Assembly (NCBI GenBank): GCA_028709785.1
Contig: JAQUTK010000004.1
Span: 1 to 64,000 of the forward strand
Source of the DNA: Bacteroidales bacterium
Lineage (GTDB): Bacteria; Bacteroidota; Bacteroidia; Bacteroidales; JAQUTK01
DNA: 64,000 nt
Reading direction: 5' to 3'
Shown: positions 1 through 64,000 of the stretch, in pieces
Layout: every line of letters begins with the position of its first letter
Position numbering within the stretch: the stretch's first letter is position 1
Notes under the pieces: generated by a model
What the model was told of the DNA's origin: nothing
Databases searched by the model: none
The model's input: the letters and a program-made list of their open reading frames with translations, nothing else
Program-made: the position numbers and the translations under genes

Positions 1-538
1 GCAGATTGAGAATCAGCATATTCAGTACCATCTTGATAGAGCCCAGAGGCGAACGAAGATCATGTGCTATTACAGAGTACAGACGATCGCGCCCCATAAT
101 CGTACGTTGCAATTCTTCTGTCTTTTCTGTTATGATCCTTTTGGCTGCAACCAGAGAAATTTGATGTTTTACACGAATGATGAGCTCTTCTTTATTGAAC
201 GGCTTTGAAATAAAATCATTCCCTCCCATCTTAAATCCCTTAACTACATCAGATGTAGTATTCAATGCTGTAAGGAATATAATAGGAACTTCACTGAATT
301 CCGGGAGAGTACGCAAATGTTGAGCAACTTCATATCCACTGATATCAGGCATCATGACATCCAAAAGAATCAGATCAGGCATCTCTTTCTTTGTTGTTTC
401 GATCGCACTCATTCCATTCATCGCTGTCACAATATTGAACTTTTCATTTTTCAATAAAACTTTCAGCAATAAAATGTTTGACATGACATCATCAACAATC
501 AGAATCTTGTAATCAGATGGATTTATTTCCATTACCAT
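1..538 (-). CDS. Response regulator-histidine kinase hybrid, N-terminal part (cut by window edge)
   Basis: The first 179 residues of a gene that runs off the left edge. Residues about 10-125 are a receiver domain: acidic pair D16-D17, phospho-acceptor D60 in LILLDVMMPD, and the conserved K112 in SKPF. A helical linker follows, and then the start of a HisKA domain with its H-box (IAHDLRSPLGS, H159). Nothing in the visible part suggests a membrane segment, so this is probably a cytoplasmic hybrid with the receiver in front of the kinase. The ATPase domain should lie outside the window. The start used is the first ATG (538); an equally good one lies two codons in (532). It begins 4 bp after the stop of the upstream sugar-nucleotide gene, so the two are probably co-transcribed. 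Its partners cannot be told from here. Confidence 0.85.
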   Translation of the reverse strand, partial: MVMEINPSDYKILIVDDVMSNILLLKVLLKNEKFNIVTAMNGMSAIETTKKEMPDLILLDVMMPDISGYEVAQHLRTLPEFSEVPIIFLTALNTTSDVVKGFKMGGNDFISKPFNKEELIIRVKHQISLVAAKRIITEKTEELQRTIMGRDRLYSVIAHDLRSPLGSIKMVLNMLILNL

Positions 539-542
539 AATC

Positions 543-1478
543 TTATCCCAGTTTGGTTTTGAAGTAGTCAATCGTGCGAATCAAACCGTCATTTAGGTGT
601 ACCTTAGGCTCCCAGTTCAGTTTGCTTTTGGCTAAAGTAATATTGGGTTGACGTTGCTTTGGATCATCCTGAGGGAGATCTTTGAAGATAAGTCTGGACT
701 TGGATCCGGTCAGTTCAATGACTTTCTCTGCCAGTTGCCGGATGGTATATTCTCCGGGATTGCCAATGTTTACAGGGCCAATGAAATCGTCACCTGTTGC
801 CATCATCCGAATCATTCCCTCTACCAGATCATCTACATATTGAAAACTGCGAGTCTGACTTCCATCTCCGTAAATTGTAATATCTTCTCCATTTAATGCC
901 TGAACAATAAAGTTGGAGATGACTCGACCGTCGTTTGGATGCATATTGGGTCCATACGTATTGAAAATACGAATGATTTTTATGCGAACATGAAGCTGCC
1001 TGTGATAATCCATGAAAAGAGTTTCTGCACAGCGTTTTCCTTCATCATAACAGGAACGAAAGCCTATGGGATTCACATTTCCCCAATAGGCCTCGGTCTG
1101 TGGATGCACAAAAGGATCTCCGTACACTTCACTGGTTGACGCCTGCAATATTTTAGCTTTTGAACTTCGCGCCAGTCCCAGCATATTGATTGCTCCCATC
1201 ACAGACGTTTTGACTGTTTTTATAGGATCAAACTGATAGTGAATGGGGGATGCGGGACACGCAAGATTGTAAATTTCATCTACAACCGCATAATATGGAT
1301 TTATGACATCATGACGAACTAATTCAAAATGGGGATTACCAATCAAATGAAGTATGTTTTCCTTTGACCCCGTAAAGTAATTATCCAGACAGATAACATC
1401 ATTGCCCTCTTTCAATAAGCGGGTACACAAATGAGAACCGATAAAACCGGCACCTCCTGTTACTAGAATTTTTTTCAT
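543..1478 (-). CDS. UDP-glucuronate decarboxylase (UDP-xylose synthase family)
   Basis: An extended short-chain dehydrogenase that should convert UDP-glucuronate to UDP-xylose in the cytoplasm, feeding polysaccharide or glycoprotein sugar supply. The protein starts at the Rossmann motif ([17 protein letters not shown]; GGxGxxG at residues 8-14), which is why I place the start at 1478 and not at the in-frame ATG 12 codons upstream. The STSEVYGD segment (114-121) and catalytic Y144-x3-K148 (YDEGK) are present. [14 protein letters not shown] and [15 protein letters not shown] are typical of the UXS branch rather than of dTDP-glucose dehydratase or UDP-glucose epimerase. The 311-residue length fits. 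It is followed after 4 bp by the receiver-kinase gene. Another NAD-dependent sugar-nucleotide epimerase/decarboxylase specificity is possible but less likely. Confidence 0.88.
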
Positions 1479-1603
1479 ATTTATATTTATATATTCAACC
1501 GTGTTTTTCCTCAATCAGGCCCATTCTCGCGTAAGTGTCTGGAATACATGCAATAAATGAATCAACAAAAAAAAACCTTCATCGTATCAGACAATACTTT
1601 ATG

Positions 1604-1611
1604 CAAATATA
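1604..1611 (-). promoter_or_regulatory. Predicted -7 box for the UDP-glucuronate decarboxylase gene
   Basis: On the minus strand this reads TATATTTG, matching the Bacteroidetes -7 consensus TAnnTTTG. It would give an untranslated leader of roughly 120 nt before the start at 1478. No convincing -33 TTTG is seen at the usual spacing. Confidence 0.45.
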
Positions 1612-1737
1612 TCAATTGGTTTTAAATAATAGGTGAAAATCAGCAAAAATATGAAATACAAAACAACTATTCAGCAACTATTTTAGCAATTGACAGGATA
1701 ATAGAAACGATTAATCCTTTCAGTTTTAAAAAATGCT

Positions 1738-1745
1738 TACATTTG
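1738..1745 (+). promoter_or_regulatory. Predicted -7 box for the CotH-family gene
   Basis: TACATTTG fits the TAnnTTTG consensus and lies 28 bp before the ATG at 1774, giving a leader of about 20 nt. The -33 region is poor (T-rich, no clean TTTG). Confidence 0.55.
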
Positions 1746-1773
1746 TCGCTTCTCGTACTAATTTATTTAATCC

Positions 1774-4533
1774 ATGAAACGATATTGTTTTTCGCTCTCT
1801 TTTCTTACTCTTTCTTTGATTTCAATAGCAGCAACTTTGAATGAAGTGGAAAAGCCTTTGCAGAAAAGTTCTTCAGCATATAATCATTATACGGATCTCC
1901 CGACAATTCATATCAATACCAACAATAGCGCACCTATAAACAGTAAGATTAATTATGTAACCGGAACAATCACGATAGTCAGTCCTGTTGAAACGGAAGT
2001 AATGACAGATATACCGATGCAAATACGGGGACGCGGCAATTCTACCTGGGGGCTACCCAAAAAACCGTATAAAATAAAACTTGACAACAAGGCGAGTCTA
2101 TTGAGCATGAAGGCAAATGCCAAAGATTGGGTTCTTTTGGCTAATTACGGTGATAAGTCGCTGATTCGAAATGCGCTTGCTTTTGAGATTGGAAAATATC
2201 TTGGAATGTCATTTACTCCTTCTGTTCGATTTGTAGATCTGGCTATCAATGGAGATTATGTTGGTAATTATATGGTTACGGATCAGATAGAAATAGATAA
2301 ACAAAGGGTAGCAATAAAAAAGCAGGATTCTTCGGATGTGGATCTTCCCAATATTACAGGTGGCTATCTGCTTGAAATAGATGGTTTCGCAACCGGTGAA
2401 GCTGTTTGGTTTCAAACCTCAAGGGGACTTCAAGTGACAATAAAGAGTCCGGATGAGGAACAGATCAATGCAAATCAAAAGGCTTATATTTCTGATTATA
2501 TCAGACAATTTGAGGATGTGGTTTTCTCTAGTAACTATAAAAACCCGGAGACTGGTTACCGTGCATGGGTAGATACCACATCTCTGATCAATTGGTACAT
2601 TGCCTGTGAACTGACCGGCAACCCGGACTGCTTCTGGAGTACCTATATCTATAAGCAACGAAATGATCCGAAAATCTACTGGGGACCGCTTTGGGATTAT
2701 GATATTGCTTTCGACAACGATAACCGGTTTACAAATGCTTCAACCTCGCTGATGCGTAACGTGGCTTTCTATCCTCCATGCAAAAACCTCGTACAACGTT
2801 TCTGGAGTGATCCATGGTTTGTCAGGGCCGTTAATCGACGTTGGAATGAATTACTTCAATCCGGATTATCCAGTCATCTTGATAATTATATCACCCAAAG
2901 GTATCGTGAGCTTTATGCTTCACAAGAGCTCAACTATGAAAGATGGCCGGTTCTCGAATCACGCATTTTCAGAGAAATAAGGCTCTTCTCTACCTATGAT
3001 GGATATATCAATGACCTCTCTTCGTATGTCACGAACAGAATCTCATTTCTGACAAATGATTTTGCTGCTGCCAAAGCAGCGCTCAAAGAGGATGAAGAGC
3101 CGGAAGTACCGGAAGTACATAAGAATCCGCAGTTTAAAGCAGAGAACTATTATTATTCCATTACAAATATCAAATCCGGATTGGCTTTGGATATCATAGA
3201 CCAAACACCTGCGGAAGGTGCTTATCTGAACTTATGGACAGCAGATGATGCACGCAGTTCGCAATTATGGCAATTTACTCCTGTAAGCGGTGGTTATTAC
3301 AGCATCAGAGAAAAAGAAAACGGACTGGCCGTAAAGTGTGGTACTTCTTCCGGAGAGTCTCTTTCTTTGGCAACTCCTGATACAACGGATAGTCAACAGC
3401 TCTGGAAGTTGGATACCTGCGCTATAGCAAATGCTTTTGGCCTCATCAACAAAGCGACCAACTATTCTCTGAATAATTCAGGCGGCGGTGTGATAGATGG
3501 GACAAAAGCTATTGGTTATACCTATCGGATGAGTAGTCAGAACCAACAATGGATCCTAACAAAAAAAGAAGCGATTGCAGTAGTGATTGACTCATCAAGA
3601 ATCTTTATTCCTGAAATTGCAGCGATGAAGCTTCAGGATTCTGTCCTTTATCGTATAAAGAATGTGCGTTCAGATAAGTATGTCACCGCATCAGGTATCG
3701 GAATGGATTTACTTCAGGATACGTTAAAAACGGACTCTGAAGATCAGTTCTGGTACTTTACGGGTAACAACTCAAGCGGCTATCATCTTTTCAATAAGAA
3801 ATATAGTGAAGGAGAAGTCTTTATCAATAAGGGTTTGGTGTATGCTAATCCGATACTTTTATCATCAGGCAATGCTCAGAAAGGAGATTGGTATATTGAT
3901 TACTCCCAGATTACGTATGATTATTATGGTATCTTTGCCCGCTATGCCACAACTGATCTTAAATACTGGAATGATTATCAGGTTAGTGGTTCTACTATTG
4001 GTTTCTACAACTACGATGAAGGAAGCCGATGGATGCTAGAGAAAGTGACAATACCTGTTGCGGGCTCCTCCTTACCGGAAATCGGAGGTGAAGTGAAAGG
4101 TAGCGGAGTCTATGACTACGGAGATTCTGTCACATTGAGAGCGCGACCTGCTTTCGGTTATGTCTTCAATAACTGGACGGAAAATGATACTGTGATCAGT
4201 ACTGATTCGGTGCTTAGATTGAAAGCGACAGGTAGCCACACACTGACGGCAAACTTTATCGTTGATCCGATTCTGAAGAATGAATCTCCCCAAACCGATA
4301 GCCAGAGAGATTACTCTATCTTCTATGATCCGAACAGACAGGTTATTCATTGGGTGACTTCCAACGGAGAGAGCCTTCCTTTAGTGGTGGAGATCTACTC
4401 TGTGCAGGGTATGCTGATGATTAAAAAGGAAGCTGACGAGTCTATTGACGTTTCTTCTCTTGCAAAAGGAAATTACATACTTCGTTGGTTGGAGAATGGC
4501 AAGGTGAGATCAGTGAAGTTTGTAAAAATCTGA
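1774..4533 (+). CDS. Secreted CotH-kinase family protein with lectin-like repeats and type IX sorting-like C-terminus
   Basis: A 919-residue exported protein. Order: signal peptide (1-21), CotH kinase-like domain (about 80-420) with RGRGNSTW (85-92) and WDYDIAFDND (307-316, the putative metal-binding aspartates), two ricin-type beta-trefoil-like stretches (about 465-620 and 645-780) marked by QLWQF, QQLWKL, QQWIL and QFWYF, an InlB/Listeria-Bacteroides-type repeat (GYVFNNW..., about 790-835), and a final 70-residue module (VEIYSVQGMLMIKK, then SSLAKGNYILRW) that resembles a type A sorting domain of the type IX secretion system. CotH proteins are atypical secretory kinases; the substrate here is unknown. 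The lectin-like modules suggest binding to glycans. It has its own promoter and a shared convergent terminator. Transport by a type IX system is inference, because no such machinery is in the window. Confidence 0.85.
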   Translation: MKRYCFSLSFLTLSLISIAATLNEVEKPLQKSSSAYNHYTDLPTIHINTNNSAPINSKINYVTGTITIVSPVETEVMTDIPMQIRGRGNSTWGLPKKPYKIKLDNKASLLSMKANAKDWVLLANYGDKSLIRNALAFEIGKYLGMSFTPSVRFVDLAINGDYVGNYMVTDQIEIDKQRVAIKKQDSSDVDLPNITGGYLLEIDGFATGEAVWFQTSRGLQVTIKSPDEEQINANQKAYISDYIRQFEDVVFSSNYKNPETGYRAWVDTTSLINWYIACELTGNPDCFWSTYIYKQRNDPKIYWGPLWDYDIAFDNDNRFTNASTSLMRNVAFYPPCKNLVQRFWSDPWFVRAVNRRWNELLQSGLSSHLDNYITQRYRELYASQELNYERWPVLESRIFREIRLFSTYDGYINDLSSYVTNRISFLTNDFAAAKAALKEDEEPEVPEVHKNPQFKAENYYYSITNIKSGLALDIIDQTPAEGAYLNLWTADDARSSQLWQFTPVSGGYYSIREKENGLAVKCGTSSGESLSLATPDTTDSQQLWKLDTCAIANAFGLINKATNYSLNNSGGGVIDGTKAIGYTYRMSSQNQQWILTKKEAIAVVIDSSRIFIPEIAAMKLQDSVLYRIKNVRSDKYVTASGIGMDLLQDTLKTDSEDQFWYFTGNNSSGYHLFNKKYSEGEVFINKGLVYANPILLSSGNAQKGDWYIDYSQITYDYYGIFARYATTDLKYWNDYQVSGSTIGFYNYDEGSRWMLEKVTIPVAGSSLPEIGGEVKGSGVYDYGDSVTLRARPAFGYVFNNWTENDTVISTDSVLRLKATGSHTLTANFIVDPILKNESPQTDSQRDYSIFYDPNRQVIHWVTSNGESLPLVVEIYSVQGMLMIKKEADESIDVSSLAKGNYILRWLENGKVRSVKFVKI

Positions 4534-4558
4534 CAAGCGGATCACACCGTTATATATA

Positions 4559-4590
4559 GAACAGGAGCTTTCTCAAAGGAGCTCCTGTTC
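4559..4590. terminator. Bidirectional terminator hairpin between CotH gene and alkD-like gene
   Basis: A perfect 11-bp stem (GAACAGGAGCT, 4559-4569, with its complement at 4580-4590) around a 10-nt loop. It sits between two convergent genes and covers the last codons and stop of the minus-strand gene (stop at 4573-4575). The downstream stretch on the plus strand is T-rich (GTATTTT). Confidence 0.7.
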
Positions 4591-5256
4591 GTATTTTAGC
4601 TGTTCAGCCACTTCATTCATTCGTTCGTTTCCGGCATTCAGAAAAAACCGCACTACCCTCTCCCCCTGCTCTCTATCCTGACGCACCAATCCGCGCAGCG
4701 CAAGGAGGATGGCATTGACCAACAAAGAAGAAGAGGAATTGATACTTGTCTCTGATTGCTTAATTATGTACTCCAGCTGTTGTTCATTCCAGACAGTACC
4801 CTTTAAACAGAGACGGTAAATGAGTGTGAAACCGGTAATCCGGACGAACAGTTCCGGCTCTCCAATCCATTCCAATGCTTTTCGGGAAGCATACGGAAGA
4901 GAGGAGAAAAGGTTCAGGCAAACTTGTTCAACAAGTTCCAATTGCTTGAAAGAACGTACCCACTCTTCCGCCGTTTCTTCCGGGAAAGAGTCTGATGGCC
5001 AAAGCATCGTGGCAAGAATCATCATCTCACGGATGTTGCTGTTCCAAAGCAAACGGGCAAAAGAGGCTTCCTTTGGATACCGGAGCGCCATCGATTTAAG
5101 TTGAGGGTAAGAGACACCATAAATCAGACGGTAATCGGCTCCTTTCGCTTTCATACTTTCTGATGTTACTCCATTCATCGTAAGATGAAGTTCTTGCTTC
5201 ATCTTACGCAGGAGGATTTCCTGTTGAGGAGTACAGGGAAGATATTGATTAGTCAT
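4573..5256 (-). CDS. AlkD-like DNA alkylation repair protein
   Basis: A 227-residue, mostly alpha-helical protein. Its repeated helical pattern (YPQLKSMALRYPKEASF then LARLLWNSNIREMMILAT-like segments) resembles the HEAT-like repeats of the AlkD/AlkC DNA glycosylase family, which remove alkylated bases without base flipping. I cannot point to a certain catalytic residue, so the call rests on fold-type resemblance. The start at 5256 (MTNQYLPCTPQQ) overlaps the end of the dipeptidyl peptidase gene by 8 bp, which indicates translational coupling. An upstream in-frame ATG (5328) would put 24 residues deep in the other gene and has no support. The 3' end is built into a terminator hairpin. A different HEAT-repeat role is possible. 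Confidence 0.6.
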   Translation of the reverse strand: MTNQYLPCTPQQEILLRKMKQELHLTMNGVTSESMKAKGADYRLIYGVSYPQLKSMALRYPKEASFARLLWNSNIREMMILATMLWPSDSFPEETAEEWVRSFKQLELVEQVCLNLFSSLPYASRKALEWIGEPELFVRITGFTLIYRLCLKGTVWNEQQLEYIIKQSETSINSSSSLLVNAILLALRGLVRQDREQGERVVRFFLNAGNERMNEVAEQLKYEQELL

Positions 5257-7300
5257 TGACAGAAGGTAAGACAGAATACTCTTTTGAATAACGAAGCATC
5301 TGCGCGGAGTAGCCTTCCGTATAGTCAAGCGTCACATCGATGATATCACCTTTGTCATTCTTTGTCACCACAAAACGGGGATTCACAAATCCTTTGTATG
5401 GAGCGATGTGCAGAGGAACGAAGCGATCCAGGATCTCTTTATGCAATACAGGATCCACTTTCACGCCATAGTTTTCCACCAATAAACGAGCGGCCTGATA
5501 GTCTCCCTCCGACTTGATCCGCTGGACTTCAGTCAGCAGTACGCCAAACTGATTACGAAGTTCCTTGTAATCATTGACAACGACATACGTCTTACCCTCT
5601 TTCACTTTCAGTTCAACAGCGTTAGACTTCATAGCGTGTTCATATGCCCAGCGGGCTATCAACTGACGGTTGCGCATGTGAGCCTCTTCCACATTCTTGC
5701 CAAGTTCTATTCTTGTAAGCTGCGTCATCAGTCCATTCATCATATATTTATAATATTCGGCCTGATAGGCATCGTTGGTGGGAAGAAGTCCTAACTCCAC
5801 CAATTTGGGATCACCCAGATAATAAAGAGCAAACAGATCGGCACGAGCCTCTTCAACCGTCGATCCATACGATTTCAAAGCATCAGGATCTACACCCGGA
5901 AGCAATTTGCCAGAGCCATGTCCCAAACATTCGTGCAAGTCCGTATGCAGATTGTCGGCAATGAAACCATACTCCTTGAGCATATTTACTTCTTTCTCAC
6001 TCCATGCGTATTCCTTTGTAAAACCACTTCCTGCAGCGGCCTTATCATACGCTTCCGTGATATTATCAATAGTCACAGACTTTGAACCATGCATCTGACG
6101 AATCCAATTAGCGTTCGGAAGGTTGATTCCGATCGGTGTGGCCGGATAACAATCACCACCGAGGATTGCCACGTTAATAACTTTGGCCGATACCCCTTTC
6201 ACCTTTTCTTTCTTAAACTGTTTGGCAACCGGTGAATGATCTTCAAACCATTGCGCATTCTTACTGATTATCTCAGTACGCTTGGTAGCTTCGAGATTCT
6301 TGAAGTTAACAGTACTTTCCCAACTTGCCTTCATTCCCAACGGATCCCCGTACGTTTCGGTAAATCCATTGACGAAGTCGATACGGGAGTCCAGATCCTT
6401 TACCCAAAGGATGGCGTATTCATCAAATTGCTTCAAATCTCCCGTACGATAATAAGTGATCAGAGATTCAATAACAGCTTTTTGCTTGTCATTTTCAGCT
6501 ACTGAAGCCGCTTTTTCCAACCATCCGACAATCCGTCCGATGGCCGCTGAATAGAGTCCTCCGACTTTCCACACCTTCTCGGTCAGTTTGCCATTTTCCT
6601 TCACCAGACGGCTATTCAATCCATAAGAAACCGGAGTCTTATCCGTGGTATCTTTCATCGCATTATAGAAATCTTCTGCTTCCTGCTGAGTCACTCCCTG
6701 ATAATAATTGCTAGCGGAAGTTTGCACCAGATCATCGCCATCTTTTTGATTCAGATGTTTGGGTGCCACTTTGGGATCAAAGATATAGGGAACGATAGTC
6801 TCTAACAACTGATCGACTCCCTCTCCTGTTTGCAAAGGCAACAAAGTCGGATCTGTGCTCTTTACAGCATTACGGAAGAAAGATTCAGAAAAATCGGGTT
6901 GAAACTTGTCCGACGCATAATGATGATGAATGCCATTGCTAAACCATACTCTTTTCAGATACACCTCCATCGCTTTGAAATCGGCAGATGCAGTATCCTT
7001 ATAGGAAGTGTAGACCGCTTCTAAGGTACGGCGAATGGTCAGATTATATTTCCCATTCTGATCAAACAGGATATCTCTTCCTTCCAAAGCAGCCTCCGAC
7101 AAGTAATAGAGCAAGGTCTTCTGTTGCAAAGTCAGTTCCTCAAATCCGGGAACTTTGTATCTTAAAATTTCAAGATCTGCAAATTGTTCAACTCTGTAAT
7201 TAAAAGAATCTGTCTCCGTTTGTGGGACTGTTTTTTTCCCATCGCCGTTACAAGCCGTCAGAACGGCCGCTGTCGATAATGCTATCATTAATTTTTGCAT
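5249..7300 (-). CDS. Dipeptidyl peptidase III (M49), lipoprotein
   Basis: A 683-residue zinc exopeptidase that removes dipeptides from the N-terminus of short peptides. Zinc ligands are seen as the family HExxxH motif (HECLGH, H456/E457/H461) and EEARAD (483-488, third ligand). The N-terminus is a lipoprotein signal with lipobox LTAC (C17), so the enzyme should be anchored in the envelope and face the periplasm or the surface, unlike the cytosolic eukaryotic form. Length fits bacterial M49. It is the first gene of a two-gene unit with the AlkD-like gene (8-bp overlap) and has its own -7 box at 7329-7336. Its place in a protein-degradation pathway is inferred from family knowledge. Confidence 0.92.
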   Translation of the reverse strand: MQKLMIALSTAAVLTACNGDGKKTVPQTETDSFNYRVEQFADLEILRYKVPGFEELTLQQKTLLYYLSEAALEGRDILFDQNGKYNLTIRRTLEAVYTSYKDTASADFKAMEVYLKRVWFSNGIHHHYASDKFQPDFSESFFRNAVKSTDPTLLPLQTGEGVDQLLETIVPYIFDPKVAPKHLNQKDGDDLVQTSASNYYQGVTQQEAEDFYNAMKDTTDKTPVSYGLNSRLVKENGKLTEKVWKVGGLYSAAIGRIVGWLEKAASVAENDKQKAVIESLITYYRTGDLKQFDEYAILWVKDLDSRIDFVNGFTETYGDPLGMKASWESTVNFKNLEATKRTEIISKNAQWFEDHSPVAKQFKKEKVKGVSAKVINVAILGGDCYPATPIGINLPNANWIRQMHGSKSVTIDNITEAYDKAAAGSGFTKEYAWSEKEVNMLKEYGFIADNLHTDLHECLGHGSGKLLPGVDPDALKSYGSTVEEARADLFALYYLGDPKLVELGLLPTNDAYQAEYYKYMMNGLMTQLTRIELGKNVEEAHMRNRQLIARWAYEHAMKSNAVELKVKEGKTYVVVNDYKELRNQFGVLLTEVQRIKSEGDYQAARLLVENYGVKVDPVLHKEILDRFVPLHIAPYKGFVNPRFVVTKNDKGDIIDVTLDYTEGYSAQMLRYSKEYSVLPSVND

Positions 7301-7328
7301 AAAAGTTTATTCATTGAATTTGGCATCG

Positions 7329-7336
7329 CAAATGTA
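7329..7336 (-). promoter_or_regulatory. Predicted promoter of the dipeptidyl peptidase III gene
   Basis: Minus-strand TACATTTG (consensus TAnnTTTG) 28 bp before the ATG at 7300. A TTG lies 20 nt further upstream, close to the expected -33 position. Confidence 0.6.
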
Positions 7337-7385
7337 CAAAAAACCAGTAAACTATTCAAGCCCACTTTTGATTCAATTACTATTC

Positions 7386-8504
7386 TTAATTGCTTTTCTT
7401 GTAACTTTGCACAGCCCACAAGAGGAAAAAAACCGCAAATCCAATGAGGGCAGCTAGATTACGGGCGATATCCTGTATGCCGCTTCCTTTCAGATAAACC
7501 ATACGCATAGCTTCTATAAGGTATCGGAGAGGATTGATTGCCGTGATATACTGCGCCCACAACGGCATACTCCGGAATGGAGTAAACAAGCCACTCATCA
7601 TCATCAGAACAATCATAAAGAAGAAGATGACAAACATGGCCTGCTGCATGGTACCTGAATAATTGGAGATGACTAATCCAAAACCGGACATTGCAAAGAC
7701 ATAGATGATGGCAATCAGGTAAATCGTCGCAACGTTTCCAACCGGAATCAGTCCCCATACCCAACAAGCCAGAATCATAGCAATAGTAAACACCAGGAAT
7801 CCCATAATCCAGTATGGCAACAGTTTGGCAATAATGAACGTGAATTTACTGACCGGTGTCACATTGATCTGTTCGATCGTTCCGGCTTCTTTTTCTGATA
7901 CAATATTGAGCGCAGGAAGAAAACTACAAAGCAACGTGAGTAAGATCGTGATCAATGCCGGAATCATATAGGTACGATAACTTAAAGATGCATTGAATAA
8001 ATAACGGGGAACAATCTGTATGACCGGCGTAGAGGAAGATAGTACGACAGGTGCCAGCTCATCCCTCATCTCCAGCGCAAAATCGTTCAGTAAAGTCGCA
8101 ATATAAGAACTGCCAATACCTCCTTTCGCACCATTGACAGAGTTGATGGAAAGCAAAAGATCTCCTTTTCCTTCTCGGGTTAATTTCCGTTCAAAGCCTA
8201 CCGGTACCTCAAGTATCATATCAGCAGTTCCTTTTTCTACCAGGCTCAGAGCCTCTTTGGACGAAGAAGTCACGTCCACCAGGTTGAAATACTCCGACGA
8301 ACTGACTTTCTGTATCAATCGGTTCGTAAGAGGTGATTGCTCATTGAGTACAAATGCGACATTGATGTTTCTGACATCCATTGTCGCTGCAAAAGGCATG
8401 ATCAAAATAATCATGATGGGCATAAAGACCAGCGTCCGGGGCAAAAATGGATTGCGAAAGAACTGCTTAAACTCTTTTTCCAACAGGAATTTCAACGTAC
8501 TCAT
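7386..8504 (-). CDS. ABC-2 type efflux permease (YbhR/YbhS-like), second
   Basis: A 372-residue inner-membrane permease of the ABC-2 (type V exporter) class. One N-terminal membrane segment (about 22-42) is followed by a long periplasmic domain (about 45-175) and five to six C-terminal membrane segments (about 178-370). ISEKEAGTIEQINVTPV in the connecting part is the usual ABC-2 coupling-helix motif. It ends the operon and overlaps the preceding permease by 4 bp (ATGA). By position it equals YbhR of E. coli cecR-ybhGFSR. With the other permease it should form the heterodimeric membrane part of a tripartite drug exporter with the HlyD and TolC proteins. Substrate unknown. Confidence 0.88.
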   Translation of the reverse strand: MSTLKFLLEKEFKQFFRNPFLPRTLVFMPIMIILIMPFAATMDVRNINVAFVLNEQSPLTNRLIQKVSSSEYFNLVDVTSSSKEALSLVEKGTADMILEVPVGFERKLTREGKGDLLLSINSVNGAKGGIGSSYIATLLNDFALEMRDELAPVVLSSSTPVIQIVPRYLFNASLSYRTYMIPALITILLTLLCSFLPALNIVSEKEAGTIEQINVTPVSKFTFIIAKLLPYWIMGFLVFTIAMILACWVWGLIPVGNVATIYLIAIIYVFAMSGFGLVISNYSGTMQQAMFVIFFFMIVLMMMSGLFTPFRSMPLWAQYITAINPLRYLIEAMRMVYLKGSGIQDIARNLAALIGFAVFFLLWAVQSYKKSN

Positions 8505-9616
8505 TGTAATCTGTCTTTAAATAGCTTGATACTAATAGTTAGAAGAACAAATGCCATGATGAATAAAATGATTACTTCGTGATATACGGCATGAATTCCC
8601 AATCCTTCAATCATCACTTTCTTCACACATAGGATATACCATTTGGCGGGAATAATATGAGAGGCATATTGAAGAGGCACAGGCATACTCTCAATCGTAT
8701 AAATCATACCGGAAAGCAGTATGACCGGCATCATCAGGATCATACCGGAGACCAGCATCGCAGCCACCTGGGTATCGACAACAGTAGAAATAAGCAGTCC
8801 GATAGAAAGCGCAACCAATATAAACAACATCGAAATAGCAACCAGCAATCCAAGATTTCCACTCATAGGGACACCCAGTACATAGACGGAAAGCAATAAT
8901 ATCGTTGCCAGATTAACACAAGAGAGCACAAAGTAGGGCACCATCTTGGCAAAGACAATATACAACGGTTTGATCGGTGAAACCAACAGTACTTCCATCG
9001 TTCCCGTCTCTTTCTCTCTGACAATGGAGATAGAGGTCATCATAGCACAAATCAACATGAGTATCAGTCCCATTACACCCGGAACAAAGTTATACGCACT
9101 TTTCGTCTGTGGATTATAGAGCATCTTAACATGAGGGTTAATCTGGATCGTTGTATTCTCAGAAGTAGCATACTTTTGCTGATAAACTGCGAGGATATTG
9201 GTTACATAGCCGACTAATATCTTACACATATTTGGATCAGTACCATCCACCAGTAATTGGATGGAGGCACTGCCCGTATGAAGCAGATTCTGCTGAAAGT
9301 TCTCCTCAAAGGTCAATACGATATCCGCTTTATTCTCAAGAAATGTTTTGTTAATCTCTTCAGTAGTATGGACGTACATCACGGAACCAAAATAGGGATT
9401 GGCTTTCAGTTCGTGGACAATCTCTGTGGTAGCCTGATCATTGGAGGAATCAAGTACGGCAAGTCGGATGTTCTGCACCTCTGTTGTTACCGCGAAACCA
9501 AAGAGGATAATCTGCACGATAGGCATTCCAAACAGGATCAACATGGTCCGCTTATCCCGTAAGATATGACGAAACTCCTTTTGTACAAAAGATAAAAACT
9601 GTTTCATCTGATTCAA
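8501..9616 (-). CDS. ABC-2 type efflux permease (YbhR/YbhS-like), first
   Basis: A 371-residue paralogue of the permease that follows it. It has the same plan: a membrane segment near residues 23-45, a periplasmic domain to about 170, then a bundle of C-terminal membrane segments, with SIVREKETGTMEVLLVSPI as the coupling motif. It overlaps the ATPase gene before it by 4 bp and the permease after it by 4 bp, so the last three genes are tightly coupled in translation. It corresponds to YbhS by position. Together the two permeases and two ATPase subunits should form one transporter. Confidence 0.88.
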   Translation of the reverse strand: MNQMKQFLSFVQKEFRHILRDKRTMLILFGMPIVQIILFGFAVTTEVQNIRLAVLDSSNDQATTEIVHELKANPYFGSVMYVHTTEEINKTFLENKADIVLTFEENFQQNLLHTGSASIQLLVDGTDPNMCKILVGYVTNILAVYQQKYATSENTTIQINPHVKMLYNPQTKSAYNFVPGVMGLILMLICAMMTSISIVREKETGTMEVLLVSPIKPLYIVFAKMVPYFVLSCVNLATILLLSVYVLGVPMSGNLGLLVAISMLFILVALSIGLLISTVVDTQVAAMLVSGMILMMPVILLSGMIYTIESMPVPLQYASHIIPAKWYILCVKKVMIEGLGIHAVYHEVIILFIMAFVLLTISIKLFKDRLQ

Positions 9617-10353
9617 TCTCCTCGTTTTGCTGTTTGGGCCAAGTGATAAAACACCTCTTGCATATTCTTTACCCCATAGTGCAGTTTCAAATTCTTTGGC
9701 GTATCAAGAGCCTCGATACGACCATCTACCATGATGGATACCCGATGACAATATTCCGCCTCATCCATATAGTGGGTAGTTACAAAGACAGTTATTCCCC
9801 TGTCCGAAGCTTGGTATATCAGTTCCCAGAACTGCCTTCGCGTTACGGGATCCACACCACCGGTCGGCTCATCCAGAAAGACAATCTTCGGCTCATGAAA
9901 GATAGCTACAGAGAATGCAAGTTTTTGTTTCCATCCGAGTGGCAACGACTTTACCATCGTGTTTCGTTCATTCTCAAAGTTTAATGTCTGTAGCAATCTG
10001 TCGGTCTTTTCCGCAATTGCCTTCTCGCTCAATCCATAAATGCCGCCATACAGACGAATGTTTTCCCATACCTTCAGATCCTCATAGAGCGAAAACTTCT
10101 GACTCATGTATCCTATATTTCGCTTCACCATCTCCGATTGCCTGGCAATATCATATCCTGCGACAGTTCCAGAGCCGGAAGTAGGAATACTCAGTCCACA
10201 CAGCATGCGCATGGCTGTTGTCTTTCCGGCACCATTAGCTCCTAAGAATCCAAATATTTCACCTTTTGTTACCTGAAAAGAGATTTTGTCCACAGCAGTA
10301 AAGTTGCCGAAACGTTTCGTAAGCAGGTTTGTCTCAATAACTATATTGTCCAT
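9613..10353 (-). CDS. ABC transporter ATP-binding subunit with degenerate signature motif (YbhF C-terminal-half equivalent)
   Basis: A 246-residue nucleotide-binding subunit. Walker A is GANGAGKTT (38-46) and Walker B is IVFLDEPTGGVD (157-168). The signature loop reads LPLGW (137-141) where LSGGQ is usual. The same kind of change is, to my memory, found in the second half of E. coli YbhF, which fuses two such domains. The start at 10353 is 2 bp after the stop of the neighbouring ATPase and begins directly at the domain; an ATG nine codons further up overlaps that gene. With the partner ATPase (intact LSGGM) it should make a heterodimer with one standard and one altered ATP site. Confidence 0.87.
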   Translation of the reverse strand: MDNIVIETNLLTKRFGNFTAVDKISFQVTKGEIFGFLGANGAGKTTAMRMLCGLSIPTSGSGTVAGYDIARQSEMVKRNIGYMSQKFSLYEDLKVWENIRLYGGIYGLSEKAIAEKTDRLLQTLNFENERNTMVKSLPLGWKQKLAFSVAIFHEPKIVFLDEPTGGVDPVTRRQFWELIYQASDRGITVFVTTHYMDEAEYCHRVSIMVDGRIEALDTPKNLKLHYGVKNMQEVFYHLAQTAKRGD

Positions 10354-10355
10354 TC

Positions 10356-11261
10356 TTATTTCGCTAATAACATGTAACAATCTTCTATCGTTGCCTGTAT
10401 CGGATATACTTCAACATCAGCGTGACCTTCCTTCACCAAAAAACATTTCAGCGATGCAGGAGACAGTTGATCATCGATAACAGTAACATGAAGCACATCC
10501 CCAAATGAGAAGCAACTTTGAATACCCTTAAAAGTTCGAAGTTCGGCCAAAAGAGAGGACATCTTATTCGAATGAACAGCCCAAAGCCTCTCCTGATAAC
10601 TATTTACAATTTCTTGCGGAGTCTCTATACCCATAAATTGACCTTCACGTATAAGAGCAATCCGGTCGCAAAGCACAGCTTCGTCCATGTAGGGTGTGGA
10701 AACAACAATAGTAATTCCTTGCTTTTTCAATCGTTGCAGCATTTCCCAGAAATCTCTTCTGGAGACCGGATCTACTCCGGTCGTCGGTTCGTCGAGAAAA
10801 AGCACAGAAGGCTTATGGATCAACGCGCAGCTCAATGCCAGTTTTTGTTTCATTCCACCCGACAGTTTTCCGGCACGACGCGTCTTGAACTTCTCCAAAG
10901 GCTGATAGATATCTTTCACCAGATCATAGTTTTCCCGCACTGTGGTTCCAAAAAGCGTGGCAAAGAAAGTGAGGTTCTCCTCCACGGTCATGTCCTGATA
11001 GAGCGAGAATCGGCCGGGCATATAACCTACCTGCCTTCTGATTTCCTTGTAATCAGTCACCACATCCAGTCCGTTCACAGTCGCTGTACCTAGATCGGGT
11101 AGCATCAGTGTGGTTAGAATCCGGAAAAGCGTTGTCTTCCCTGCCCCATCCGGACCAATGATACCAAAGAGTTCACCCTTCTGAACCTCAAAACTGACTT
11201 CTTGCAGCGCTCTGACAGTACCGTAGCTTTTGGAAATCTTGTTAACTGAAATTGCATCCAT
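10356..11261 (-). CDS. ABC transporter ATP-binding subunit (YbhF N-terminal-half equivalent)
   Basis: A 301-residue ATPase subunit. Walker A GPDGAGKTT (36-44), signature LSGGMKQ (133-139) and Walker B VLFLDEPTTGVD (153-164) are all intact. After the core (about residue 220) there is an extra C-terminal domain of roughly 80 residues, as found in drug-type exporters. It lies 3 bp after the HlyD-family gene and 2 bp before the second ATPase gene. E. coli carries the two ATPase domains as one protein (YbhF); here they are separate cistrons in the same order. Confidence 0.9.
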   Translation of the reverse strand: MDAISVNKISKSYGTVRALQEVSFEVQKGELFGIIGPDGAGKTTLFRILTTLMLPDLGTATVNGLDVVTDYKEIRRQVGYMPGRFSLYQDMTVEENLTFFATLFGTTVRENYDLVKDIYQPLEKFKTRRAGKLSGGMKQKLALSCALIHKPSVLFLDEPTTGVDPVSRRDFWEMLQRLKKQGITIVVSTPYMDEAVLCDRIALIREGQFMGIETPQEIVNSYQERLWAVHSNKMSSLLAELRTFKGIQSCFSFGDVLHVTVIDDQLSPASLKCFLVKEGHADVEVYPIQATIEDCYMLLAK

Positions 11262-11264
11262 GAC

Positions 11265-12158
11265 CTAAAATTTCACCTCTCCATACATACCAATCTTAAT
11301 CAACCCATCATTCTTCACCCGTATCTTTATGGCATAGACCAGATTCTCCCGTTCATCTTTTATCTGAATGGTCTTTGGGGTAAATTCTGCCTGACTTGCT
11401 ATCCAATAGATAACGCCTTCATATTCCTTATAGGCATCTTTACCAGAATCTGTAAAGACCTTTACTTTCTGTCCTAAACGTATCTCGTTGAGTTGTGCAT
11501 TTGTTATGTAAGCACGAAGCGTCATCTCGGATAAATCAGCAATCTTAAAAAGAGGTTTACCCATCATTACCAGTTCGTTGGGTTCAGCGTATTTTACCAA
11601 AACAGTGCCGTCTATCTGACTGCTTATATGTGATTTCATTAATTGATCATCCAACTGTTCTATCTGAATGGCAATAGCTTCACTCTCGTCGCTCAGACTC
11701 CTGTCACTGCTTTTTAATGCAGACAGTTGCGCCTCTTGCTGTTTTTCCAATACGGCGATGGAAGATCTGATATCATCTACCTGTTTTTGTGTGGCAGCAT
11801 TATTCTTTGCCAATATCTCGAAACGATTTAGCTCCCTTTTCTGGGTACTAATCTGTTCGCGAACGGCAGCAATTTGTTTGGCGATATCCGGTTTACGACT
11901 GAGAACTGCCTGAAAACTGGCCTGGAGTTGTCTCTTTTTTAAGTAGAGTTGCACCGTATCCACACAGCCGATCTCAACTCCTGCCTGAAGCGTACTCCCC
12001 TCTTCTACTTCAAACTGCGTCAATTTGCCTGCAGTTTCTGAGGAAATGATTACTTCTGTCGCTTCAAACGTCCCTGTCGCATCCTGTTCTATTCCGTTAT
12101 TACAAGAGGAAAGAAGAAGGATTGAGAATGCCAATCCGGTTATAAAGTCTCTTTTCAT
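11265..12158 (-). CDS. HlyD-family membrane fusion protein, lipoprotein (YbhG-like)
   Basis: A 297-residue periplasmic adaptor. The signal ends in a lipobox (LLLSSC, C19), so it is tethered to a membrane by lipid. A barrel-sandwich half-motif (residues about 30-60, ATEVIISSETAGKLTQFEVE) is followed by a long coiled coil (about 70-170), the return lipoyl half (about 175-215, ISSQIDGTVLVKYAEPNE) and a beta-barrel domain. It should link the ABC permeases to the TolC-type channel encoded just upstream. It lies 11 bp after that gene and 3 bp before the first ATPase gene. Confidence 0.9.
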   Translation of the reverse strand: MKRDFITGLAFSILLLSSCNNGIEQDATGTFEATEVIISSETAGKLTQFEVEEGSTLQAGVEIGCVDTVQLYLKKRQLQASFQAVLSRKPDIAKQIAAVREQISTQKRELNRFEILAKNNAATQKQVDDIRSSIAVLEKQQEAQLSALKSSDRSLSDESEAIAIQIEQLDDQLMKSHISSQIDGTVLVKYAEPNELVMMGKPLFKIADLSEMTLRAYITNAQLNEIRLGQKVKVFTDSGKDAYKEYEGVIYWIASQAEFTPKTIQIKDERENLVYAIKIRVKNDGLIKIGMYGEVKF

Positions 12159-12169
12159 TGTATGTCGTT

Positions 12170-13435
12170 TTAATTATTTGTCGTGTTATTCATATCATAA
12201 ACGGTTTTGAGAAACTGAATCTCATGAAGCAGCTTGCTCTGGCGAGCCTGATCCTCCAACGTGATATCACGTAGCAAATCTGTTACGCTCAATGTTCCAT
12301 TCTCAACTTTAGCCTCAGAAGAGGTACGTATGCTTTCCCGTAAGCGAATAATTTCATTATCATCCACAATCAGTGATTGAAGTTTCTTTTGTTCGTTACT
12401 TTGTTGTGTCAATTGCATCCCAATGTTGAAGAGAAAGACCTCTTTCTGATTCTCTAATTTCAACCGACCTGTACGCATTAACTGATGTTCATTCTTGCGC
12501 GTGTAAAATCCACTAAAGCTCCACGAGAAACGCATACCGGCAATATAATAAGGAACAAACTCATTCTTCAGCATATTTAGTCCGGGATTACCATATCCCC
12601 CCTGCACAAATGCGCCGACCTTAGGAAGATTGCGCGCACCTATCATCTCTTCCTGTACGTTCAATTGGTTAATACGAGCATCAATGAGTGATAATTCCGG
12701 ACGATTGACAGACAAAAGAGTCTCTTTAGTCTGAGGTTTCGATAAATCATTGACATCTATCTTTTCACCCACGAAGACAGAAAGCATATTCAGATAGGCT
12801 TCGCAAAGCGACTTCAACTCAGTCTGTCTCTGCGTCGTATTGAGCTGATTTACCTTTACAGCATCCAGATCACTCTGATTGGCAATCCCATTTTGGACAT
12901 ACGAACTGACCCGATCATAGTTTCGCTGCAGTTCATCCTGAAGCAGTTGATTCTGTTTCATTTGCTCTTTCAGGAGCAAAATTCCAAAGTATAAATTGTT
13001 GACCCTATCATTTATTGCATACAAATCCACTTCCAATTGTTTCCGATCTACATCTGAAGAGGCACGGGATATCTTTTTCTGTTTGTTTATCTCTCCTCCA
13101 TCATAGACAATCTGACTGACTTCCAAAAGAGCCTGATACTGATCTTTATTCATTTCTTCAATCTTAACCAGGGGTACTTTTACCGGAAGACCTGTTACAT
13201 CAGACTGATACGAAGCTTTTGCAGAAAGGGTGATTCGCGGCAACCAACCACTGGAAACATTCGAAAGTGAATAGCTTTCTGATTGTTCAATCAGTTCATG
13301 TTGTTTGATCAACGGATAATTCTTTTTTGCCCGTTGCTGGCAATCTTCTATGGTCAGTTGTCCAAAAGCAGAGGAACCGGTGATTCCGAAAATCAAAAAA
13401 CAGAGGATTCTCATCTTTCCCATCTTCATTTTCAT
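12170..13435 (-). CDS. TolC-family outer-membrane efflux protein
   Basis: A 421-residue exported protein with a signal peptide (cleavage near SSAFGQ, about residue 25) and the internal two-fold repeat of long helices typical of outer-membrane efflux channels (for example about 30-225 and 230-415, with paired LxxARINQL and helical hairpin patterns). It should give the outer-membrane exit of the exporter encoded by the following genes. It lies 45 bp after the TetR gene on the same strand, so the operon probably begins with the regulator. In E. coli the equivalent operon has no own TolC; here one is included. Confidence 0.9.
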   Translation of the reverse strand: MKMKMGKMRILCFLIFGITGSSAFGQLTIEDCQQRAKKNYPLIKQHELIEQSESYSLSNVSSGWLPRITLSAKASYQSDVTGLPVKVPLVKIEEMNKDQYQALLEVSQIVYDGGEINKQKKISRASSDVDRKQLEVDLYAINDRVNNLYFGILLLKEQMKQNQLLQDELQRNYDRVSSYVQNGIANQSDLDAVKVNQLNTTQRQTELKSLCEAYLNMLSVFVGEKIDVNDLSKPQTKETLLSVNRPELSLIDARINQLNVQEEMIGARNLPKVGAFVQGGYGNPGLNMLKNEFVPYYIAGMRFSWSFSGFYTRKNEHQLMRTGRLKLENQKEVFLFNIGMQLTQQSNEQKKLQSLIVDDNEIIRLRESIRTSSEAKVENGTLSVTDLLRDITLEDQARQSKLLHEIQFLKTVYDMNNTTNN

Positions 13436-13480
13436 GCTGTCATTACCTATTTGTGTGAATACTTGTTTTACTTTTCTGAG

Positions 13481-14110
13481 TCAGACACGTAACCGACTTA
13501 GTATCGTCTCTACATTTTCCGCTTTACGTTGCTTCAAAAAGTCGGCATATTGCTTTCCTTCCACCTCAATAACCTCACCTATGACCGGTTGCATAACAAA
13601 AACGACCACATTCATTGACACAATATCATACATCAGATGCATAGGATCGATGTCCCTGATTATTCCTTCTTTAACACTCTTGGCTATACCGATCTTCATT
13701 GTGTTATATATGGCAGCAAGAACCGGGGCAATCATTGGTTTGCATTTTTCCAATCGACGGGGATTTTGTATCAACTCATTGAAAATGAAATGAGGTAATT
13801 TAGGATTGGAAGCTATAAAATCAAAATGCGCTTCAATCCCCCCTTTCACACGATCCATAAAGGGAGAATCCTTACCAATAATTACCTGCAACGATTCCGA
13901 AAGCTCACGAACCTTCAACTCAAAAACTTTCTCAAACAAATTTTCCTTCGTTCGAAAATAGTAATGAAGTAACGCATGATTAACTCCGGCACGTGCTGCT
14001 ATTTCTGTTGTCTTTGCAAGAGCAAACCCTTTATCAAGAAACTCTATTTCAGCTGCATCCAGAATGATCTGCTCTGTCTTTTGTTCTTCTTTCATTGTAC
14101 TATCAGACAA
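13481..14110 (-). CDS. TetR-family repressor of the efflux operon (CecR-like)
   Basis: A 209-residue regulator. The N-terminal helix-turn-helix (about 12-58: ILDAAEIEFLDKGFALAKT then IAARAGVNHALLHYYFRTK) is a classic TetR DNA-binding domain. The rest is a helical ligand-binding and dimer domain with no recognisable ligand. It is the first gene of the efflux operon and has the arrangement of E. coli cecR upstream of ybhGFSR. A near-perfect 20-bp palindrome at 14122-14141, directly upstream of its start and over the predicted transcription start, is the likely operator, which implies autorepression and control of all seven genes. Confidence 0.9.
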   Translation of the reverse strand: MSDSTMKEEQKTEQIILDAAEIEFLDKGFALAKTTEIAARAGVNHALLHYYFRTKENLFEKVFELKVRELSESLQVIIGKDSPFMDRVKGGIEAHFDFIASNPKLPHFIFNELIQNPRRLEKCKPMIAPVLAAIYNTMKIGIAKSVKEGIIRDIDPMHLMYDIVSMNVVVFVMQPVIGEVIEVEGKQYADFLKQRKAENVETILSRLRV

Positions 14111-14121
14111 TTATGTTGTTT

Positions 14122-14141
14122 GTTTAACAGCGTTGTTAAAC
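14122..14141. promoter_or_regulatory. TetR operator palindrome
   Basis: GTTTAACA (14122-14129) and TGTTAAAC (14134-14141) are perfect inverted 8-mers with a 4-bp spacer. The site lies 12 bp before the regulator start codon and immediately downstream of the -7 box at 14148-14155, so bound repressor would cover the transcription start. Assignment to this TetR protein is inferred from position. Confidence 0.75.
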
Positions 14142-14147
14142 CCTAGG

Positions 14148-14155
14148 CAAATGTA
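14148..14155 (-). promoter_or_regulatory. Predicted -7 box of the efflux operon
   Basis: Minus-strand TACATTTG (TAnnTTTG consensus). The expected start site is about 14141, inside the operator palindrome. Confidence 0.6.
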
Positions 14156-14231
14156 ATTGCTGAACTATTACAATGGTGCATTATCGGATAAAAATTAATA
14201 TTATTTATATATTCTCTGCTCAACCACATAT

Positions 14232-14273
14232 AAAAAGTAAAGGTTGCCTTCATTCGGGCAACCTTTACTTTTT
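14232..14273 (-). terminator. Terminator downstream of the acyl-CoA ligase gene
   Basis: A perfect 17-bp stem (14232-14248 with 14257-14273) around an 8-nt loop. The GC core is GGTTGCC/GGCAACC, and A-runs and T-runs at its ends make it usable in both directions. It separates the ligase gene (stop at 14296) from the TetR operon promoter. Confidence 0.8.
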
Positions 14274-14295
14274 AAATAAAACAGTGTCTATTCGT

Positions 14296-15969
14296 TTAAC
14301 AATACAGATATCTTTTAATCTTCAACGTTGGAGTTTTCTCAAACGGAACAGGTTGAAGTACGACCTGAGAAAGTTGTGAATAGCGACCAAACTCCTCATT
14401 TACCTTTATCATCAATTCCTCGAGATATTGATTTATAATTTCCTGATATTCATCTTGTTTTATATGTGCAGAAACCATTAGATTCTGATAACACTTTATC
14501 CATTCTTCCTGGTTGATTGCTACTCTGGCTATCAACTTTCCTTTCATCTGATACACCAATGAATCCGTTACATATTCCTGACGATTAAGCACCTCTTCTA
14601 TCTCTTCGGGATAAATATTTTCTCCACTTGGTCCAAGAATCAAATTCTTTGTTCGTCCTTTAATATAAAGCAAACCATCACGAAACAGACCTAGATCTCC
14701 GGTATGGAACCATCCATCTTTACTCAACACTTTGTCTGTGGTCTCCTGATCTTTATAATAACCAACCATTACATTCGGACCACGGGCAATAATCTCCCCT
14801 TCTCCCGTATTCGGGTTCGGATCAAGAATCTTCACTTCAACATCATCAACAGGCATTCCTACGGATCGATACGCCACATTTCCAACAACTGATCCGGCCA
14901 GCAAAGGTGCTGTTTCTGTCAGTCCATAGCCACACGAATAAGGGAAATTACAATCTTGCATGAATAGTTCAGCTTCGGGAGCTAATGCAGCACCTCCTAC
15001 TCCGAAGAAACGGATCTTGCCCCCAAAGGCCTCATAAAGCTTCTTTCCTGCAATTTTATGAAGAACAATTTGTGTCGGGCGAAACTTATATAGTAACCGG
15101 GTAAACGTGCTCTTTGTGAATCTATCCTTGATTTTTGATTTATAGATCTTCTCCATAATAAGAGGCACGGTGAGAATGATGGTCGGATGATATTTAGCCA
15201 TCAAAGGAAGAAGTACGGCAGGTGTGGGAGGCTTATCAAGATAGATTGTCATAGCTCCTCCATCCACTCCCATGATCAGTCCGATTGTACATTCGTAGGT
15301 ATGCGCCAAAGGAAGAATCGAGAGATAGGTATCATTTTCATTTACATCCTGAATCTTACGGAGTTTCTTCGCCTCAAAATATAAATTCCGGTGTGTAAGC
15401 ATCACACCTTTTGAACGTCCGGTGGTCCCGGAAGTATATATGATAGCAGCCAGATCATTTTCTTCCACATAAACCGGAGTATATGACGCAAACTCTTTTG
15501 GAGTAGCCTGTACAACCTTTGATATAGAATCCAATGATTCGCCTTGACGGTAAACCTCTTCAAATGTATCAATAATGACAATCAATCCGGAAAAACAAAG
15601 ATTGTCCGCAAGCCTGCGATACACTTTTTGAGAGATAAACAAAGCCTTTGATTCGGAATGCTCCAATATGGAATTAATCTCCTTTACCGAAAAGTCTATG
15701 AGTATAGGCACCACGACAGCTCCCATGGAAACAACACCAAAATAAGAGATACCCCAGTTTGGTCTGTTCTCACTTAAGAGTGCAACTTTATCTCCTTTTG
15801 CTATGTGATGAGTGTGTAAAAAATAGCTGATTTCAGAGGCTTTTTCGCCCATTTCACGGAAAGTAACGGCTCCGTATTCCGGAAAGGTAAAGGCTACCTT
15901 TTCACCATAAGTGTGAACGCTTTTTTCGAAAATAGTTTGAAGTGTTCCCGCTTGATTAGAGTTTGTCAT
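14296..15969 (-). CDS. Long-chain fatty acid-CoA ligase (AMP-forming)
   Basis: A 557-residue adenylate-forming enzyme that activates fatty acids to acyl-CoA through an acyl-adenylate. The P-loop IIYTSGTTGRSKG, the second motif (YGLTETAPLL), GWFHTGDLG and the C-terminal hinge region (IKGRTKNLI) are all present, and the lysine near the end (TPTLKIKRYLY) fits the catalytic Lys. GENIYPEEIEEVL is typical of this branch. The start at 15969 is preferred because the predicted -7 box (15996-16003) lies downstream of the alternative ATG at 16008. It seems to be a single-gene unit with a strong terminator. Exact chain length cannot be read from the sequence. Confidence 0.9.
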   Translation of the reverse strand: MTNSNQAGTLQTIFEKSVHTYGEKVAFTFPEYGAVTFREMGEKASEISYFLHTHHIAKGDKVALLSENRPNWGISYFGVVSMGAVVVPILIDFSVKEINSILEHSESKALFISQKVYRRLADNLCFSGLIVIIDTFEEVYRQGESLDSISKVVQATPKEFASYTPVYVEENDLAAIIYTSGTTGRSKGVMLTHRNLYFEAKKLRKIQDVNENDTYLSILPLAHTYECTIGLIMGVDGGAMTIYLDKPPTPAVLLPLMAKYHPTIILTVPLIMEKIYKSKIKDRFTKSTFTRLLYKFRPTQIVLHKIAGKKLYEAFGGKIRFFGVGGAALAPEAELFMQDCNFPYSCGYGLTETAPLLAGSVVGNVAYRSVGMPVDDVEVKILDPNPNTGEGEIIARGPNVMVGYYKDQETTDKVLSKDGWFHTGDLGLFRDGLLYIKGRTKNLILGPSGENIYPEEIEEVLNRQEYVTDSLVYQMKGKLIARVAINQEEWIKCYQNLMVSAHIKQDEYQEIINQYLEELMIKVNEEFGRYSQLSQVVLQPVPFEKTPTLKIKRYLYC

Positions 15970-15995
15970 GTTTAAATTTCTGTAATAAGCGAGGG

Positions 15996-16003
15996 CAAAG
16001 TTA
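15996..16003 (-). promoter_or_regulatory. Predicted -7 box of the acyl-CoA ligase gene
   Basis: Minus-strand TAACTTTG (TAnnTTTG). Its position supports the start codon at 15969 and rules out the longer reading from 16008. Confidence 0.5.
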
Positions 16004-16106
16004 CTCATTAATCACAGAAGTGTGCAATTATTTCCCTAAAAATGGTGAAATAGGCGGATTATTGGAGTATTTAGACAGGAATTGTCTCATCTTTCCCGAT
16101 TTACAG

Positions 16107-17942
16107 CTATCTGATCCATCCGGCAATCCGGTTCTTTTGTATGTGAGTAGAAGGCACTTTGATATCAAACCACTGATACAGGGGAAGTTCAAAACCGGCA
16201 CCCCGCATATAGTTGTAATTCGCCAGATTAAGTCCTTTGCCCCAGGCATCCAGATCAGGCGTATTCTTTACCGAAAAGAAAATCTCATTGTTTGAGAAGG
16301 TATTCGGCTTGGTGGAGAGCAGGCGCGCACCAAACTCTTCAGGAGAATGTCCGGAAGGACTGTGACAGGTCATGGCATAGCGATGCCAAAAGGACGATTG
16401 CATCAATCCGTTTTCAAACATCTGGCGCACAATCTCCAGCGAATCGATTGTTTCTTGTTCGGTTTCAGTTGGAAAACCATACATCAGATAGGTATGCACC
16501 ATGATACCGGCATCGGTCAGATTGGCCATCGTCATGGCGGCATTCTGTATTGTGATACCTTTGTTGATCAGTTTGAGGATCCTTTCCGAGGCCACTTCCA
16601 ATCCTCCGGCCACAGCAATACAGCCGGAAGCGGCAAGTAATCCGCAGAGTTCACGGTTAAAGCCCTTCTCAAAGCGGATGTTAGTCCAGTAGGTAACCAC
16701 CAGTTTGCGACGAAGAATCTCTTCTGCCACCTTCCTTATTACCGCGGGAGAAGCCGCTTCATCGACAAAATGAAAACCTGATTGACCGGTCTGTTTCATC
16801 AGAGCCTCCATTCGATCCACTATGATCCGCGCAGATGTTGGTTCGTAGCGTTTAATATAGTCGAGCGAGACATCACAAAAGGCGCACTGAGCCCAGTAAC
16901 AACCGTGTGCTAACATCATCTTGTTCCATCTGCCATTGCTCCAAAGCATATGCATCGGATTGGCCAGTTCGATGAGATCAATGTATTTATTGTCCGTCAA
17001 ACCGGTATAGTCGGGTGTGCCAATTTCTGCAAAAGGTACATTCTCTGTACTATCCATCGCTACCCATTCGATGCCTCCATCGGCATGAAGGAAGGCAGTA
17101 CGCACCAGTTTACCTCCGTTGAGTAACTGAAGAAGAGGTAATTCGCCATCATCATAGGTAATGTAGTCCACATACCGGAAGATAGCCGGATCGGTAAACG
17201 AACGAAGCTCGGTATTGACATATCCCCCACCCAACTCAATCTTCACGATAGGAAACTCCTGACGGATCATCTGTGCACATCGGAGTGCTGAAAAGAGATT
17301 ACCGGGAAACGGAACACTGAAGCCTACATAGTCCGGCTGTTCTTTCTTCATCCGCTCACGCAACAGATCAAGCATACAAAGTTCGACCAACGAAGGAGTA
17401 CACTGTAAGGCTTCCTGTAAAGGAGCAAACTCAGGCAGTCGCATGCAGAGTTTCTCTCCATATCGGATCAGTTCAAAGCGTTCATCCACCTGTTTCTGAA
17501 TGAGTTCGCACAGATCTTTGAGAAACAGTGTACAGAGATGTTTCGCCCTGTCAATGGTGCCCAAAGTACCAAATGCCCACTCCAATTCCTCTTCATCGGG
17601 AAAGCGCTTGCTCTCCGGCCAAAAGGCAAGATCGGCAAAACGGTTTGCCAGAGACTGGTCTTGCCCATTTAGAAAACGCATTACCGGTTCGATGGTTTGC
17701 AGCCAGTAATCCTCCTCTTCGAGCATCTCCCTTACACTGTCAGGAATCTCCTTCTTCTGTTTGACCGCCTCAAATATCCGGGTCATCCCCTCTTTGGTAA
17801 ACAAAGCAGCAATCAGTTCGATGCTGAGATCCATCTGTACAGCATCTACCTGTTGCGTTTTGAGAAAGCCAACCAGTTGAGTGGTTGCCGGATAAGGTGT
17901 GTTCAGCTGCATCAGCGGGGGAGTGACAAGGATGATCTTCAT
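16107..17942 (-). CDS. B12-binding-type radical SAM protein with CX4CX2C cluster motif
   Basis: A 611-residue protein. The N-terminal third looks like a cobalamin-binding-type Rossmann domain (MKIILVTPPL; DYVGFSVPF, ELGGGYVN at 205-242). The radical SAM core starts at C348, C353 and C356 (GCYWAQCAFC). This spacing is CX4CX2C, not the usual CX3CX2C. HLVDEA-like FHFVDEAASP, GGLEVASERIL and YLMYGFPTETEQET are typical of the SAM-binding barrel. The reaction is unknown; relatives include methyltransferases and RiPP-modifying enzymes, but no precursor peptide is seen nearby. The start at 17942 follows the -7 box at 17976-17983. It is divergent from the sulfatase gene, 113 bp apart. Confidence 0.82.
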   Translation of the reverse strand: MKIILVTPPLMQLNTPYPATTQLVGFLKTQQVDAVQMDLSIELIAALFTKEGMTRIFEAVKQKKEIPDSVREMLEEEDYWLQTIEPVMRFLNGQDQSLANRFADLAFWPESKRFPDEEELEWAFGTLGTIDRAKHLCTLFLKDLCELIQKQVDERFELIRYGEKLCMRLPEFAPLQEALQCTPSLVELCMLDLLRERMKKEQPDYVGFSVPFPGNLFSALRCAQMIRQEFPIVKIELGGGYVNTELRSFTDPAIFRYVDYITYDDGELPLLQLLNGGKLVRTAFLHADGGIEWVAMDSTENVPFAEIGTPDYTGLTDNKYIDLIELANPMHMLWSNGRWNKMMLAHGCYWAQCAFCDVSLDYIKRYEPTSARIIVDRMEALMKQTGQSGFHFVDEAASPAVIRKVAEEILRRKLVVTYWTNIRFEKGFNRELCGLLAASGCIAVAGGLEVASERILKLINKGITIQNAAMTMANLTDAGIMVHTYLMYGFPTETEQETIDSLEIVRQMFENGLMQSSFWHRYAMTCHSPSGHSPEEFGARLLSTKPNTFSNNEIFFSVKNTPDLDAWGKGLNLANYNYMRGAGFELPLYQWFDIKVPSTHIQKNRIAGWIR

Positions 17943-17975
17943 ATTCTTCGTATTTGTTAGACGGACAGTATCATG

Positions 17976-17983
17976 CAAAAGTA
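17976..17983 (-). promoter_or_regulatory. Predicted -7 box of the radical SAM gene
   Basis: Minus-strand TACTTTTG (TAnnTTTG), 34 bp before the start at 17942. It lies back to back with the sulfatase promoter. Confidence 0.5.
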
Positions 17984-18026
17984 GTATAAATATGCCGGTT
18001 CTATTGGATGACTTTCCATAAAACAT

Positions 18027-18034
18027 TACATTTG
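18027..18034 (+). promoter_or_regulatory. Predicted -7 box of the sulfatase gene
   Basis: TACATTTG (TAnnTTTG). Transcription would start near 18040, leaving only 10-16 nt before the candidate start codons at 18050 and 18056. It therefore rules out the in-frame ATG at 18008. Confidence 0.55.
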
Positions 18035-18055
18035 TTGCCATTAAACCCTATGTAT

Positions 18056-19579
18056 ATGAAAAAAGTGACTCTACTATCATTAGCTCTGGTAGCGCTATCA
18101 GGTATGGCGAAAGACGGCAAGCCGCAACCTCCGAATATTATTTTCTTTCTGGTCGATGATATGGGATGGCAGGATACGTCTGTTCCTTTCTGGAGTCAGA
18201 AGACAAACTTCAACAAGACATACGAGACTCCAAATATGGAAAGGTTGGCTGCCCGGGGAATGAAATTCACACAGGCTTATGCCAGCAGTGTCAGTTCGCC
18301 GAGCCGTTGCAGTCTGCTCTCGGGTATGAACGCTGCCCGCCATCGGGTGACAAACTGGACCATCAACAAGAATGAAAGTACGGATCGCAAAGATAATCTG
18401 CTTCGTTTTCCCGACTGGAACGTGAATGGCATCTGTGAAGAAAGTGGCATCGAACGGACGACTCAAGTTACTCCCCTTCCTCAATTGCTGAAGGACAACG
18501 GTTACTACACCATTCATTGCGGGAAAGCACATTTTGGAGCCATTGACACTCCGGGTGCCAATCCGCTGAATCTGGGGTTTGATGTGAACATCGCGGGACA
18601 TGCTGCCGGTGGATTGGCAAGCTATCTGGGAGAAGAAAACTTTGGCAACCGCACAGATGGAAAGCCTTCTTCAGTCTTTGCTGTACCTGGTCTTTCGCAA
18701 TATCACGGAAAAGATATTTTTGTAACAGAGGCACTGACGCTTGAGGCCATGAAGGCTCTTGACAAGGCGAAGGAGACAAACAAGCCTTTCTTTCTATACA
18801 TGGCGCATTATGCGATTCATGCTCCCATCAACAAGGATAAACGGTTTTATCAGAAGTATATGGATAAGGGACTGACACCTATCGAAGCTTGCTATGCCGG
18901 ATTAATTGAAGGGATGGATAAGAGTCTGGGCGATCTGATAAATTATCTGGAGACAAATAATCTGATGAACAATACCATCATCATTTTCATGTCTGACAAC
19001 GGCGGACTGGCTGCTACATCACGCACACCGCCCCTCCATGTACAAAATGCGCCACTCAATAGCGGAAAGGGATCGGCATATGAAGGAGGTATCCGCGAAC
19101 CGATGATCATCTCCTGGCCCGGTGTTACTGCTCCCGCTTCTGTCTGTGATAAATACATGATTATTGAAGACTTCTATCCGACGATCCTTGAAATGGTGGG
19201 TATAAAGAAATACCATACCATTCAGAAAGTGGATGGGAAGAGTTTGGTTTCCATGATCAAAGGGAAAAAAGATCTTTCCAAAGGACGGAGTCTGATCTGG
19301 AACATCCCGAATCTGTGGGATTGTAATGGCCCCGGAATCGGTCCATCCTGCACCATCCGAAAAGGAGACTGGAAGTTGATATACTACTATAAAACCGGCA
19401 AAAAAGAACTCTTCAACATTAAAGAGGATATCGGAGAGAAGAACAATCTCGCGTCAGAGAATCCGAAACTGGTGAAGCAACTATCCAACGAACTTGGCAA
19501 ACAACTTCGCAAGAAGGATGCGCAACGTCCGTCATACAAATCCACGAATCAACCGGTGCCATGGCCGGATGAAGTCTGA
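18056..19579 (+). CDS. Type I sulfatase, serine-type active site
   Basis: A 507-residue exported arylsulfatase-family enzyme. The signal peptide (1-18) is followed by NIIFFLVDDMGWQD (metal-binding aspartates D34-D35) and the signature S80-x-P-S-R84 (SSPSRCSLLSG). S80 is the residue that must be converted to formylglycine, in anaerobes by a radical SAM maturase. Later motifs (GKAHFG, MSDNGG, GKGSAYEGGIREP) are also conserved. It should remove sulfate from a glycan in the periplasm; the substrate cannot be read. There is no SusC/SusD pair in the window, only a convergent GH43 gene. The start at 18056 (or 18050, two codons up) is fixed by the -7 box. The last codons lie inside a hairpin. Confidence 0.92.
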   Translation: MKKVTLLSLALVALSGMAKDGKPQPPNIIFFLVDDMGWQDTSVPFWSQKTNFNKTYETPNMERLAARGMKFTQAYASSVSSPSRCSLLSGMNAARHRVTNWTINKNESTDRKDNLLRFPDWNVNGICEESGIERTTQVTPLPQLLKDNGYYTIHCGKAHFGAIDTPGANPLNLGFDVNIAGHAAGGLASYLGEENFGNRTDGKPSSVFAVPGLSQYHGKDIFVTEALTLEAMKALDKAKETNKPFFLYMAHYAIHAPINKDKRFYQKYMDKGLTPIEACYAGLIEGMDKSLGDLINYLETNNLMNNTIIIFMSDNGGLAATSRTPPLHVQNAPLNSGKGSAYEGGIREPMIISWPGVTAPASVCDKYMIIEDFYPTILEMVGIKKYHTIQKVDGKSLVSMIKGKKDLSKGRSLIWNIPNLWDCNGPGIGPSCTIRKGDWKLIYYYKTGKKELFNIKEDIGEKNNLASENPKLVKQLSNELGKQLRKKDAQRPSYKSTNQPVPWPDEV

Positions 19580-19603
19580 AAGGAGCCACTCCTTTCAGAC
19601 TTC
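19571..19603 (+). terminator. Hairpin terminator overlapping the sulfatase stop codon
   Basis: A perfect 15-bp stem (19571-19585 with 19589-19603) and a 3-nt loop. The stop codon of the sulfatase gene (19577-19579) is inside the left arm. The T-run after it is weak. Confidence 0.6.
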
Positions 19604-19649
19604 ATACATCTTTGCAAATGCATACTGATCGGATGTTTGATTCGTCCTT

Positions 19650-19765
19650 ATGAACGCAGATAAATATCAGGATGCGTTTCCCGTTTCACTTAAGCATAAC
19701 TCCCGCTTCACTGCAGCGAAACGGGAGTTATGCTTAAGTGAAACGGGAGCTCAGACAAGTCCTTT
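19650..19765. repeat. Palindromic intergenic repeat, copy 1
   Basis: The centre is a 27-bp perfect inverted repeat (19679-19705 with 19722-19748), with a second core nested inside it (CTTCACTGCAGCGAA). It shares the core CCGTTTCAC/GTGAAACGG and the flank TATCAGGAtG with copies at 43.4 and 63.6 kb. It lies between the convergent sulfatase and GH43 genes, and its flanks suggest it is inverted relative to the other two. The outer limits are approximate. No coding capacity is seen. Confidence 0.7.
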
Positions 19766-19792
19766 TGGACCTGTTTTCAAACAATCTGCGGT

Positions 19793-20848
19793 TTACTTCT
19801 TATTAAGCACCGGAGCGAGCTGAGGAACCGACGAAGGTTCGTTGTTCTCAATCATTGGCCATTCATCCACATATTTGATTGGATCCATCATCATGACACG
19901 TCTATTCTCGTTTTTCTTCAGAGAATCGCTCCACATTTGTTTGGGGTTAATCGCATGATAATACATCCATTCCACACCTGCATCATCCGTGATAACTGAA
20001 CAATGACCGGGGGCTATCCAACTGCCGGAAGCATCCAGAATCGGGAAGTCTCCTTCCTTCTCCTTCATCAGCACGGTAAACGGACCGGTCGCATTCTTTG
20101 AGCGGGCTACCATAACCGCATAATGCGCACTATCGCCACAACAGTTGTCTCCTGAATAGTACAAATAGTAATAGTTGTTGCGATAGGTTACCCAAGCTGC
20201 TTCCACGAGAAACTGATAGTCAAAGTGGATCGCTTTGACCAATTCGATAGCCGGTGCATCCTGCTTGAAGCTCATACGATCGTCATTCAACTCGCGCACT
20301 TTTATCGGTTCGAAGCCCGATCCCCAATACAACAACTTTTTACCTGTGACAGGATCATCAAAAGCCATCGGGTCGATATTGACAAACGTGTTTCCTTTTA
20401 TCATTGGTGTATCAACCGGAATAAATGGTCCTTCGGGTAAGTCGGATATAGCTACACCAAGACCTAAACCAAGTTCGTCACCGGTTTTGATTTCAGCATT
20501 GGGTTCGGCGGAAAAGTACATGAAATATTTATTGTCAGCAAAAATGACATGAGGAGCCCAAAAGTTCTGCGTCTGAGAAGCCCATACAGGTTTCTTCGGG
20601 AGCGCCTCACCAATATATTCCCAATGAACCAGATCTTCAGACTTAGCAACCTGAATGTTTGTCATTCCTTCTGCCGAGTCCAGAGCTTGTGTTGCATAGG
20701 CATAATAAAGACCATCTCCTCCCCTTATTATTGTCGGATCAGGAAATGTGCGATCCAAAACCGGATTCTCATACATCGCGACCTCTTTCTTACATGAAAA
20801 GAGGGCGAAACCCATAAGTACAAATGCAATAATCTTGGTAGTTTTCAT
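19793..20848 (-). CDS. GH43-family glycoside hydrolase, lipoprotein
   Basis: A 351-residue envelope enzyme of the five-bladed propeller class that usually acts on arabinose- or xylose-containing glycans. The lipobox is ALFSC (C19). The catalytic base is expected in FPDPTIIRGG (D37), the pKa-tuning aspartate in IDPMAFDDP and the acid glutamate in the AAWVTYRNNYYYLYYSG area (LVEAAW). FWAPHVIF and WIAPGHCSV are also propeller-blade motifs of the family. The exact specificity (arabinanase, xylosidase, arabinofuranosidase or galactosidase) is not readable. It has its own promoter and stands convergent to the sulfatase gene. Confidence 0.87.
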   Translation of the reverse strand: MKTTKIIAFVLMGFALFSCKKEVAMYENPVLDRTFPDPTIIRGGDGLYYAYATQALDSAEGMTNIQVAKSEDLVHWEYIGEALPKKPVWASQTQNFWAPHVIFADNKYFMYFSAEPNAEIKTGDELGLGLGVAISDLPEGPFIPVDTPMIKGNTFVNIDPMAFDDPVTGKKLLYWGSGFEPIKVRELNDDRMSFKQDAPAIELVKAIHFDYQFLVEAAWVTYRNNYYYLYYSGDNCCGDSAHYAVMVARSKNATGPFTVLMKEKEGDFPILDASGSWIAPGHCSVITDDAGVEWMYYHAINPKQMWSDSLKKNENRRVMMMDPIKYVDEWPMIENNEPSSVPQLAPVLNKK

Positions 20849-20883
20849 CTGATTGCAAGTATTGATCGGTTAATATTAGATTG

Positions 20884-20901
20884 CAAATATATACAAATCT
20901 A
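20884..20901 (-). promoter_or_regulatory. Predicted promoter of the GH43 gene (two overlapping -7-like boxes)
   Basis: On the minus strand TAGATTTG (20894-20901) and TATATTTG (20884-20891) both match TAnnTTTG. The second lies 36 bp before the ATG and is the more likely box. Confidence 0.5.
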
Positions 20902-20965
20902 ATTACAAAAAAATTTTTATTGAGGTTTTAACTTGTTCACTTCGAAATTGTGTAGTTATCGCGTA

Positions 20966-21003
20966 CAAAAAAGAAAATGCGGATAATATTTTGTTATCCG
21001 CAT
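20966..21003 (-). terminator. Terminator of the barrel-nitroreductase-TlpA operon
   Basis: Stem ATGCGGATAA (20977-20986) paired with 20994-21003, with a 7-nt loop. On the minus strand it is followed by TTTTCTTTTTT, a good U-tract. It lies about 30 bp after the stop of the TlpA-like gene. Confidence 0.8.
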
Positions 21004-21035
21004 TCCTCTGTATTCTTTATTATTACCGCTTCATG

Positions 21036-22154
21036 TCATTGTTTCTGTTCGAAATAAGCTTTCAGCACAGAATCAATTTTTTCATCGTCAGGAGTAACCT
21101 CCGTTATTTTTCCTCCTTTGTCAATCATCAGAATGTGCGGAATGTATTCAACTTCATAATAGGCAACTGTGGAGTTCTCATTCACACTGTCGCGCACATT
21201 AATCCATGGTAGTTTTAGATCGTCAAGAGTCTTTGCCCAGGTCAATGAATCTTCATCCACCGATATGGCATAGATATTCAGTCCTTTGTCGTGATACTGT
21301 TCGTAAAGTGTTTTTAAATGAGCAATTTCTGTTTGACAAGGTTTATCGGAGGAAGACCAAAAGAGCATCAATGTATATTCTCCTAAGCTGGAACGTATAG
21401 AGACTGGCGCTCCTGAACGGTCTCTGAGACTAACATCCAAGACCTCTGTTCCTACTAAATCTTTTGGAAGTCTGCTAAACAATATCTTGCCATAAAAACT
21501 CTGCTGAACCTCAGGAGTAAAACCTTTGTAGATATCTAAAAAACCTTTGCGTTGGCTTCGGGTCGTAACAAGAATGATAAATGGTGAGTAGATGGAAGAT
21601 GAATTATTCTTTGGCACATCAATAATGATACGTTCCATATCATCCATTACGCTACGGAGGCTATCCATGGCTGCTTGCAAACGTGTTGTATCCAGCCGGT
21701 CAACTGATTGAAGAGCCCTATTTGCTTCTGCAAATCTTCTGTCTGCTTGAATGAAAGGCTGAAAGAGACGGTAAAATTCATCATTCATTGGCGATCCGGT
21801 AATCACCACATCACGCAGTTTATCCAAATATCCGGTCATTTCAATTTTCTTATTCTCCAGAAAAACCATTGGATAGCGCTGATTCTTTTCGCCTTCAAAG
21901 ACGACTCTGTATGCCATCAATGAATCAGGAGCAACTCCTTTTATCTCAAATCCGCCATCAGTTGAGGTGGTCTGGTAGGCTGTGTCTAAGGTCTGCCTTT
22001 TTAAATCGAAATCAAGGGCAATTAAAGCAACCTTTTTCCCTGCGACCAATCCGTCTATCTTTCCGGTCAACGTAAAACCTTTCTCATCTTTGTCCTTGCA
22101 GGAGAACAGAAGTACCATCGCAAGCAAGCCCGCAAAAAAAACAACTCTTTTCAT
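21036..22154 (-). CDS. TlpA-like thioredoxin-fold lipoprotein lacking the first active-site cysteine
   Basis: A 372-residue lipoprotein (lipobox LLFSC, C19) with a DUF4369-like beta-rich N-terminal part (about 25-120), a helical linker, and a C-terminal TlpA/AhpC-type thioredoxin domain (about 235-372). The active-site region reads FWSSSDKPCQTE: the first cysteine of the family's CxxC is D270 and only C273 remains. A normal dithiol exchange is therefore not possible. It may act as a single-cysteine (peroxiredoxin-like or binding) protein, or be non-catalytic. It is the last gene of a four-gene operon, 21 bp after the nitroreductase gene. Confidence 0.85.
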   Translation of the reverse strand: MKRVVFFAGLLAMVLLFSCKDKDEKGFTLTGKIDGLVAGKKVALIALDFDLKRQTLDTAYQTTSTDGGFEIKGVAPDSLMAYRVVFEGEKNQRYPMVFLENKKIEMTGYLDKLRDVVITGSPMNDEFYRLFQPFIQADRRFAEANRALQSVDRLDTTRLQAAMDSLRSVMDDMERIIIDVPKNNSSSIYSPFIILVTTRSQRKGFLDIYKGFTPEVQQSFYGKILFSRLPKDLVGTEVLDVSLRDRSGAPVSIRSSLGEYTLMLFWSSSDKPCQTEIAHLKTLYEQYHDKGLNIYAISVDEDSLTWAKTLDDLKLPWINVRDSVNENSTVAYYEVEYIPHILMIDKGGKITEVTPDDEKIDSVLKAYFEQKQ

Positions 22155-22175
22155 CTGTTTATCTTTGTCTTATTA

Positions 22176-22919
22176 TTAAGAAAGAAAACCCTGCTTCTTC
22201 AATACCTCCATAAACGCTGTGGAGAAAGTTTCATTGTTTGCTTTCGTATAGCGTATATCGGTGAATATCTGAGCCAGTGTCTCTTTTTTATTGATTTCCA
22301 TATAACGTTTGCTCTCTTCCAGTGATTCCTTGTATGAAAAGGCAATATCTATCGCTTCAGGTGTATAGTCCTGATATTTCTCGTAGTGAATAACAGAACC
22401 TAAAGGAAGACGATCGGAATGAGCTGGAGGAACTTTAGGGTAACCGACTGTAAGGGTAGTGACCGGAACAACCAGTTTGGGAAGATTTAATGCGTCAATA
22501 ATCCCGGCTGCCGTATAGGTTGTTGTGCCCATATAGCAAATGCCCAGTCCTTTGCTCTCTGCAGCAACGCAAAATGTCTGAGCAACAATAATCGCATCAA
22601 TCGCAGCAGTCATGAAAGACTGAAAATTGGCATATCCGGGCACAGCATTCCGCTGTTCGCACCAAAGACTGAAACGATTAAAATCAGCACAGAAAGTCAA
22701 TACGACCGGCGCATTGATAATCTGTGGCTGATTGAAATGTAAAGGAGAAAGACGTTCTTTTCCTGCCTGATCACGAGTCACAACCACACTGTACAATTGC
22801 ATATTGCCGGTGGTTGATGCCTGAAAAGAAGCTTCTAATAAATTGTTAAGCAAGGTTTCGTCCACCTCTTTCTCTGAATAGTTCCGGACTGTACCTCTGT
22901 TTTTTAATATTTCAAGCAT
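22176..22919 (-). CDS. Nitroreductase-family flavoprotein (NfsA-like)
   Basis: A 247-residue FMN-dependent oxidoreductase. The N-terminal RGTVRNYS is the usual FMN-phosphate site (compare RRSxRxF), and GNMQLYSVVV and CYMGTTTYTAAGI fit the family. A C-terminal extension (about 190-247) is like that of NfsA/Frp proteins. The natural substrate is unknown; quinone, flavin or nitro-compound reduction is possible. The start codon is directly adjacent to the stop of the upstream barrel gene (no gap), so translation is coupled. Confidence 0.87.
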   Translation of the reverse strand: MLEILKNRGTVRNYSEKEVDETLLNNLLEASFQASTTGNMQLYSVVVTRDQAGKERLSPLHFNQPQIINAPVVLTFCADFNRFSLWCEQRNAVPGYANFQSFMTAAIDAIIVAQTFCVAAESKGLGICYMGTTTYTAAGIIDALNLPKLVVPVTTLTVGYPKVPPAHSDRLPLGSVIHYEKYQDYTPEAIDIAFSYKESLEESKRYMEINKKETLAQIFTDIRYTKANNETFSTAFMEVLKKQGFLS

Positions 22920-23600
22920 TTATTCCAAATGAAAATAATATCCTACTGACAAACTCCACATCGTATTCTGTTGGGAAGAATCGAAATTCTTTATTGTTTG
23001 CAAGAATCCCCGTTCGTATCCAACTCTCAGCCGTACACGGTCATAGAGTTCAACACCACCGCCTAACTGCCATCCCATGTCATAGCTTTGCAACTGTTCC
23101 ATATCTTGGTTTTTGTAATTACCAAAAGTATCCATCACTTTTTCCCATACCACGTCATCCTCTCTGATCTTACCAAAAAGACCAATAGAGAAATACGCAC
23201 CAGCATCAGCAAAAAGTCTGACATTTCGGTTTATCGGATACTTGTAAGCAACTGTAAGAGGTATTTCTAAATAATAAGCACGAAGTTTATAATTGAATGT
23301 GGTGTCAGATGATTGCCTTCTGTAACTCTCGTATCCTTTCGGTACAAACATTAGTCCAGGTTGAAGGTAAAAATTTTCTAACCATAACCAATCGAAAACA
23401 ACTCCGAAAGAAAGGGAGTTAATTGGAGTCGCCCGGTTCTTTTCATCAGTAGCTGACGACCTGTTACCTCCTATTACAACTGCGATTTTGGTGAGATAGT
23501 CCGACTCCTCATCTTCTTCTTCGTCAAAAAACTGATACTGCGCCCGAACGGAAACAACACTCACTAAGAGTAAGAAGAACAACACGATTGATTTTTTCAT
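22920..23600 (-). CDS. PorT-like outer-membrane beta-barrel protein, second of a tandem pair
   Basis: A 226-residue exported protein. It has a signal peptide (1-20, ending VRAQ) followed by an acidic linker (EEEDEESD) and an eight-stranded small barrel pattern of alternating hydrophobic residues, ending in an aromatic strand (MWSLSVGYYFHLE). It is clearly paralogous to the next gene upstream (both have LEIPLTVAYK/LEIPLMLAYK and SIGLFGK/SIGIFGK). PorT-family barrels have several roles and the function here is unknown. It lies 12 bp from the paralogue. Confidence 0.82.
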   Translation of the reverse strand: MKKSIVLFFLLLVSVVSVRAQYQFFDEEEDEESDYLTKIAVVIGGNRSSATDEKNRATPINSLSFGVVFDWLWLENFYLQPGLMFVPKGYESYRRQSSDTTFNYKLRAYYLEIPLTVAYKYPINRNVRLFADAGAYFSIGLFGKIREDDVVWEKVMDTFGNYKNQDMEQLQSYDMGWQLGGGVELYDRVRLRVGYERGFLQTIKNFDSSQQNTMWSLSVGYYFHLE

Positions 23601-23612
23601 GATTTCTGTTAT

Positions 23613-24293
23613 TTAGAACATGTATGAGAGAGAAAATGCAATATTTGTGTTTTTAGGATCCTCTTTGCTTCCTATCTGATCTTGCAAAGATGATAATCCC
23701 TTCGTGTAAGAAACTCCAAGGCGGTAATGTTTGAATAACTCAGCCGTAACACCTCCACCTATTCCGAAATCAGCTCTTTCAAATCCGTATTTTTTCTGAA
23801 AACTATCACTGGAAAACATCTCTTGTCCTAAGGCTTCATCCTTTGTTTTGCCAAAGATGCCGATTGAGATGGTAGGACCAAACTGCAATCCAATTTTCAA
23901 TATATCTGTTACAGGTATTTTATATGCTAGCATTAAAGGGATTTCCAAATAGTACAGATTGATTGTCTTCTCCGCTGTAAATGCCGGTCTGTAGTCTTCT
24001 TTGGGAACAATATAATTACCTTTTGCTCCCTTTCCGCAAAGAAGTAAAGAAGGTTGGAAATAGATATTATCAGAGAGAATATAATCCCCTGTAAAACCAA
24101 AATGAAATCCGGTTTTACTACGCGTGGTAATATTTAAAGGATAATTGGATATATCAGATACATTGACACCTGACTTGATTCCAAAAGTCCATCGATTTAC
24201 CTTAGGTGCACCGTATGCAGGATAACCATTTTGAGCAGACAATACTATTACGTTTAAGGAAAACAGTAAAATCAACAGGCTCTTTATTTTCAT
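23613..24293 (-). CDS. PorT-like outer-membrane beta-barrel protein, first of a tandem pair
   Basis: A 226-residue exported barrel: signal peptide (1-20, ending LSAQ), then strands such as WTFGIKSGVNVSDIS, a typical opening of the OmpW/PorT-like (OMP_b-brl_2) family, and a terminal FSLSYMF. It starts a four-gene operon (two barrels, nitroreductase, TlpA-like) with a consensus -7 box at 24323-24330. It has the same length and layout as its neighbour, so a local duplication is likely. A link to type IX secretion (where PorT itself acts) cannot be claimed from this. Confidence 0.82.
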   Translation of the reverse strand: MKIKSLLILLFSLNVIVLSAQNGYPAYGAPKVNRWTFGIKSGVNVSDISNYPLNITTRSKTGFHFGFTGDYILSDNIYFQPSLLLCGKGAKGNYIVPKEDYRPAFTAEKTINLYYLEIPLMLAYKIPVTDILKIGLQFGPTISIGIFGKTKDEALGQEMFSSDSFQKKYGFERADFGIGGGVTAELFKHYRLGVSYTKGLSSLQDQIGSKEDPKNTNIAFSLSYMF

Positions 24294-24322
24294 TTCTTAA
24301 AATCCATTATTTTGATAATTCG

Positions 24323-24330
24323 CAAAGATA
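24323..24330 (-). promoter_or_regulatory. Predicted -7 box of the barrel operon
   Basis: Minus-strand TATCTTTG (TAnnTTTG), 29 bp before the start codon at 24293. Confidence 0.6.
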
Positions 24331-24375
24331 AAGAGGTTTTCAGTTTCAACCAAAGAAAGAAAGGAAAATGAATGC

Positions 24376-24415
24376 AAAAAAATACAGATTGTTATTCCAT
24401 GAATAACAATCTGTA
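24376..24415 (-). terminator. Terminator of the lon-Nudix operon
   Basis: A perfect 15-bp stem (24383-24397 with 24401-24415), 3-nt loop, followed on the minus strand by seven T residues. The stop codon of the Nudix gene (24392-24394) lies in the stem. Confidence 0.85.
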
Positions 24416-24892
24416 CTCTGATTCGAAATTAGGAGTGAATACATCTTTCCCTAAATTGGCTTCTATTTCTGAAAGGCTCCAGAATCGTCCATCGTCAAGC
24501 TCGGAAGGATCGGGAGCCGGAACAATGTCGCTTACCGCTTTAAAGGTATTGACTAACTCAAACTCCACATTGCTTCGAAAGGGGTAAATTTTCAGAAAGC
24601 TCGGAGTAATGGTGGCAATTCCAATTTCTTCTCTGATCTCTCTGTATAAAGCTTCTTCTATTGTCTCTCCATAATCAACATGACCACCAACAGCCGTATC
24701 CCATTTCCCAGGTTGAATGTCTTTGGTCATGGATCGTTTTTGGAGATAGAGTTCACCTTTCGTATTAAAGAGGTGAAGGTGTACCACGGGATGAAGCAGG
24801 AAACTGCCGCTATGACACTCTGTTCGGGTTGCTTTACCAATAACTGTTCCTTGTTCATCGACCAGTGGAAACCACTCAACCTTTGTGCTCAT
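24392..24892 (-). CDS. Nudix hydrolase
   Basis: A 166-residue protein with a complete Nudix box (GHVDYGETIEEALYREIREE followed by IG; GX5EX7REUXEEXGU), which binds the divalent metal that cleaves nucleoside-diphosphate-linked substrates. The N-terminal part (VEWFPLVDEQGTVIGKATR, HRPV-like HPVVHLHLFNTKGELYLQ) resembles the isopentenyl-diphosphate isomerase-like/YfcD branch of Nudix proteins. The substrate is not known. It begins 1 bp after the lon stop codon region and shares its transcript; its 3' end is the terminator hairpin. Confidence 0.9.
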   Translation of the reverse strand: MSTKVEWFPLVDEQGTVIGKATRTECHSGSFLLHPVVHLHLFNTKGELYLQKRSMTKDIQPGKWDTAVGGHVDYGETIEEALYREIREEIGIATITPSFLKIYPFRSNVEFELVNTFKAVSDIVPAPDPSELDDGRFWSLSEIEANLGKDVFTPNFESEYRLLFME

Positions 24893-27346
24893 TTACTCAA
24901 TAGTTAAAGGGTTACTCACTTTCTCATCCGTTAATGCAAGTGCAATCAGTTCTTTTATGTCTGATACATAATTAAAAGTGACTCCCTTCAAATAAACGTC
25001 ATTAATCTCCTCAACATCTTTACGGTTCTCTTCACAAAGAAGAATTTCTTTTATTCCGGCACGCTTGGCAGCCAAAATTTTTTCCTTAACTCCTCCGATA
25101 GGAAGAATCTTTCCCCGCAAGGTGATCTCACCCGTCATTGCCAACGAACTTTTCACCTTCCGTTGTGTATAGGCAGAAACCAGTGAAGTAATCATTGTCA
25201 CACCTGCTGAGGGCCCATCTTTTGGAATAGCACCTTCCGGTACATGAATATGCACATTCCAGTTGGAAAAAGCCGTTTCAGGAATACCAAAATATGATGC
25301 ATGAGCTTTCAAATATTCCATCGCTAACATAGCTGATTCCTTCATCACATCTCCGAGATTACCCGTCAATGTGAGCTTTCCTTCTTTTCCTCTGCTCAGA
25401 CTTGATTCAACAAAGAGAATCTCTCCTCCGACAGAAGTCCAGGCCAATCCTGTTACAACTCCGGCATATTCGTTGCCTTGATATTTATCTTTTGTATAAT
25501 CAGGCTTGCCCAAATATTTCTCTACGAGTTCAGGTGCAAGTGTGGATGGTATCTCTTCATCAAGAGCCTTCTCTTTGGCTAGTCTGCGGCATACCTTTGC
25601 TATTTTCTTTTCCAACTCACGAACGCCTGATTCGCGGGTATAAGACTCGATAATTGTACCCAGCGCTTTCTTTGGAAAATCAACAGATTTAACAGGAAGA
25701 CCGTTGTTCTCTAGTTCTTTAGGCACAATATGACGTCTCGCAATTTCTATCTTCTCTTCCGGAATATATCCGCTCACTTCAATCAGTTCCATACGATCAA
25801 GTAATGGTTTGGATATCGTACTCAGCGTATTGGCTGTTGCTATGAATAAAACTTTCGACAGATCAAAGTCTATATCAATATAGTTGTCATGAAAGGCGCT
25901 GTTCTGCTCTGGATCCAACACTTCCAATAGCGCAGAAGCAGGATCTCCCTTATAGTCATTGCCCACTTTATCTATTTCATCAAGAATAAACACGGGATTA
26001 GCCGAACCAGCTTTCAATAAAGCCTGCATGATACGTCCCGGCATCGCTCCTATATATGTACGACGATGGCCTCGAATTTCAGCTTCATCATGTAATCCCC
26101 CCAAAGAGATACGCGCATATTTTCTTTTCAAAGCAGCGGCAACAGATTTGCCTAATGAGGTTTTTCCAACACCCGGAGGGCCATAAAGGCAAATAATAGG
26201 TGCTTTCATATCACCCTTTAACTTCAATACAGCCAAGTGTTCAATAATACGTTCTTTGACTTGCTCCAAACCAAAATGGTCCTTATCAAGCACTTTCTGA
26301 GCTGTTTTTAGATTAAAGTTATCCTTCGTATATTTATTCCACGGCAAATTTACCAGGTTTTCCACATAACTCATCTGAGTGGAAAAGTCGGGAGACTGCG
26401 GGTGTAATCGTTTTAGTTTATCAATCTCCTTGTTTATTGCCAGACGCACTTCCGGATTAAGATCTAGCGCATTTGCTTTTTTCTGCATCTCGTCAATATC
26501 CTGTTCGTAGACATTACCACCCAATTCATTCTGGATGGTTTTAATCTGCTGCTGAAGGAAATATTCGCGTTGTTGCTGATCAATATCTTTGTGCGTCTTA
26601 TTCTGAATCCGAGCCTTTATTTCAACAATCTGGGCCTCTTTGTTCAAATGATCAATCAACTTATAGCCTCTTTCTTTTAAATCGGTTATCGTGAGAAGAT
26701 TCTGCTTCTCTTCTGTTGTGATCTGAATATTACTGCAGATAAAGTTAAGGAAAAACATGGGATGAGAAATATTCTTTATGGCAAAGATAGACTCATCACT
26801 GCCACTACCCATATTTTTAAGCATCTTGATCATTGTCTCTTTGATGGCAACCAACAATGCATCAAACTCTTTATCGCCTTTTAAATAATTGAGGGTCTCG
26901 GGTAAAGATTCGACACGACCTACAAAATAGGGAGTTGTAGAGACCATCTCGGTCAACTTAAAACGTTTCCGTCCTTGAAGTATGACTGTAGTGGAACCAT
27001 TTGGCATTTCAAGAATACGTACAATTTGAGCAACAGTACCGATAGAGTATAAATCGGTAAACTGTGGTTCATCAATATTAGAAACGACCTGTGCTACTAC
27101 TCCAATGAGGGATTTCTTCTGATATGCTTTCTTTACCAGTTTCATCGACTTTGCACGACCCACTGTAACCGGCATGATGACTCCGGGAAACAAGACCATA
27201 TTTCGCAGTGGAAGAATCGGCAATGTATCGCTGATATCCACATTAAAGAAAGTATCATCACCTCCATTGATATCTGCCAAAACGGGAAACAAATCATCAT
27301 CTGATTCAAACTCGTCCAACCCTGCTTCGTTAAATTTAAAATTCAT
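24893..27346 (-). CDS. lon: ATP-dependent protease Lon
   Basis: A complete 817-residue Lon. The N-terminal LON substrate-binding domain (about 40-245) is followed by a coiled-coil and AAA+ module with Walker A GPPGVGKT (389-396) and Walker B VFILDEID (452-459), then the Ser-Lys protease domain with S713 (PKDGPSAG) and K756 (GGVKEK). It degrades damaged and regulatory proteins in the cytoplasm. The acidic N-terminal extension (first 35 residues, rich in D and E) is usual for Bacteroidetes Lon. It is followed directly by the Nudix gene. A -7 box lies far upstream (27524-27531), leaving a leader of about 170 nt. Confidence 0.97.
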   Translation of the reverse strand: MNFKFNEAGLDEFESDDDLFPVLADINGGDDTFFNVDISDTLPILPLRNMVLFPGVIMPVTVGRAKSMKLVKKAYQKKSLIGVVAQVVSNIDEPQFTDLYSIGTVAQIVRILEMPNGSTTVILQGRKRFKLTEMVSTTPYFVGRVESLPETLNYLKGDKEFDALLVAIKETMIKMLKNMGSGSDESIFAIKNISHPMFFLNFICSNIQITTEEKQNLLTITDLKERGYKLIDHLNKEAQIVEIKARIQNKTHKDIDQQQREYFLQQQIKTIQNELGGNVYEQDIDEMQKKANALDLNPEVRLAINKEIDKLKRLHPQSPDFSTQMSYVENLVNLPWNKYTKDNFNLKTAQKVLDKDHFGLEQVKERIIEHLAVLKLKGDMKAPIICLYGPPGVGKTSLGKSVAAALKRKYARISLGGLHDEAEIRGHRRTYIGAMPGRIMQALLKAGSANPVFILDEIDKVGNDYKGDPASALLEVLDPEQNSAFHDNYIDIDFDLSKVLFIATANTLSTISKPLLDRMELIEVSGYIPEEKIEIARRHIVPKELENNGLPVKSVDFPKKALGTIIESYTRESGVRELEKKIAKVCRRLAKEKALDEEIPSTLAPELVEKYLGKPDYTKDKYQGNEYAGVVTGLAWTSVGGEILFVESSLSRGKEGKLTLTGNLGDVMKESAMLAMEYLKAHASYFGIPETAFSNWNVHIHVPEGAIPKDGPSAGVTMITSLVSAYTQRKVKSSLAMTGEITLRGKILPIGGVKEKILAAKRAGIKEILLCEENRKDVEEINDVYLKGVTFNYVSDIKELIALALTDEKVSNPLTIE

Positions 27347-27523
27347 ATTTGTTTTGTCAATCTGTCAGTTTATACTAAATCTTTTTTCAAAAAGTTCTCT
27401 GTCTCTGAAAAACGTCCTTTTATCTTTCGGAATATACATTTGGAAAACTTTCTTACTGGTAGGCAAACTGGATGCCAATCCAAAATATGCAAATTGCGTC
27501 GGTTTCTCCTGCCATTCTAACAG

Positions 27524-27531
27524 CAAATATA
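27524..27531 (-). promoter_or_regulatory. Predicted -7 box for lon
   Basis: Minus-strand TATATTTG (TAnnTTTG). The start site would be near 27517, about 170 nt before the lon ATG. Confidence 0.45.
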
Positions 27532-27629
27532 GAACTATTTCCGGCTATTCCGGCAGTGTGATTCTTTAATCTTTCCTTTATCTGAATAATATTACTCCCC
27601 TGGCATAATACCAATGACTAAACTTTAGT

Positions 27630-27637
27630 TATATTTG
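27630..27637 (+). promoter_or_regulatory. Predicted -7 box for the DUF362/ferredoxin operon
   Basis: TATATTTG (TAnnTTTG), 40 bp before the ATG at 27678. Confidence 0.55.
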
Positions 27638-27677
27638 TACGGTTATGTATATTGAATAAACTTAATATGAAATCTAT

Positions 27678-28610
27678 ATGAAAAGACGTGATTTTTTTCG
27701 TTCAACAGCATTTCTTGGTTTGGCATCTATTTTTGGCTCAGATAAAATCAGAGCTATTGGTGCAACAGAAATGGCAGTTGCTCAATCACCTGATCTGGTA
27801 GCTGTCATGGGCGGTGAACCCGAAGATATGTTGGAAAAAGCCCTGAAAGAGATGGGAGGGATAAAGAAATTCGTAAAGAAAGGCCAGAAAGTGGTTATTA
27901 AGCCCAATATTGGATGGGATCGTACCCCGGAACTTGCAGGCAATACGAATCCCAAACTAATAAAGAAACTGACTGAACTCTGCCTCAAAGAGGCTGGAGC
28001 AAAAGAGGTAATTGTATTTGATCATACCTGTGATAACTGGCAAAAAACATACAAAAACAGTGGAATTCAGGATGCGGTTGAATCAGCCGGAGGGAAAATG
28101 GTACCTGGGAATGATCAATCCATGTACAAAGAACACGAGTTTCCCAAAGGAATAAAACTAAAGAAAGCATTGGTACATCAGGCTATTCTTGATTGTGATG
28201 TTTGGTTCAACGTACCTGTACTGAAAAACCACGGAGGAAGCAAGATGACCATTTCTATGAAAAATCTGATGGGAATTGTGTGGGACAGACAGTTCTTTCA
28301 TTCGAATGATTTGCATCAGTGTATCGCTGATAGTTGTACCATTGACAAAAAGCCGGCTTTGAATATTGTGGATGCTTACCGTGTAGTGAAGACAAATGGT
28401 CCACAAGGCCGTTCTGCCAGCGATGTAGCTGTACTGAAAACATTGCTTATATCGCCTGATTTTGTTGCCGTGGATACTGCTGCCGTAAAATTCTTCAACC
28501 AGGTTCAGGCTCAAAAACTTGAAGATGTAAAACATATCTTCAATGGTCAAGACCTGAAAATCGGTACTACTAATCTGGATGCTATCAACATAAAAAAAAT
28601 AAAAATCTGA
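27678..28610 (+). CDS. DUF362 protein with twin-arginine signal
   Basis: A 310-residue exported protein. The N-terminus MKRRDFFRSTAFLGLASIFG is a Tat-type signal (RRxFF), which suggests export in the folded state. The body is a DUF362 domain (KKFVKKGQKVVIKPNIGWDR, VPVLKNHGGSKMTISMKNLMG are characteristic). Many DUF362 proteins carry ferredoxin clusters, but this one shows no CxxCxxC motif. The next gene, 2 bp away, encodes a membrane polyferredoxin, so the two probably work as a redox pair at the membrane. The reaction is unknown. Confidence 0.85.
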   Translation: MKRRDFFRSTAFLGLASIFGSDKIRAIGATEMAVAQSPDLVAVMGGEPEDMLEKALKEMGGIKKFVKKGQKVVIKPNIGWDRTPELAGNTNPKLIKKLTELCLKEAGAKEVIVFDHTCDNWQKTYKNSGIQDAVESAGGKMVPGNDQSMYKEHEFPKGIKLKKALVHQAILDCDVWFNVPVLKNHGGSKMTISMKNLMGIVWDRQFFHSNDLHQCIADSCTIDKKPALNIVDAYRVVKTNGPQGRSASDVAVLKTLLISPDFVAVDTAAVKFFNQVQAQKLEDVKHIFNGQDLKIGTTNLDAINIKKIKI

Positions 28611-28612
28611 TT

Positions 28613-30157
28613 ATGTCTAAATACCTTCCACTCATCAGAAGAATAGTTGCATCTATAGTTTTCGCATTCTTCTTGTTTGTCTTCTTGGATTTCACAAATT
28701 CACTGAACAATCTGACGGGCTTTTTCCCGAAAATCCAATGGATACCGGCTCTTTTATCACTGAGTGGAGTGCTTATTTTTCTCTTTGCTCTTAGTCTCCT
28801 GTTTGGGCGCATTTATTGTTCGGTGTTATGTCCTTTGGGTATATTACAGGATATCATCTCATACATTTCCAGAAAGATCAGAGGGAAAAAAAAGAGCCGG
28901 TTGGATTATGTTGAGCCAAGTACGATCATCCGCTTCAGCATTATGGGAGTAGTTTTGCTTACTTTCGTTTTTGGTTCGTCACTTGTGGTTTTATTACTTG
29001 ATCCGTACAGTAGTTTTGGACGTATTGCATCCAACCTCTTCCGCCCGCTTTATATCCTGGCAAATAATGCAATCGCAGATCTGGCAAACAGTTCCGGAAA
29101 CTTCTTCTTTTATAAAGTAGAGATTACAACAGTAAATATGCTTTCTGTTCTGACAGCTACAGGAATGTTTCTTATCATTGGAGCTTTTGCCTGGTTTCGC
29201 GGTAGACTTTATTGTAATATGATCTGTCCGGTGGGTAGTTTTCTGGGACTTCTCTCCCATTTCTCTCTTTTCAAGATCCGGATGAATGAGAGCCGATGCA
29301 CTCACTGCACTCTTTGCGAAAAAAAATGCAAATCACAATGTATTGACAGCAAAAATGGATTTGTAGATCAGACTCGCTGCGTAACTTGTTTCAATTGCGT
29401 GTCTGTCTGCAAAAGCGGTGGTGTCTCCTATCAACTATCTCTTCCCCAAAAGAGTCCGAAGGTGCAGAAAAAAGAAAAGAAATCGATCGACAATATGGAA
29501 CGGAGAAGGATACTTGCCTCTACCGGAATGATGTTGTTATCGATCCCCCTGATTAGAGCCGAGCAACTCGCTGACACATCCAAGCTGACTGCTATCAACA
29601 GACAAACTCCGGTTGCACCTCCGGGTGCGGGAAGCATCAAAGAGTTTTCCGGAAAATGTACTGCTTGTCAGCTCTGCATCACACAGTGTCCCTCAGATGT
29701 TTTGAAACCTGCAACGATGCATTACGGACTGGAAGGTATTATGCAGCCGACATTAATCTATACAAATGGATTCTGCAATTTCAGTTGCACACTTTGTACA
29801 ACCATTTGTCCGACGGGAGCACTTAAACCGCTGACGATCGAACAGAAGAAAACATCACAGATTGGTATTGCCCATTTCATTACTGAGAACTGTGTCGTCT
29901 ATCGTGACGAGACGGATTGCGGCGCATGCTCGGAGCATTGTCCGACACAAGCGGTCAAAATGGTGGACTATAAAGATGGACTTCGAATCCCCAAAGTAAC
30001 TCCCGCACTATGCGTAGGATGTGGTGGCTGCGAATATATATGTCCTGCTACACCCTATAAGGCTATTTATGTAGAAGGGAATAGTGTCCATCAGAAATCT
30101 GAAAAGATTGCGGAAGGTAAACAAGACGAACCTCAAGTTGATGATTTTGGATTCTGA
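28613..30157 (+). CDS. Membrane polyferredoxin: NapH-like and NapG-like halves fused
   Basis: A 514-residue iron-sulfur protein. Residues 1-225 are a NapH/CcoG-like membrane part with about five helices and two CxxxCP motifs (C69-C73 in GRIYCSVLCPLG; C201-C205 in GRLYCNMICPVG). A two-cluster ferredoxin follows (229-268, CTHCTLCEKKC and CVTCFNCVSVC). Then comes a second basic-hydrophobic segment starting MERRRILASTG (296-315, like a signal or anchor), and a NapG-like domain with four cysteine sets (C349-C359, C388-C399, C427/C436-C443, C467-C477). It probably passes electrons from the quinol pool or cytoplasm to a periplasmic partner such as the Tat-exported DUF362 protein. No nitrate reductase gene is in the window. 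Confidence 0.85.
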   Translation: MSKYLPLIRRIVASIVFAFFLFVFLDFTNSLNNLTGFFPKIQWIPALLSLSGVLIFLFALSLLFGRIYCSVLCPLGILQDIISYISRKIRGKKKSRLDYVEPSTIIRFSIMGVVLLTFVFGSSLVVLLLDPYSSFGRIASNLFRPLYILANNAIADLANSSGNFFFYKVEITTVNMLSVLTATGMFLIIGAFAWFRGRLYCNMICPVGSFLGLLSHFSLFKIRMNESRCTHCTLCEKKCKSQCIDSKNGFVDQTRCVTCFNCVSVCKSGGVSYQLSLPQKSPKVQKKEKKSIDNMERRRILASTGMMLLSIPLIRAEQLADTSKLTAINRQTPVAPPGAGSIKEFSGKCTACQLCITQCPSDVLKPATMHYGLEGIMQPTLIYTNGFCNFSCTLCTTICPTGALKPLTIEQKKTSQIGIAHFITENCVVYRDETDCGACSEHCPTQAVKMVDYKDGLRIPKVTPALCVGCGGCEYICPATPYKAIYVEGNSVHQKSEKIAEGKQDEPQVDDFGF

Positions 30158-30164
30158 TTATCTG

Positions 30165-30878
30165 ATGTCAAATCCCGGGTTTCAATTCAAACAATTTAGC
30201 GTACATCATGATTTGTGTGCCATGAAAGTAGGTACCGATGGTGTATTGCTTGGTGCGTGGGCTCCCTGCTCAACAGCTACAAGTATTCTTGACATAGGTA
30301 CTGGTAGCGGTCTGATTGCTTTAATGTTGGCCCAACGTTCACAAGCAACAATTACAGCCATTGACATCGATGAAGGAGCAATAAAACAGGCAGAAATCAA
30401 CTTTGCAAGATCTCCATGGAATTCCAGAATGAAAGTAGTTTCCGCTTCCTTGCAAGAGTTCAGTCAACACCCTCCGGGAATGTTTGACCTGATTGTTTCA
30501 AACCCTCCCTACTTTATCAACGCGCTCAAATCGGGACAGACCTCCAGAGATCGTGCGCGACATGCAGATACGCTGCCACTAAAGACTCTTATGCATTGTA
30601 CAGCACAATTACTCTCTGCTTCAGGGAAAGCATCTTTTGTATTTCCTGCAGAAAGTGCCAATCAACTGGAAGATACTGCATGGGAAGAAAGCCTTTATCT
30701 GACTCATCGAATGGATGTCTGTAATAGCGAGGGAGGTAATCCGAAAAGAGTTTTGATGACTTTCAGTTTCTCCCGTACACCTATAATCCGCACTCAGTTA
30801 GTGCTCCGTGATGAAAACAACAAATACACAGATGCTTTTAAAGCTCTTTGCGGAGATTTCTACCTGAATTTAAATTAG
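30165..30878 (+). CDS. trmN6: tRNA1(Val) (adenine37-N6)-methyltransferase
   Basis: A 237-residue class I methyltransferase. The SAM-binding loop is ILDIGTGSGLIALML, the acidic residue is in AIDIDEGA and the catalytic motif is NPPY (SNPPYF), as in N6-adenine methyltransferases. FQFKQFSVHHDLCAMKVGTDGVLLGAW is the family's N-terminal hallmark. The start at 30165 (MSNPGFQFKQF) lies 7 bp after the polyferredoxin stop. A longer in-frame reading from 30084 would overlap that gene and adds no homologous sequence. It acts on the anticodon loop of valine tRNA in the cytoplasm. Confidence 0.93.
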   Translation: MSNPGFQFKQFSVHHDLCAMKVGTDGVLLGAWAPCSTATSILDIGTGSGLIALMLAQRSQATITAIDIDEGAIKQAEINFARSPWNSRMKVVSASLQEFSQHPPGMFDLIVSNPPYFINALKSGQTSRDRARHADTLPLKTLMHCTAQLLSASGKASFVFPAESANQLEDTAWEESLYLTHRMDVCNSEGGNPKRVLMTFSFSRTPIIRTQLVLRDENNKYTDAFKALCGDFYLNLN

Positions 30879-30895
30879 CTTCAGCCAAGGAATAG

Positions 30896-30927
30896 TTTGC
30901 CCTCATCAGCGAATAGCACTATCTTTG
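30896..30927 (+). promoter_or_regulatory. Full Bacteroidetes promoter for the TonB-receptor gene
   Basis: -33 TTTG (30896-30899), 20-nt spacer, -7 TATCTTTG (30920-30927). It is one of the two cleanest consensus promoters in the window. It supports the start codon at 30958. Confidence 0.75.
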
Positions 30928-30957
30928 CCGCGAATTATTAATTTAAATAACAATCGT

Positions 30958-32988
30958 ATGAACAAAACAAAACGAGAGACTAATCGTGCAATCCGGTTCA
31001 AGCGCTTTGCTAACAAACCGTATGCGATGTTCAACAGTTTACATCGTGTGGTTTCACATGGAGTAATCACTGTGAGCATGATCGCATGCGCTGTACCTGT
31101 TAAAGCAAATGTTGAGAGTAGCAGCGACACAATCCAATCCAGACAATTGGGTGATGTAGAGGTCACCGCCGGACGAGCGCCGCTCTCTGAGACAGAAACC
31201 GCCAAACTGGTGACTGTCATCGAACGGGATGAAATTCTTGCGGCACCTGCCGGTAGTATCCAAGACCTCTTAGAGTATGCCATTGGCATAGATGCGCGAC
31301 AGCGTGGCGAACTTGGCATTCAATCAGACCTTTCCATCCGTGGCGGCACATTCGATCAGATTACCGTACTTCTCAACGGAGCAAACATCACCAATCCACA
31401 AACCGGACACTTTAACTTTGACCTTCCAATCTCTCTGGATGATATCATCCGTATTGAAATCCTTGAAGGACCTGCAGCCAGAGTATATGGAACAAGTTCA
31501 TTCACCGGTGCAATCAACATTATCACAACAACTTCTGAAACAAAAAGTAAGGCTGAAGTCCGTTTATCCGGAGGTCAGCACGGATTGTTTGACGCTAGTT
31601 CGAAACTATCTGTCAATCAGGGAAAGTTTGCACATCAACTTTCCGGCGGAATGAAACATTCCGATGGTTATACTACGAATACAGCATTTGAAGCAAAAAA
31701 CATCTTCTTCCAGAGTAGTTATGACGATCAGGAAAATACACGATTAGATTTTCAGTTTGGTTTCTCGGACAAAGGGTATGATGCCAACACTTTTTATTCA
31801 GCAAAATTCCCCAATCAATACGAGCGGGTTCGTTCCTTCTACTCTGCTTTGAAGGGAACCTCAACAGGACGAATCAACTTCACTCCTATCTTGTATTGGA
31901 GTCGTCACTATGACCGATTCGAACTGACACACGGCAATGACAAATATAATTATCACCAAAGCGATGTGTACGGTCTGAATCTGAATGCTCACTTTTACTC
32001 TGCTCTGGGGAAAAGTGCCTTTGGCGCCGAACTTCGGAATGAAGGAGTGCTGAGCAATAATCTCGGCGAACCGATGAAATCAACAGTCCCGGTACCCTTT
32101 GAATCCGGAAAACTATACACGAAAAGTGCAAACAGAACCAATATAAGTTATTTTCTGGAGCATAACTTTTTATTCGAACAATTCACCCTCTCCTTCGGTA
32201 CGATGGCTCTGTATAACACTTCTTTCGACAACAATCTTCATTTCTATCCAGGCATAGACGGTAGTTACCGTTTTGGAGATAATATCACTCTCTATGCCTC
32301 ATGGAACACATCCATGCGTATGCCTACCTTCACTGATTTGTATTATAAGAGTGCAACTAACGGAGGAAATTCCGATCTAAAGCCGGAAGAATCTCAGGCC
32401 TATGAGGTCGGTCTAAAATACCACACACCACTTCTTCAAGCACATCTTACCGGCTATTACCGTCAAGGTTCTGATCTGATTGATTGGATACGGGTACATC
32501 CGGACAGCATCTGGAGATCTGTCAATCATACCTCCATCAACACCTTTGGAGTAGAAAGTTCGGTGCGTCTTTCTTTCCGTGAGCTATTGGGCAAAGAGAG
32601 TCTGCTACAATCCATGCAGATTGGTTATTCCTGGATCACACAAGATAAAAAGAGCAGCTACGAATCGCAATATGCAATGGATTATCTGAAGTACAAGTTA
32701 TCTGCCGCTCTTGATCACAAGATCTGGAAAGGAATCACTGCCCGTTGGCAATTCCGTTGGCAAAAGCGAGAAGGAACATTTGCACAGATTAGCAATGGAA
32801 ACACAACAGTGAAACCCTATCATGCCTATTGTCTGGTGGATTTGCGAATCAATTATTCAGCTCGTCAGTGGCAATTTTTCGGAGAGATCAATAATCTTCT
32901 GAACACAAAATACTACGATTTAGGTAATATAACACAGCCCGGCTTTTGGGGCCGGGCTGGTGTAAAATATTCCATATCATGGAAGTAA
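30958..32988 (+). CDS. TonB-dependent receptor (BtuB-like)
   Basis: A 676-residue outer-membrane receptor. The plug domain (about 60-180) has VTVIERDEIL..., SIQDLLEYAIGIDARQRGE, DLSIRGGTFDQITVLLNG and RIEILEGPAARVYGTSSFTG. The 22-strand barrel ends in GVKYSISWK. Sequence style is that of vitamin-B12/small siderophore receptors rather than of SusC (no carboxypeptidase-like domain). The leader is unusually long and basic: about 50 residues before the likely cleavage at VKANVE, with an in-frame Met inside it. No cobalamin riboswitch is seen in the short leader. The ligand is unknown. Confidence 0.9.
   Translation: MNKTKRETNRAIRFKRFANKPYAMFNSLHRVVSHGVITVSMIACAVPVKANVESSSDTIQSRQLGDVEVTAGRAPLSETETAKLVTVIERDEILAAPAGSIQDLLEYAIGIDARQRGELGIQSDLSIRGGTFDQITVLLNGANITNPQTGHFNFDLPISLDDIIRIEILEGPAARVYGTSSFTGAINIITTTSETKSKAEVRLSGGQHGLFDASSKLSVNQGKFAHQLSGGMKHSDGYTTNTAFEAKNIFFQSSYDDQENTRLDFQFGFSDKGYDANTFYSAKFPNQYERVRSFYSALKGTSTGRINFTPILYWSRHYDRFELTHGNDKYNYHQSDVYGLNLNAHFYSALGKSAFGAELRNEGVLSNNLGEPMKSTVPVPFESGKLYTKSANRTNISYFLEHNFLFEQFTLSFGTMALYNTSFDNNLHFYPGIDGSYRFGDNITLYASWNTSMRMPTFTDLYYKSATNGGNSDLKPEESQAYEVGLKYHTPLLQAHLTGYYRQGSDLIDWIRVHPDSIWRSVNHTSINTFGVESSVRLSFRELLGKESLLQSMQIGYSWITQDKKSSYESQYAMDYLKYKLSAALDHKIWKGITARWQFRWQKREGTFAQISNGNTTVKPYHAYCLVDLRINYSARQWQFFGEINNLLNTKYYDLGNITQPGFWGRAGVKYSISWK
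32932..32963. terminator. Strong hairpin in the 3' end of the TonB-receptor gene, possible nuo operon terminator
   Basis: CAGCCCGGC (32935-32943) pairs with 32951-32959; the stem extends by 3 bp past a bulge. It encodes receptor residues QPGFWGRAG, so it is inside a coding region. It also lies about 35 bp after the stop of nuoN on the other strand. No U-tract follows on either strand, so its use as a terminator is uncertain. Confidence 0.35.
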
Positions 32989-32998
32989 TCAGTTCGTA

Positions 32999-34420
32999 TT
33001 ACATACCGTAACTTATCGACGAAATGTATTCATATATATTACTTGCAACTCCTAATACAAGGATTCCTGCAGTTGTAATAATCAATGCAAGTCGAGTATA
33101 ATTATCTGATCTGAACGATGCTATTGGTGCATCGTTCGGATTGATAAACATTGCTTTTACAACCAACAGATAGTAATATAAGGAAATGACGGTATTGATC
33201 AAAGCGATAAATACCAATACGTAAAACTCCTTATCGACAGCTGCAGCAAACACAAAGAATTTACTGAAGAAACCTGCAAAAGGAGGAATACCTGCCAGTG
33301 AAAATAAAGCAAATGTCATCACCACGCTCAAGCGGGGATTCGTTTGGTAAAACCCATTGTAATCACTGATATTAATTTTGCCACTACGATGTTCAACAAT
33401 AGAAATCACGGCGAAAGCGGCAAGATTAGAAAACAAATATACCAAAAGGAAATAGACTAATGACGTCATACCCAAAGCTGTTCCACCGATTGCTCCCAGC
33501 ATGATATATCCCGCCTGAGAAATAGAGGAATATGCCAGGAAGCGTTTGAGATTCTTCTGGCGAATAGCAAATAAGTTGGCGACAGTAATGGAAAGAGCGA
33601 TTGTAGCAAATAAAATAGCCTGCCATTGATCCATCAATCCACCAAATACCTTATAGAGAAGGGTAAGCAACACAAATGCTCCTGAAGCTTTTGATACGAC
33701 AGAAAGATAAGCTGTCACAGTAGTTGGTGCACCTTCGTAAGAATCCGGAGCCCATTGATGAAATGGAACCAGCGATATTTTAAATAACAATCCTACCACA
33801 AAGAAGCCAAAAGCCATTATCTGAAGAGGATCACCTGTAATGCCAGCAGGTACATCATTAAAATATAATGTGCCAACTGATCCATAAATCAAAGAAATAC
33901 CATACAAAGAAAGACCCGAAGCAAAAGCGGCTGATAAAATATACTTCGCACCGGCTTCGGCAGAAACTTTTTTGTATTTGTCAAAAGCGATAAGACAAGC
34001 CATTGGAATAGAAGCCGTTTCCAGACCAATAAAGTACATCAGGAAGTTACCTGCAGAAAGCATGAAGTACATACCCAGCAAAGTCGACAACGTCAGAAAA
34101 AAGAATTCTCCACGTTTGTGAACCGTACCTTCACTCTTTAACCAGTTTGATGATAAAAGGAAAACGATCAGCGTTCCAATATTCAAGATGGACTTGACAA
34201 ATATGTTTATTTCATTAAACTGATACATGCCTCCAAAGGCCTCACCTACTCCTCTTGGTAAAAGAAGCAAAGCAGTGTGTATCGCAAATAGAACACATGC
34301 AACAGGCTGAAAGAAATTCAATGCTTTCTTACCCGCAAACAAGTCGTATAGAAAAAGGACGACCATTAATACAATTAACGAGATCTCCTCGCGCATGTAC
34401 AGAAAATTGCTATAATTCAT
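32999..34420 (-). CDS. nuoN: NADH-quinone oxidoreductase subunit N
   Basis: A 473-residue antiporter-type membrane subunit of complex I with about 14 helices. Conserved lysines and the proton-channel motif are visible in [28 protein letters not shown] and in [21 protein letters not shown]. It is the last gene of the nuoA-N operon, 7 bp after nuoM, and stands convergent to the TonB-receptor gene 10 bp away. It should be the most internal of the three antiporter-like proton channels. Confidence 0.95.
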
Positions 34421-34427
34421 ATTCTAA

Positions 34428-35897
34428 TTATATTACAAATAACTCAAGACTCTCACGTATCATATCACTCATCCATAACGGAGCGACTCCGATTGCCACA
34501 ATGGCTAGTATCAGAGTTACTACTGAAAGACGCTCGTACCAAACTGCATCAGTAAGTTTAGTGTGTTCTTCATTAACGATTCCCCCATACAATAATTTGC
34601 CAACTACGCGAAGGATATAAACCGCTGTAATAACAATAGACGAAGTGCCAACAATAACCAGTACGCGGTGAAATACATCTGTATGCTCAAATGATCCCAC
34701 GAAAATAGTCATCTCTGCAACAAAGCCACTTAATCCGGGTAAACCTAAAGAAGCCAAACCGGCAATCACATAACAGCTACCAAGGAAAGGCATGATCTTC
34801 ATCAAACCACCCATCAAGCGAATATCACGGGTATGCGTACGTCCATAAATCATACCAATCAACGCAAAGAAGAGCGCTGTCATCAATCCATGGCTTAACA
34901 TTTGAAGCACCGCTCCTGTCATGGCTGTTGTATTAAACATCAGGATAGCAAACAATACCATACCACAATGGCTTACAGAACTATATGCATTGATGTATTT
35001 TAAATCCGTCTGAACACATGCTGAATAAGCACCATATACCACGCTTATTCCTGTAAGAATAAGGAATATCCATGCCATTTCATGCGCAGCTTCAGGCATC
35101 AGAGAAATTGCAATACGATAACAACCATATCCTCCCAACTTCATCAACACACCGGCATGAAGCATAGAAACTGCGGTTGGTGCAGAAGCATGACCATCAG
35201 GACTCCATGTATGAAAAGGGAATAAAGCTCCAAGAACTCCAAACCCGAGAAAAGTCAATGGGAAGAAAATCCGTTGCATCTCAATGGGCATATTTGCCTT
35301 GGCAAGTTCGAGGATATTCATGGTCGTTGCACCTGTCGTGAAGTAAATTCCCAATATTCCAAGAATCAACAACGCAGAACCTCCCATCAACATCAAAGTC
35401 AATTTCATCGCAGCATATTCCTTCTTTCCTGTTCCCCATACTCCAATCAAAAGGTACATCGGAATCAATGCAACCTCATAGAACATAAACATGGTAAACA
35501 GATCCAGTGATATAAAGAATCCATACACTCCAAGACTCAGCAAACTGAACCACAAGAAGTATTCTTTTGGAAGAGGATTCATTTTCCATGAAGCCAGCAC
35601 ACCAGTTATAACAATAATTGATGTAAGCATAAGCATCAGAACAGAGATACCATCCACACCTATTGTGTAGTGAATATTCAAAGATTCGAACCACGTCATA
35701 TCGGAAACCAACAACATTGGTGACCGGTCACCTGCCGCGCGCATATTCAAATACAAAGCAGTCAAATAGCCGGAGAGACCCAGTAGTAAGATAGCTCCCG
35801 ACATCATTACACCACGAATAGCCTGCATTGAGCGGGACAAAAACACACCCACAATCATCAAAATGGGTATAAGGACAAATAATGATAGTATATTCAT
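34428..35897 (-). CDS. nuoM: NADH-quinone oxidoreductase subunit M
   Basis: A 489-residue antiporter-type subunit of complex I with about 14 helices. Typical segments: FYEVALIPMYLLIGVWG, GALFPFHTWSPDGHASAPTAVSMLHAGVLMKLG and CVQTDLKYINAYSSVSHCG. The start at 35897 (MNILSLFVLIP) lies 10 bp after the nuoL stop and agrees with the first membrane helix; a longer reading from 35942 would overlap nuoL by 35 bp and is not favoured. Confidence 0.95.
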   Translation of the reverse strand: MNILSLFVLIPILMIVGVFLSRSMQAIRGVMMSGAILLLGLSGYLTALYLNMRAAGDRSPMLLVSDMTWFESLNIHYTIGVDGISVLMLMLTSIIVITGVLASWKMNPLPKEYFLWFSLLSLGVYGFFISLDLFTMFMFYEVALIPMYLLIGVWGTGKKEYAAMKLTLMLMGGSALLILGILGIYFTTGATTMNILELAKANMPIEMQRIFFPLTFLGFGVLGALFPFHTWSPDGHASAPTAVSMLHAGVLMKLGGYGCYRIAISLMPEAAHEMAWIFLILTGISVVYGAYSACVQTDLKYINAYSSVSHCGMVLFAILMFNTTAMTGAVLQMLSHGLMTALFFALIGMIYGRTHTRDIRLMGGLMKIMPFLGSCYVIAGLASLGLPGLSGFVAEMTIFVGSFEHTDVFHRVLVIVGTSSIVITAVYILRVVGKLLYGGIVNEEHTKLTDAVWYERLSVVTLILAIVAIGVAPLWMSDMIRESLELFVI

Positions 35898-35907
35898 TTT
35901 CGTATGA

Positions 35908-37833
35908 TTAGAAGTTGATATATTGTGACAGAGCCAACGCAACTATCAAAAAAGTTCCTATTAAAAAGACATACGCATATTGTTGCACATTGCCACTTTG
36001 GAAACCTCTGATAAGATAAGCCACACGATTTGCACTCCAGGACAAACCATTCATGAAGCCATCCACTACATGACGGTCAAACCATGCAATCGGAGTAGAT
36101 ATGCGATCAAAAATAATCTTTCTTGTAATGAACAGATATACCTCATCAATATAAAAACGGTGACTAGCTGCCGTATGCAAACCACAAAACGTTGTTGCGA
36201 GTTGATCAGGCATGGTATTAGAACCTTTCTTATACATCCATGTTGCAAACCCGATAGCAAGACAAGCCACAACAACACTGGTTATTGCCACAGTCGGATC
36301 CAGATGAATCTCATAGATCAATCCGTCGCTGCTTACAAATTCACCGAATGGTATAAATCCGGCTACACATGTTACAACTGCCAGAAATATAAGTGGAACA
36401 GTCATCAAGGCCGGAGCCTCATGAGGAGTATGTTTGTGCTCAGATGGAGTGCCCCAGAATATCCTGTAATACAGACGGAACATATAAAATGCTGTCAAAC
36501 CGGCAATACCACTCATTGCTATACCCATCAGCGGACTGAAAGAGAAAGATGCAGCAAGAATCTCATCTTTACTAAAGAATCCCGAGAATGGAGGAATACC
36601 TGAAATAGCGAGACAAGCAATCAAAAATGTGATATGGGTAACAGGTAAATGTTTGCGGAGACCTCCCATATTGCTCATCTCATTACTATGCACCGCATGG
36701 ATTATTGCACCGGCACCTAAGAAGAGTAAAGCTTTAAACATAGCATGTGTAAACAAATGGAACATACCTGCCATATAACCGGTTCCTTCGTGAGAGCCCA
36801 TTCCGCTTACTCCCAATGCAACCATCATAAAGCCGATCTGAGAAATCGTGGAAAATGCAAGAACCCGTTTGATATCAGTTTGCACACAAGCAATTGCAGC
36901 TGCAAAGAGTGAAGTAAAAGCACCCACATAAGCAATTCCATGAAGTACATCCGGAGCAAATGTTTCATACACCGGGAATAGGCGCGCAACCAGGAATACA
37001 CCTGCTACAACCATGGTTGCAGCGTGAATCAAGGCAGAAACAGGAGTTGGACCTTCCATTGCATCCGGCAACCATATCTGTAATGGGAACATAGCACTCT
37101 TACCGGCACCTCCAATAAAGATTAGCGCTAGAGCTACACTGATCACTGAATAACCCAGAAATGAAGCCTGAATAGCTCCGGAAAACAGTGCCGGGTCGCA
37201 AGAACAGAGTTTATCAAAATCAAATGTTCCTGTATAGAAAGAAAGAAGCAGGATTCCGATCAGAAAGCCAAGATCGGCAAAACGAGTCACAATAAACGCC
37301 TTTTTACTGGCAGCTACTGCTTCCGGTTTTGTATAGTAGAATCCAATCAACAGGAAAGAAGAAACTCCTACCAACTCCCAGAAGAGATACATCTGGAAAA
37401 TGTTGGTTGCAAGAACCAGTCCAAGCATTGAGAAAGTGAAAAGGCTTAAGAAAGCGTAGTAACGCTGAAAACCTTTTTCTCCATGCATATAGCCCATGCT
37501 ATAGATATGAACCATCAAACTGACAGTAGAAATAACAACCAGCATCATTACAGAAATAGGATCCAACAGGATACCCAAGTTGAACTGCAATGTTCCTCCA
37601 AAGTCCAGCCACTTCATATTATATGGCATCATTTTAGCAAAGGCACCATCTACACGGGGAGCCGTGAAATAGATAAATGCGGTTGCATAAGAAAGCAGGG
37701 TAGTAGCACCCAGCAAAACACTTCCCAATAGTCCGGAAACAACAGGTTTCATTTTATACCCTCCTAAACCGAGTATAATAAAAGAAACCAAGGGAAGAAT
37801 AAGTATGTATAATGTAAATTCCATCTCGTTCAT
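35908..37833 (-). CDS. nuoL: NADH-quinone oxidoreductase subunit L
   Basis: A 641-residue subunit with about 16 membrane helices and the long lateral helix region at its C-terminus, the outermost proton channel of complex I. Conserved parts: FWELVGVSSFLLIGFYYTK, GKSAMFPLQIWLPDAMEGPTPVSALIHAATMV, CVQTDIKRVLAFSTISQIG and KDEILAA. The start codon may be 37833 or the second ATG three codons later (37824). It lies 13 bp after nuoK. Confidence 0.96.
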   Translation of the reverse strand: MNEMEFTLYILILPLVSFIILGLGGYKMKPVVSGLLGSVLLGATTLLSYATAFIYFTAPRVDGAFAKMMPYNMKWLDFGGTLQFNLGILLDPISVMMLVVISTVSLMVHIYSMGYMHGEKGFQRYYAFLSLFTFSMLGLVLATNIFQMYLFWELVGVSSFLLIGFYYTKPEAVAASKKAFIVTRFADLGFLIGILLLSFYTGTFDFDKLCSCDPALFSGAIQASFLGYSVISVALALIFIGGAGKSAMFPLQIWLPDAMEGPTPVSALIHAATMVVAGVFLVARLFPVYETFAPDVLHGIAYVGAFTSLFAAAIACVQTDIKRVLAFSTISQIGFMMVALGVSGMGSHEGTGYMAGMFHLFTHAMFKALLFLGAGAIIHAVHSNEMSNMGGLRKHLPVTHITFLIACLAISGIPPFSGFFSKDEILAASFSFSPLMGIAMSGIAGLTAFYMFRLYYRIFWGTPSEHKHTPHEAPALMTVPLIFLAVVTCVAGFIPFGEFVSSDGLIYEIHLDPTVAITSVVVACLAIGFATWMYKKGSNTMPDQLATTFCGLHTAASHRFYIDEVYLFITRKIIFDRISTPIAWFDRHVVDGFMNGLSWSANRVAYLIRGFQSGNVQQYAYVFLIGTFLIVALALSQYINF

Positions 37834-37846
37834 TTAGTTTTAATCA

Positions 37847-38158
37847 TTAGTTCTTCATTTCATCCAGATTTTTCACTTGGATTGAATGCAAATTACGATA
37901 TACATTGATACAAATTGCAATAGCAATAGCAGTTTCTGCAGCAGAAACGCCAATAGCAAACAGCGTAAAGAAGAACCCTTCCATTTGATCCGGATACAAA
38001 TAGCGGTTGAATACCATAAAGTTGATATCCACTGAATTCAGGATCAGTTCAATTGAAATCAGGATTCCCAGCAAACTCCGGCGGACTATAAAGCCATATA
38101 TACCGGCAAACATCATAATGGCACTCACCACCAGATAATATTCCATATGTATTTCCAT
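37847..38158 (-). CDS. nuoK: NADH-quinone oxidoreductase subunit K
   Basis: A 103-residue, three-helix membrane subunit. It carries the two conserved glutamates of the proton path (one in ISIELILNSV, one in SAAETAIAIAI). GIYGFIVRRSLLGILISIELILN is diagnostic. It is 3 bp after nuoJ. The reading could also begin four codons later. Confidence 0.95.
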   Translation of the reverse strand: MEIHMEYYLVVSAIMMFAGIYGFIVRRSLLGILISIELILNSVDINFMVFNRYLYPDQMEGFFFTLFAIGVSAAETAIAIAICINVYRNLHSIQVKNLDEMKN

Positions 38159-38161
38159 ATC

Positions 38162-38671
38162 TTATCTTTTTCTTGCAATTAGAATTCCTCCGACGATACA
38201 TGCCAATAATAATACACTGACTGCTTCGAACGGTAATAAATATTGATATTTCTCTGTTCCCATCAATACCTGACCAATCATTTTCATATCAATCTCACCG
38301 GCTACATATTTTGAGGTCGGAAAAGAATGTGATAGTATAATGTATATAGATAATAACGCACCTGCTACAACAGCAGAAAGACCGGCTATTACATACTTCA
38401 TTTTAGGGCGTTCATTATCACCCCCCGGACTACTTGTCAGCAATATTGAGAATACATATAACACAATAACACCACCGGCATACACGGTCAACTGCACAGC
38501 GCCCATAAAGGAATAATTCATTTGAAAATATAATCCGGCTGTAGCGAAAAGTACAAACAGCAAATAAGTTGCCGAACGTAAGATACGCGTCGTAGTTACC
38601 GTAAGAATTGAACAAACCACGATGACAGCTGACAACAGATAAAATACAACTTCATTCAATGTCATTTCCAT
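38162..38671 (-). CDS. nuoJ: NADH-quinone oxidoreductase subunit J
   Basis: A 169-residue, five-helix membrane subunit. The motif FSFMGAVQLTVYAGGVIVLYVFSI-like (read here as YSFMGAVQLTVYAGG) is the hallmark of NuoJ and includes the pi-bulge helix. It lies 1 bp after nuoI and 3 bp before nuoK, in standard complex I order. Confidence 0.95.
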   Translation of the reverse strand: MEMTLNEVVFYLLSAVIVVCSILTVTTTRILRSATYLLFVLFATAGLYFQMNYSFMGAVQLTVYAGGVIVLYVFSILLTSSPGGDNERPKMKYVIAGLSAVVAGALLSIYIILSHSFPTSKYVAGEIDMKMIGQVLMGTEKYQYLLPFEAVSVLLLACIVGGILIARKR

Positions 38672-38672
38672 A

Positions 38673-39122
38673 CTATTTCTTATTAAGTTGTTTCACTAAT
38701 TTCGCTCTTGTAAAGACCGCATGTTCAAATGAATTATCAAAACAGATCGCATCGTGCGGACAAGCTCTTACACACATCTGACAAAACATGCAGGATCCAT
38801 GATCATACATGTATCTTGTCAAGACTTTTTTCTTTTTTCCTGTTTCTTCATTTACTTCAGTCACACTTTCAACGTGGATAGTGCCATTGGGACAAGCTAT
38901 CTCACAAAGTCCGCAAGCAATACATTTATGATTGTCTTCGGCATCATGGGGCATTGTCAATGTCCCTCTGAAGCGATCGGCAATGACCAGTGTCTCTCTG
39001 TTCTCTGGATAGCATTCGGTCGTCTTTTTGCGGAAAAAGATACGCAACGTAACTTTCATACCGATTAATAATGACTTTAGCCCTTTGTAGAAGGAGACAA
39101 AATATTCTTTTATACTATTCAT
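38673..39122 (-). CDS. nuoI: NADH-quinone oxidoreductase subunit I
   Basis: A 149-residue ferredoxin-type subunit with two 4Fe-4S motifs: CIACGLCEIACP and CMFCQMCVRACP. These give clusters N6a and N6b, which carry electrons to NuoB. In a complex without NuoEFG this subunit is the likely docking place for the external electron donor. A variable lysine-rich loop (EETGKKKKV) lies between the two motifs. It is 33 bp after nuoH, the largest gap in this part of the operon. Confidence 0.95.
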   Translation of the reverse strand: MNSIKEYFVSFYKGLKSLLIGMKVTLRIFFRKKTTECYPENRETLVIADRFRGTLTMPHDAEDNHKCIACGLCEIACPNGTIHVESVTEVNEETGKKKKVLTRYMYDHGSCMFCQMCVRACPHDAICFDNSFEHAVFTRAKLVKQLNKK

Positions 39123-39155
39123 ACCTCTTTAATTAGTAATTAATACTTTTCATGA

Positions 39156-40232
39156 TCAGAAATGCAATCCGAATACAACGATGATTACCATCAGCATCAG
39201 GTTAATCAGGTTGATAGGAAGCAAATACTTCCATTCCAATCGGAGCAACTGGTCAATACGCAATCGAGGGAATGTCCATTTAAACCACATGATGATAAAT
39301 ATCATCAGCGCAACCTTTCCGAAAAACCAGAAGAGCGATGGAATATAGTCCATGATCATATTAAAGTTATCGAATCCGGGAATGTGCAAAGGCATCCATC
39401 CGCCCCAGAAAAGAGTTGCTGCTACAGCTGCAACAACAAACATGTTCAGATACTCTGCCAGATAAAAGAATCCGAACTGAATACCGGAATACTCTGTATG
39501 ATAACCGGCAGTCAACTCAGAGTCTGCTTCCGGAAGGTCAAACGGTCCCCGGTTCGTTTCCGCCGTACCGGCAATCAAATAAATCACAAATGCGATGAAT
39601 GCAGGAATATGTCCTGTAAATATAAACCATCCGTTTGCCTGACTCTCCACAATCGTAGAGAGCTGCATACTTCCGCTTAACACAACCATTGTTAGAATGG
39701 TCAAACCGATGGAGAGTTCGTAGCTGATCATCTGGGCACCACTTCGCATGGCTCCAATCAATGAAAACTTATTGTTACTACTCCATCCGGCAAGTAAGAT
39801 ACCCACTATACCAATAGAAGAAACTGCCAGCAAAAAGAAAATTCCTACATTAAAATCAAGGATCTCCAATCCTTTTGCAAAAGGGATGCAACCGAAAGCA
39901 AGAACCGAAGAGATGATGACAATAAACGGGGCTACCCGAAACAAAAATTTATCGCTATGGTTCATATCGATAAGCTCTTTAATCAACATCTTGAACATAT
40001 CCGCTACGGGTTGAATCAATCCGTAAGGACCTACACGATTCGGGCCAAGACGGCACTGAAACCATGCACAAATCTTCCGTTCACCATATATAAGAGCCAG
40101 TGCTATGAGGGCATAGGCTGTCAAAAGGCACAAACCGACCAACAAGAACTCTACAAGTAAAGCCGCCTGATCCGGAAGAAAACTTCTCAATAAAGTATCT
40201 ACCCATTGAGTAACTACTGCAAAATCAAACAT
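39156..40232 (-). CDS. nuoH: NADH-quinone oxidoreductase subunit H
   Basis: A 358-residue membrane subunit with eight to nine helices that forms much of the quinone site. Diagnostic stretches: [57 protein letters not shown] and [22 protein letters not shown]. It is 5 bp after nuoCD and just ahead of nuoI. Confidence 0.96.
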
Positions 40233-40237
40233 AATTA

Positions 40238-41872
40238 TTATCTATCTATATCAGGTACAACATAATCCAAGGTTCCTCCAATAGCTATCAGGTCGGCAAT
40301 TTTGGAGCCAGTAGCTAAAAGATCTACAACTGAGACCAAAGGAAGGCACGATGAACGGAATTTCAAACGATACGGTGTCTTGTCACCTTTACTTTCAATA
40401 TACACACCAAAGGCACCACGTCCGGCTTCAACCATTTTGAAGAATGATCCTTCCGGTAGACGCATGATTGGTTTGGTTTTGACTGCATAGTCTCCGGCAG
40501 GGATATTATCTATGAGTTGTTCCAGAATATGGAGGGACTCCAGAATCTCATCCATACGTACCATGTAACGGGCAAAGCTATCGCCTTCAGTATAAATAAT
40601 CTCCTTGAAATCAACTTTATCATATACTCCATAGGGAGACAGCTTACGAATATCACAGGAAACACCGGAAGCTCTTCCTGAGGGACCTGTCACTCCGTAT
40701 GATACTGCATCTTCTTTTGATAGAATACCTACACCTTTCAGACGTTGGGTAGCGATTACATTGCCGGTAAATACGTCATGATACTCTTTCAACATCGGAG
40801 GTAGGTACTTGATAAACTTCTTTACTCCGGCTACAAAGTCTGGATGTATATCGGCCATCACTCCACCAATCACATTATAATTCTGAATGAGTCGTCCTCC
40901 CGTTGTTTCTTCAAACAAATCCAGTATCTTTTCACGATCACGGAATCCGTAAAAGAAGGGGGTCAACGCTCCCATATCCATACAAAGACAGGAGTAGAAA
41001 AGGAAGTGTGACTGAAGTCTGGAGAGTTCATCCATAATGGTACGGATATATTTTACCCGATCAGGTATTTCCATACCCAAAGCCTCTTCGACACACATAC
41101 ATACTGCATGACGGTTTTGATGAGCAGACAGATAATCCAGACGGTCAGTATAGCCGAGTATCTGAGGATAGGTAAGACTTTCGGCCATCTTCTCTATTCC
41201 TCTGTGGATATACCCACAGTGAACATCTACTTTTTTAATTATTTCACCTTCCAATGAAGTGCGAAAGTGAAGCACTCCATGAGTTGCCGGGTGCTGTGGA
41301 CCAATATTAACCACATATTCTGAATCCTCGAAAAGCACCTTCTTTTTCTCTTCTACTTCTCCTTTCTCGTTTGTCACAAGCACAGGAGTCATATCATCGG
41401 TTTCTTCATTGGACATCACAAGTGGATTGTTCTCTTCGCTCATATCATAATCTTTTCGGAGTGGAAATCCGACAAAATCATTACGAAGGAATAAACGACG
41501 CATATCCGGATGATTAATGAAACGGATACCAAAGAAGTCAAACACTTCCCGTTCGTTCATGTTTGCTGTTGCCCAAATATCAGCGACGCTATATAGTTGC
41601 GGTTTCTCTCTATCGGTTGTACTAGTCTTTACAACAAGATAGGTACGATATTGTAATGAAAACAGATGATAAACAACACCCAAGCTATCGCCCCAATCCA
41701 TTCCGGAAAGACATACAAGGAAGTTAAACTGTAAATCTTTATCGTCGCGGAACTTCATCATCGCATCGTGTATCTTCGAAGAAGGAAGTATCACTTCCAA
41801 AGGCTTCCCCTCTGCTTTCACGAACTCTGCTTCAGGAGCAAGAGCTGCTATTCTTTCTTTCAGATCAATCAT
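40238..41872 (-). CDS. nuoC: NADH-quinone oxidoreductase, fused subunits C and D
   Basis: A 544-residue fusion. Residues 1-145 are the 30-kDa NuoC domain ([21 protein letters not shown]). An acidic linker follows (about 146-185), then the 49-kDa NuoD domain beginning at [17 protein letters not shown] and ending in [12 protein letters not shown]. NuoD frames the quinone-binding cavity with NuoB. Fused CD forms are well known in E. coli as well. It overlaps nuoB by 8 bp, which suggests coupled translation. Confidence 0.96.
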
Positions 41873-42443
41873 TTTCAGTTCCTTTCTTTTCTTTTCTGTT
41901 TACGCCTCCGAAGAACTTATCTGTCTTCACCTTCCGTTGCAGCTGCATCATTCCATAGAGCAATGCTTCAGGACGTGGAGGACATCCCGGGATAAAGACA
42001 TCCACCGGGATAATTTTATCAACTCCATTAACTACGTGGTATGATTTTACAAAAGGTCCGCCGGAGATGGCGCATCCACCCATTGCAATCACATATTTGG
42101 GCTCAGCCATCTGATCATACAAACGTTTTAATACAGGTGCCATCTTGTTGGTAATCGTACCTGCAACAATAATCACGTCTGCTTGTCGCGGACTGGCACG
42201 CGTCACTTCAAACCCGAAACGGGAAAAATCATACCGGGCGGCACCAACCGCCATAAACTCAATACCACAACAACTCGTTGCAAATGTAAGCGGCCATAGG
42301 GAATTGCTTCTTCCCCAATTGATGAGATCATCAAGTGAACCAACAATAACATCGACACCACCTTCTCTGAGTTGTTTGATTGACTCCAGATATTCATTGT
42401 CATTGAAGTCTTCATATTTCATCGACTTAATTTTCACTTCCAT
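41865..42443 (-). CDS. nuoB: NADH-quinone oxidoreductase subunit B
   Basis: A 192-residue subunit holding the terminal cluster N2. Its ligands are the tandem cysteines in [11 protein letters not shown], one in MGGCAISGG and one in [13 protein letters not shown], so all four are present. [16 protein letters not shown] is a family signature. It overlaps nuoA by 10 bp and nuoCD by 8 bp. Confidence 0.96.
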
Positions 42444-42784
42444 TCCAATGCTCCTTTCTTCCAGGCATATGCAAGACCCAGAACCAAAACAACAAAAAAG
42501 AACAACACATTAATCAGACCGTCGATTCCAGCTTCACGCACAGTAACTGCCCATGGAAAAAGGAAAACAGTCTCGACATCAAACATAAGAAAAAGGATTG
42601 CATACAAGTAGTAACCTACTTTAAACTGCATCCAGGATCCTCCTCTTGTCGGAATACCACACTCGTACGCTTCTCCTTTCTGTTTGTTATAAGAACTTGG
42701 AGAGAGAAGACGTCCAATGATCAAAGCTGCTGCAACAAGTACAATAGCTGTAATCAATACGACTACAAATAGTGAGAGATTCAT
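42434..42784 (-). CDS. nuoA: NADH-quinone oxidoreductase subunit A
   Basis: A 116-residue, three-helix subunit and the first gene of the complex I operon. [43 protein letters not shown] (read in two parts) is the diagnostic NuoA region. No clear TAnnTTTG box is seen in the 95 bp before it; transcription could come from its own weak promoter or by read-through of the terminator at 42878-42936. Confidence 0.95.
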
Positions 42785-42877
42785 AAATTAGAATTACTTA
42801 TTAGTATATAAATTACAAAATGATAACGGATAGCCTGAAATTTTGAGAGAATGGTTCAAGAAGTAACCAAGAGGAAA

Positions 42878-42936
42878 TAAAAAAAGCCTGTTATTCAAGC
42901 TCTCTGATGGCACAGAGTTGATACTTGTAACAGGCT
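42878..42936 (-). terminator. Strong terminator between the candidate small RNA and nuoA
   Basis: Outer stem AGCCTGTTA (42885-42893) with TAACAGGCT (42928-42936), then CAAG/CTTG, then inner CTCTG/CAGAG, forming one long stem-loop. On the minus strand it is followed by seven T residues (42878-42884). It lies about 95 bp before the nuoA start codon. Confidence 0.8.
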
Positions 42937-43152
42937 GTATTCGAGTTTGATTCAGTACGCGTTTATATTCAAGGCAAGAATAAAACCACTTACATATCAG
43001 TAAGCAACACGATTTAAAAGATACGTGAGAATCAGTAGATTGGGCGCAATATTCACCACCCGGTTTCTTTGCATTGGATCTGAAAGCAAAGAGTAGAGTG
43101 CCTTGTATAAATATAACAAAGTCCTGATGAAAATACATACCTATTTTTTAAG
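42878..43152 (-). ncRNA. Candidate small RNA or transcribed leader upstream of nuoA
   Basis: A segment of about 275 nt bounded by a consensus promoter (43159-43191) and a strong intrinsic terminator (42878-42936). A 114-codon open frame (42794-43138) overlaps it but crosses the terminator hairpin, is rich in Cys, Ser, Phe and Leu, and resembles no protein I know, so I treat it as non-coding. I tested it by eye against tmRNA (no tag frame, no CCA end) and RNase P RNA and saw neither. A 6S-type RNA or a nuo attenuator remains possible. Confidence 0.5.
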
Positions 43153-43158
43153 ATGCCG

Positions 43159-43191
43159 CAAAGATAGAAATAATATTTGAATATAAACAAA
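43159..43191 (-). promoter_or_regulatory. Full Bacteroidetes promoter upstream of the candidate RNA and nuo operon
   Basis: On the minus strand: -33 TTTG (43188-43191), 21-nt spacer, -7 TATCTTTG (43159-43166). Start expected near 43152. Confidence 0.7.
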
Positions 43192-43310
43192 TTGCTACTC
43201 AAAGATTACAAAAATCAAGGGACACAATTCTCTTTTCTTTCCGTAGTTGAATACATCCTTTAATAAAAAAGATGGAATGGATTAAAAGTGTAAACTAAAT
43301 TCTGGTTTAG

Positions 43311-43403
43311 TAAAAGAGCCAACTGTAGTCAGAGATAAAAATAAAGAGTCTACTAAAATCAGAGTAAGAAGATAAAAGAGTCAACCCATCGCAGGGTCCT
43401 ACA
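43311..43403. repeat. Imperfect 31-bp tandem repeat, three units
   Basis: Units start at 43311, 43342 and 43373, exactly 31 bp apart, each opening with TAAAAGAG or TAAAGAG followed by YC(A/T)AC. The first two also share TCAGAG. The third unit is more diverged. It is intergenic and upstream of the nuo promoter. No function is recognised. Confidence 0.45.
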
Positions 43404-43410
43404 GTCATGG

Positions 43411-43530
43411 ATAAAGGATGCCTATTGGTCGATCCAAACGACCTGAAAACTTTTGAATTTTATCAGGACGTTTACTCCGTTTCACTGCAGTGAAACGGAA
43501 GGAATATAAGGATGGTTTTTCCAAAGCATC
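43411..43530. repeat. Palindromic intergenic repeat, copy 2
   Basis: The centre is a 24-bp perfect palindrome (43476-43499) with core CCGTTTCACTGCAGTGAAAC. Blocks shared with copy 3 in the same order: TAAAGGATGCCTAT (43412-43425), AAACGACCTGAA (43436-43447, inverted in copy 3), ATAAGGATGGTTT (43506-43518) and CCAAAGC (43521-43527). Shared with copy 1: TATCAGGA. The outer limits are approximate. Confidence 0.7.
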
Positions 43531-43568
43531 AGGTTGTTTGGCATCAGAAATCAAGGTGCATGAAATTA

Positions 43569-43600
43569 AAAAGGCCGTCTCATTTCTGAGACGGCCTTTT
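43569..43600 (-). terminator. Terminator of the Gfo/Idh-DUF1080 operon
   Basis: A perfect 13-bp stem (AAAAGGCCGTCTC, 43569-43581, with 43588-43600) and a 6-nt loop. Symmetrical A/T ends make it usable in both directions. It lies about 20 bp after the DUF1080 stop. Confidence 0.85.
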
Positions 43601-43619
43601 CGTTGTGTCGGAATACTAA

Positions 43620-44393
43620 TTATTCAATAACTCTGATTTTAATATTGCGATAATATACATCATTTCCATGATCTTGTAATCCAATATATCCATCGTGGTC
43701 TGCACCACCAATGTTGATAAATGACTCTACACCTTTAAACTTGCAGCCATCAACCATTTTTTTCCAATCATCTGTCCACAAATGGTATTCAACCACATTC
43801 TCACCATTTTGTTTGTGTACGACTGTTCCTTGATATACAAGTACACCACCCGTGTTCCATTCACCAAAAGGCTTTGCATTTTGTGGTTTTGCAGGAATCA
43901 TATCATACAAAGAAGCTGCTTGTCTGTTATTATCTTTACCAAGCAAAGCATCCGGATGGTTTGCATTGTCAAGAATCTGGTATTCCGGAGCAGATTTGTA
44001 AATAGGTTCTCCTTCTACTTCTTGTGCCAGATAGAATACTCCACTATTTGCACCCTTGGTTACTTTGTATTCGAAAGACAACTCGAAATTCTTAAACTTC
44101 TGATCAAAGATGATATCACCACCATCCTTAGCACCAGCTTCACCGTTACCTGATCCGTTGATCTTGAGGCAACCATCTTCAATAGTCCAGGCTTTTGGCA
44201 TGTCTGCACGGTTATAACCTCTCCATCCTTTCAGTGAAGTTCCATCAAACAAAGTAATCCATCCATCATTTTGTTGAACAGAATCAACTGCGACTGGTTC
44301 TGCTTCTGCTTTTTCTTGTTTTGCAGATGAACTGCATGATGCTGATCCGATAATCATCATGACACTGAATAAATAAAAAATACGTTTCATCAT
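43620..44393 (-). CDS. DUF1080 lipoprotein (3-keto-glycoside hydrolase family)
   Basis: A 257-residue envelope lipoprotein (lipobox IGSASC, C20). The jelly-roll DUF1080 domain covers about 45-257: WITLFDGTSLKGWRGYN, GGDIIFDQKFKNFELSFEYKV, GANSGVFYLAQEVEG, APEYQILDNANH and the terminal YRNIKIRVIE. Recent work assigns family members to the cleavage of 3-keto-glycosides after a Gfo/Idh/MocA enzyme has oxidised C3 of the sugar. The gene before it is exactly such an oxidoreductase, 23 bp upstream, so the two probably form one pathway. The sugar substrate is not readable. Confidence 0.88.
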   Translation of the reverse strand: MMKRIFYLFSVMMIIGSASCSSSAKQEKAEAEPVAVDSVQQNDGWITLFDGTSLKGWRGYNRADMPKAWTIEDGCLKINGSGNGEAGAKDGGDIIFDQKFKNFELSFEYKVTKGANSGVFYLAQEVEGEPIYKSAPEYQILDNANHPDALLGKDNNRQAASLYDMIPAKPQNAKPFGEWNTGGVLVYQGTVVHKQNGENVVEYHLWTDDWKKMVDGCKFKGVESFINIGGADHDGYIGLQDHGNDVYYRNIKIRVIE

Positions 44394-44416
44394 TAATAAT
44401 GTTTGTTGTTTATAAA

Positions 44417-45889
44417 TTATTTGGGCATATCACATAGTTTCCATCCGTCACGATAGTCATGCTTAATCAATTTGGCTGCAAATTGTTTTGCATTCATCGG
44501 ATCGGTATAGGTCTTATTGAAAGTCGGATGACCGTTATGGATAGAGAATCCATCTTCTTTCATAATCTTGATTTCTTCATTGTCACCGATGTTTGTGAAC
44601 TGCATGTTTTCACCATCCCATTGCAATACACGATTCAGTGATTGTAAGCGTACACCTAATACTCCCATCACTACCATTTCATTAAACGGACATGCGTCGC
44701 CGAAGTGTGAAGCGGTTGGTACACGGTTGGCCGCACTTTCTTTACATGCACGCACCCAGTCCATTTCATGAGAAACCTCTACTTTACGCATCGTTGTTGG
44801 AGCCGGAAGTGATCTTCCTGACAACAAGAATGGATTCACACCATAACAACCACAGATCAAAGTATCTTTCGTACCGTAGAAAATAGCACATCCACCCGAA
44901 TCATTCAACTCTTTTCCAACAGGCAATCCTTGAGGAAGTGGAGGTCTCAGGCCACCATCATACCAGGTAACTTCTACTTGTGGAAGAGCTAACTTCGGCA
45001 TATTTTCACGTGCAGGGAAGACATATTTAACAATTTCTGCATTTGGAGCGCAATCAGTAAGCAATGTGGTTGAACTGGCTTGTACACTGATAGGATAGCC
45101 AAGATTCAACGCTTTAAAGATCGGATGCATAATATGACAAGCCATATCTCCAAGAGCACCAGTACCGAAATCCCACCATCCGCGCCAGTTCCATGGATGA
45201 TAGATTGAATTATAAGGACGAGTGGGTGCCGGTCCGAGGAAAAGATCCCAATTCAATGTTTCAGGCACCACATCCTCTTTAGTTGGTCGAGGAAGTCCTT
45301 GTGGCCAGATAGGACGGTCAGTAAAAGTATCAACTCTCGTTACTTCACCAATCATTCCACTCCAGATAGCTTCACAAGTCTGACGTACGCCTTCTCCTGA
45401 TGAACCTTGGTTACCCATTTGAGTAGCTACTTTATATTTATCAGCCAACTTACCGAGCAAACGGGATTCATACACCGTGTGAGTCAACGGTTTCTGTACA
45501 TACACGTGTTTACCCATAGTCATTGCTTCAGAAGCAATAATAGCGTGAGTATGGTCTGCTGTAGCAACAACGACAGCATCAATTGATTTACCCAATTCCT
45601 GATACATCTTGCGGTAATCATAATAGCGTTTTGCTTTTGGATATGCCTCGAATGTTCCTTTTGCATAACTCCAGTCTACGTCTGCAAGTGCAACAATATT
45701 CTGAGATTTCAGGTTACCGAGGTTAGAAGCTCCCATACCACCAACACCGATACCTGCGATATTTAGTTTGTCACTGGGAGCTACGTGTCCTAATTTGCTT
45801 CCCATCACGATGCTGGGGACAACCGTAAGACCGATCGCAGCAGTCGCACTTTTTTGAAGAAATGATCTTCTTGAAAATTTGTTTGCCAT
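44417..45889 (-). CDS. Gfo/Idh/MocA-family oxidoreductase with Tat signal
   Basis: A 490-residue NAD(P)-dependent sugar oxidoreductase. The twin-arginine signal (SRRSFLQKSATAAIGLTVVP, RR at 7-8) means it is exported with its cofactor bound. The Rossmann motif is IAGIGVGGMGASN, and the catalytic lysine lies in YVQKPL (the family EKP motif). It belongs to the secreted branch found next to DUF1080 genes in Bacteroidetes, where C3 oxidation of glycosides is the proposed role. It leads a two-gene operon with a -7 box at 45927-45934. Confidence 0.9.
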   Translation of the reverse strand: MANKFSRRSFLQKSATAAIGLTVVPSIVMGSKLGHVAPSDKLNIAGIGVGGMGASNLGNLKSQNIVALADVDWSYAKGTFEAYPKAKRYYDYRKMYQELGKSIDAVVVATADHTHAIIASEAMTMGKHVYVQKPLTHTVYESRLLGKLADKYKVATQMGNQGSSGEGVRQTCEAIWSGMIGEVTRVDTFTDRPIWPQGLPRPTKEDVVPETLNWDLFLGPAPTRPYNSIYHPWNWRGWWDFGTGALGDMACHIMHPIFKALNLGYPISVQASSTTLLTDCAPNAEIVKYVFPARENMPKLALPQVEVTWYDGGLRPPLPQGLPVGKELNDSGGCAIFYGTKDTLICGCYGVNPFLLSGRSLPAPTTMRKVEVSHEMDWVRACKESAANRVPTASHFGDACPFNEMVVMGVLGVRLQSLNRVLQWDGENMQFTNIGDNEEIKIMKEDGFSIHNGHPTFNKTYTDPMNAKQFAAKLIKHDYRDGWKLCDMPK

Positions 45890-45926
45890 GTAAATATGAT
45901 TTTAAAGGTTCAAATAATTATGGCGT

Positions 45927-45934
45927 CAAATATA
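45927..45934 (-). promoter_or_regulatory. Predicted -7 box of the Gfo/Idh-DUF1080 operon
   Basis: Minus-strand TATATTTG (TAnnTTTG), 37 bp before the ATG at 45889; a TTG lies about 23 nt upstream. Confidence 0.5.
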
Positions 45935-46066
45935 CTGTTTCCTGATGAAACGGTCACCAATTAATTGTAAATATTTTTATTTCTTACAACAGTTTAATAC
46001 AAGATGAGAAGAGCCTCTATTCCCTTTTTGTTTCGCTCTTTAGTGTACGGATCGAAAAAAATAATA

Positions 46067-46074
46067 TATCTTTG
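46067..46074 (+). promoter_or_regulatory. Predicted -7 box of the carboxynorspermidine dehydrogenase operon
   Basis: TATCTTTG (TAnnTTTG), 42 bp before the ATG at 46117. Confidence 0.55.
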
Positions 46075-46116
46075 TCCAGCTTTACAAAAAAACAGTACTA
46101 ATATACGATTAAAGGA

Positions 46117-47310
46117 ATGGGAAAAGTTCTTATCATTGGTGCCGGCGGTGTCGGCAGCGTTGTAGCCCATAAAGTGGCACAAAACCCGGAAGTTTTCGAC
46201 GAAATAGTTTTAGCAAGCCGCACAAAGTCAAAATGTGACGCAATTGCAGCAGCCATTGGCGGCAACCGGATTACGACGGATCAGGTGGATGCCGATCAGG
46301 TGGAGGAACTTGTTGCTTTATTTGCCAGACACAAGCCTGATATTGTCATTAATGTTGCTCTGCCATATCAGGATCTGACCATCATGGATGCGTGCCTGAT
46401 TGCCGGAGTTAACTATCTGGATACAGCCAATTATGAGCCACGTGATGAAGCTCATTTTGAATATAGCTGGCAGTGGGCCTATCAGGAGCGTTTCAAACAA
46501 GCAGGACTGACAGCCATACTCGGATGTGGATTTGACCCGGGTGTAAGTGGTATATATACTGCTTATGCAGCCAAACATCATTTTGACGAAATTCATTACC
46601 TGGATATTGTTGATTGCAATGCCGGTGATCATGGAAAAGCTTTTGCAACAAACTTCAATCCGGAAATCAATATCCGTGAAGTTACCCAAAAAGGAAAATA
46701 TTATAAAGACGGGCAGTGGGTAGTTACAGAACCACATGAGATTCACAAACCTCTTACCTACCCCAATATTGGTCCGCGTGAATCATATGTGATCTATCAC
46801 GAAGAATTGGAATCTCTGACCAAGAACTTCCCGACAATCAAACAGGCTCGTTTCTGGATGACGTTCGGTCAGGAATATCTGACTCACCTGCGCGTGATTC
46901 AGAACATTGGAATGGCACGTATAGATGAAGTTGAATATAACGGTGTAAAAATCGTTCCTATTCAATTTCTGAAAGCTGTGCTTCCCGACCCGGGTGATCT
47001 TGGAAAGAACTATCACGGCGAGACATCTATCGGCTGCCGAATCCGTGGTATCAAAGAGGGTAAAGAACTTACATATTATGTATATAATAATTGCAGCCAC
47101 GAGGCAGCATTTAAAGAAACCGGAGCACAGGGTGTCAGTTACACAACCGGAGTACCGGCAATGATCGGGGCCATGATGTTTCTTTCCGGAAAGTGGAAAA
47201 AGCCCGGCGTATTTAATGTGGAAGAGTTTGATCCGGATCCATTCATGGCAGAACTGAACAAACAGGGACTTCCCTGGCACGAAGAATTCAATAAAGATCT
47301 GGAATTGTAA
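46117..47310 (+). CDS. Carboxynorspermidine/carboxyspermidine dehydrogenase
   Basis: A 397-residue member of the saccharopine dehydrogenase-like family. The Rossmann motif GAGGVGSVVAHKVAQ opens the protein, and GCGFDPGVSGIYTAYAAKH plus DCNAGDHGKAFATNFNPEINIRE are signatures of the polyamine branch. It should condense aspartate semialdehyde with putrescine (or diaminopropane) to the carboxylated triamine, the alternative spermidine route of gut Bacteroidetes. The decarboxylase that completes the route is not in the window. It is followed 2 bp later by a thioredoxin gene; whether these share a function is unclear. Confidence 0.9.
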   Translation: MGKVLIIGAGGVGSVVAHKVAQNPEVFDEIVLASRTKSKCDAIAAAIGGNRITTDQVDADQVEELVALFARHKPDIVINVALPYQDLTIMDACLIAGVNYLDTANYEPRDEAHFEYSWQWAYQERFKQAGLTAILGCGFDPGVSGIYTAYAAKHHFDEIHYLDIVDCNAGDHGKAFATNFNPEINIREVTQKGKYYKDGQWVVTEPHEIHKPLTYPNIGPRESYVIYHEELESLTKNFPTIKQARFWMTFGQEYLTHLRVIQNIGMARIDEVEYNGVKIVPIQFLKAVLPDPGDLGKNYHGETSIGCRIRGIKEGKELTYYVYNNCSHEAAFKETGAQGVSYTTGVPAMIGAMMFLSGKWKKPGVFNVEEFDPDPFMAELNKQGLPWHEEFNKDLEL

Positions 47311-47312
47311 AA

Positions 47313-47576
47313 ATGGAAATAAAAGTATTAGCAACGAAAGGATGTGCTAATTGTCATGCATTTTATGAAGCAGTATTGAAAGCTGTTGCTGAACTTCAGT
47401 TGGATGCTACCGTAACTAAAGTCGATGATATTATAGGTATTCTATCGTATGGACTATCACGTATCCCGGGCTTAGTTGTAGATGGGAAAATAATCCACTA
47501 TGGCAGCTATCTATCTTTGAAAGAGATAAAAGAGTTACTCAAAAAACAAACTTCTTCTTCGGATGGATTGGATTAA
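47313..47576 (+). CDS. Small thioredoxin-like protein (CANC active site)
   Basis: An 87-residue thioredoxin-fold protein without a signal peptide. The active site is C11-A-N-C14 in ATKGCANCHAFYEAV, and the cis-proline region is in SRIPGLVVDGK. It resembles the small archaeal/anaerobe thioredoxin (MTH895/TM0996) type. Its last 14 bp overlap the next gene, which encodes a CcdA-like membrane protein, so the pair probably exchanges reducing equivalents between cytoplasm and membrane. Confidence 0.88.
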   Translation: MEIKVLATKGCANCHAFYEAVLKAVAELQLDATVTKVDDIIGILSYGLSRIPGLVVDGKIIHYGSYLSLKEIKELLKKQTSSSDGLD

Positions 47577-48279
47577 TTCGTTGATTAACAACGGACAGAC
47601 TCCGTGGATCTCTGCTGCTCTACTTGGGTTTATCAATGCAGTGAGCCATTGTCTGCTAGCCACAAACATTGCCGCGATTTGCTTCATCACAAAAGAGATG
47701 AAATCGCCCCGAAAGATTTTCATAAATGGAGTTTATTATCTTCTGGGGCGTACTTTTACATATGTAGTACTTGCATTTATTGTATTGAATATCATCCGGG
47801 AAGGGTTTAATCTGGATCTTATTCAAGAAGTAATGGGGCATTACGGCGACATTTTAATCGGTCCGCTACTGCTATTGGCTGGTGTAATAATGCTCTTTGC
47901 TGATCGTATCAGTCTTCCTTCCGTCAACATAGGGGTGAGCCATAAATTGGAAGACTGGGCTCGGAAAAGTTATTTTGGTTCATTTGTCCTGGGAGTGGTA
48001 TTGGCATTAGCTTTTTGTCCGACGAGTGCTTTCCTCTTCTTTGGAATGCTGATTCCTCTCTCCGCCTCTTCTTCTGAAGGACCTTTTCTTCCGCTTATTT
48101 TTGCCATTACCACAGCTCTGCCTGTACTTATCGCCATTTGGATATTAGTGTACAGCTATTCCAAACTCAATTCATTCTTTGATAAAATGCAGCTTGCCGG
48201 TAAATGGTTTCGCATTACCGTAAGCTGCATTCTTATTTTGACAGCGTTGTTTCTTCTCTTCTCCCATCACGAACATTAA
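47563..48279 (+). CDS. CcdA/DsbD-like membrane thiol transporter (ArsG-like annotation possible)
   Basis: A 238-residue membrane protein with six predicted helices (about 15-40, 55-80, 95-112, 136-160, 172-195, 210-233). Cysteines in helix 1 (C30, C40) and helix 4 (C152 in ALAFCPTSAFLFFG) match the redox pair of the CcdA/DsbD transmembrane module. Such proteins pass electrons from cytoplasmic thioredoxin to the periplasm. Similar proteins are sometimes annotated as ArsG-type arsenical efflux permeases; no arsenic gene is nearby. The 14-bp overlap with the thioredoxin gene supports a functional pair. Confidence 0.8.
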   Translation: MDWINSLINNGQTPWISAALLGFINAVSHCLLATNIAAICFITKEMKSPRKIFINGVYYLLGRTFTYVVLAFIVLNIIREGFNLDLIQEVMGHYGDILIGPLLLLAGVIMLFADRISLPSVNIGVSHKLEDWARKSYFGSFVLGVVLALAFCPTSAFLFFGMLIPLSASSSEGPFLPLIFAITTALPVLIAIWILVYSYSKLNSFFDKMQLAGKWFRITVSCILILTALFLLFSHHEH

Positions 48280-48289
48280 TGGATGGGGA

Positions 48290-48311
48290 AAGAGAAGATC
48301 TTTATTCTCTT
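48290..48311. terminator. Weak hairpin between convergent ccdA-like and DUF3857 genes
   Basis: AAGAGAA (48290-48296) with TTCTCTT (48305-48311), 8-nt loop; AT-rich stem touching the DUF3857 stop codon. Weak, kept only because of its position. Confidence 0.3.
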
Positions 48312-50259
48312 ATTTCTTTATAAACGTAATCCTCTTTGAGTTTTGTTCATTCAGGGATTGGAAGAACTTGAAGAATGATTCATATTCATCTGTGGAATAG
48401 AAGGCCTTTTTCGCCTGATAGTCCACACGGCACATTAATTGCTGACCATTGCACTCGATAAGAATCTGAGCTTGTAAACTACCATTGGCAGTTTGCAGAC
48501 GGAAAGGCTGAGGAATAGCTTCCGGAACAAAGCCTTCGGGAAGAGTGATATTAACAATCTGCTGGAATCTCTCCACATAGGGTAGATCTACCGGAAGAAG
48601 ACGCTCCTTTACAACAGGAATCTTCTTTTGAAACATCACCATCGGATTGATGGATATTTTATCTCCCTCAATCTTTGTACCAGGATCTGTGATAACATAA
48701 TCGACTTGAAAGAAACTGCGATTCTCTCCCCACTTTGAATTCATGGATGAAAGTGTTGCCCCATCGGGAGTCCATTGAGATGCATACAAAGTATGATTCC
48801 CGTTTGCCATTCCCTCTGCAACAGGAAGAATTGACTCTCCTAAATGACGTTCAGAAACGGCACCTGTTAATTCGCCTTTATCATTGAAGCTTGCATTTAT
48901 TGTACGTACTGATGAACCATCAAATTTAGAAAGATCCATCCACATGGCGGCTGCATCCCGCAGGATCAGCGATCTTTCCACAAGATCATTGATAGGTAGT
49001 GTATTAACACCGGAAGCAGGTGAAGTGGCATCCAGGCAATAGACATTACCCTTATCAATTACTCCCACAATCACATGGTTCATAGCATTCATATTATTAT
49101 GCTTCAAATCTATCAACCCCATATCACGTGTACGAAGTACAATAGGACTAGCCTCATAACCGGCCTGACGTGCAAGGATCAGCAACAACAGATTCATATC
49201 CGCACTGTTTCCTTTCTTTGACTTTAAGGCTCCTGCAATGTCTTCCGGATAAATGGAATATACTTTGTTCCACTCCATATTGTTTCGAACCAAGTCCAGG
49301 AGAGCCATTATACGCATCTCTACTTTACCGGCAGGAATAGCTTTTACAGCATCATTCAAATAAGATGCTTTTAATGGATCTGCAAATCGAGGTTGATTTT
49401 TAAAAGCTGAGGCAACATTATCCCAGTTGGTTATAAATTCCTGAGGTGCACGTTTCGGAATTCGGATGAAATCAAGGTAGAAATTTACAGAAGTGCGATA
49501 GTCTTCGGGACACATCAGATAATCGGATAGAGGTAAAAATGACGGGAGATTTTTAGCAGTCATGGTCATCTCGTTACTGTGTTCAGAGAACAATGTATTG
49601 GACATGAAACCAAAATTCTGAGATACGTTTACTTCCAACACTTCTATTGGTAATCCAATACGCTTTATATCATAATAGAGATATTCCGGAACCGTTATTC
49701 GATAAGTAGCATCAACAACAGGGATGTCGCGTTGAACCTTCCACGGTCGTAAAGATTCCAGCTGACTGGAAACCAATGTATATGTAAACTCAACCACAGA
49801 GCCGACTTTTGCTCCGGACAAAGATATGACTTTCTGATGTTCGGTGGGAGAAAGAGCGATATCTTTTATCCCGTTTTTCTTTGAAATATACTTGCCCGCA
49901 AACTTTTTCCCGTTCCAGTTAAAGACGGCGGCAGAGATTTTTTTCACCTGTTCGGGCTTATCAGCAGAAGCGATACTATAGTTTACGCGTGTAGTTGCAT
50001 ACTTTAGCCCTTCTTCTTTTAATATCTTAATGCGAACAAAATGGTCTGTTTCATAATGGAATGTATCATTCTTAAATACAAACCGTGTCGCAATCTCTTC
50101 TTTTAGCAATACAGCCGAAGCATCAGGCTCACTTGGCAAAGAAGCAGCAAACAGCGTCTCTTCCGGTATTGCACCCATCTTTGAATACAGCTCCTGAGCT
50201 GAAACATACAGGCTACTCAGAAATAAAACAGCAGAGAACAAGAATAATTTTCTTTTCAT
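48310..50259 (-). CDS. Exported DUF3857/transglutaminase-like protein
   Basis: A 649-residue secreted or envelope protein with a signal peptide (1-21, ending VSAQ). An N-terminal DUF3857 beta-domain (about 50-250) is followed by a transglutaminase-like core (about 280-430) and a C-terminal DUF2569-type beta region. The position of the catalytic cysteine of transglutaminases reads GNSADMN, that is Ser instead of Cys, while the later NHVIVGV histidine and LDATSP aspartate are kept. It is therefore probably not a protease or cross-linker of the usual kind. It is transcribed alone from a -7 box at 50295-50302. Function unknown. Confidence 0.8.
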   Translation of the reverse strand: MKRKLFLFSAVLFLSSLYVSAQELYSKMGAIPEETLFAASLPSEPDASAVLLKEEIATRFVFKNDTFHYETDHFVRIKILKEEGLKYATTRVNYSIASADKPEQVKKISAAVFNWNGKKFAGKYISKKNGIKDIALSPTEHQKVISLSGAKVGSVVEFTYTLVSSQLESLRPWKVQRDIPVVDATYRITVPEYLYYDIKRIGLPIEVLEVNVSQNFGFMSNTLFSEHSNEMTMTAKNLPSFLPLSDYLMCPEDYRTSVNFYLDFIRIPKRAPQEFITNWDNVASAFKNQPRFADPLKASYLNDAVKAIPAGKVEMRIMALLDLVRNNMEWNKVYSIYPEDIAGALKSKKGNSADMNLLLLILARQAGYEASPIVLRTRDMGLIDLKHNNMNAMNHVIVGVIDKGNVYCLDATSPASGVNTLPINDLVERSLILRDAAAMWMDLSKFDGSSVRTINASFNDKGELTGAVSERHLGESILPVAEGMANGNHTLYASQWTPDGATLSSMNSKWGENRSFFQVDYVITDPGTKIEGDKISINPMVMFQKKIPVVKERLLPVDLPYVERFQQIVNITLPEGFVPEAIPQPFRLQTANGSLQAQILIECNGQQLMCRVDYQAKKAFYSTDEYESFFKFFQSLNEQNSKRITFIKK

Positions 50260-50294
50260 GGTTGTGTTTTGTTATTGTTTTTTCTAAAGTATGA

Positions 50295-50302
50295 CAAATA
50301 TA
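50295..50302 (-). promoter_or_regulatory. Predicted -7 box of the DUF3857 gene
   Basis: Minus-strand TATATTTG (TAnnTTTG), 35 bp before the ATG at 50259. Confidence 0.5.
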
Positions 50303-50436
50303 ATGCTTTTCAGATAAAAACTCAATTGTTTACGAATTTATTTTCATCCTTAAAAGAATCAAGATAGTAATGATAAGATGTCATTCGTAATTCAACTACT
50401 ACTCATAACTCAATATTCAAAGTGAACATACGTGAC

Positions 50437-50790
50437 CTAAGTCCTCTTTCCTTGTTTGCTCAAGACTACATCAATCCTCTGGGATGTGATCAGACATCCT
50501 TTGGGTAAAGAGTTTATCCAGGGCAGAATATATTCAGAGAAACGATCAATCTTCTCTGACTGATCAATAATCTCAACTACAACTGGTATCTTTTCTGTTA
50601 TCTCCCAAAACTTATCGGAATGGAGTTCCAGACTTGCACCATATCCCATCACACCTTTATAAACAGTAATACCCGCCATTCCATAATGTTTAGCTTTATA
50701 TGCAATGGCTTCGTACAAAGATGTATGTTCCGCTTTGTCTGTGTTACTGATGTAGATACGCAACACTTTTGCCTCCCCTTCAATTTCCAT
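50437..50790 (-). CDS. DUF190 protein associated with CrcB
   Basis: A 117-residue cytoplasmic protein of the DUF190 family (LRIYISNTDKAEHTSLYEAI, GMAGITVYKGVMGYG, IPVVVEIIDQSEKI), a ferredoxin-like, PII-resembling fold. Genes of this family commonly sit next to crcB, and here it starts 3 bp after the crcB stop. A regulatory or sensing role in fluoride export is plausible but not shown. Confidence 0.88.
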   Translation of the reverse strand: MEIEGEAKVLRIYISNTDKAEHTSLYEAIAYKAKHYGMAGITVYKGVMGYGASLELHSDKFWEITEKIPVVVEIIDQSEKIDRFSEYILPWINSLPKGCLITSQRIDVVLSKQGKRT

Positions 50791-50793
50791 ATC

Positions 50794-51180
50794 CTATAAT
50801 GATTTAATGATCAAATGTCCGACATAGGTAGCAGTAAGTCCAAGAAAAACACTTAGTAAGGTGTAGAAAACAAAAATAAAATAGTTCTGATCTTTGATCA
50901 AAAGAAAATCCTCATTGACAAATGTGGAAAATGTGGTAAAACCACCGCAAAGTCCAACGGTAAGAAAGAGCTTCAAGTCTGTATTCATCAGATGCCCTCT
51001 TTCGAAGAGACCATAAAACAATCCAATCAGAAGACATCCTAATATATTAACAAGAAAGGTAGCCCATGGAAAAGAATGCTGAAATGAATGTTCTACGTAG
51101 CGGGACAAAAGAAAGCGAAAGATTCCTCCAATACAACTTCCTATTCCAACAAATAATATGGATCTGATCATCTGCAGCAA
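50794..51180 (-). CDS. crcB: Fluoride channel CrcB (Fluc)
   Basis: A 128-residue membrane protein with four helices. GSCIGGIFRFLLSRY, TFLVNILGCLLIGLFYGL and GLCGGFTTFSTFVNED contain the invariant Asn and the TTFSTF motif that lines the fluoride pathway. It acts as an antiparallel dimer that lets fluoride leave the cell. I looked for a fluoride riboswitch in the leader (51181-51255) and saw none. Confidence 0.95.
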   Translation of the reverse strand: MLQMIRSILFVGIGSCIGGIFRFLLSRYVEHSFQHSFPWATFLVNILGCLLIGLFYGLFERGHLMNTDLKLFLTVGLCGGFTTFSTFVNEDFLLIKDQNYFIFVFYTLLSVFLGLTATYVGHLIIKSL

Positions 51181-51254
51181 ACTTTTATATTCTACATTTT
51201 ATTTTATAGGTAATGACTCAAGGCAAAAAGAATGAATTAATTTCTCTATACCTG

Positions 51255-51262
51255 CAAATATA
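51255..51262 (-). promoter_or_regulatory. Predicted -7 box of crcB-DUF190
   Basis: Minus-strand TATATTTG (TAnnTTTG). The start site near 51249 gives a leader of about 70 nt. Confidence 0.5.
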
Positions 51263-51342
51263 ATACAAATGTATGGATTAATATCCGAAAAGATACTTTC
51301 TATCAAAACATATCATCAAGCGTTGATAATTATAATCATACA

Positions 51343-51381
51343 AAACCCGCCATTATCGGAAGAATCCGTTACAGCGGGTTT
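51343..51381 (-). terminator. Terminator downstream of pstS
   Basis: AAACCCGC (51343-51350) pairs with GCGGGTTT (51374-51381). The loop contains a second short stem (CGGA/TCCG). On the minus strand it is followed by TTTTGTATG. It lies about 50 bp after the pstS stop. Confidence 0.7.
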
Positions 51382-51431
51382 GACCTGAGAAAAAAGCTAT
51401 TCACACTTCCAGGCTTGTAGGAAAGGTTTAG

Positions 51432-52247
51432 TTATTTTAAAGTGATGTACCCTACTTCCTCAATAATTTTCTGTCCCTTTTGAGAAAGAACATAGTCAAC
51501 CAAAGCCTTCACATCCGCTTTAGCAGCCTTGTTATAATAATAGAAGAGAGGGCGAACAACCGGATAGCTTTTGTCTTTGGCTGACTGTACTGATGGGGCT
51601 ACATAACTTTTTCCTTTGTCATAAGAGACCTTTACTGCTTTAACATTCTTATTCAGATACGCAAGTCCGACATATCCAATGGCACCTTTTGTCTGAGAGA
51701 CAGACTGAATGATTGCGCCGGTTGCCGGCATGGATAGAATAGAGCTCATATAGTTCTTATTCTTCAGCACACTTTCCTTGAAAAATTCATAGGTTCCGGA
51801 AGATGTCTCACGCGAATAACATACTATCTTGAGATCAGATCCGCCTACTTGTTTCCAGTTGGTTATTTTGCCGGTAAAGATTCCTTCAAGCTGTTCACGA
51901 GTCAATTGACTTACAGGATTTGAGGGATTAATAACGACAGCCAAAGCATCATATGCAATAATCGTCTCGGTAGCTGTTCTTCCTGCTTCCTGTAACTTGA
52001 CCTTCTCATCAAATTTAATTTTTCTGGAAGCCATTGCAATGTCTGTAGTTCCTGCGACAAGCGCAGCAATACCAACACCACTACCACCTCCTGTTACTGT
52101 AACTGTCTTTGATGGGTTTTCTTTCATATACTTCTCAGCAACTTCCTGAGATACAGGAAGTACTGTATCACTTCCTTTAATTGTCTGCGCATTTATATTC
52201 ATTACGAATGCACTTGCCATAATGGCTAATACTGCTAATCTTTTCAT
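51432..52247 (-). CDS. pstS: Phosphate ABC transporter, substrate-binding protein PstS
   Basis: A 271-residue periplasmic phosphate-binding protein with signal peptide (1-20, ending INAQ). The phosphate-binding loops are TIKGSDTVLPVSQEV, TGGGSGVGIAAL, DIAMASRKI and SRETSSGTYEFF. It is 67 bp after the porin gene and on the same strand, so outer-membrane entry and periplasmic capture are probably co-transcribed, away from the divergent permease genes. Residues 104-148 closely resemble a segment found inside PstC of this locus. Confidence 0.95.
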   Translation of the reverse strand: MKRLAVLAIMASAFVMNINAQTIKGSDTVLPVSQEVAEKYMKENPSKTVTVTGGGSGVGIAALVAGTTDIAMASRKIKFDEKVKLQEAGRTATETIIAYDALAVVINPSNPVSQLTREQLEGIFTGKITNWKQVGGSDLKIVCYSRETSSGTYEFFKESVLKNKNYMSSILSMPATGAIIQSVSQTKGAIGYVGLAYLNKNVKAVKVSYDKGKSYVAPSVQSAKDKSYPVVRPLFYYYNKAAKADVKALVDYVLSQKGQKIIEEVGYITLK

Positions 52248-52314
52248 AATTCTTCAATTTAATAAGTTGTTGGTTTTTGAAAAATAGTATTCATATAGTG
52301 ATTAAATCTGTTAC

Positions 52315-53532
52315 TTAGAATTTGTATTGCAATCTCATTGTAAACAAGTTATCCTTACGATCTGATTCATATCCGGCAAGATTTGGACATTTCTCATTCG
52401 TTGTGATATCATAGCATGCCATTAATGAAACAGCAGGAGTCATTCTCCAGATTCCGGAAACCGAATATCCATTTTGTTTTACATCTGCGCTACTCTTTAC
52501 TTCATCTTTATTTAGGTCTGTATTCTGATCAAAAACAGAGTATCTGAAGGCTACTGCAAAAGGAGTACTAAACAAATCCTGGACCAAATAAATATGTGCA
52601 GCAGCAAAATTACGTATGTAATCATACCCCTTTTCAGTTGATAAAGCGCCTGCCTTGGGACTGCTCATATTACCACTCTGACTGGGTTGCTCTCCAAAAA
52701 CATATTCACCACGAAGACGTGTCAGACCAAGAGGAGTTTGGCAGGAATACTGAGCATCAAAACCATAGTACGTACGATTATTAAACTTCTCACTACCCGT
52801 AGATGCAACCCAAGCTCCATTTTGTATCTCATACGTTGTATAAATACCACCAGCATTATTCAGATTATATACTTTACCTGAATAGAGGGATGTTCCTATT
52901 CCAAAAGATGAATTATCATATTTCTTTTGGAATCTCAAATGACCTATAAAGTCATATTTACCATCATCCTCTTTTGTTATTCCATTACCAGCGAAGAAAC
53001 CTCCCTCAAAACCAAGTCCCTCAATTGCACTTCCTTTCGGAGCTGTTAATATTAATGTGGCTCCCAAGTCACGTTCATCAGGGAAAAGTGTTTGTGTACC
53101 AATACTTCTTTCCGCTATCTCGCGTCGGGAAGACGAGTAACTGATTTCATCACCAAAAGGACGATCAAAAATACCTGCTTTTACGGAGATCCAATTTACG
53201 GAAGGAACTGTCAGATTCAAATACGCATCCTTAAACTTCACGCCGGCTTCAGTTACATCCAACTGAAAAACTCCTTTTGCATATGTATCAGCTGCATAGG
53301 AGAATTTAATACGACCTCTGCGAATTCCCGCACGTGTAAAAGAGCCCTTATTATCCCAATCCTGAGTAGAAGTTGTATTACCCAACTTGGTTTTAGCATC
53401 TTTCTGACCTGCTTCAAGTTGGGTTTGAATATAACCCGATACCGACAGATTTTCAGTTTGAGCCTGAGCGTTTGCGACTGCTAGCAAGGCTATCGAAGCC
53501 AATGCAATTGTTTTAAAAAAACTCTGTTTCAT
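52315..53532 (-). CDS. Phosphate-selective porin O/P family protein
   Basis: A 405-residue outer-membrane barrel with signal peptide (1-24, ending AQAQ). SVSGYIQTQLEAGQ, FTRAGIRRGRIKFSYAADTYAKGVFQLDV, GIFDRPFGDEISYSSSRREIAERS and the terminal TMRLQYKF match the OprO/OprP family. Its place beside pstS and divergent from pstCAB-phoU supports phosphate (or polyphosphate) uptake as the role. The -33/-7 region on the minus strand (around 53565-53572, TTACTTTG) is only an approximate match. Confidence 0.88.
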   Translation of the reverse strand: MKQSFFKTIALASIALLAVANAQAQTENLSVSGYIQTQLEAGQKDAKTKLGNTTSTQDWDNKGSFTRAGIRRGRIKFSYAADTYAKGVFQLDVTEAGVKFKDAYLNLTVPSVNWISVKAGIFDRPFGDEISYSSSRREIAERSIGTQTLFPDERDLGATLILTAPKGSAIEGLGFEGGFFAGNGITKEDDGKYDFIGHLRFQKKYDNSSFGIGTSLYSGKVYNLNNAGGIYTTYEIQNGAWVASTGSEKFNNRTYYGFDAQYSCQTPLGLTRLRGEYVFGEQPSQSGNMSSPKAGALSTEKGYDYIRNFAAAHIYLVQDLFSTPFAVAFRYSVFDQNTDLNKDEVKSSADVKQNGYSVSGIWRMTPAVSLMACYDITTNEKCPNLAGYESDRKDNLFTMRLQYKF

Positions 53533-53593
53533 AATTTTCTAATTTTTGGTTTTAATTTCCGATGCAAAGTAACGTCAGGCATATTTCATTTCG

Positions 53594-53642
53594 GTAACAA
53601 AAACATAAATATACGCTTTCAATTGCATATCTTTGTTGTTAC
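53594..53642. promoter_or_regulatory. Inverted repeat and -7 box in the divergent phosphate promoter region
   Basis: GTAACAA (53594-53600) and TTGTTAC (53636-53642) are inverted. The second arm directly follows the -7 box TATCTTTG (53628-53635) for pstC, so it would lie over the transcription start. I do not recognise an E. coli-type Pho box. The transcript leader to the pstC ATG would be about 90 nt. Confidence 0.4.
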
Positions 53643-53730
53643 ATCTTTTTTGTGATGAAAATGAAATATTATTGTCTTAACAGCGAAACAGTATAGTCGT
53701 TATTTTGCATCATAATTAACAAAGATACAT

Positions 53731-54924
53731 ATGAGAAAACCATTCGAACGAATTATTGAAGGAATACTTGCCTGCAGCGGATACATTACCAGCGTGGTGA
53801 TTATTCTGATTGTAGTATTCCTTTTCAGAGAAGCATTCGGATTATTTAAAAGTCCGGCCGTAGAAGAAGGCTACACCATTGCACTCAATAGAACGAATAA
53901 GGTATCAGAGGATCAATTTCATGCACAAACTCTGAAATTAGTATTTGACTCTGAGATTACTAATTGGAGTAATTTAGGTGGAGCAGACGAAGAAATACTA
54001 TTATTCAGACTAGATGATCTTACAAACTATTACTCAGAAGAAGAACTAGGAAGTAATCTTGAAAATGTACCTGATTGCATTAACAAATTAGTAGACTCAA
54101 TACCGGGCATTATTGCTTTCATTCCCAAATTGTATGTGGCATCCAACTTCAAAGGACGTCTGATTGAGGATGTAGCCATTACTCCTAAGGACTTTCTCGC
54201 TGGAAAAGAGTGGTTTCCAACTTCAACTCCGTCAGCTCAGTTTGGTTTGCTACCTCTAATAACCGGTACGCTTTGGGTGAGTCTATTTGCCATTCTGTTT
54301 GCTCTTCCTTTCGGACTGGCTGTTTCTATCTACATGGCTGAGATTGCTCACCTTAAGATACGAAATATAATGAAGCCGATGATCGAACTCCTTGCCGGTA
54401 TTCCATCCGTGGTATATGGTTTTTTTGGATTAGTGGTTATTGTTCCTTTCATTCAAAAGGTTTTTCATCTTCCTGTAGGTGAAAGTGGTTTGGCAGGTAG
54501 TCTGGTACTTGCAATCATGGCTCTGCCTACCATCATTACCGTTTCTGAAGATGCAATAAGAAACTGTCCCCGAAGCATGCGGGAAGCCAGCCTCGCTCTT
54601 GGAGCATCACACTGGCAAACGATATACAGAGTAGTGCTTCCCCACTCATTTTCAGGTATATCTTCGGCTATCGTATTAGGTATCGGAAGGGCAATAGGTG
54701 AAACAATGGCCGTATTAATGGTCACCGGAAATGCCGCCGTAATTCCAACTTCTTTACTTGAACCTCTTCGTACAATACCGGCAACAATTGCAGCTGAACT
54801 AGGCGAAGCTCCTGCAGGTGGGGCTCACTATCAGGCACTCTTTATGCTGGGTGTAGTACTATTTTTTATCACTCTGACCATCAATCTGGCTGTTGAACAA
54901 ATCACTAAACAACAAAAATCATGA
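53731..54924 (+). CDS. pstC: Phosphate ABC permease PstC with a PstS-like periplasmic insert
   Basis: A 397-residue permease, about 80 longer than E. coli PstC. Helix 1 is at about 15-37. Residues about 48-137 form a periplasmic insert: ALNRTNKVSEDQF..., EITNWSNLGGADEEILLFR and IPGIIAFIPKL. This aligns with PstS 104-148 of the same locus (INPSNPVSQLTREQLEGIF, KITNWKQVGGSDLKIVCYSR). The remaining helices (from about 170) carry the MetI-type core with EAA-like motif REASLALGASHWQTIYRVVLP. It is the first gene of pstCAB-phoU and overlaps pstA by 4 bp. Confidence 0.95.
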   Translation: MRKPFERIIEGILACSGYITSVVIILIVVFLFREAFGLFKSPAVEEGYTIALNRTNKVSEDQFHAQTLKLVFDSEITNWSNLGGADEEILLFRLDDLTNYYSEEELGSNLENVPDCINKLVDSIPGIIAFIPKLYVASNFKGRLIEDVAITPKDFLAGKEWFPTSTPSAQFGLLPLITGTLWVSLFAILFALPFGLAVSIYMAEIAHLKIRNIMKPMIELLAGIPSVVYGFFGLVVIVPFIQKVFHLPVGESGLAGSLVLAIMALPTIITVSEDAIRNCPRSMREASLALGASHWQTIYRVVLPHSFSGISSAIVLGIGRAIGETMAVLMVTGNAAVIPTSLLEPLRTIPATIAAELGEAPAGGAHYQALFMLGVVLFFITLTINLAVEQITKQQKS

Positions 54925-55802
54925 TTCCTTACAAAAAGAATTATACGACCCGAAAGAAAAGATCGCAAACACTCTTATTTGCTCTTTTTTCTCTCATGAG
55001 TTACTCTGTAGTTGGTATTCTTTTGCTGATACTCGGTTTTATCATTGTAAAAGGTATTGGTGTTATTAATTGGGAGTTTATCTCCACTGCCCCTGAAGAA
55101 GGAATGACAAAAGGTGGAATTTTTCCTGCCATAGTGGGTACCTTCTATCTGATTATCGGAAGCGCACTGTTTGCTTTTCCGGTTGGTATCATGTCTGGTA
55201 TTTACATGAATGAATATGCTCCAAAGGGAAAAGTAGTTCAATTTATCCGCATGATGACTAATAATCTGAGTGGTATTCCTTCGATCGTCTTTGGACTTTT
55301 CGGTATGGCTCTTTTTGTAAACACAATGGGATTTGGTGATTCAATTCTGGCGGGATCACTCACTTTGGGTCTTCTCTGCCTTCCATTAGTGATTCGTACG
55401 ACAGAAGAAGCTCTCAAGGCAATACCAGATTCATACAGGGAAGGTAGTTACGCTTTGGGTGCAACAAAACTACAAACAGTCCGAAGAATTATTCTTCCGA
55501 TGGGAATGCCTAATATCATCACAGGACTCATACTTTCTGTTGGACGTGTTTCGGGTGAAACGGCTCCGATTCTTTTCACTTGTGCAGCCTACTTTCTTCC
55601 TCATCTCCCCAACAGCGTACTGGATCAATGTATGGCTCTGCCTTATCATCTTTACGTCATAGCAACCTCCGGAACAAACGTAGAGGCCCAACTACCCATT
55701 GCATATGGCACCGCACTAGTTTTAATCCTGATAATCCTTATTGTTAATCTATTGGCAAATGTACTTCGCCGCTATTTTGACCGCAAAGTAAAAACGAACT
55801 AA
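54921..55802 (+). CDS. pstA: Phosphate ABC permease PstA
   Basis: A 293-residue permease with six helices and the coupling motif [57 protein letters not shown] and [16 protein letters not shown] are characteristic of PstA. It overlaps pstC by 4 bp (ATGA) and lies 14 bp before pstB. Confidence 0.96.
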
Positions 55803-55816
55803 TCACAGAATACAGA

Positions 55817-56569
55817 ATGAATAAAATTGAAGCAATAGACGTGAATTTCTTTTACGGGAAATTCCATGCATTGAAAGACATCAACATGCAAATTGAGGAA
55901 CGCACTGTTGTCGCATTTATTGGACCTTCGGGATGTGGTAAATCAACTTTTCTTCGTTTGTTTAACCGAATGAATGATTTAATTCCGGATACACATCTCC
56001 ATGGACAGATCTTAATTGACAAACATGATATCTATCAAAAAGGAGTTGCCGTTGATGAGCTCAGGAAGAATGTAGGTATGGTTTTTCAGCGTCCGAATCC
56101 CTTTCCCAAAAGCATATTTGAGAATGTAGCCTACGGACTTCGTGTAAACGGAGTTAAGGATGAGTCATTCATCCGTCAAAGAGTTGAAGAAACACTCAAG
56201 GGAGCTGCCTTATGGGATGAGGTAAAGGATAAACTGAAACAATCAGCTTTTGCCCTGTCAGGCGGACAACAGCAACGTCTTTGTATTGCCCGTGCAATGG
56301 CTATTTCTCCCTCTATACTCTTAATGGATGAACCGGCCTCAGCTTTGGATCCCATATCGACAGCAAAAGTAGAAGAACTGATTCGCCAGCTGAAGAAAGA
56401 TTATACGGTTATTATTGTTACTCACAATATGCAACAAGCAGCTCGCGTCAGTGACAAGACTGCCTACTTCTATCTGGGAGAAATGATCGAGTATGGAGAT
56501 ACGAAGAGAATCTTTACAAATCCGGAGAAGGAATCGACTCAAAAATATATTACCGGACGATTCGGATAA
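55817..56569 (+). CDS. pstB: Phosphate ABC transporter ATP-binding protein PstB
   Basis: A 250-residue ATPase: Walker [11 protein letters not shown]-loop [17 protein letters not shown] (diagnostic for PstB), signature [14 protein letters not shown], Walker [14 protein letters not shown]. It drives phosphate import through PstC-PstA. It ends 90 bp before phoU, which has its own -7 box. Confidence 0.97.
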
Positions 56570-56607
56570 GTTACACCTCAGAATAATAATTGAATAGCAA
56601 TTATTTG

Positions 56608-56615
56608 TATATTTG
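56608..56615 (+). promoter_or_regulatory. Predicted -7 box ahead of phoU
   Basis: TATATTTG (TAnnTTTG), 44 bp before the phoU ATG. It would allow phoU to be made apart from the pstCAB transcript. Confidence 0.5.
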
Positions 56616-56659
56616 CGATTAGTAGTAGACCCAGTTTAGAATAAATAAAAAAAAAGAAT

Positions 56660-57349
56660 ATGGTAAAGTTTGTAGAATCCGAATTAGAATTGCTGAAAAA
56701 AGAGATACTCGACATGTGTCAGTTAGTCAGCAAACAGATGGAGCTTGCCTGTGATGCAATATTAACGCTCAATAAGGAAGAAGCTCAGTTGGTAATCATG
56801 CGCGAGAAACGCGTAAATGCTTTTGAGTTAAAAATTGATAGCGATGTTGAAGATATTATTGCATTGTATAATCCGGTAGCAATCGACCTGCGATTTGTAT
56901 TGGCAATGCTGAAAATTAATACTAATCTGGAACGTATCGGCGATTTTGCAGAGAGTATGGGACGCTTTGTTATCAACTATCCTTCAGATACGTTGAACGA
57001 TGAACTTATCAAAGAACTTCGGTTAAATGAAATGATGACAGAAGTACAATCCATGTTGTTTAATGTACAGGATGCTTTAATTAAGGAAAAGTCCGATCTG
57101 GCGATATCTGTATTTCAACAAGACAACACTGTAGATGAGATTGACAAAGCTGTATTACCAATCATTGCCAATCACATTGAAAAGCATCCCGAAGAACTAA
57201 GATCTTGTCTGCCTCTGGCAAACGTATTTCGTAAATTAGAACGATCGGGAGACCATATCAACAATATAGCAGAGGAGATTATTTTTTATCTGGATGCAAA
57301 GGTGCTAAAGCACAACAAAAGTGCAAAGGCTGCACCGAATGCAGAATAA
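56660..57349 (+). CDS. phoU: Phosphate regulator PhoU
   Basis: A 229-residue helical protein with the two-fold three-helix repeat of PhoU. The metal-binding motifs E-x3-D and family stretches RLKIDSDVEDIIAL-like (here FELKIDSDVEDIIALYNPVA), ERIGDFAESMGRF and ERSGDHINNIAEEIIFYLDA are present. It links the Pst transporter to the phosphate-sensing kinase in other bacteria. It closes the operon and is followed by a hairpin. Confidence 0.95.
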   Translation: MVKFVESELELLKKEILDMCQLVSKQMELACDAILTLNKEEAQLVIMREKRVNAFELKIDSDVEDIIALYNPVAIDLRFVLAMLKINTNLERIGDFAESMGRFVINYPSDTLNDELIKELRLNEMMTEVQSMLFNVQDALIKEKSDLAISVFQQDNTVDEIDKAVLPIIANHIEKHPEELRSCLPLANVFRKLERSGDHINNIAEEIIFYLDAKVLKHNKSAKAAPNAE

Positions 57350-57369
57350 CATTGTATCAAACAGAATAG

Positions 57370-57410
57370 AATCCTCCGTTTATCTACCCTTCGGTTGAAT
57401 GCGGAGGATT
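57370..57410 (+). terminator. Terminator downstream of phoU
   Basis: AATCCTCCG (57370-57378) pairs with CGGAGGATT (57402-57410) around a 23-nt loop; TCTATTTTTG follows. It stands between the convergent phoU and the small lipoprotein gene. Confidence 0.7.
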
Positions 57411-57432
57411 TCTATTTTTGAATTAGAGACTA

Positions 57433-57831
57433 CTAAAACTTCCTGAACTTCAATCGAACATTATCTCTTCTTAGCATCATATTACTCCCGGTAAGAACTT
57501 CTATGGCAAATTGATCATTCATCGTTTTTAATCCAAAGAAAGAGCAGGTGTCTTTTATCATATAATCACGCATATGTAAAGATAAGGAGTCACCGGTATA
57601 ATCAAAATGCCCCCTATACTCATCATAGCCTATCCTTCTAAGTTCAACCACATGCAACTGAAAAGAGTAATAGATTCGGTCCGATTTTTTTGATATTGAG
57701 ACTCCATTGGCAGATTCAATTTCTGTCAACTGCCACATTCCATCCAGCTTGCCATTTTCGGGATTCTTTCCACAAGCAATTACCATCACAAGAAGAAGGG
57801 CAGCAAGTCCGGTTATTATTAGTTTTCTCAT
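57433..57831 (-). CDS. Small lipocalin-like lipoprotein
   Basis: A 132-residue lipoprotein (lipobox VMVIAC, C20). The rest is beta-rich: DGMWQLTEIESANG is a typical opening of lipocalin-like (DUF4488/DUF5004-type) domains in Bacteroidetes, followed by alternating strands (YYSFQLHVVEL, YRGHFDYTGDSLSLHM). It is 6 bp after the Wzi-type gene, so it belongs to the same transcript. No function can be read from it. Confidence 0.75.
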   Translation of the reverse strand: MRKLIITGLAALLLVMVIACGKNPENGKLDGMWQLTEIESANGVSISKKSDRIYYSFQLHVVELRRIGYDEYRGHFDYTGDSLSLHMRDYMIKDTCSFFGLKTMNDQFAIEVLTGSNMMLRRDNVRLKFRKF

Positions 57832-57837
57832 TGATCT

Positions 57838-59322
57838 TTATTTTTTATTCAACAATCCGGTCTTTTTTATCGTAAAGAGCAGTCCATTATTATATCCCGC
57901 GAGCTCTCCTCTGTCAATGCCGAGCGATGCCGTAAATCTCCATCCTTTCAACTTTCTCGGTTGATAATTCATTTCCCACAAATAGTAAGAATCCTTGAGT
58001 ATCTCGGGATAAGGATTCTCATAAGTACCCCAGCTCCGGTTACTCGTGTAAAGTATCCGGTAATCTATTTCTCTGGACAGAATGCCACTGAATCCAAGAT
58101 GGAAAGATTCTACACGGTTACTTTTGAATGAGATCAACCCATCAGAATTGTATATCGGCGAGAGCATTAATGGTGAACCAATTCCCATTCCCCAATGTTG
58201 CCATCCATTGTAGATATAATGATTGTAGTAATCATCCTCTGCACTCACCTGTTCCGGGATTACTGGATCGGAATCATTATATACTGGACCCGACTGATCT
58301 TTCGAGGTCATATATTCGAATACAATCTGTTGTACCATCATGCGCTTTGGCAAGGTCACTTCCAATCCCACAAGTCCATCTTTCCAGCCATATTCCCAAA
58401 ACATCATGGAATGATCATTAAAATAATGTTCGAAATACCCACGTACTTTCCAATCGTCACGCACATACGCTAAAGACGAATGCCAACTTCCCATGTGATT
58501 GCCGTAAATATTGGTTTGTTCTCCTACGGGAGATTCTTTTCCACCACCTGTTGGAACAAATACCCGCAAGAAATCAGAGATACGATTAGGCATATCCAAC
58601 TTACCGGTACTGCCATAAGCATTTCCTCCAAACTGAGCCTCCATCTCCAAACCACCTTCGTACACAAACGGAGTAATCGGTTCCTTTCCTATTTTCCAGA
58701 ATAATGCTTTCGAATGATAAAGCACATGTTCAGTACGACGGTTGCCTGATCCAGCAAAATCCTTCTGCCAGTTTTCATCCGAAAAAGCACCGTATGCCAC
58801 ATGTCCCCGTACTTTCAGCCAATTATTGGTAAAAGGCACTGAAACATACTCAGGAAAGCCTATCCTGGCCTGAGGTATTGGTCTGGCATTGCCGGAATAG
58901 GTCAATCCCCCACTGCTCAATTGTTTATTATGCATCTCGCTCCAACGTTCTTTGCTTCCCAAGCTTAGTACTAATGCCTGATAATGTAAATCCAGATAAG
59001 CTTGTTGCACAATAAAAGAAGAGGTATATTTTGCAACTGTTACAAAGTCAAAACCGTACGCATACGTAAAGTCCTTTCTACGTTCAACCGGACGAGCAAA
59101 TCCGACCCTCAGATATGCATTATTTATTGCAAGAGAAGATAATCCCTGTCGGTTTGAAAGGAGCCAAAAAGGAGTTTGTTCACCCATAGAAAAAGATCCG
59201 CTGCTCTCCAGAGAATAGTTCAGATTCTTCGTTAATTGGGCATTTACAGGTATCGTAGCCCAAAGCAAACTGATGAATAAGATCAGATTTCTAAATAATA
59301 CGATAATTCGTTTTAATTTCAT
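57838..59322 (-). CDS. Wzi-family capsule assembly outer-membrane protein
   Basis: A 494-residue outer-membrane barrel. It has a signal peptide (about 1-29, ending VNAQ) and features of the Wzi/caps_synth_GfcC-type family: GEQTPFWLLSNRQGLSS, YLDLHYQALVLSLGSKERWSEMHNKQLSSGGLTYSGNARPIPQARIGFPEY. E. coli Wzi is a lectin-like barrel that holds capsule on the cell surface. No other capsule gene is in the window. It lies 55 bp after the pseudo-kinase stop and 6 bp before the lipocalin-like gene. The start may also be three codons upstream (59331). Confidence 0.85.
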   Translation of the reverse strand: MKLKRIIVLFRNLILFISLLWATIPVNAQLTKNLNYSLESSGSFSMGEQTPFWLLSNRQGLSSLAINNAYLRVGFARPVERRKDFTYAYGFDFVTVAKYTSSFIVQQAYLDLHYQALVLSLGSKERWSEMHNKQLSSGGLTYSGNARPIPQARIGFPEYVSVPFTNNWLKVRGHVAYGAFSDENWQKDFAGSGNRRTEHVLYHSKALFWKIGKEPITPFVYEGGLEMEAQFGGNAYGSTGKLDMPNRISDFLRVFVPTGGGKESPVGEQTNIYGNHMGSWHSSLAYVRDDWKVRGYFEHYFNDHSMMFWEYGWKDGLVGLEVTLPKRMMVQQIVFEYMTSKDQSGPVYNDSDPVIPEQVSAEDDYYNHYIYNGWQHWGMGIGSPLMLSPIYNSDGLISFKSNRVESFHLGFSGILSREIDYRILYTSNRSWGTYENPYPEILKDSYYLWEMNYQPRKLKGWRFTASLGIDRGELAGYNNGLLFTIKKTGLLNKK

Positions 59323-59377
59323 TTCATGCAAAAATTGAGACAGCTGATAGTACTAATAGTATGCAGATCTGTCATCC

Positions 59378-61636
59378 TTATTGTTCTTTTTTTGTATCGG
59401 TCAAATCAGCTTCCATCTTTTCAGACTTCATTCGTGCGAATTCTTCTTTCAAAGCTTCCAGTTCTTCAGGATCAAGAGCATCCACGATCAAACCATCCAT
59501 CAAAAGTCCATCCATTTCTGAATCATTCAATTCTGAAGTTTGCCTGATCGGTTCAGTCATTCCATCTGTTATACTTTTAATCGGTTCAATCTCTAACTTT
59601 TCTGTATCAAGCATCTCTACATCCATTCTTTCTTCTTGAAGTATCTCCTCCTTGATCGTATTTGAAGCTTCATTCATGTCACATATCGGGAAAGTGATGA
59701 AAATATATGATTTTTCATCCCCTTGTTTCTTTACCACATGATAAACACCACCCATATATTCAAAGACCAATCGATTCATATCATTCTGCAAACTAATCTC
59801 ATGATTGACATCATTCATTTCATCGCATAAATAACTTCCATAAATACGAAACAACAGTACAGGCTGATTTTCCTTTCGTTCAAGATAGAATGATATTTTA
59901 CGCTCTTCCTCTCCTTCTCTGCTCTTCAGAATTTCCGACAAACGTTTTGACATCATTTCCATATCAATATGAACATACACCTCCTTCAAATCGGTATGAA
60001 AAGAAATCTGGGATTTATTATCACTCTTTACTACAATTACATGGATCGCTTCTTCACAGATTGAAACCATGTTGGTAACAGAGAAATTAAATACTTTTGT
60101 TCCACTTTCCAGACGGGAAAGTTCAAGTACATCATTGATAAGCCCGAGCAAATAATCCGAATTTTTTTGAATGATTGTGGAATATTTTTGCATACTTACC
60201 TGATTCAGTTCAGGATTATCTGCTATTAAGTTTGAATATTGAATTACAGTATTAACAGGTTCCTGAACACTGGTATTCATATTTGCAAGAAAGTGTTCCT
60301 TTACCTGATTTGCTTCTTGCATCTGTTCGGTAGCCAGACGCAACTCCTTCTCTGAGAGTCGTTGCTTCCCTCTGGATCTATAAATCAAGAAAGCAATGAA
60401 CGCAAGTATCAGAAAAACAAAAAGCAAAGTACCTAATGCAATGAGTTCCATGTTATTCTTCTTTTTCTCCTGAATCATAAGCAACTCATCAAGCTTATAT
60501 TTTTCACGCATTTGTTTCATTTGATCAGAAAACAGATTCATTTGGATCGAATCTTTCATCGCTATCATTTGCTGATAGATTGGAACAGCAGCTTTTTTAT
60601 CTCCGGCTAACGTCAGAATGTTTGCTTTGAGAACCAATGCATCAAAGTAATCACGTCGAAAAAGATTTTTTACAATACTCAGTAAAGAATCTGAAGCGAC
60701 AACAGCCTTATCATACATTCCATTGTAACGAAAATATTCCGCATTGGCTCTATAATAGATAGCCCTGTCATGAGGATGCATTTCACTCTTATAAAGCTGG
60801 GAAGCTTTCAGAAAAAAGGTCTGGCCCAGTTCGGATTGATTAGTCCGAATATAATAATTCAAATAGAAATCAGCACAATTCATCATCCTGGCAGTTATTT
60901 CCGGATCAAGCTCAGAGTTTTGGGATACATACTTCTCTAATAATCCATTCAACAAATCCAGATACGTTTTCTGAGATGTCGTCTCATTAACAGCATCCAA
61001 TATCGAACAAATAAGGGTCAATGCCGAAATTTTATTGATAATAGAATCGGCAAGTTTAATTTTGTTATAGCTATTTCTGATCATCTCTAAGCCCTGTTCA
61101 TTTCTCGATGTATGAAAGAATGCTTCAGCTAAAATCATATATGCCAACATTTCACCCTGATCATTCCCCAGAGACTTAGCCTTTTCAAGCATCTTTGTTG
61201 CTTCGTCACTTGCCAACTCATGATTTTCATTCACTATTGAAAGATCAATAGTGCTACCATAGGCTTGAAAGAAAACGTCATAATCATTCATTCTTCGGGC
61301 AATTGAATCAATTTCGGCGAAGCAATGTTGTACCATCTCCCGATCATTCTTCATATAGTAAAATTTCAGTTGATGATAGAGTGCTAGTGATTGATATTTC
61401 GCGTTCCTCTGAAGATTTGCCTCTTCCAACAACAAACCGGAATAATATAGTGCTTTTGTTGATGTTTCATCCATACAAGCCAAATTGAAAAGGAAGCCCA
61501 ACCGTTTAACATCGTGCGGCAATTCAGATAGAACAGTCATTACACTATCCTCTTTGGGGCCTGTTTTTGATTGGAGTGGATAAATAAAACCTATTGTCAA
61601 CAACCAAGCAAGCAGAATATAAAATTTCACTCTCAT
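59378..61636 (-). CDS. TPR sensor with degenerate histidine kinase (pseudo-kinase)
   Basis: A 752-residue membrane protein: signal peptide (1-23), periplasmic helical TPR-like region (about 40-385), membrane helix (about 397-419), then a cytoplasmic region with clear HisKA ancestry. The H-box, in the intact paralogue FLMNMTHEIRTPLN, reads FLANMNTSVQEPVN here: T455 replaces the phospho-acceptor His. The ATPase part (about 520-650) has lost the N-box (NLLVNATKF in the paralogue, MSKRLSEILKSREG here) and both glycine boxes. After it comes an acidic tail of about 100 residues rich in Glu, Asp and Met. It starts within the stop of the intact kinase gene (4-bp ATGA overlap). It probably forms a heterodimer or scaffold with that kinase; this is inference. 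Confidence 0.85.
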   Translation of the reverse strand: MRVKFYILLAWLLTIGFIYPLQSKTGPKEDSVMTVLSELPHDVKRLGFLFNLACMDETSTKALYYSGLLLEEANLQRNAKYQSLALYHQLKFYYMKNDREMVQHCFAEIDSIARRMNDYDVFFQAYGSTIDLSIVNENHELASDEATKMLEKAKSLGNDQGEMLAYMILAEAFFHTSRNEQGLEMIRNSYNKIKLADSIINKISALTLICSILDAVNETTSQKTYLDLLNGLLEKYVSQNSELDPEITARMMNCADFYLNYYIRTNQSELGQTFFLKASQLYKSEMHPHDRAIYYRANAEYFRYNGMYDKAVVASDSLLSIVKNLFRRDYFDALVLKANILTLAGDKKAAVPIYQQMIAMKDSIQMNLFSDQMKQMREKYKLDELLMIQEKKKNNMELIALGTLLFVFLILAFIAFLIYRSRGKQRLSEKELRLATEQMQEANQVKEHFLANMNTSVQEPVNTVIQYSNLIADNPELNQVSMQKYSTIIQKNSDYLLGLINDVLELSRLESGTKVFNFSVTNMVSICEEAIHVIVVKSDNKSQISFHTDLKEVYVHIDMEMMSKRLSEILKSREGEEERKISFYLERKENQPVLLFRIYGSYLCDEMNDVNHEISLQNDMNRLVFEYMGGVYHVVKKQGDEKSYIFITFPICDMNEASNTIKEEILQEERMDVEMLDTEKLEIEPIKSITDGMTEPIRQTSELNDSEMDGLLMDGLIVDALDPEELEALKEEFARMKSEKMEADLTDTKKEQ

Positions 61637-63489
61637 TCGCTACTCCTTTCCTGTTGATCATGTATGGGATGGGTAAAGATAAAACGAGCTCCGGTTGAGT
61701 ATCCAGGATCTACCCATATTTTTCCTCCCAATCGTTCGACAATTAAGCGGCAAATAGCAAGTCCCAAACCACTACCTTGTGCATATTCATTCAGTTTGAC
61801 AAAGCGATCAAAGATTTGACTTCTTTTTTCTTCGGGAATACCCTTTCCTGTATCGGTAACAGCAAACATTGCATAATTAGAATCTGTGTCTCGTTTCAAT
61901 GCAAGCGTAATAGATCCCTCAGTAGTAAATTTTGTCGCATTGACAAGAAGATTGGTCAACACTTGTTGCAAACGATCACTGTCGGTCAGAATCATAAGTT
62001 TGCTGTAATGCGACACAAAGGTAATATCCAATGGACAATTGGTCTCTTTTTTCACTTTGTCCAGCACGGCACGGCACAATTGAATTGCATCAATGTTTCT
62101 ATAATTAAAATGTATTTCACGAGATTCGAGTCGGGATATGTCAAGAACATCGTTGATTAGTTTATGCAAAAGCATCGAGTTTCCTTTGATCTGTTCGACG
62201 CATTGAAGTCTGGTTTCTTCATCCACTTCGCCGATACTGGAAAGAACAGATGAAAAACCCAACAAACCATTTAATGGAGTACGAATTTCATGAGTCATAT
62301 TCATCAAAAAGAGACTCTTGACCTTGATAGATATTTCAGCCTTTTCTTTTGCTTTGATCATCCTTTTCTTAGAAATCACAAGCTGCTTAATCTGATGCTT
62401 CAGGAACAAAATGAATGCAAGAACCAACAGTAACAGAATACTCCAGATAACAATCAGCAGTCGTATCGTCTGAGAGTTTTCCAAACGACTTTGAAATTTT
62501 ATCCGATCAGCTTGATATTTGGCCCTCAAGGCATCAATCTGACGAACAGTACTGTTAATATTCAAGTTCTCCTTATATGTATAGATCTTTTGATAGATAT
62601 CGCATGCTTCATCAAGTCTGTCCATTCGTACCAAAAGTTCGGCTTTACCAAGCAACAGTACAAAGTAAGAAGATGGTAGGATTTCATTATACTTATTTCC
62701 AAGCAGATAATTATATTTATTCAGCACTTGTTCATTTTCACCTTGATCCTCCAGATAAATAAGATCCAGATAATCTACATGATAATTTACACTTTCAATT
62801 TTCAGACTTCTTCCGGTTTTTATAGCCTGATCACGATACCAGAAAGCTCGTTCCGTATTGTTAATCTGATCATTATAGAAGAAAGAATAATAGTGGCAAT
62901 AAAACCAAAAGATATTATCGGTTGATTTAAGGAGAGCTTTGAAGTCTTTTAAGTAATTACCGGCCTCTACTGTCTTGTCTAAGTGAAGGTCACAATAGAT
63001 CATTTTCATCAACAACGGCTTCAAAAATATTTTTGCTTCCGAAATCTCTTTCATAATATTATAAGCTTCGATGTAGGATTCTCTTGCCTGAGGTATCAAG
63101 CCTGAATACAGATAGGCATCTCCTATTGCCCGGATGGAAATTGCAATTCCAGTCTGATAGTTTTTCGACTGGGCCAGATCATACATAGACTGTGCTTTTT
63201 CAATTCCGACAACCATCTGACCTTTGACAATGTAGGCAAGCACTTCCATCCGTTTCAATTCAAAAAGAGCACGTTTGCTGCCATTGTTTTCAAACGTTTT
63301 TGTCATTTTTCGGGAAAGCGCAAAGACAGAGTCAGACGGAATAAAATTCTGTCCATGAACATCTATTTCAATTAAACTCTCAAGTATCTTATCTTCGCTC
63401 TCGTCTTTAAATTGTGCTTTGGTTGAGAAAGCAACAAAAGACCAAAAAGTCAAAGCAAACACTATTTTACAGATGACAATATGCCGCAT
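61633..63489 (-). CDS. TPR-containing sensor histidine kinase
   Basis: A 618-residue membrane kinase: signal peptide (1-25), periplasmic TPR-like helices (about 30-335), membrane helix (343-363), coiled coil, HisKA with H400 (NMTHEIRTPLNG), and an intact HATPase with N-box (NLLVNATKF, about 513-521), G1 DTGKG (546-550) and G2 GSGLGLA (572-578). No receiver domain and no adjacent response regulator are seen, so the partner is elsewhere. It overlaps the pseudo-kinase gene by 4 bp. A -7 box at 63528-63535 makes it the first gene of the cluster that runs to 57433. Confidence 0.92.
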   Translation of the reverse strand: MRHIVICKIVFALTFWSFVAFSTKAQFKDESEDKILESLIEIDVHGQNFIPSDSVFALSRKMTKTFENNGSKRALFELKRMEVLAYIVKGQMVVGIEKAQSMYDLAQSKNYQTGIAISIRAIGDAYLYSGLIPQARESYIEAYNIMKEISEAKIFLKPLLMKMIYCDLHLDKTVEAGNYLKDFKALLKSTDNIFWFYCHYYSFFYNDQINNTERAFWYRDQAIKTGRSLKIESVNYHVDYLDLIYLEDQGENEQVLNKYNYLLGNKYNEILPSSYFVLLLGKAELLVRMDRLDEACDIYQKIYTYKENLNINSTVRQIDALRAKYQADRIKFQSRLENSQTIRLLIVIWSILLLLVLAFILFLKHQIKQLVISKKRMIKAKEKAEISIKVKSLFLMNMTHEIRTPLNGLLGFSSVLSSIGEVDEETRLQCVEQIKGNSMLLHKLINDVLDISRLESREIHFNYRNIDAIQLCRAVLDKVKKETNCPLDITFVSHYSKLMILTDSDRLQQVLTNLLVNATKFTTEGSITLALKRDTDSNYAMFAVTDTGKGIPEEKRSQIFDRFVKLNEYAQGSGLGLAICRLIVERLGGKIWVDPGYSTGARFIFTHPIHDQQERSSE

Positions 63490-63527
63490 ATAGATGCTAA
63501 TATGTTCTTTGTATTAATATGCAACCA

Positions 63528-63535
63528 CAAATGTA
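63528..63535 (-). promoter_or_regulatory. Predicted -7 box of the kinase/pseudo-kinase operon
   Basis: Minus-strand TACATTTG (TAnnTTTG), 39 bp before the ATG at 63489. Confidence 0.5.
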
Positions 63536-63598
63536 CTAATTTTACTGAATGACAGGGGTTAAATAGTACTATTTTTAGAATTACAGTATAGAAAGGAA

Positions 63599-63786
63599 GA
63601 AACTTCAGGTCGTTTTATGTAAAGAGTGCCTATCCAACGTAAAAGATATACTGAAGAGTTTATATTTTCATACGGACGCGTTCTCCGTTTCACAGTTGTG
63701 AAACGGAGAACGCGTCCGTATGAAAAAAACAAATCGTCCTGATCCCTTCGGCAACGGATAAGGATCGTTTGCCAAAGCGTTAAGCG
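63599..63786. repeat. Palindromic intergenic repeat, copy 3
   Basis: The centre is a perfect 29-bp inverted repeat (63665-63693 with 63698-63726) with a 4-nt loop (AGTT), containing the core CCGTTTCAC/GTGAAACGG. Shared flanking blocks with copy 2, same orientation: TAAAGAGTGCCTAT (63620-63633) and ATAAGGATCGTTTGCCAAAG (63758-63777). TTCAGGTCGTTTTA at the left matches, inverted, the AAACGACCTGAA block of copy 2. The outer limits are approximate. Confidence 0.75.
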
Positions 63787-63846
63787 GAAACAGATGTTGT
63801 TGAATAAACAGGTTGAAGCATTTCCAAACATTATAGAACCATTTAT

Positions 63847-63880
63847 TTTGTCGGTTGTTCGATATCTTTATTTATCTTTA
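63847..63880 (+). promoter_or_regulatory. Predicted promoter of the DUF2148 gene
   Basis: -33 TTTG (63847-63850), 22-nt spacer, -7 TATCTTTA (63873-63880; one mismatch to TAnnTTTG). Confidence 0.5.
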
Positions 63881-63907
63881 CACAGAAAACAAAAAAACAG
63901 ACATAGT

Positions 63908-64000
63908 ATGATACTCAATGAAAGAGAAACGCGTCACGAGCATGTTCTTGATGTCGTTAAGCAGATGATGACAGCTGCTCGCACCGCTCCTAAAGGTAAA
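63908..64000 (+). CDS. DUF2148 (ferredoxin-like) protein, N-terminal fragment cut by window edge
   Basis: Only 31 codons are visible (MILNERETRHEHVLDVVKQM, then MTAARTAPKGK). The ARTAPKGK stretch is the usual start of DUF2148 proteins, small cytoplasmic proteins with conserved cysteines further on. The remainder is outside the window, so cluster ligands cannot be checked. Confidence 0.7.
   Translation, partial: MILNERETRHEHVLDVVKQMMTAARTAPKGK

What the first reader, a model, noticed from the sequence alone, without database searches (positions are those of the whole stretch)
1774..4533. Surface CotH kinase with glycan-binding repeats and a type IX-like tail
A predicted protein or glycan kinase carries two beta-trefoil-like modules, an InlB-type repeat and a sorting-like C-terminus. 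That combination suggests phosphorylation at the cell surface or outside the cell, which is rarely described in bacteria.
Basis: partly seen in the sequence, partly recalled or inferred. Interest (0 to 1): 0.5.

Follow-up and report, generated by a model that had tools for sequence, protein, structure and literature searches.

The report
Secreted sugar-binding CotH-type kinase variant
This gene encodes a protein that the bacterium most likely sends to its outer surface, made of a kinase-fold domain joined to a sugar-binding domain; it belongs to a common branch of the CotH kinase family in which one catalytic-site residue has been swapped, so whether and what it phosphorylates outside the cell is open.

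Summary
ORF 1774-4533 (+, 919 aa) has an export-signal-like N-terminus, a CotH kinase domain (E 1.6e-47), a three-QxW ricin-B lectin domain, a weaker second ricin-like module, one InlB-type repeat and a type IX secretion (T9SS) tail above NCBIfam's cut-off. The genome has PorU, SprA/Sov and GldM, and 53 tail matches, 49 over cut-off. A model of the CotH domain (pLDDT 78) matches solved Bacillus cereus CotH at Z 29. dN/dS against one close relative is 0.17.

It is not rare: 184 of 295 genomes of the order carry CotH, 11 copies here. What I add is a split in the family. Catalytic and metal-binding Asp are kept, but the Asn equivalent to PKA N171 is replaced by Ser. Of 149 aligned domains, not a random sample, 102 have Ser and 47 Asn, and the Ser group has its own near-invariant E279 and R178. 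That looks re-tooled, not decayed, but activity is untested. Best reading: a surface-anchored, glycan-tethered phosphotransferase of the Ser-type CotH branch; substrate and phosphate donor unknown.

The parts
1774..4533 (+). whole gene, 919 aa: export signal - CotH - ricin-B lectin - second ricin-like module - InlB repeat - T9SS tail
1774..1836 (+). N-terminal export-signal-like stretch (residues about 1-21)
   Evidence: read by eye from the sequence; no predictor run
2023..3048 (+). CotH kinase domain (residues 84-425)
   Evidence: PF08757 E 1.6e-47; AF2 model pLDDT 78.1, Z 29.1 to 5jd9
2626..2628 (+). D285, equivalent to the catalytic Asp (D228 of B. subtilis CotH; my mapping)
   Evidence: alignments; D228Q is catalytically inactive in B. 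subtilis (PMC7821199 passages)
2638..2640 (+). S289, in the place of the catalytic-loop Asn (PKA N171 equivalent)
   Evidence: that Bacillus CotH keeps an N171 equivalent is from a passage of PMC12189002
2695..2697 (+). D308, DFG-like Asp (WDYD)
   Evidence: Asp in 149 of 149
3130..3564 (+). ricin-B beta-trefoil lectin domain (residues 453-597, three QxW)
   Evidence: PF14200 E 4.5e-21, PF00652 E 5.9e-9; QxW
3643..4038 (+). second, weaker ricin-like module (residues about 624-755; only 624-676 match a profile)
   Evidence: PF14200 E 2.7e-5, just under its cut-off
4075..4257 (+). InlB B-repeat-like domain (residues 768-828)
   Evidence: PF18998 E 7.4e-11
4330..4527 (+). T9SS type A sorting tail (residues 853-918)
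   Evidence: TIGR04183 32.1 bits, cut-off 23; also found in the whole-genome search
4559..4590 (.). terminator-like hairpin between this gene and the convergent next gene (13 pairs)
   Evidence: consensus match only (4 sites found in the region, 2.6 expected in shuffles)

Best explanation
A single-gene unit for a secreted, surface-bound phosphotransferase of the CotH family. The protein is exported to the periplasm, taken across the outer membrane by the T9SS through its C-terminal tail, and left on the cell surface. The ricin-B domain(s) hold it on a glycan (capsule, lipopolysaccharide, glycosylated surface protein or outside polysaccharide), and the CotH domain transfers phosphate onto a nearby protein or glycan. 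It belongs to a widespread branch (here called Ser-type) whose active site is re-tooled: catalytic Asp and metal Asp kept, catalytic-loop Asn replaced by Ser, new near-invariant Glu and Arg. Shown by sequence or model: domains, fold, T9SS components present, residue swap, purifying selection against one relative. Inferred: surface location, glycan binding, activity, substrate, donor.
For: Domains; T9SS components and tails in the genome; CotH fold. In 102 Ser-type domains position 285 is Asp in 99 and Glu in 3, D308 is Asp in all 102, W307 is Trp in all 102 (by my mapping the adenine-side Trp245, using the chain numbering). Ser-type residues E279 101/102, R178 100/102, D203 98/102 and K294 94/102 are nearly fixed, whereas the commonest residues in the 47 Asn-type are Ile, Lys, Leu and His; decay would not be expected to leave this. 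dN/dS 0.14 in the CotH domain and 0.18 in the lectin against the 83%-identical copy in the same gene order in L026. In this genome all 5 Ser-type CotH proteins carry ricin-B and none of the 6 Asn-type do at E <= 0.01.
Against: I know of no activity shown for a Ser-type CotH. Loss of the metal-binding Asn could mean no phosphotransfer. ATP is not normally at hand outside the cell (general knowledge), and I recognised no donor or substrate gene by eye among the ORFs of window 1-12000 (no family search of the neighbours). Outside this genome the lectin link is loose: RicinB_lectin_2 in 6 of 29 Ser-type proteins, window included. D203 may not be special to the branch: 5jd9 has Asp residues next to that column.
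Confidence: 0.5

Rival explanations
1. A catalytically dead CotH fold used as a surface binding or adhesion module: the pocket binds nucleotide or nothing, and the protein works as a glycan- or host-binding adhesin.
For: Catalytic-loop Asn missing in the whole Ser group; lectin and InlB-type modules; some fungal CotH proteins are reported to mediate interaction with host GRP78 or integrin (passages of PMC9973265).
Against: D285 and D308 are near-invariant and the group has its own fixed polar residues; purifying selection is as strong in the CotH domain (0.14) as in the lectin (0.18).
Confidence: 0.25
2. A Ser-type CotH that acts on an exopolysaccharide or its synthesis, as a glycan kinase or with polyphosphate as partner, not on proteins.
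For: The 3 plasmid homologues found (3 of 72,556 records, E <= 1e-5) sit beside polyphosphate polymerase and DUF4956 genes and are Ser-type; the same kind of gene set is reported beside pel operons in streptococci and clostridia (passages of PMC7112168; their residue type was not checked); lectin fusion here.
Against: No such genes were recognised beside the window gene; the one VTC-type match of this genome is on another contig, C18; the two settings may differ in function.
Confidence: 0.15
3. An ordinary protein kinase exactly like Bacillus CotH, phosphorylating Ser-rich surface proteins by the same mechanism.
For: Fold match Z 29.1; both key Asp kept.
Against: Asn-to-Ser switch and group-specific residues; only 17% identity to 5jd9 in the structural alignment.
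Confidence: 0.1

Closest known systems
Bacillus CotH (PF08757; PDB 5jd9, 5jda)
   Same: Kinase fold over 334 aligned residues, Z 29.1; catalytic Asp, DFG-like Asp and the Trp before it in the same places
   Different: Ser in the place of the catalytic-loop Asn; export signal-like start, lectin, InlB repeat and T9SS tail; 17% identity
CotH - polyphosphate polymerase - DUF4956 gene sets, some beside pel operons
   Same: The CotH of the 3 plasmid sets examined is also Ser-type with the same Glu
   Different: No linked polyphosphate polymerase or DUF4956 recognised here; lectin or tail of those CotH proteins not checked
Cellulosomal CotH-like proteins
   Same: CotH-like domain placed outside the cell with carbohydrate machinery (PMC12484212 passages)
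   Different: Part of cellulosomes there; T9SS tail and lectin here. Their residue type was not checked
Fam20C / Golgi casein kinase (4kqa, 5yh0)
   Same: Same broad atypical kinase fold (Z 10.0 and 10.6)
   Different: Distant; eukaryotic; different accessory parts

Membership tests
CotH kinase family (PF08757) | Pfam profile match over cut-off | tested here: met
   163 bits against 23.8, positions 1-321 of 322
CotH kinase family (PF08757) | CotH fold | tested here: met
   Z 29.1, 334 residues aligned to 5jd9; the next row after the two CotH entries is 12.6, PI4KII
CotH kinase family (PF08757) | catalytic Asp (D166-like) and metal Asp (D184-like) | tested here: met
   D285, D308
Bacillus-type (Asn-type) CotH | catalytic-loop Asn equivalent to PKA N171 | tested here: not met
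   S289; Asn in 47 of 149, Ser in 102 of 149. A profile alignment shifts the Ser by one place; then a variable residue, Thr here, faces the Asn
active protein kinase | phosphotransfer to protein | not testable with these tools
   needs an assay
T9SS type A cargo | C-terminal sorting domain over cut-off | tested here: met
   TIGR04183 32.1 bits, cut-off 23; but PF18962 22.6, under 27. The TIGR04183 control rang over cut-off in 1 of 14 named genomes
T9SS type A cargo | secretion machinery in the genome | tested here: met
   PorU 1133.5 bits, SprA 2817.9, GldM 505.9; PorV, GldK, GldL, GldN not searched
Ricin-B lectin | profile match and three QxW lobes | tested here: met
   sugar binding not testable here

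The most novel reading that the evidence does not exclude
The Ser-type CotH branch is a distinct class of extracytoplasmic phosphotransferase, with a different metal or donor arrangement (Ser289/Glu279/Arg178 in place of the usual Asn) and with surface glycans or glycan-bound proteins as targets; it is widespread in Bacteroidota and also present in Bacillota and Deinococcota, and I found no member that has been assayed.
Probability: 0.25. Interest if true: 0.7.

Novelty: new variant of a known kind. Interest (0 to 1): 0.42.

Why it matters
Phosphorylation outside the bacterial cell is little explored. A common, apparently secreted kinase-fold family with a consistent and unusual active site, kept under selection and in part tied to glycan-binding parts, gives a concrete test: does it phosphorylate, with what donor, and what. 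Any annotation 'CotH kinase family protein' on this branch currently rests, as far as I could find, on a relative with a different catalytic loop.

Tried and rejected
Linked substrate or operon: none recognised by eye; the gene is alone between a minus-strand SDR-like gene and a convergent minus-strand gene, and the same order stands in L026. Sigma-70 promoter scan: no more than chance (11 found, 9.1 expected); a TAnnTTTG Bacteroidales-type element (consensus recalled, from no call) can be read at 1738-1745, untested. Full-length structure model: poor, pLDDT 47.7; not used. Residue distances in the active site were not measured: no model coordinates are laid in the Python box. Chance or decay of the gene: rejected by E-values and dN/dS; the dN/dS rests on one pair of sequences and the signal stretch alone gave 0.48.

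Ser/Asn counts, with limits. My first labelling called L023 and L024 Ser by default; the column count puts both in Asn. So corrected, 43 of the 77 domains of that tree are Ser-type and form one clade, support 0.951. The 77 were chosen by score: best Pfam hits, best hits to the window protein, own paralogues and the 6 loci (five titled Prevotella, Prevotellaceae or Bacteroidales, one titled Williamsia sp.). 40 more were picked by me from the list (27 Ser, 13 Asn). 29 are best phylum hits to the window protein, so biased to Ser-type, and 3 are plasmid hits. Identical proteins were counted once. Dropped before counting: 4 partial rows (two from L039, one each from L037 and L087) and a second, Asn-type CotH match in L171. 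The Ser share is therefore not a survey estimate. Whether B. subtilis, fungal, cellulosomal or pel-linked CotH are Asn- or Ser-type was not tested, apart from the printed part of 5jd9 (Asn).

Papers: CotH+T9SS, none; CotH+'type IX secretion', one listing on Rhizopus; CotH+Prevotella+'outer membrane', one review; CotH+kinase+bacteroid, 48 papers, 20 listed; CotH kinase/lectin/Bacteroidetes, 20 of 2,374 listed; a mixed search, 15 of 1,075 listed. Judged by title, none of the listed papers treats such a protein; most were not opened. The library is open-licence only, and the CotH structure paper (Nguyen 2016) is not held, so its own residue analysis was not read.

Full report
What is there. The window ORF 1774-4533 (+) encodes 919 residues. 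Pfam and NCBIfam give, in order, CotH (84-425), ricin-B lectin (within 453-597), an InlB-type repeat (768-828) and a T9SS type A tail (853-918, 32.1 bits, cut-off 23). A second ricin-like module near 624-755 is supported only weakly. The genome holds PorU, SprA/Sov and GldM far above cut-off and 53 tail matches at E <= 0.001, 49 of them over cut-off, so a system that can use the tail is very likely present.

Is it a kinase fold? A model of residues 21-436 from 10 sequences reached pLDDT 78.1 and pTM 0.82. Its best solved matches are Bacillus cereus CotH 5jd9 (Z 29.1, 334 residues, rmsd 3.6) and 5jda; the next row is PI4KII at 12.6. Foldseek agrees (E 3.5e-13 for 5jda and 4.6e-13 for 5jd9, next 0.14).

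Is it a working kinase? B. subtilis CotH D228Q is described as catalytically inactive (passages of PMC7821199). A review states that CotH keeps the residues matching PKA D166, N171 and D184 and sandwiches adenine between Tyr142 and Trp245 (passage of PMC12189002). In the window protein the D166 and D184 matches are D285 and D308, but the N171 match is S289 (my mapping through the alignment to 5jd9). Over 117 domains, nearly all from genomes of the order, the column is Ser in 70 and Asn in 47, with nothing else; with 29 phylum and 3 plasmid sequences, 102 Ser and 47 Asn. In the Ser group E279 (101/102), R178 (100/102), D203 (98/102), W307 (102/102) and Y166 (101/102) are nearly fixed; in the Asn group position 279 is Ile in 21 and Val in 13 of 47, and position 178 is variable, while Tyr at 166 is common there too (40 of 47). 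In a FastTree tree of 77 domains the Ser group is one clade of 43 with support 0.951 (labels corrected). The profile alignment shifts the Ser one place from the Asn, so 'Ser replaces Asn' is exact in the MAFFT alignment only; in both, no conserved Asn is left at that place. A branch that lost one catalytic residue but holds several other residues fixed looks re-tooled and not dead, but this is inference.

How common? 184 of 295 genomes of the order have CotH at E <= 0.001 (3 of 14 named control genomes do), and 108 of 295 have a match to the window's first 629 residues at E <= 1e-20; 47 of 198 phylum genomes do. These counts include the window's own genome. This genome has 11: the window gene plus four in tandem on C21 (Ser-type, all with ricin-B) and six Asn-type without a ricin-B match on C53 (three in tandem), C15, C13 and C49. 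Among 29 Ser-type proteins (window and 28 from the order), 8 have a Pfam T9SS tail match, 6 RicinB_lectin_2 and 4 F5/8 type C at E <= 0.001. So extracellular carbohydrate-binding partners recur but vary, and most of the 29 have no ricin-B.

Links outside the phylum. A search of 72,556 plasmid records found 3 homologues, in Pseudobutyrivibrio, Deinococcus and Planococcus; all three are Ser-type and lie beside polyphosphate polymerase and DUF4956 genes. The same kind of gene set was reported next to pel exopolysaccharide operons in streptococci and clostridia, with regulation of Pel synthesis by phosphorylation suggested there as one possibility (passages of PMC7112168). This ties the branch loosely to exopolysaccharide, not to this gene directly: the only VTC-type match of this genome lies on contig C18.

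Selection. Between the window gene and L026, dN/dS is 0.17 overall, 0.14 for CotH, 0.18 for the first lectin domain, 0.17 for the second module and 0.48 for the signal stretch (figures for the InlB repeat, the tail and the neighbours were not obtained).

Verdict. The Ser-type active site is the unusual point, and it makes the 'kinase' label on this branch an open question worth an assay.

Noticed in passing
L178:3001-4158 and L180:2755-4701: CotH genes on two viral contigs, both over Pfam's cut-off; by eye one lies between a DNA polymerase-like and a helicase-like gene, the other near structural-looking phage genes.
   Followed up: partly
L021:3809-12057 (contig C21): Four CotH-ricin genes in tandem. 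Two match DUF6383 at the C-terminus (one over, one under its cut-off); in the second the match overlaps the T9SS tail match, so DUF6383 may be a tail variant.
   Followed up: partly
L022:2134-5274: A 1046-aa protein 24 bp upstream of an Asn-type CotH gene, with no family over cut-off: a possible partner or substrate.
   Followed up: no
L175, L176, L177: CotH, polyphosphate polymerase and DUF4956 genes side by side on plasmids of three genera.
   Followed up: partly
L171: A second, Asn-type CotH match lies in the same stretch as the Ser-type one.
   Followed up: no
L029:1455-3521: A CotH-ricin protein with a T9SS tail in a metagenome-assembled record titled Williamsia sp.; a T9SS tail is unexpected in that genus, so the contig may be mis-binned or mis-named.
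   Followed up: no
window 7386-12158: Two ABC permease-like genes, two ABC ATPase-like genes and a membrane-fusion-like gene on the minus strand, an exporter-like operon (read by eye).
   Followed up: no

Follow-up and report, generated by a model that had tools for sequence, protein, structure and literature searches.

What is made, and to what end, from the stretch of DNA just upstream of the respiratory complex I (nuo) operon in this uncultured Bacteroidales bacterium? A first-pass annotation made from the sequence alone had marked positions 42878 to 43191 of the window (the whole 64,000-nt stretch that was analysed) as a promoter followed by a strong hairpin short of nuoA, and had offered either an independent small RNA or control of the operon by premature termination. 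We weighed these readings, together with a short protein gene and an unregulated leader, using comparison with related genomes, structure prediction, and RNA and protein family searches.

Promoter and terminator ahead of nuoA

The leader features all lie on the minus strand, as do nuoA, nuoB, and nuoCD (Table 1). The consensus promoter was borne out as a perfect match read from 43191 to 43159, and the earlier coordinates, the spacing of ~275 nt to the hairpin, and the gap of ~95 bp to nuoA (which begins 94 bp beyond the terminator) were likewise right. Five perfect promoter matches occur on the two strands of the 64 kb, against 0 to 5 (mean 1.8) in ten shuffles, and the one described here is the sole perfect match upstream of nuoA, at position -407 here and -406 in the sister species, where TTTG and TATCTTTG are unchanged and the spacer is 20 rather than 21 nt. 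Elsewhere, on the minus strand at 24354-24384 of the window, a terminator-like hairpin (TACAGATTGTTATTCATGGAATAACAATCTGTA plus a T run) is followed directly by another perfect promoter match, TTTG-N20-TATCTTTG (from 24354).

Table 1 Positions of nuo leader features in the window
Feature	Position	Strand	Remark
Sigma-ABfr type Bacteroidetes promoter, TTTG-N21-TATCTTTG	43159..43191	(-)	perfect 10/10 consensus match
Promoter elements	TTTG 43191-43188; TATCTTTG 43166-43159	(-)	strand of nuo
Predicted transcription start, ~43152	43148..43155	(-)	inferred from promoter position
Antiterminator 5' strand (predicted), AATAGGTATGTATTT, RNA 5' end	43131..43145	(-)	same in both species; includes leader-ORF ATG
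Candidate leader ORF, 114 aa	42794..43138	(-)	crosses terminator; ends 9 nt before nuoA
Antiterminator 3' strand (predicted), GAATACAGCCTGTT	42929..42942	(-)	overlaps terminator 5' arm
Terminator hairpin, inner CTCTG/CAGAG stem	42885..42936	(-)	-21.1 kcal/mol in terminator scan
Seven-T run 3' of terminator hairpin	42879..42885	(-)	read from sequence
Terminator-to-nuoA stretch	42785..42878	(-)	final ~40 nt nearly identical in sister species
nuoA, first complex I operon gene	42434..42784	(-)	protein 99% identical in sister species

The composite hairpin noted earlier also stood, at about -21 kcal/mol and with its structure kept in the sister species. It reads AGCCTGTTACAAG..CTCTG..CAGAG..AATAACAGGCT, then seven T, and in a strict terminator scan of the window it ranked second in stability among 18 sites and was the only one with seven consecutive T, while a generic terminator scanner detected just a shorter form of it. 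The hairpin folds at a predicted -21.6 kcal/mol here and -21.3 kcal/mol in the sister species, where a wobble change preserves it, and the two-species alignment scores z = -6.5 against column shuffles (0/500 as good). The part of the leader 5' of the terminator scores z = -2.8 (2/300).

Conservation statements rest on a family of two genomes, the host and one sister species (MAG Bacteroidales bacterium STD2_256), whose contig runs collinear with 27 kb of the window. Among 59 other genomes, this sister alone gave a full-length match to the 416-bp segment (82% identity). Conservation upstream of nuoA in relatives, which the first-pass annotation had named as a check, held in part: the promoter and terminator sit at matching positions in the sister species and were found together in 0 of the 58 other genomes of the order. 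Three further matches to the segment were all short, and the short DNA matches in two genomes (G020 and G045) were merely promoter-like sequence ahead of unrelated genes. In a comparison set of 80 nuo loci from other Bacteroidales, a promoter at or close to consensus stands 60-180 nt ahead of nuoA in many, mostly without an intervening terminator. Two loci that do carry promoter and terminator before nuoA (L055 and L065) were rejected as a different device, in which the RNA 5' end leaves the terminator arm unsequestered and a ~28-aa ORF lies in between. That small ORF (L055:2832-2915, L065:2825-2908; MMSKxxIxKRLK...) stands directly before nuoA, is 52% identical between the two loci, and gave a single weak match (E 0.03) across 393 genomes of the order.

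Comparison of the two species shows hardly a change in the promoter or in the initial ~36 nt of the RNA, but 60 differences (24%) in the 254-nt leader body. This divergence exceeds that of nuoA-nuoH (3-9%) and of most other stretches, with the upstream intergenic region alone higher (32%), and is near the synonymous divergence of nuoB (0.29) and above that of nuoA (0.15).

Farther upstream, a strong hairpin at 43571-43600 (GGCCGTCTCA..TGAGACGGCC) directly follows a 257-aa lipoprotein-like gene (43620-44393) and is probably the terminator that divides this gene from the nuo leader. Separately, 43416-43533 (core palindrome 43476-43499) holds one copy of an imperfect palindromic repeat that is dispersed through intergenic DNA, with core CCGTTTCAC..GTGAAACGG and flanking arms AACGTCCTGA / TCAGGACGTT. 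About 20 partial copies of the repeat occur in this genome, and ~140 bp around the present copy are missing from the sister genome.

A predicted helix that competes with the terminator

When the RNA was folded up to the 5' arm of the terminator, its 5' end AAUAGGUAUGUAUUU faced GAAUACAGCCUGUU here and AAAUGCAGCCUGUU in the sister species. The predicted duplex (43145-43131 with 42942-42929) has 14 bp and energies of -13.4 and -13.0 kcal/mol in the two species, and its single bulged A is the A of the leader-ORF AUG. Its 3' strand covers most of the 5' arm of the terminator, so that in the predicted folds the two structures are mutually exclusive. Covariation is minimal, amounting to two pairing-preserving changes on one strand in two species: the sister 3' strand differs by a G to A and an A to G, each opposite U, and pairing is retained at both. 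A common duplex equally good arose in 3/300 column-shuffled alignments and in 0.25% of 5'-end shuffles, and the sequestration of GCCUGUU shared by both species was matched by 1/400 column shuffles, values that are somewhat optimistic because the helix had first come to notice in a fold and was put to the test only afterwards.

In both species, folding the RNA at successive lengths gave the antiterminator a probability of 0.92-0.96 until about nt 265-266 (0.83 at the final step in the sister) and, from nt 269-270 onward, gave the terminator 0.94-1.00. By this prediction, the antiterminator gives way to the terminator only once the 3' arm of the latter is nearly complete; in the full-length RNA, the terminator is favoured by a predicted ~4-5 kcal/mol. 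RNA polymerase covers about the last dozen nucleotides of its transcript, and therefore the antiterminator would remain favoured at equilibrium while the T run is being made. On these folds, read-through would be the resting state and termination would require an occupied 5' end, though kinetics may instead favour the local hairpin.

These observations incline us, with some reserve, to read the span as the start of the nuo mRNA, untranslated or translated only as a leader, that carries a transcription attenuator. Hallmarks of an attenuator are present in the two species, namely an intrinsic terminator between the promoter and the first gene, and a conserved, exclusive antiterminator that shares a strand with it. 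Computational support extends to both structures, to the way they exclude each other, and to their being conserved in two species; a role of the promoter in transcribing nuo, the direction in which control would act, and the signal are matters we infer. In the proposed mechanism, transcription would begin near 43152, and the 5' end of the emerging RNA would pair with 42942-42929, holding most of the terminator 5' arm. If this helix persisted while polymerase crossed 42936-42879, transcription would read through into nuoA; if the 5' end were occupied or opened, the terminator would form and release a ~270-nt leader RNA, which may itself act in trans. Our best guess at the signal is ribosome loading at the leader ATG, or binding of a protein or RNA there, because this ATG sits within the antiterminator.

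The main competitor is an independent sRNA gene of ~270 nt, complete with promoter and terminator, that lies upstream of nuoA by chance; nuo would then be served by a weaker promoter of its own within the final ~90 nt. A promoter plus terminator is indeed the usual sRNA layout, and RNA of leader length folds better than shuffles (z -2.67). The near identity of the final ~40 nt before nuoA in both species would also suit a separate nuo promoter there, but the conservation of these nucleotides is not above that of nuoA itself. In both species, the stretch between terminator and nuoA contains no above-chance promoter (best 8/10, attained in about one-third of shuffles), although nuoA may yet have a weak promoter close by, or one for an alternative sigma factor. 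The terminator thus stands, here and in the sister, between nuoA and the only above-chance promoter; this arrangement is one reason for preferring the attenuator and offers indirect support for a promoter that would drive nuo by read-through. The other reason is that a conditional leader has a use for a helix in competition with the terminator, and a plain sRNA has none. Against an sRNA stand also the body's divergence, far above that of nearby genes and most intergenic stretches, and the Rfam results: no family at gathering threshold in a scan of the window, and chance-level matches only in a relaxed-threshold search of the span. The suggested links to 6S or Bacteroidales RNAs found no support. 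The 6S models RF00013 and RF01685 had no match in the genome (the latter, 6S-Flavo, also matched no positive control, so that a Bacteroidales 6S may escape these models), and the genome's one copy of Bacteroidales-1 RNA (RF01693) sits on another contig (C17). Of the two options first offered, the attenuator has gained a conserved, exclusive antiterminator and a setting with no other above-chance promoter, while the sRNA stays in play as a rather unlikely alternative.

An open frame through the leader

The span had been described as unlike coding sequence, and this needs qualifying: a 114-aa ORF covers it, though the evidence for a selected protein is weak. The frame starts at 43138, ~14 nt past the predicted transcription start and inside the antiterminator, and its counterpart in the sister species has ~107 codons, is also open through the terminator, and ends 28 nt before nuoA. 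It could therefore be a short, fast-evolving protein gene, whose message would either end at the terminator before the stop codon or continue to nuoA. In favour of such a gene, the frame is open in both species beyond chance (in 0.5% of shuffled bodies, and 3% after random placement of the substitutions), the 60 substitutions of the body came without an indel whereas other intergenic stretches show about one indel per 16 substitutions, nonsynonymous codons are slightly fewer than random (33 vs 38 expected; 4.9% of placements), and the start region is conserved. Measures of selection on the product point the other way: substitutions fall evenly over codon positions (19/20/21), dN/dS is ~0.7 for the two species, codon use is inside the range of stop-free random frames (21% of random as good), amino-acid replacements are not conservative, and conserved residues are lacking. 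Family searches also speak against a conserved small protein, as Pfam and NCBIfam gave no match to the ORF, and 295 genomes of the order gave one match outside the genus (30% identity, E 9e-4, to a 574-aa frame). Together with the frame's lack of a stop ahead of the terminator, this makes a protein gene improbable, and the 114-aa frame is at most a possible leader ORF rather than a gene with a selected product.

A leader peptide of the kind read in ribosome-mediated attenuators is not apparent either, for the frame has no stop ahead of the terminator and its translation contains no run of a single codon. A ribosome-gated form of the complex I attenuator, in which ribosome loading at the start codon buried in the antiterminator would decide termination and the ORF would run stopless to the terminator, strikes us as doubtful; if true, nuo expression would report translation initiation capacity.

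Very improbable, finally, is an unregulated leader with a leaky or remnant terminator and a coincidental 5'-end helix: the like of each single element arises by chance in windows of such size and the antiterminator statistics, from two genomes, are modest, but hairpin and promoter were both retained although a quarter of the body positions changed.

Relation to known RNAs and attenuators

With 6S RNA, the nuo leader has only its size class in common, 6S RNA being one rod and the leader a predicted branched fold. Differential RNA-seq (dRNA-seq) in B. thetaiotaomicron revealed long 5' UTRs with short ORFs, some of which the authors liken to attenuation leader peptides (PMC7366714). Like these, the putative nuo leader is long and has its start codon close to the 5' terminus; unlike them, it has a 114-codon frame with no stop before the terminator, and nuo does not appear in the text of that paper.

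Searches of an open-access library turned up no report of a complex I operon controlled by premature termination. To our knowledge, riboregulation in Bacteroidota beyond Bacteroides is little studied.

The closer likeness would be to attenuators of the trp operon type, ribosomal-protein leaders, and transcriptional riboswitches, which likewise form two exclusive structures that share one strand, in which an upstream strand can hold the 5' arm of the terminator, and whose operon lies directly downstream. Unlike these, the nuo leader comes without a recognised ligand-binding fold, regulatory codons, or a protein site, its body is poorly conserved, and it precedes complex I genes. If real, it would be a compact switch that sets the amount of complex I, with a short leader RNA as a measurable by-product. 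The logic of such a switch is familiar and the surprise therefore moderate: as predicted from two related genomes, the nuo attenuator appears to be a further instance of an on/off switch of known kind.
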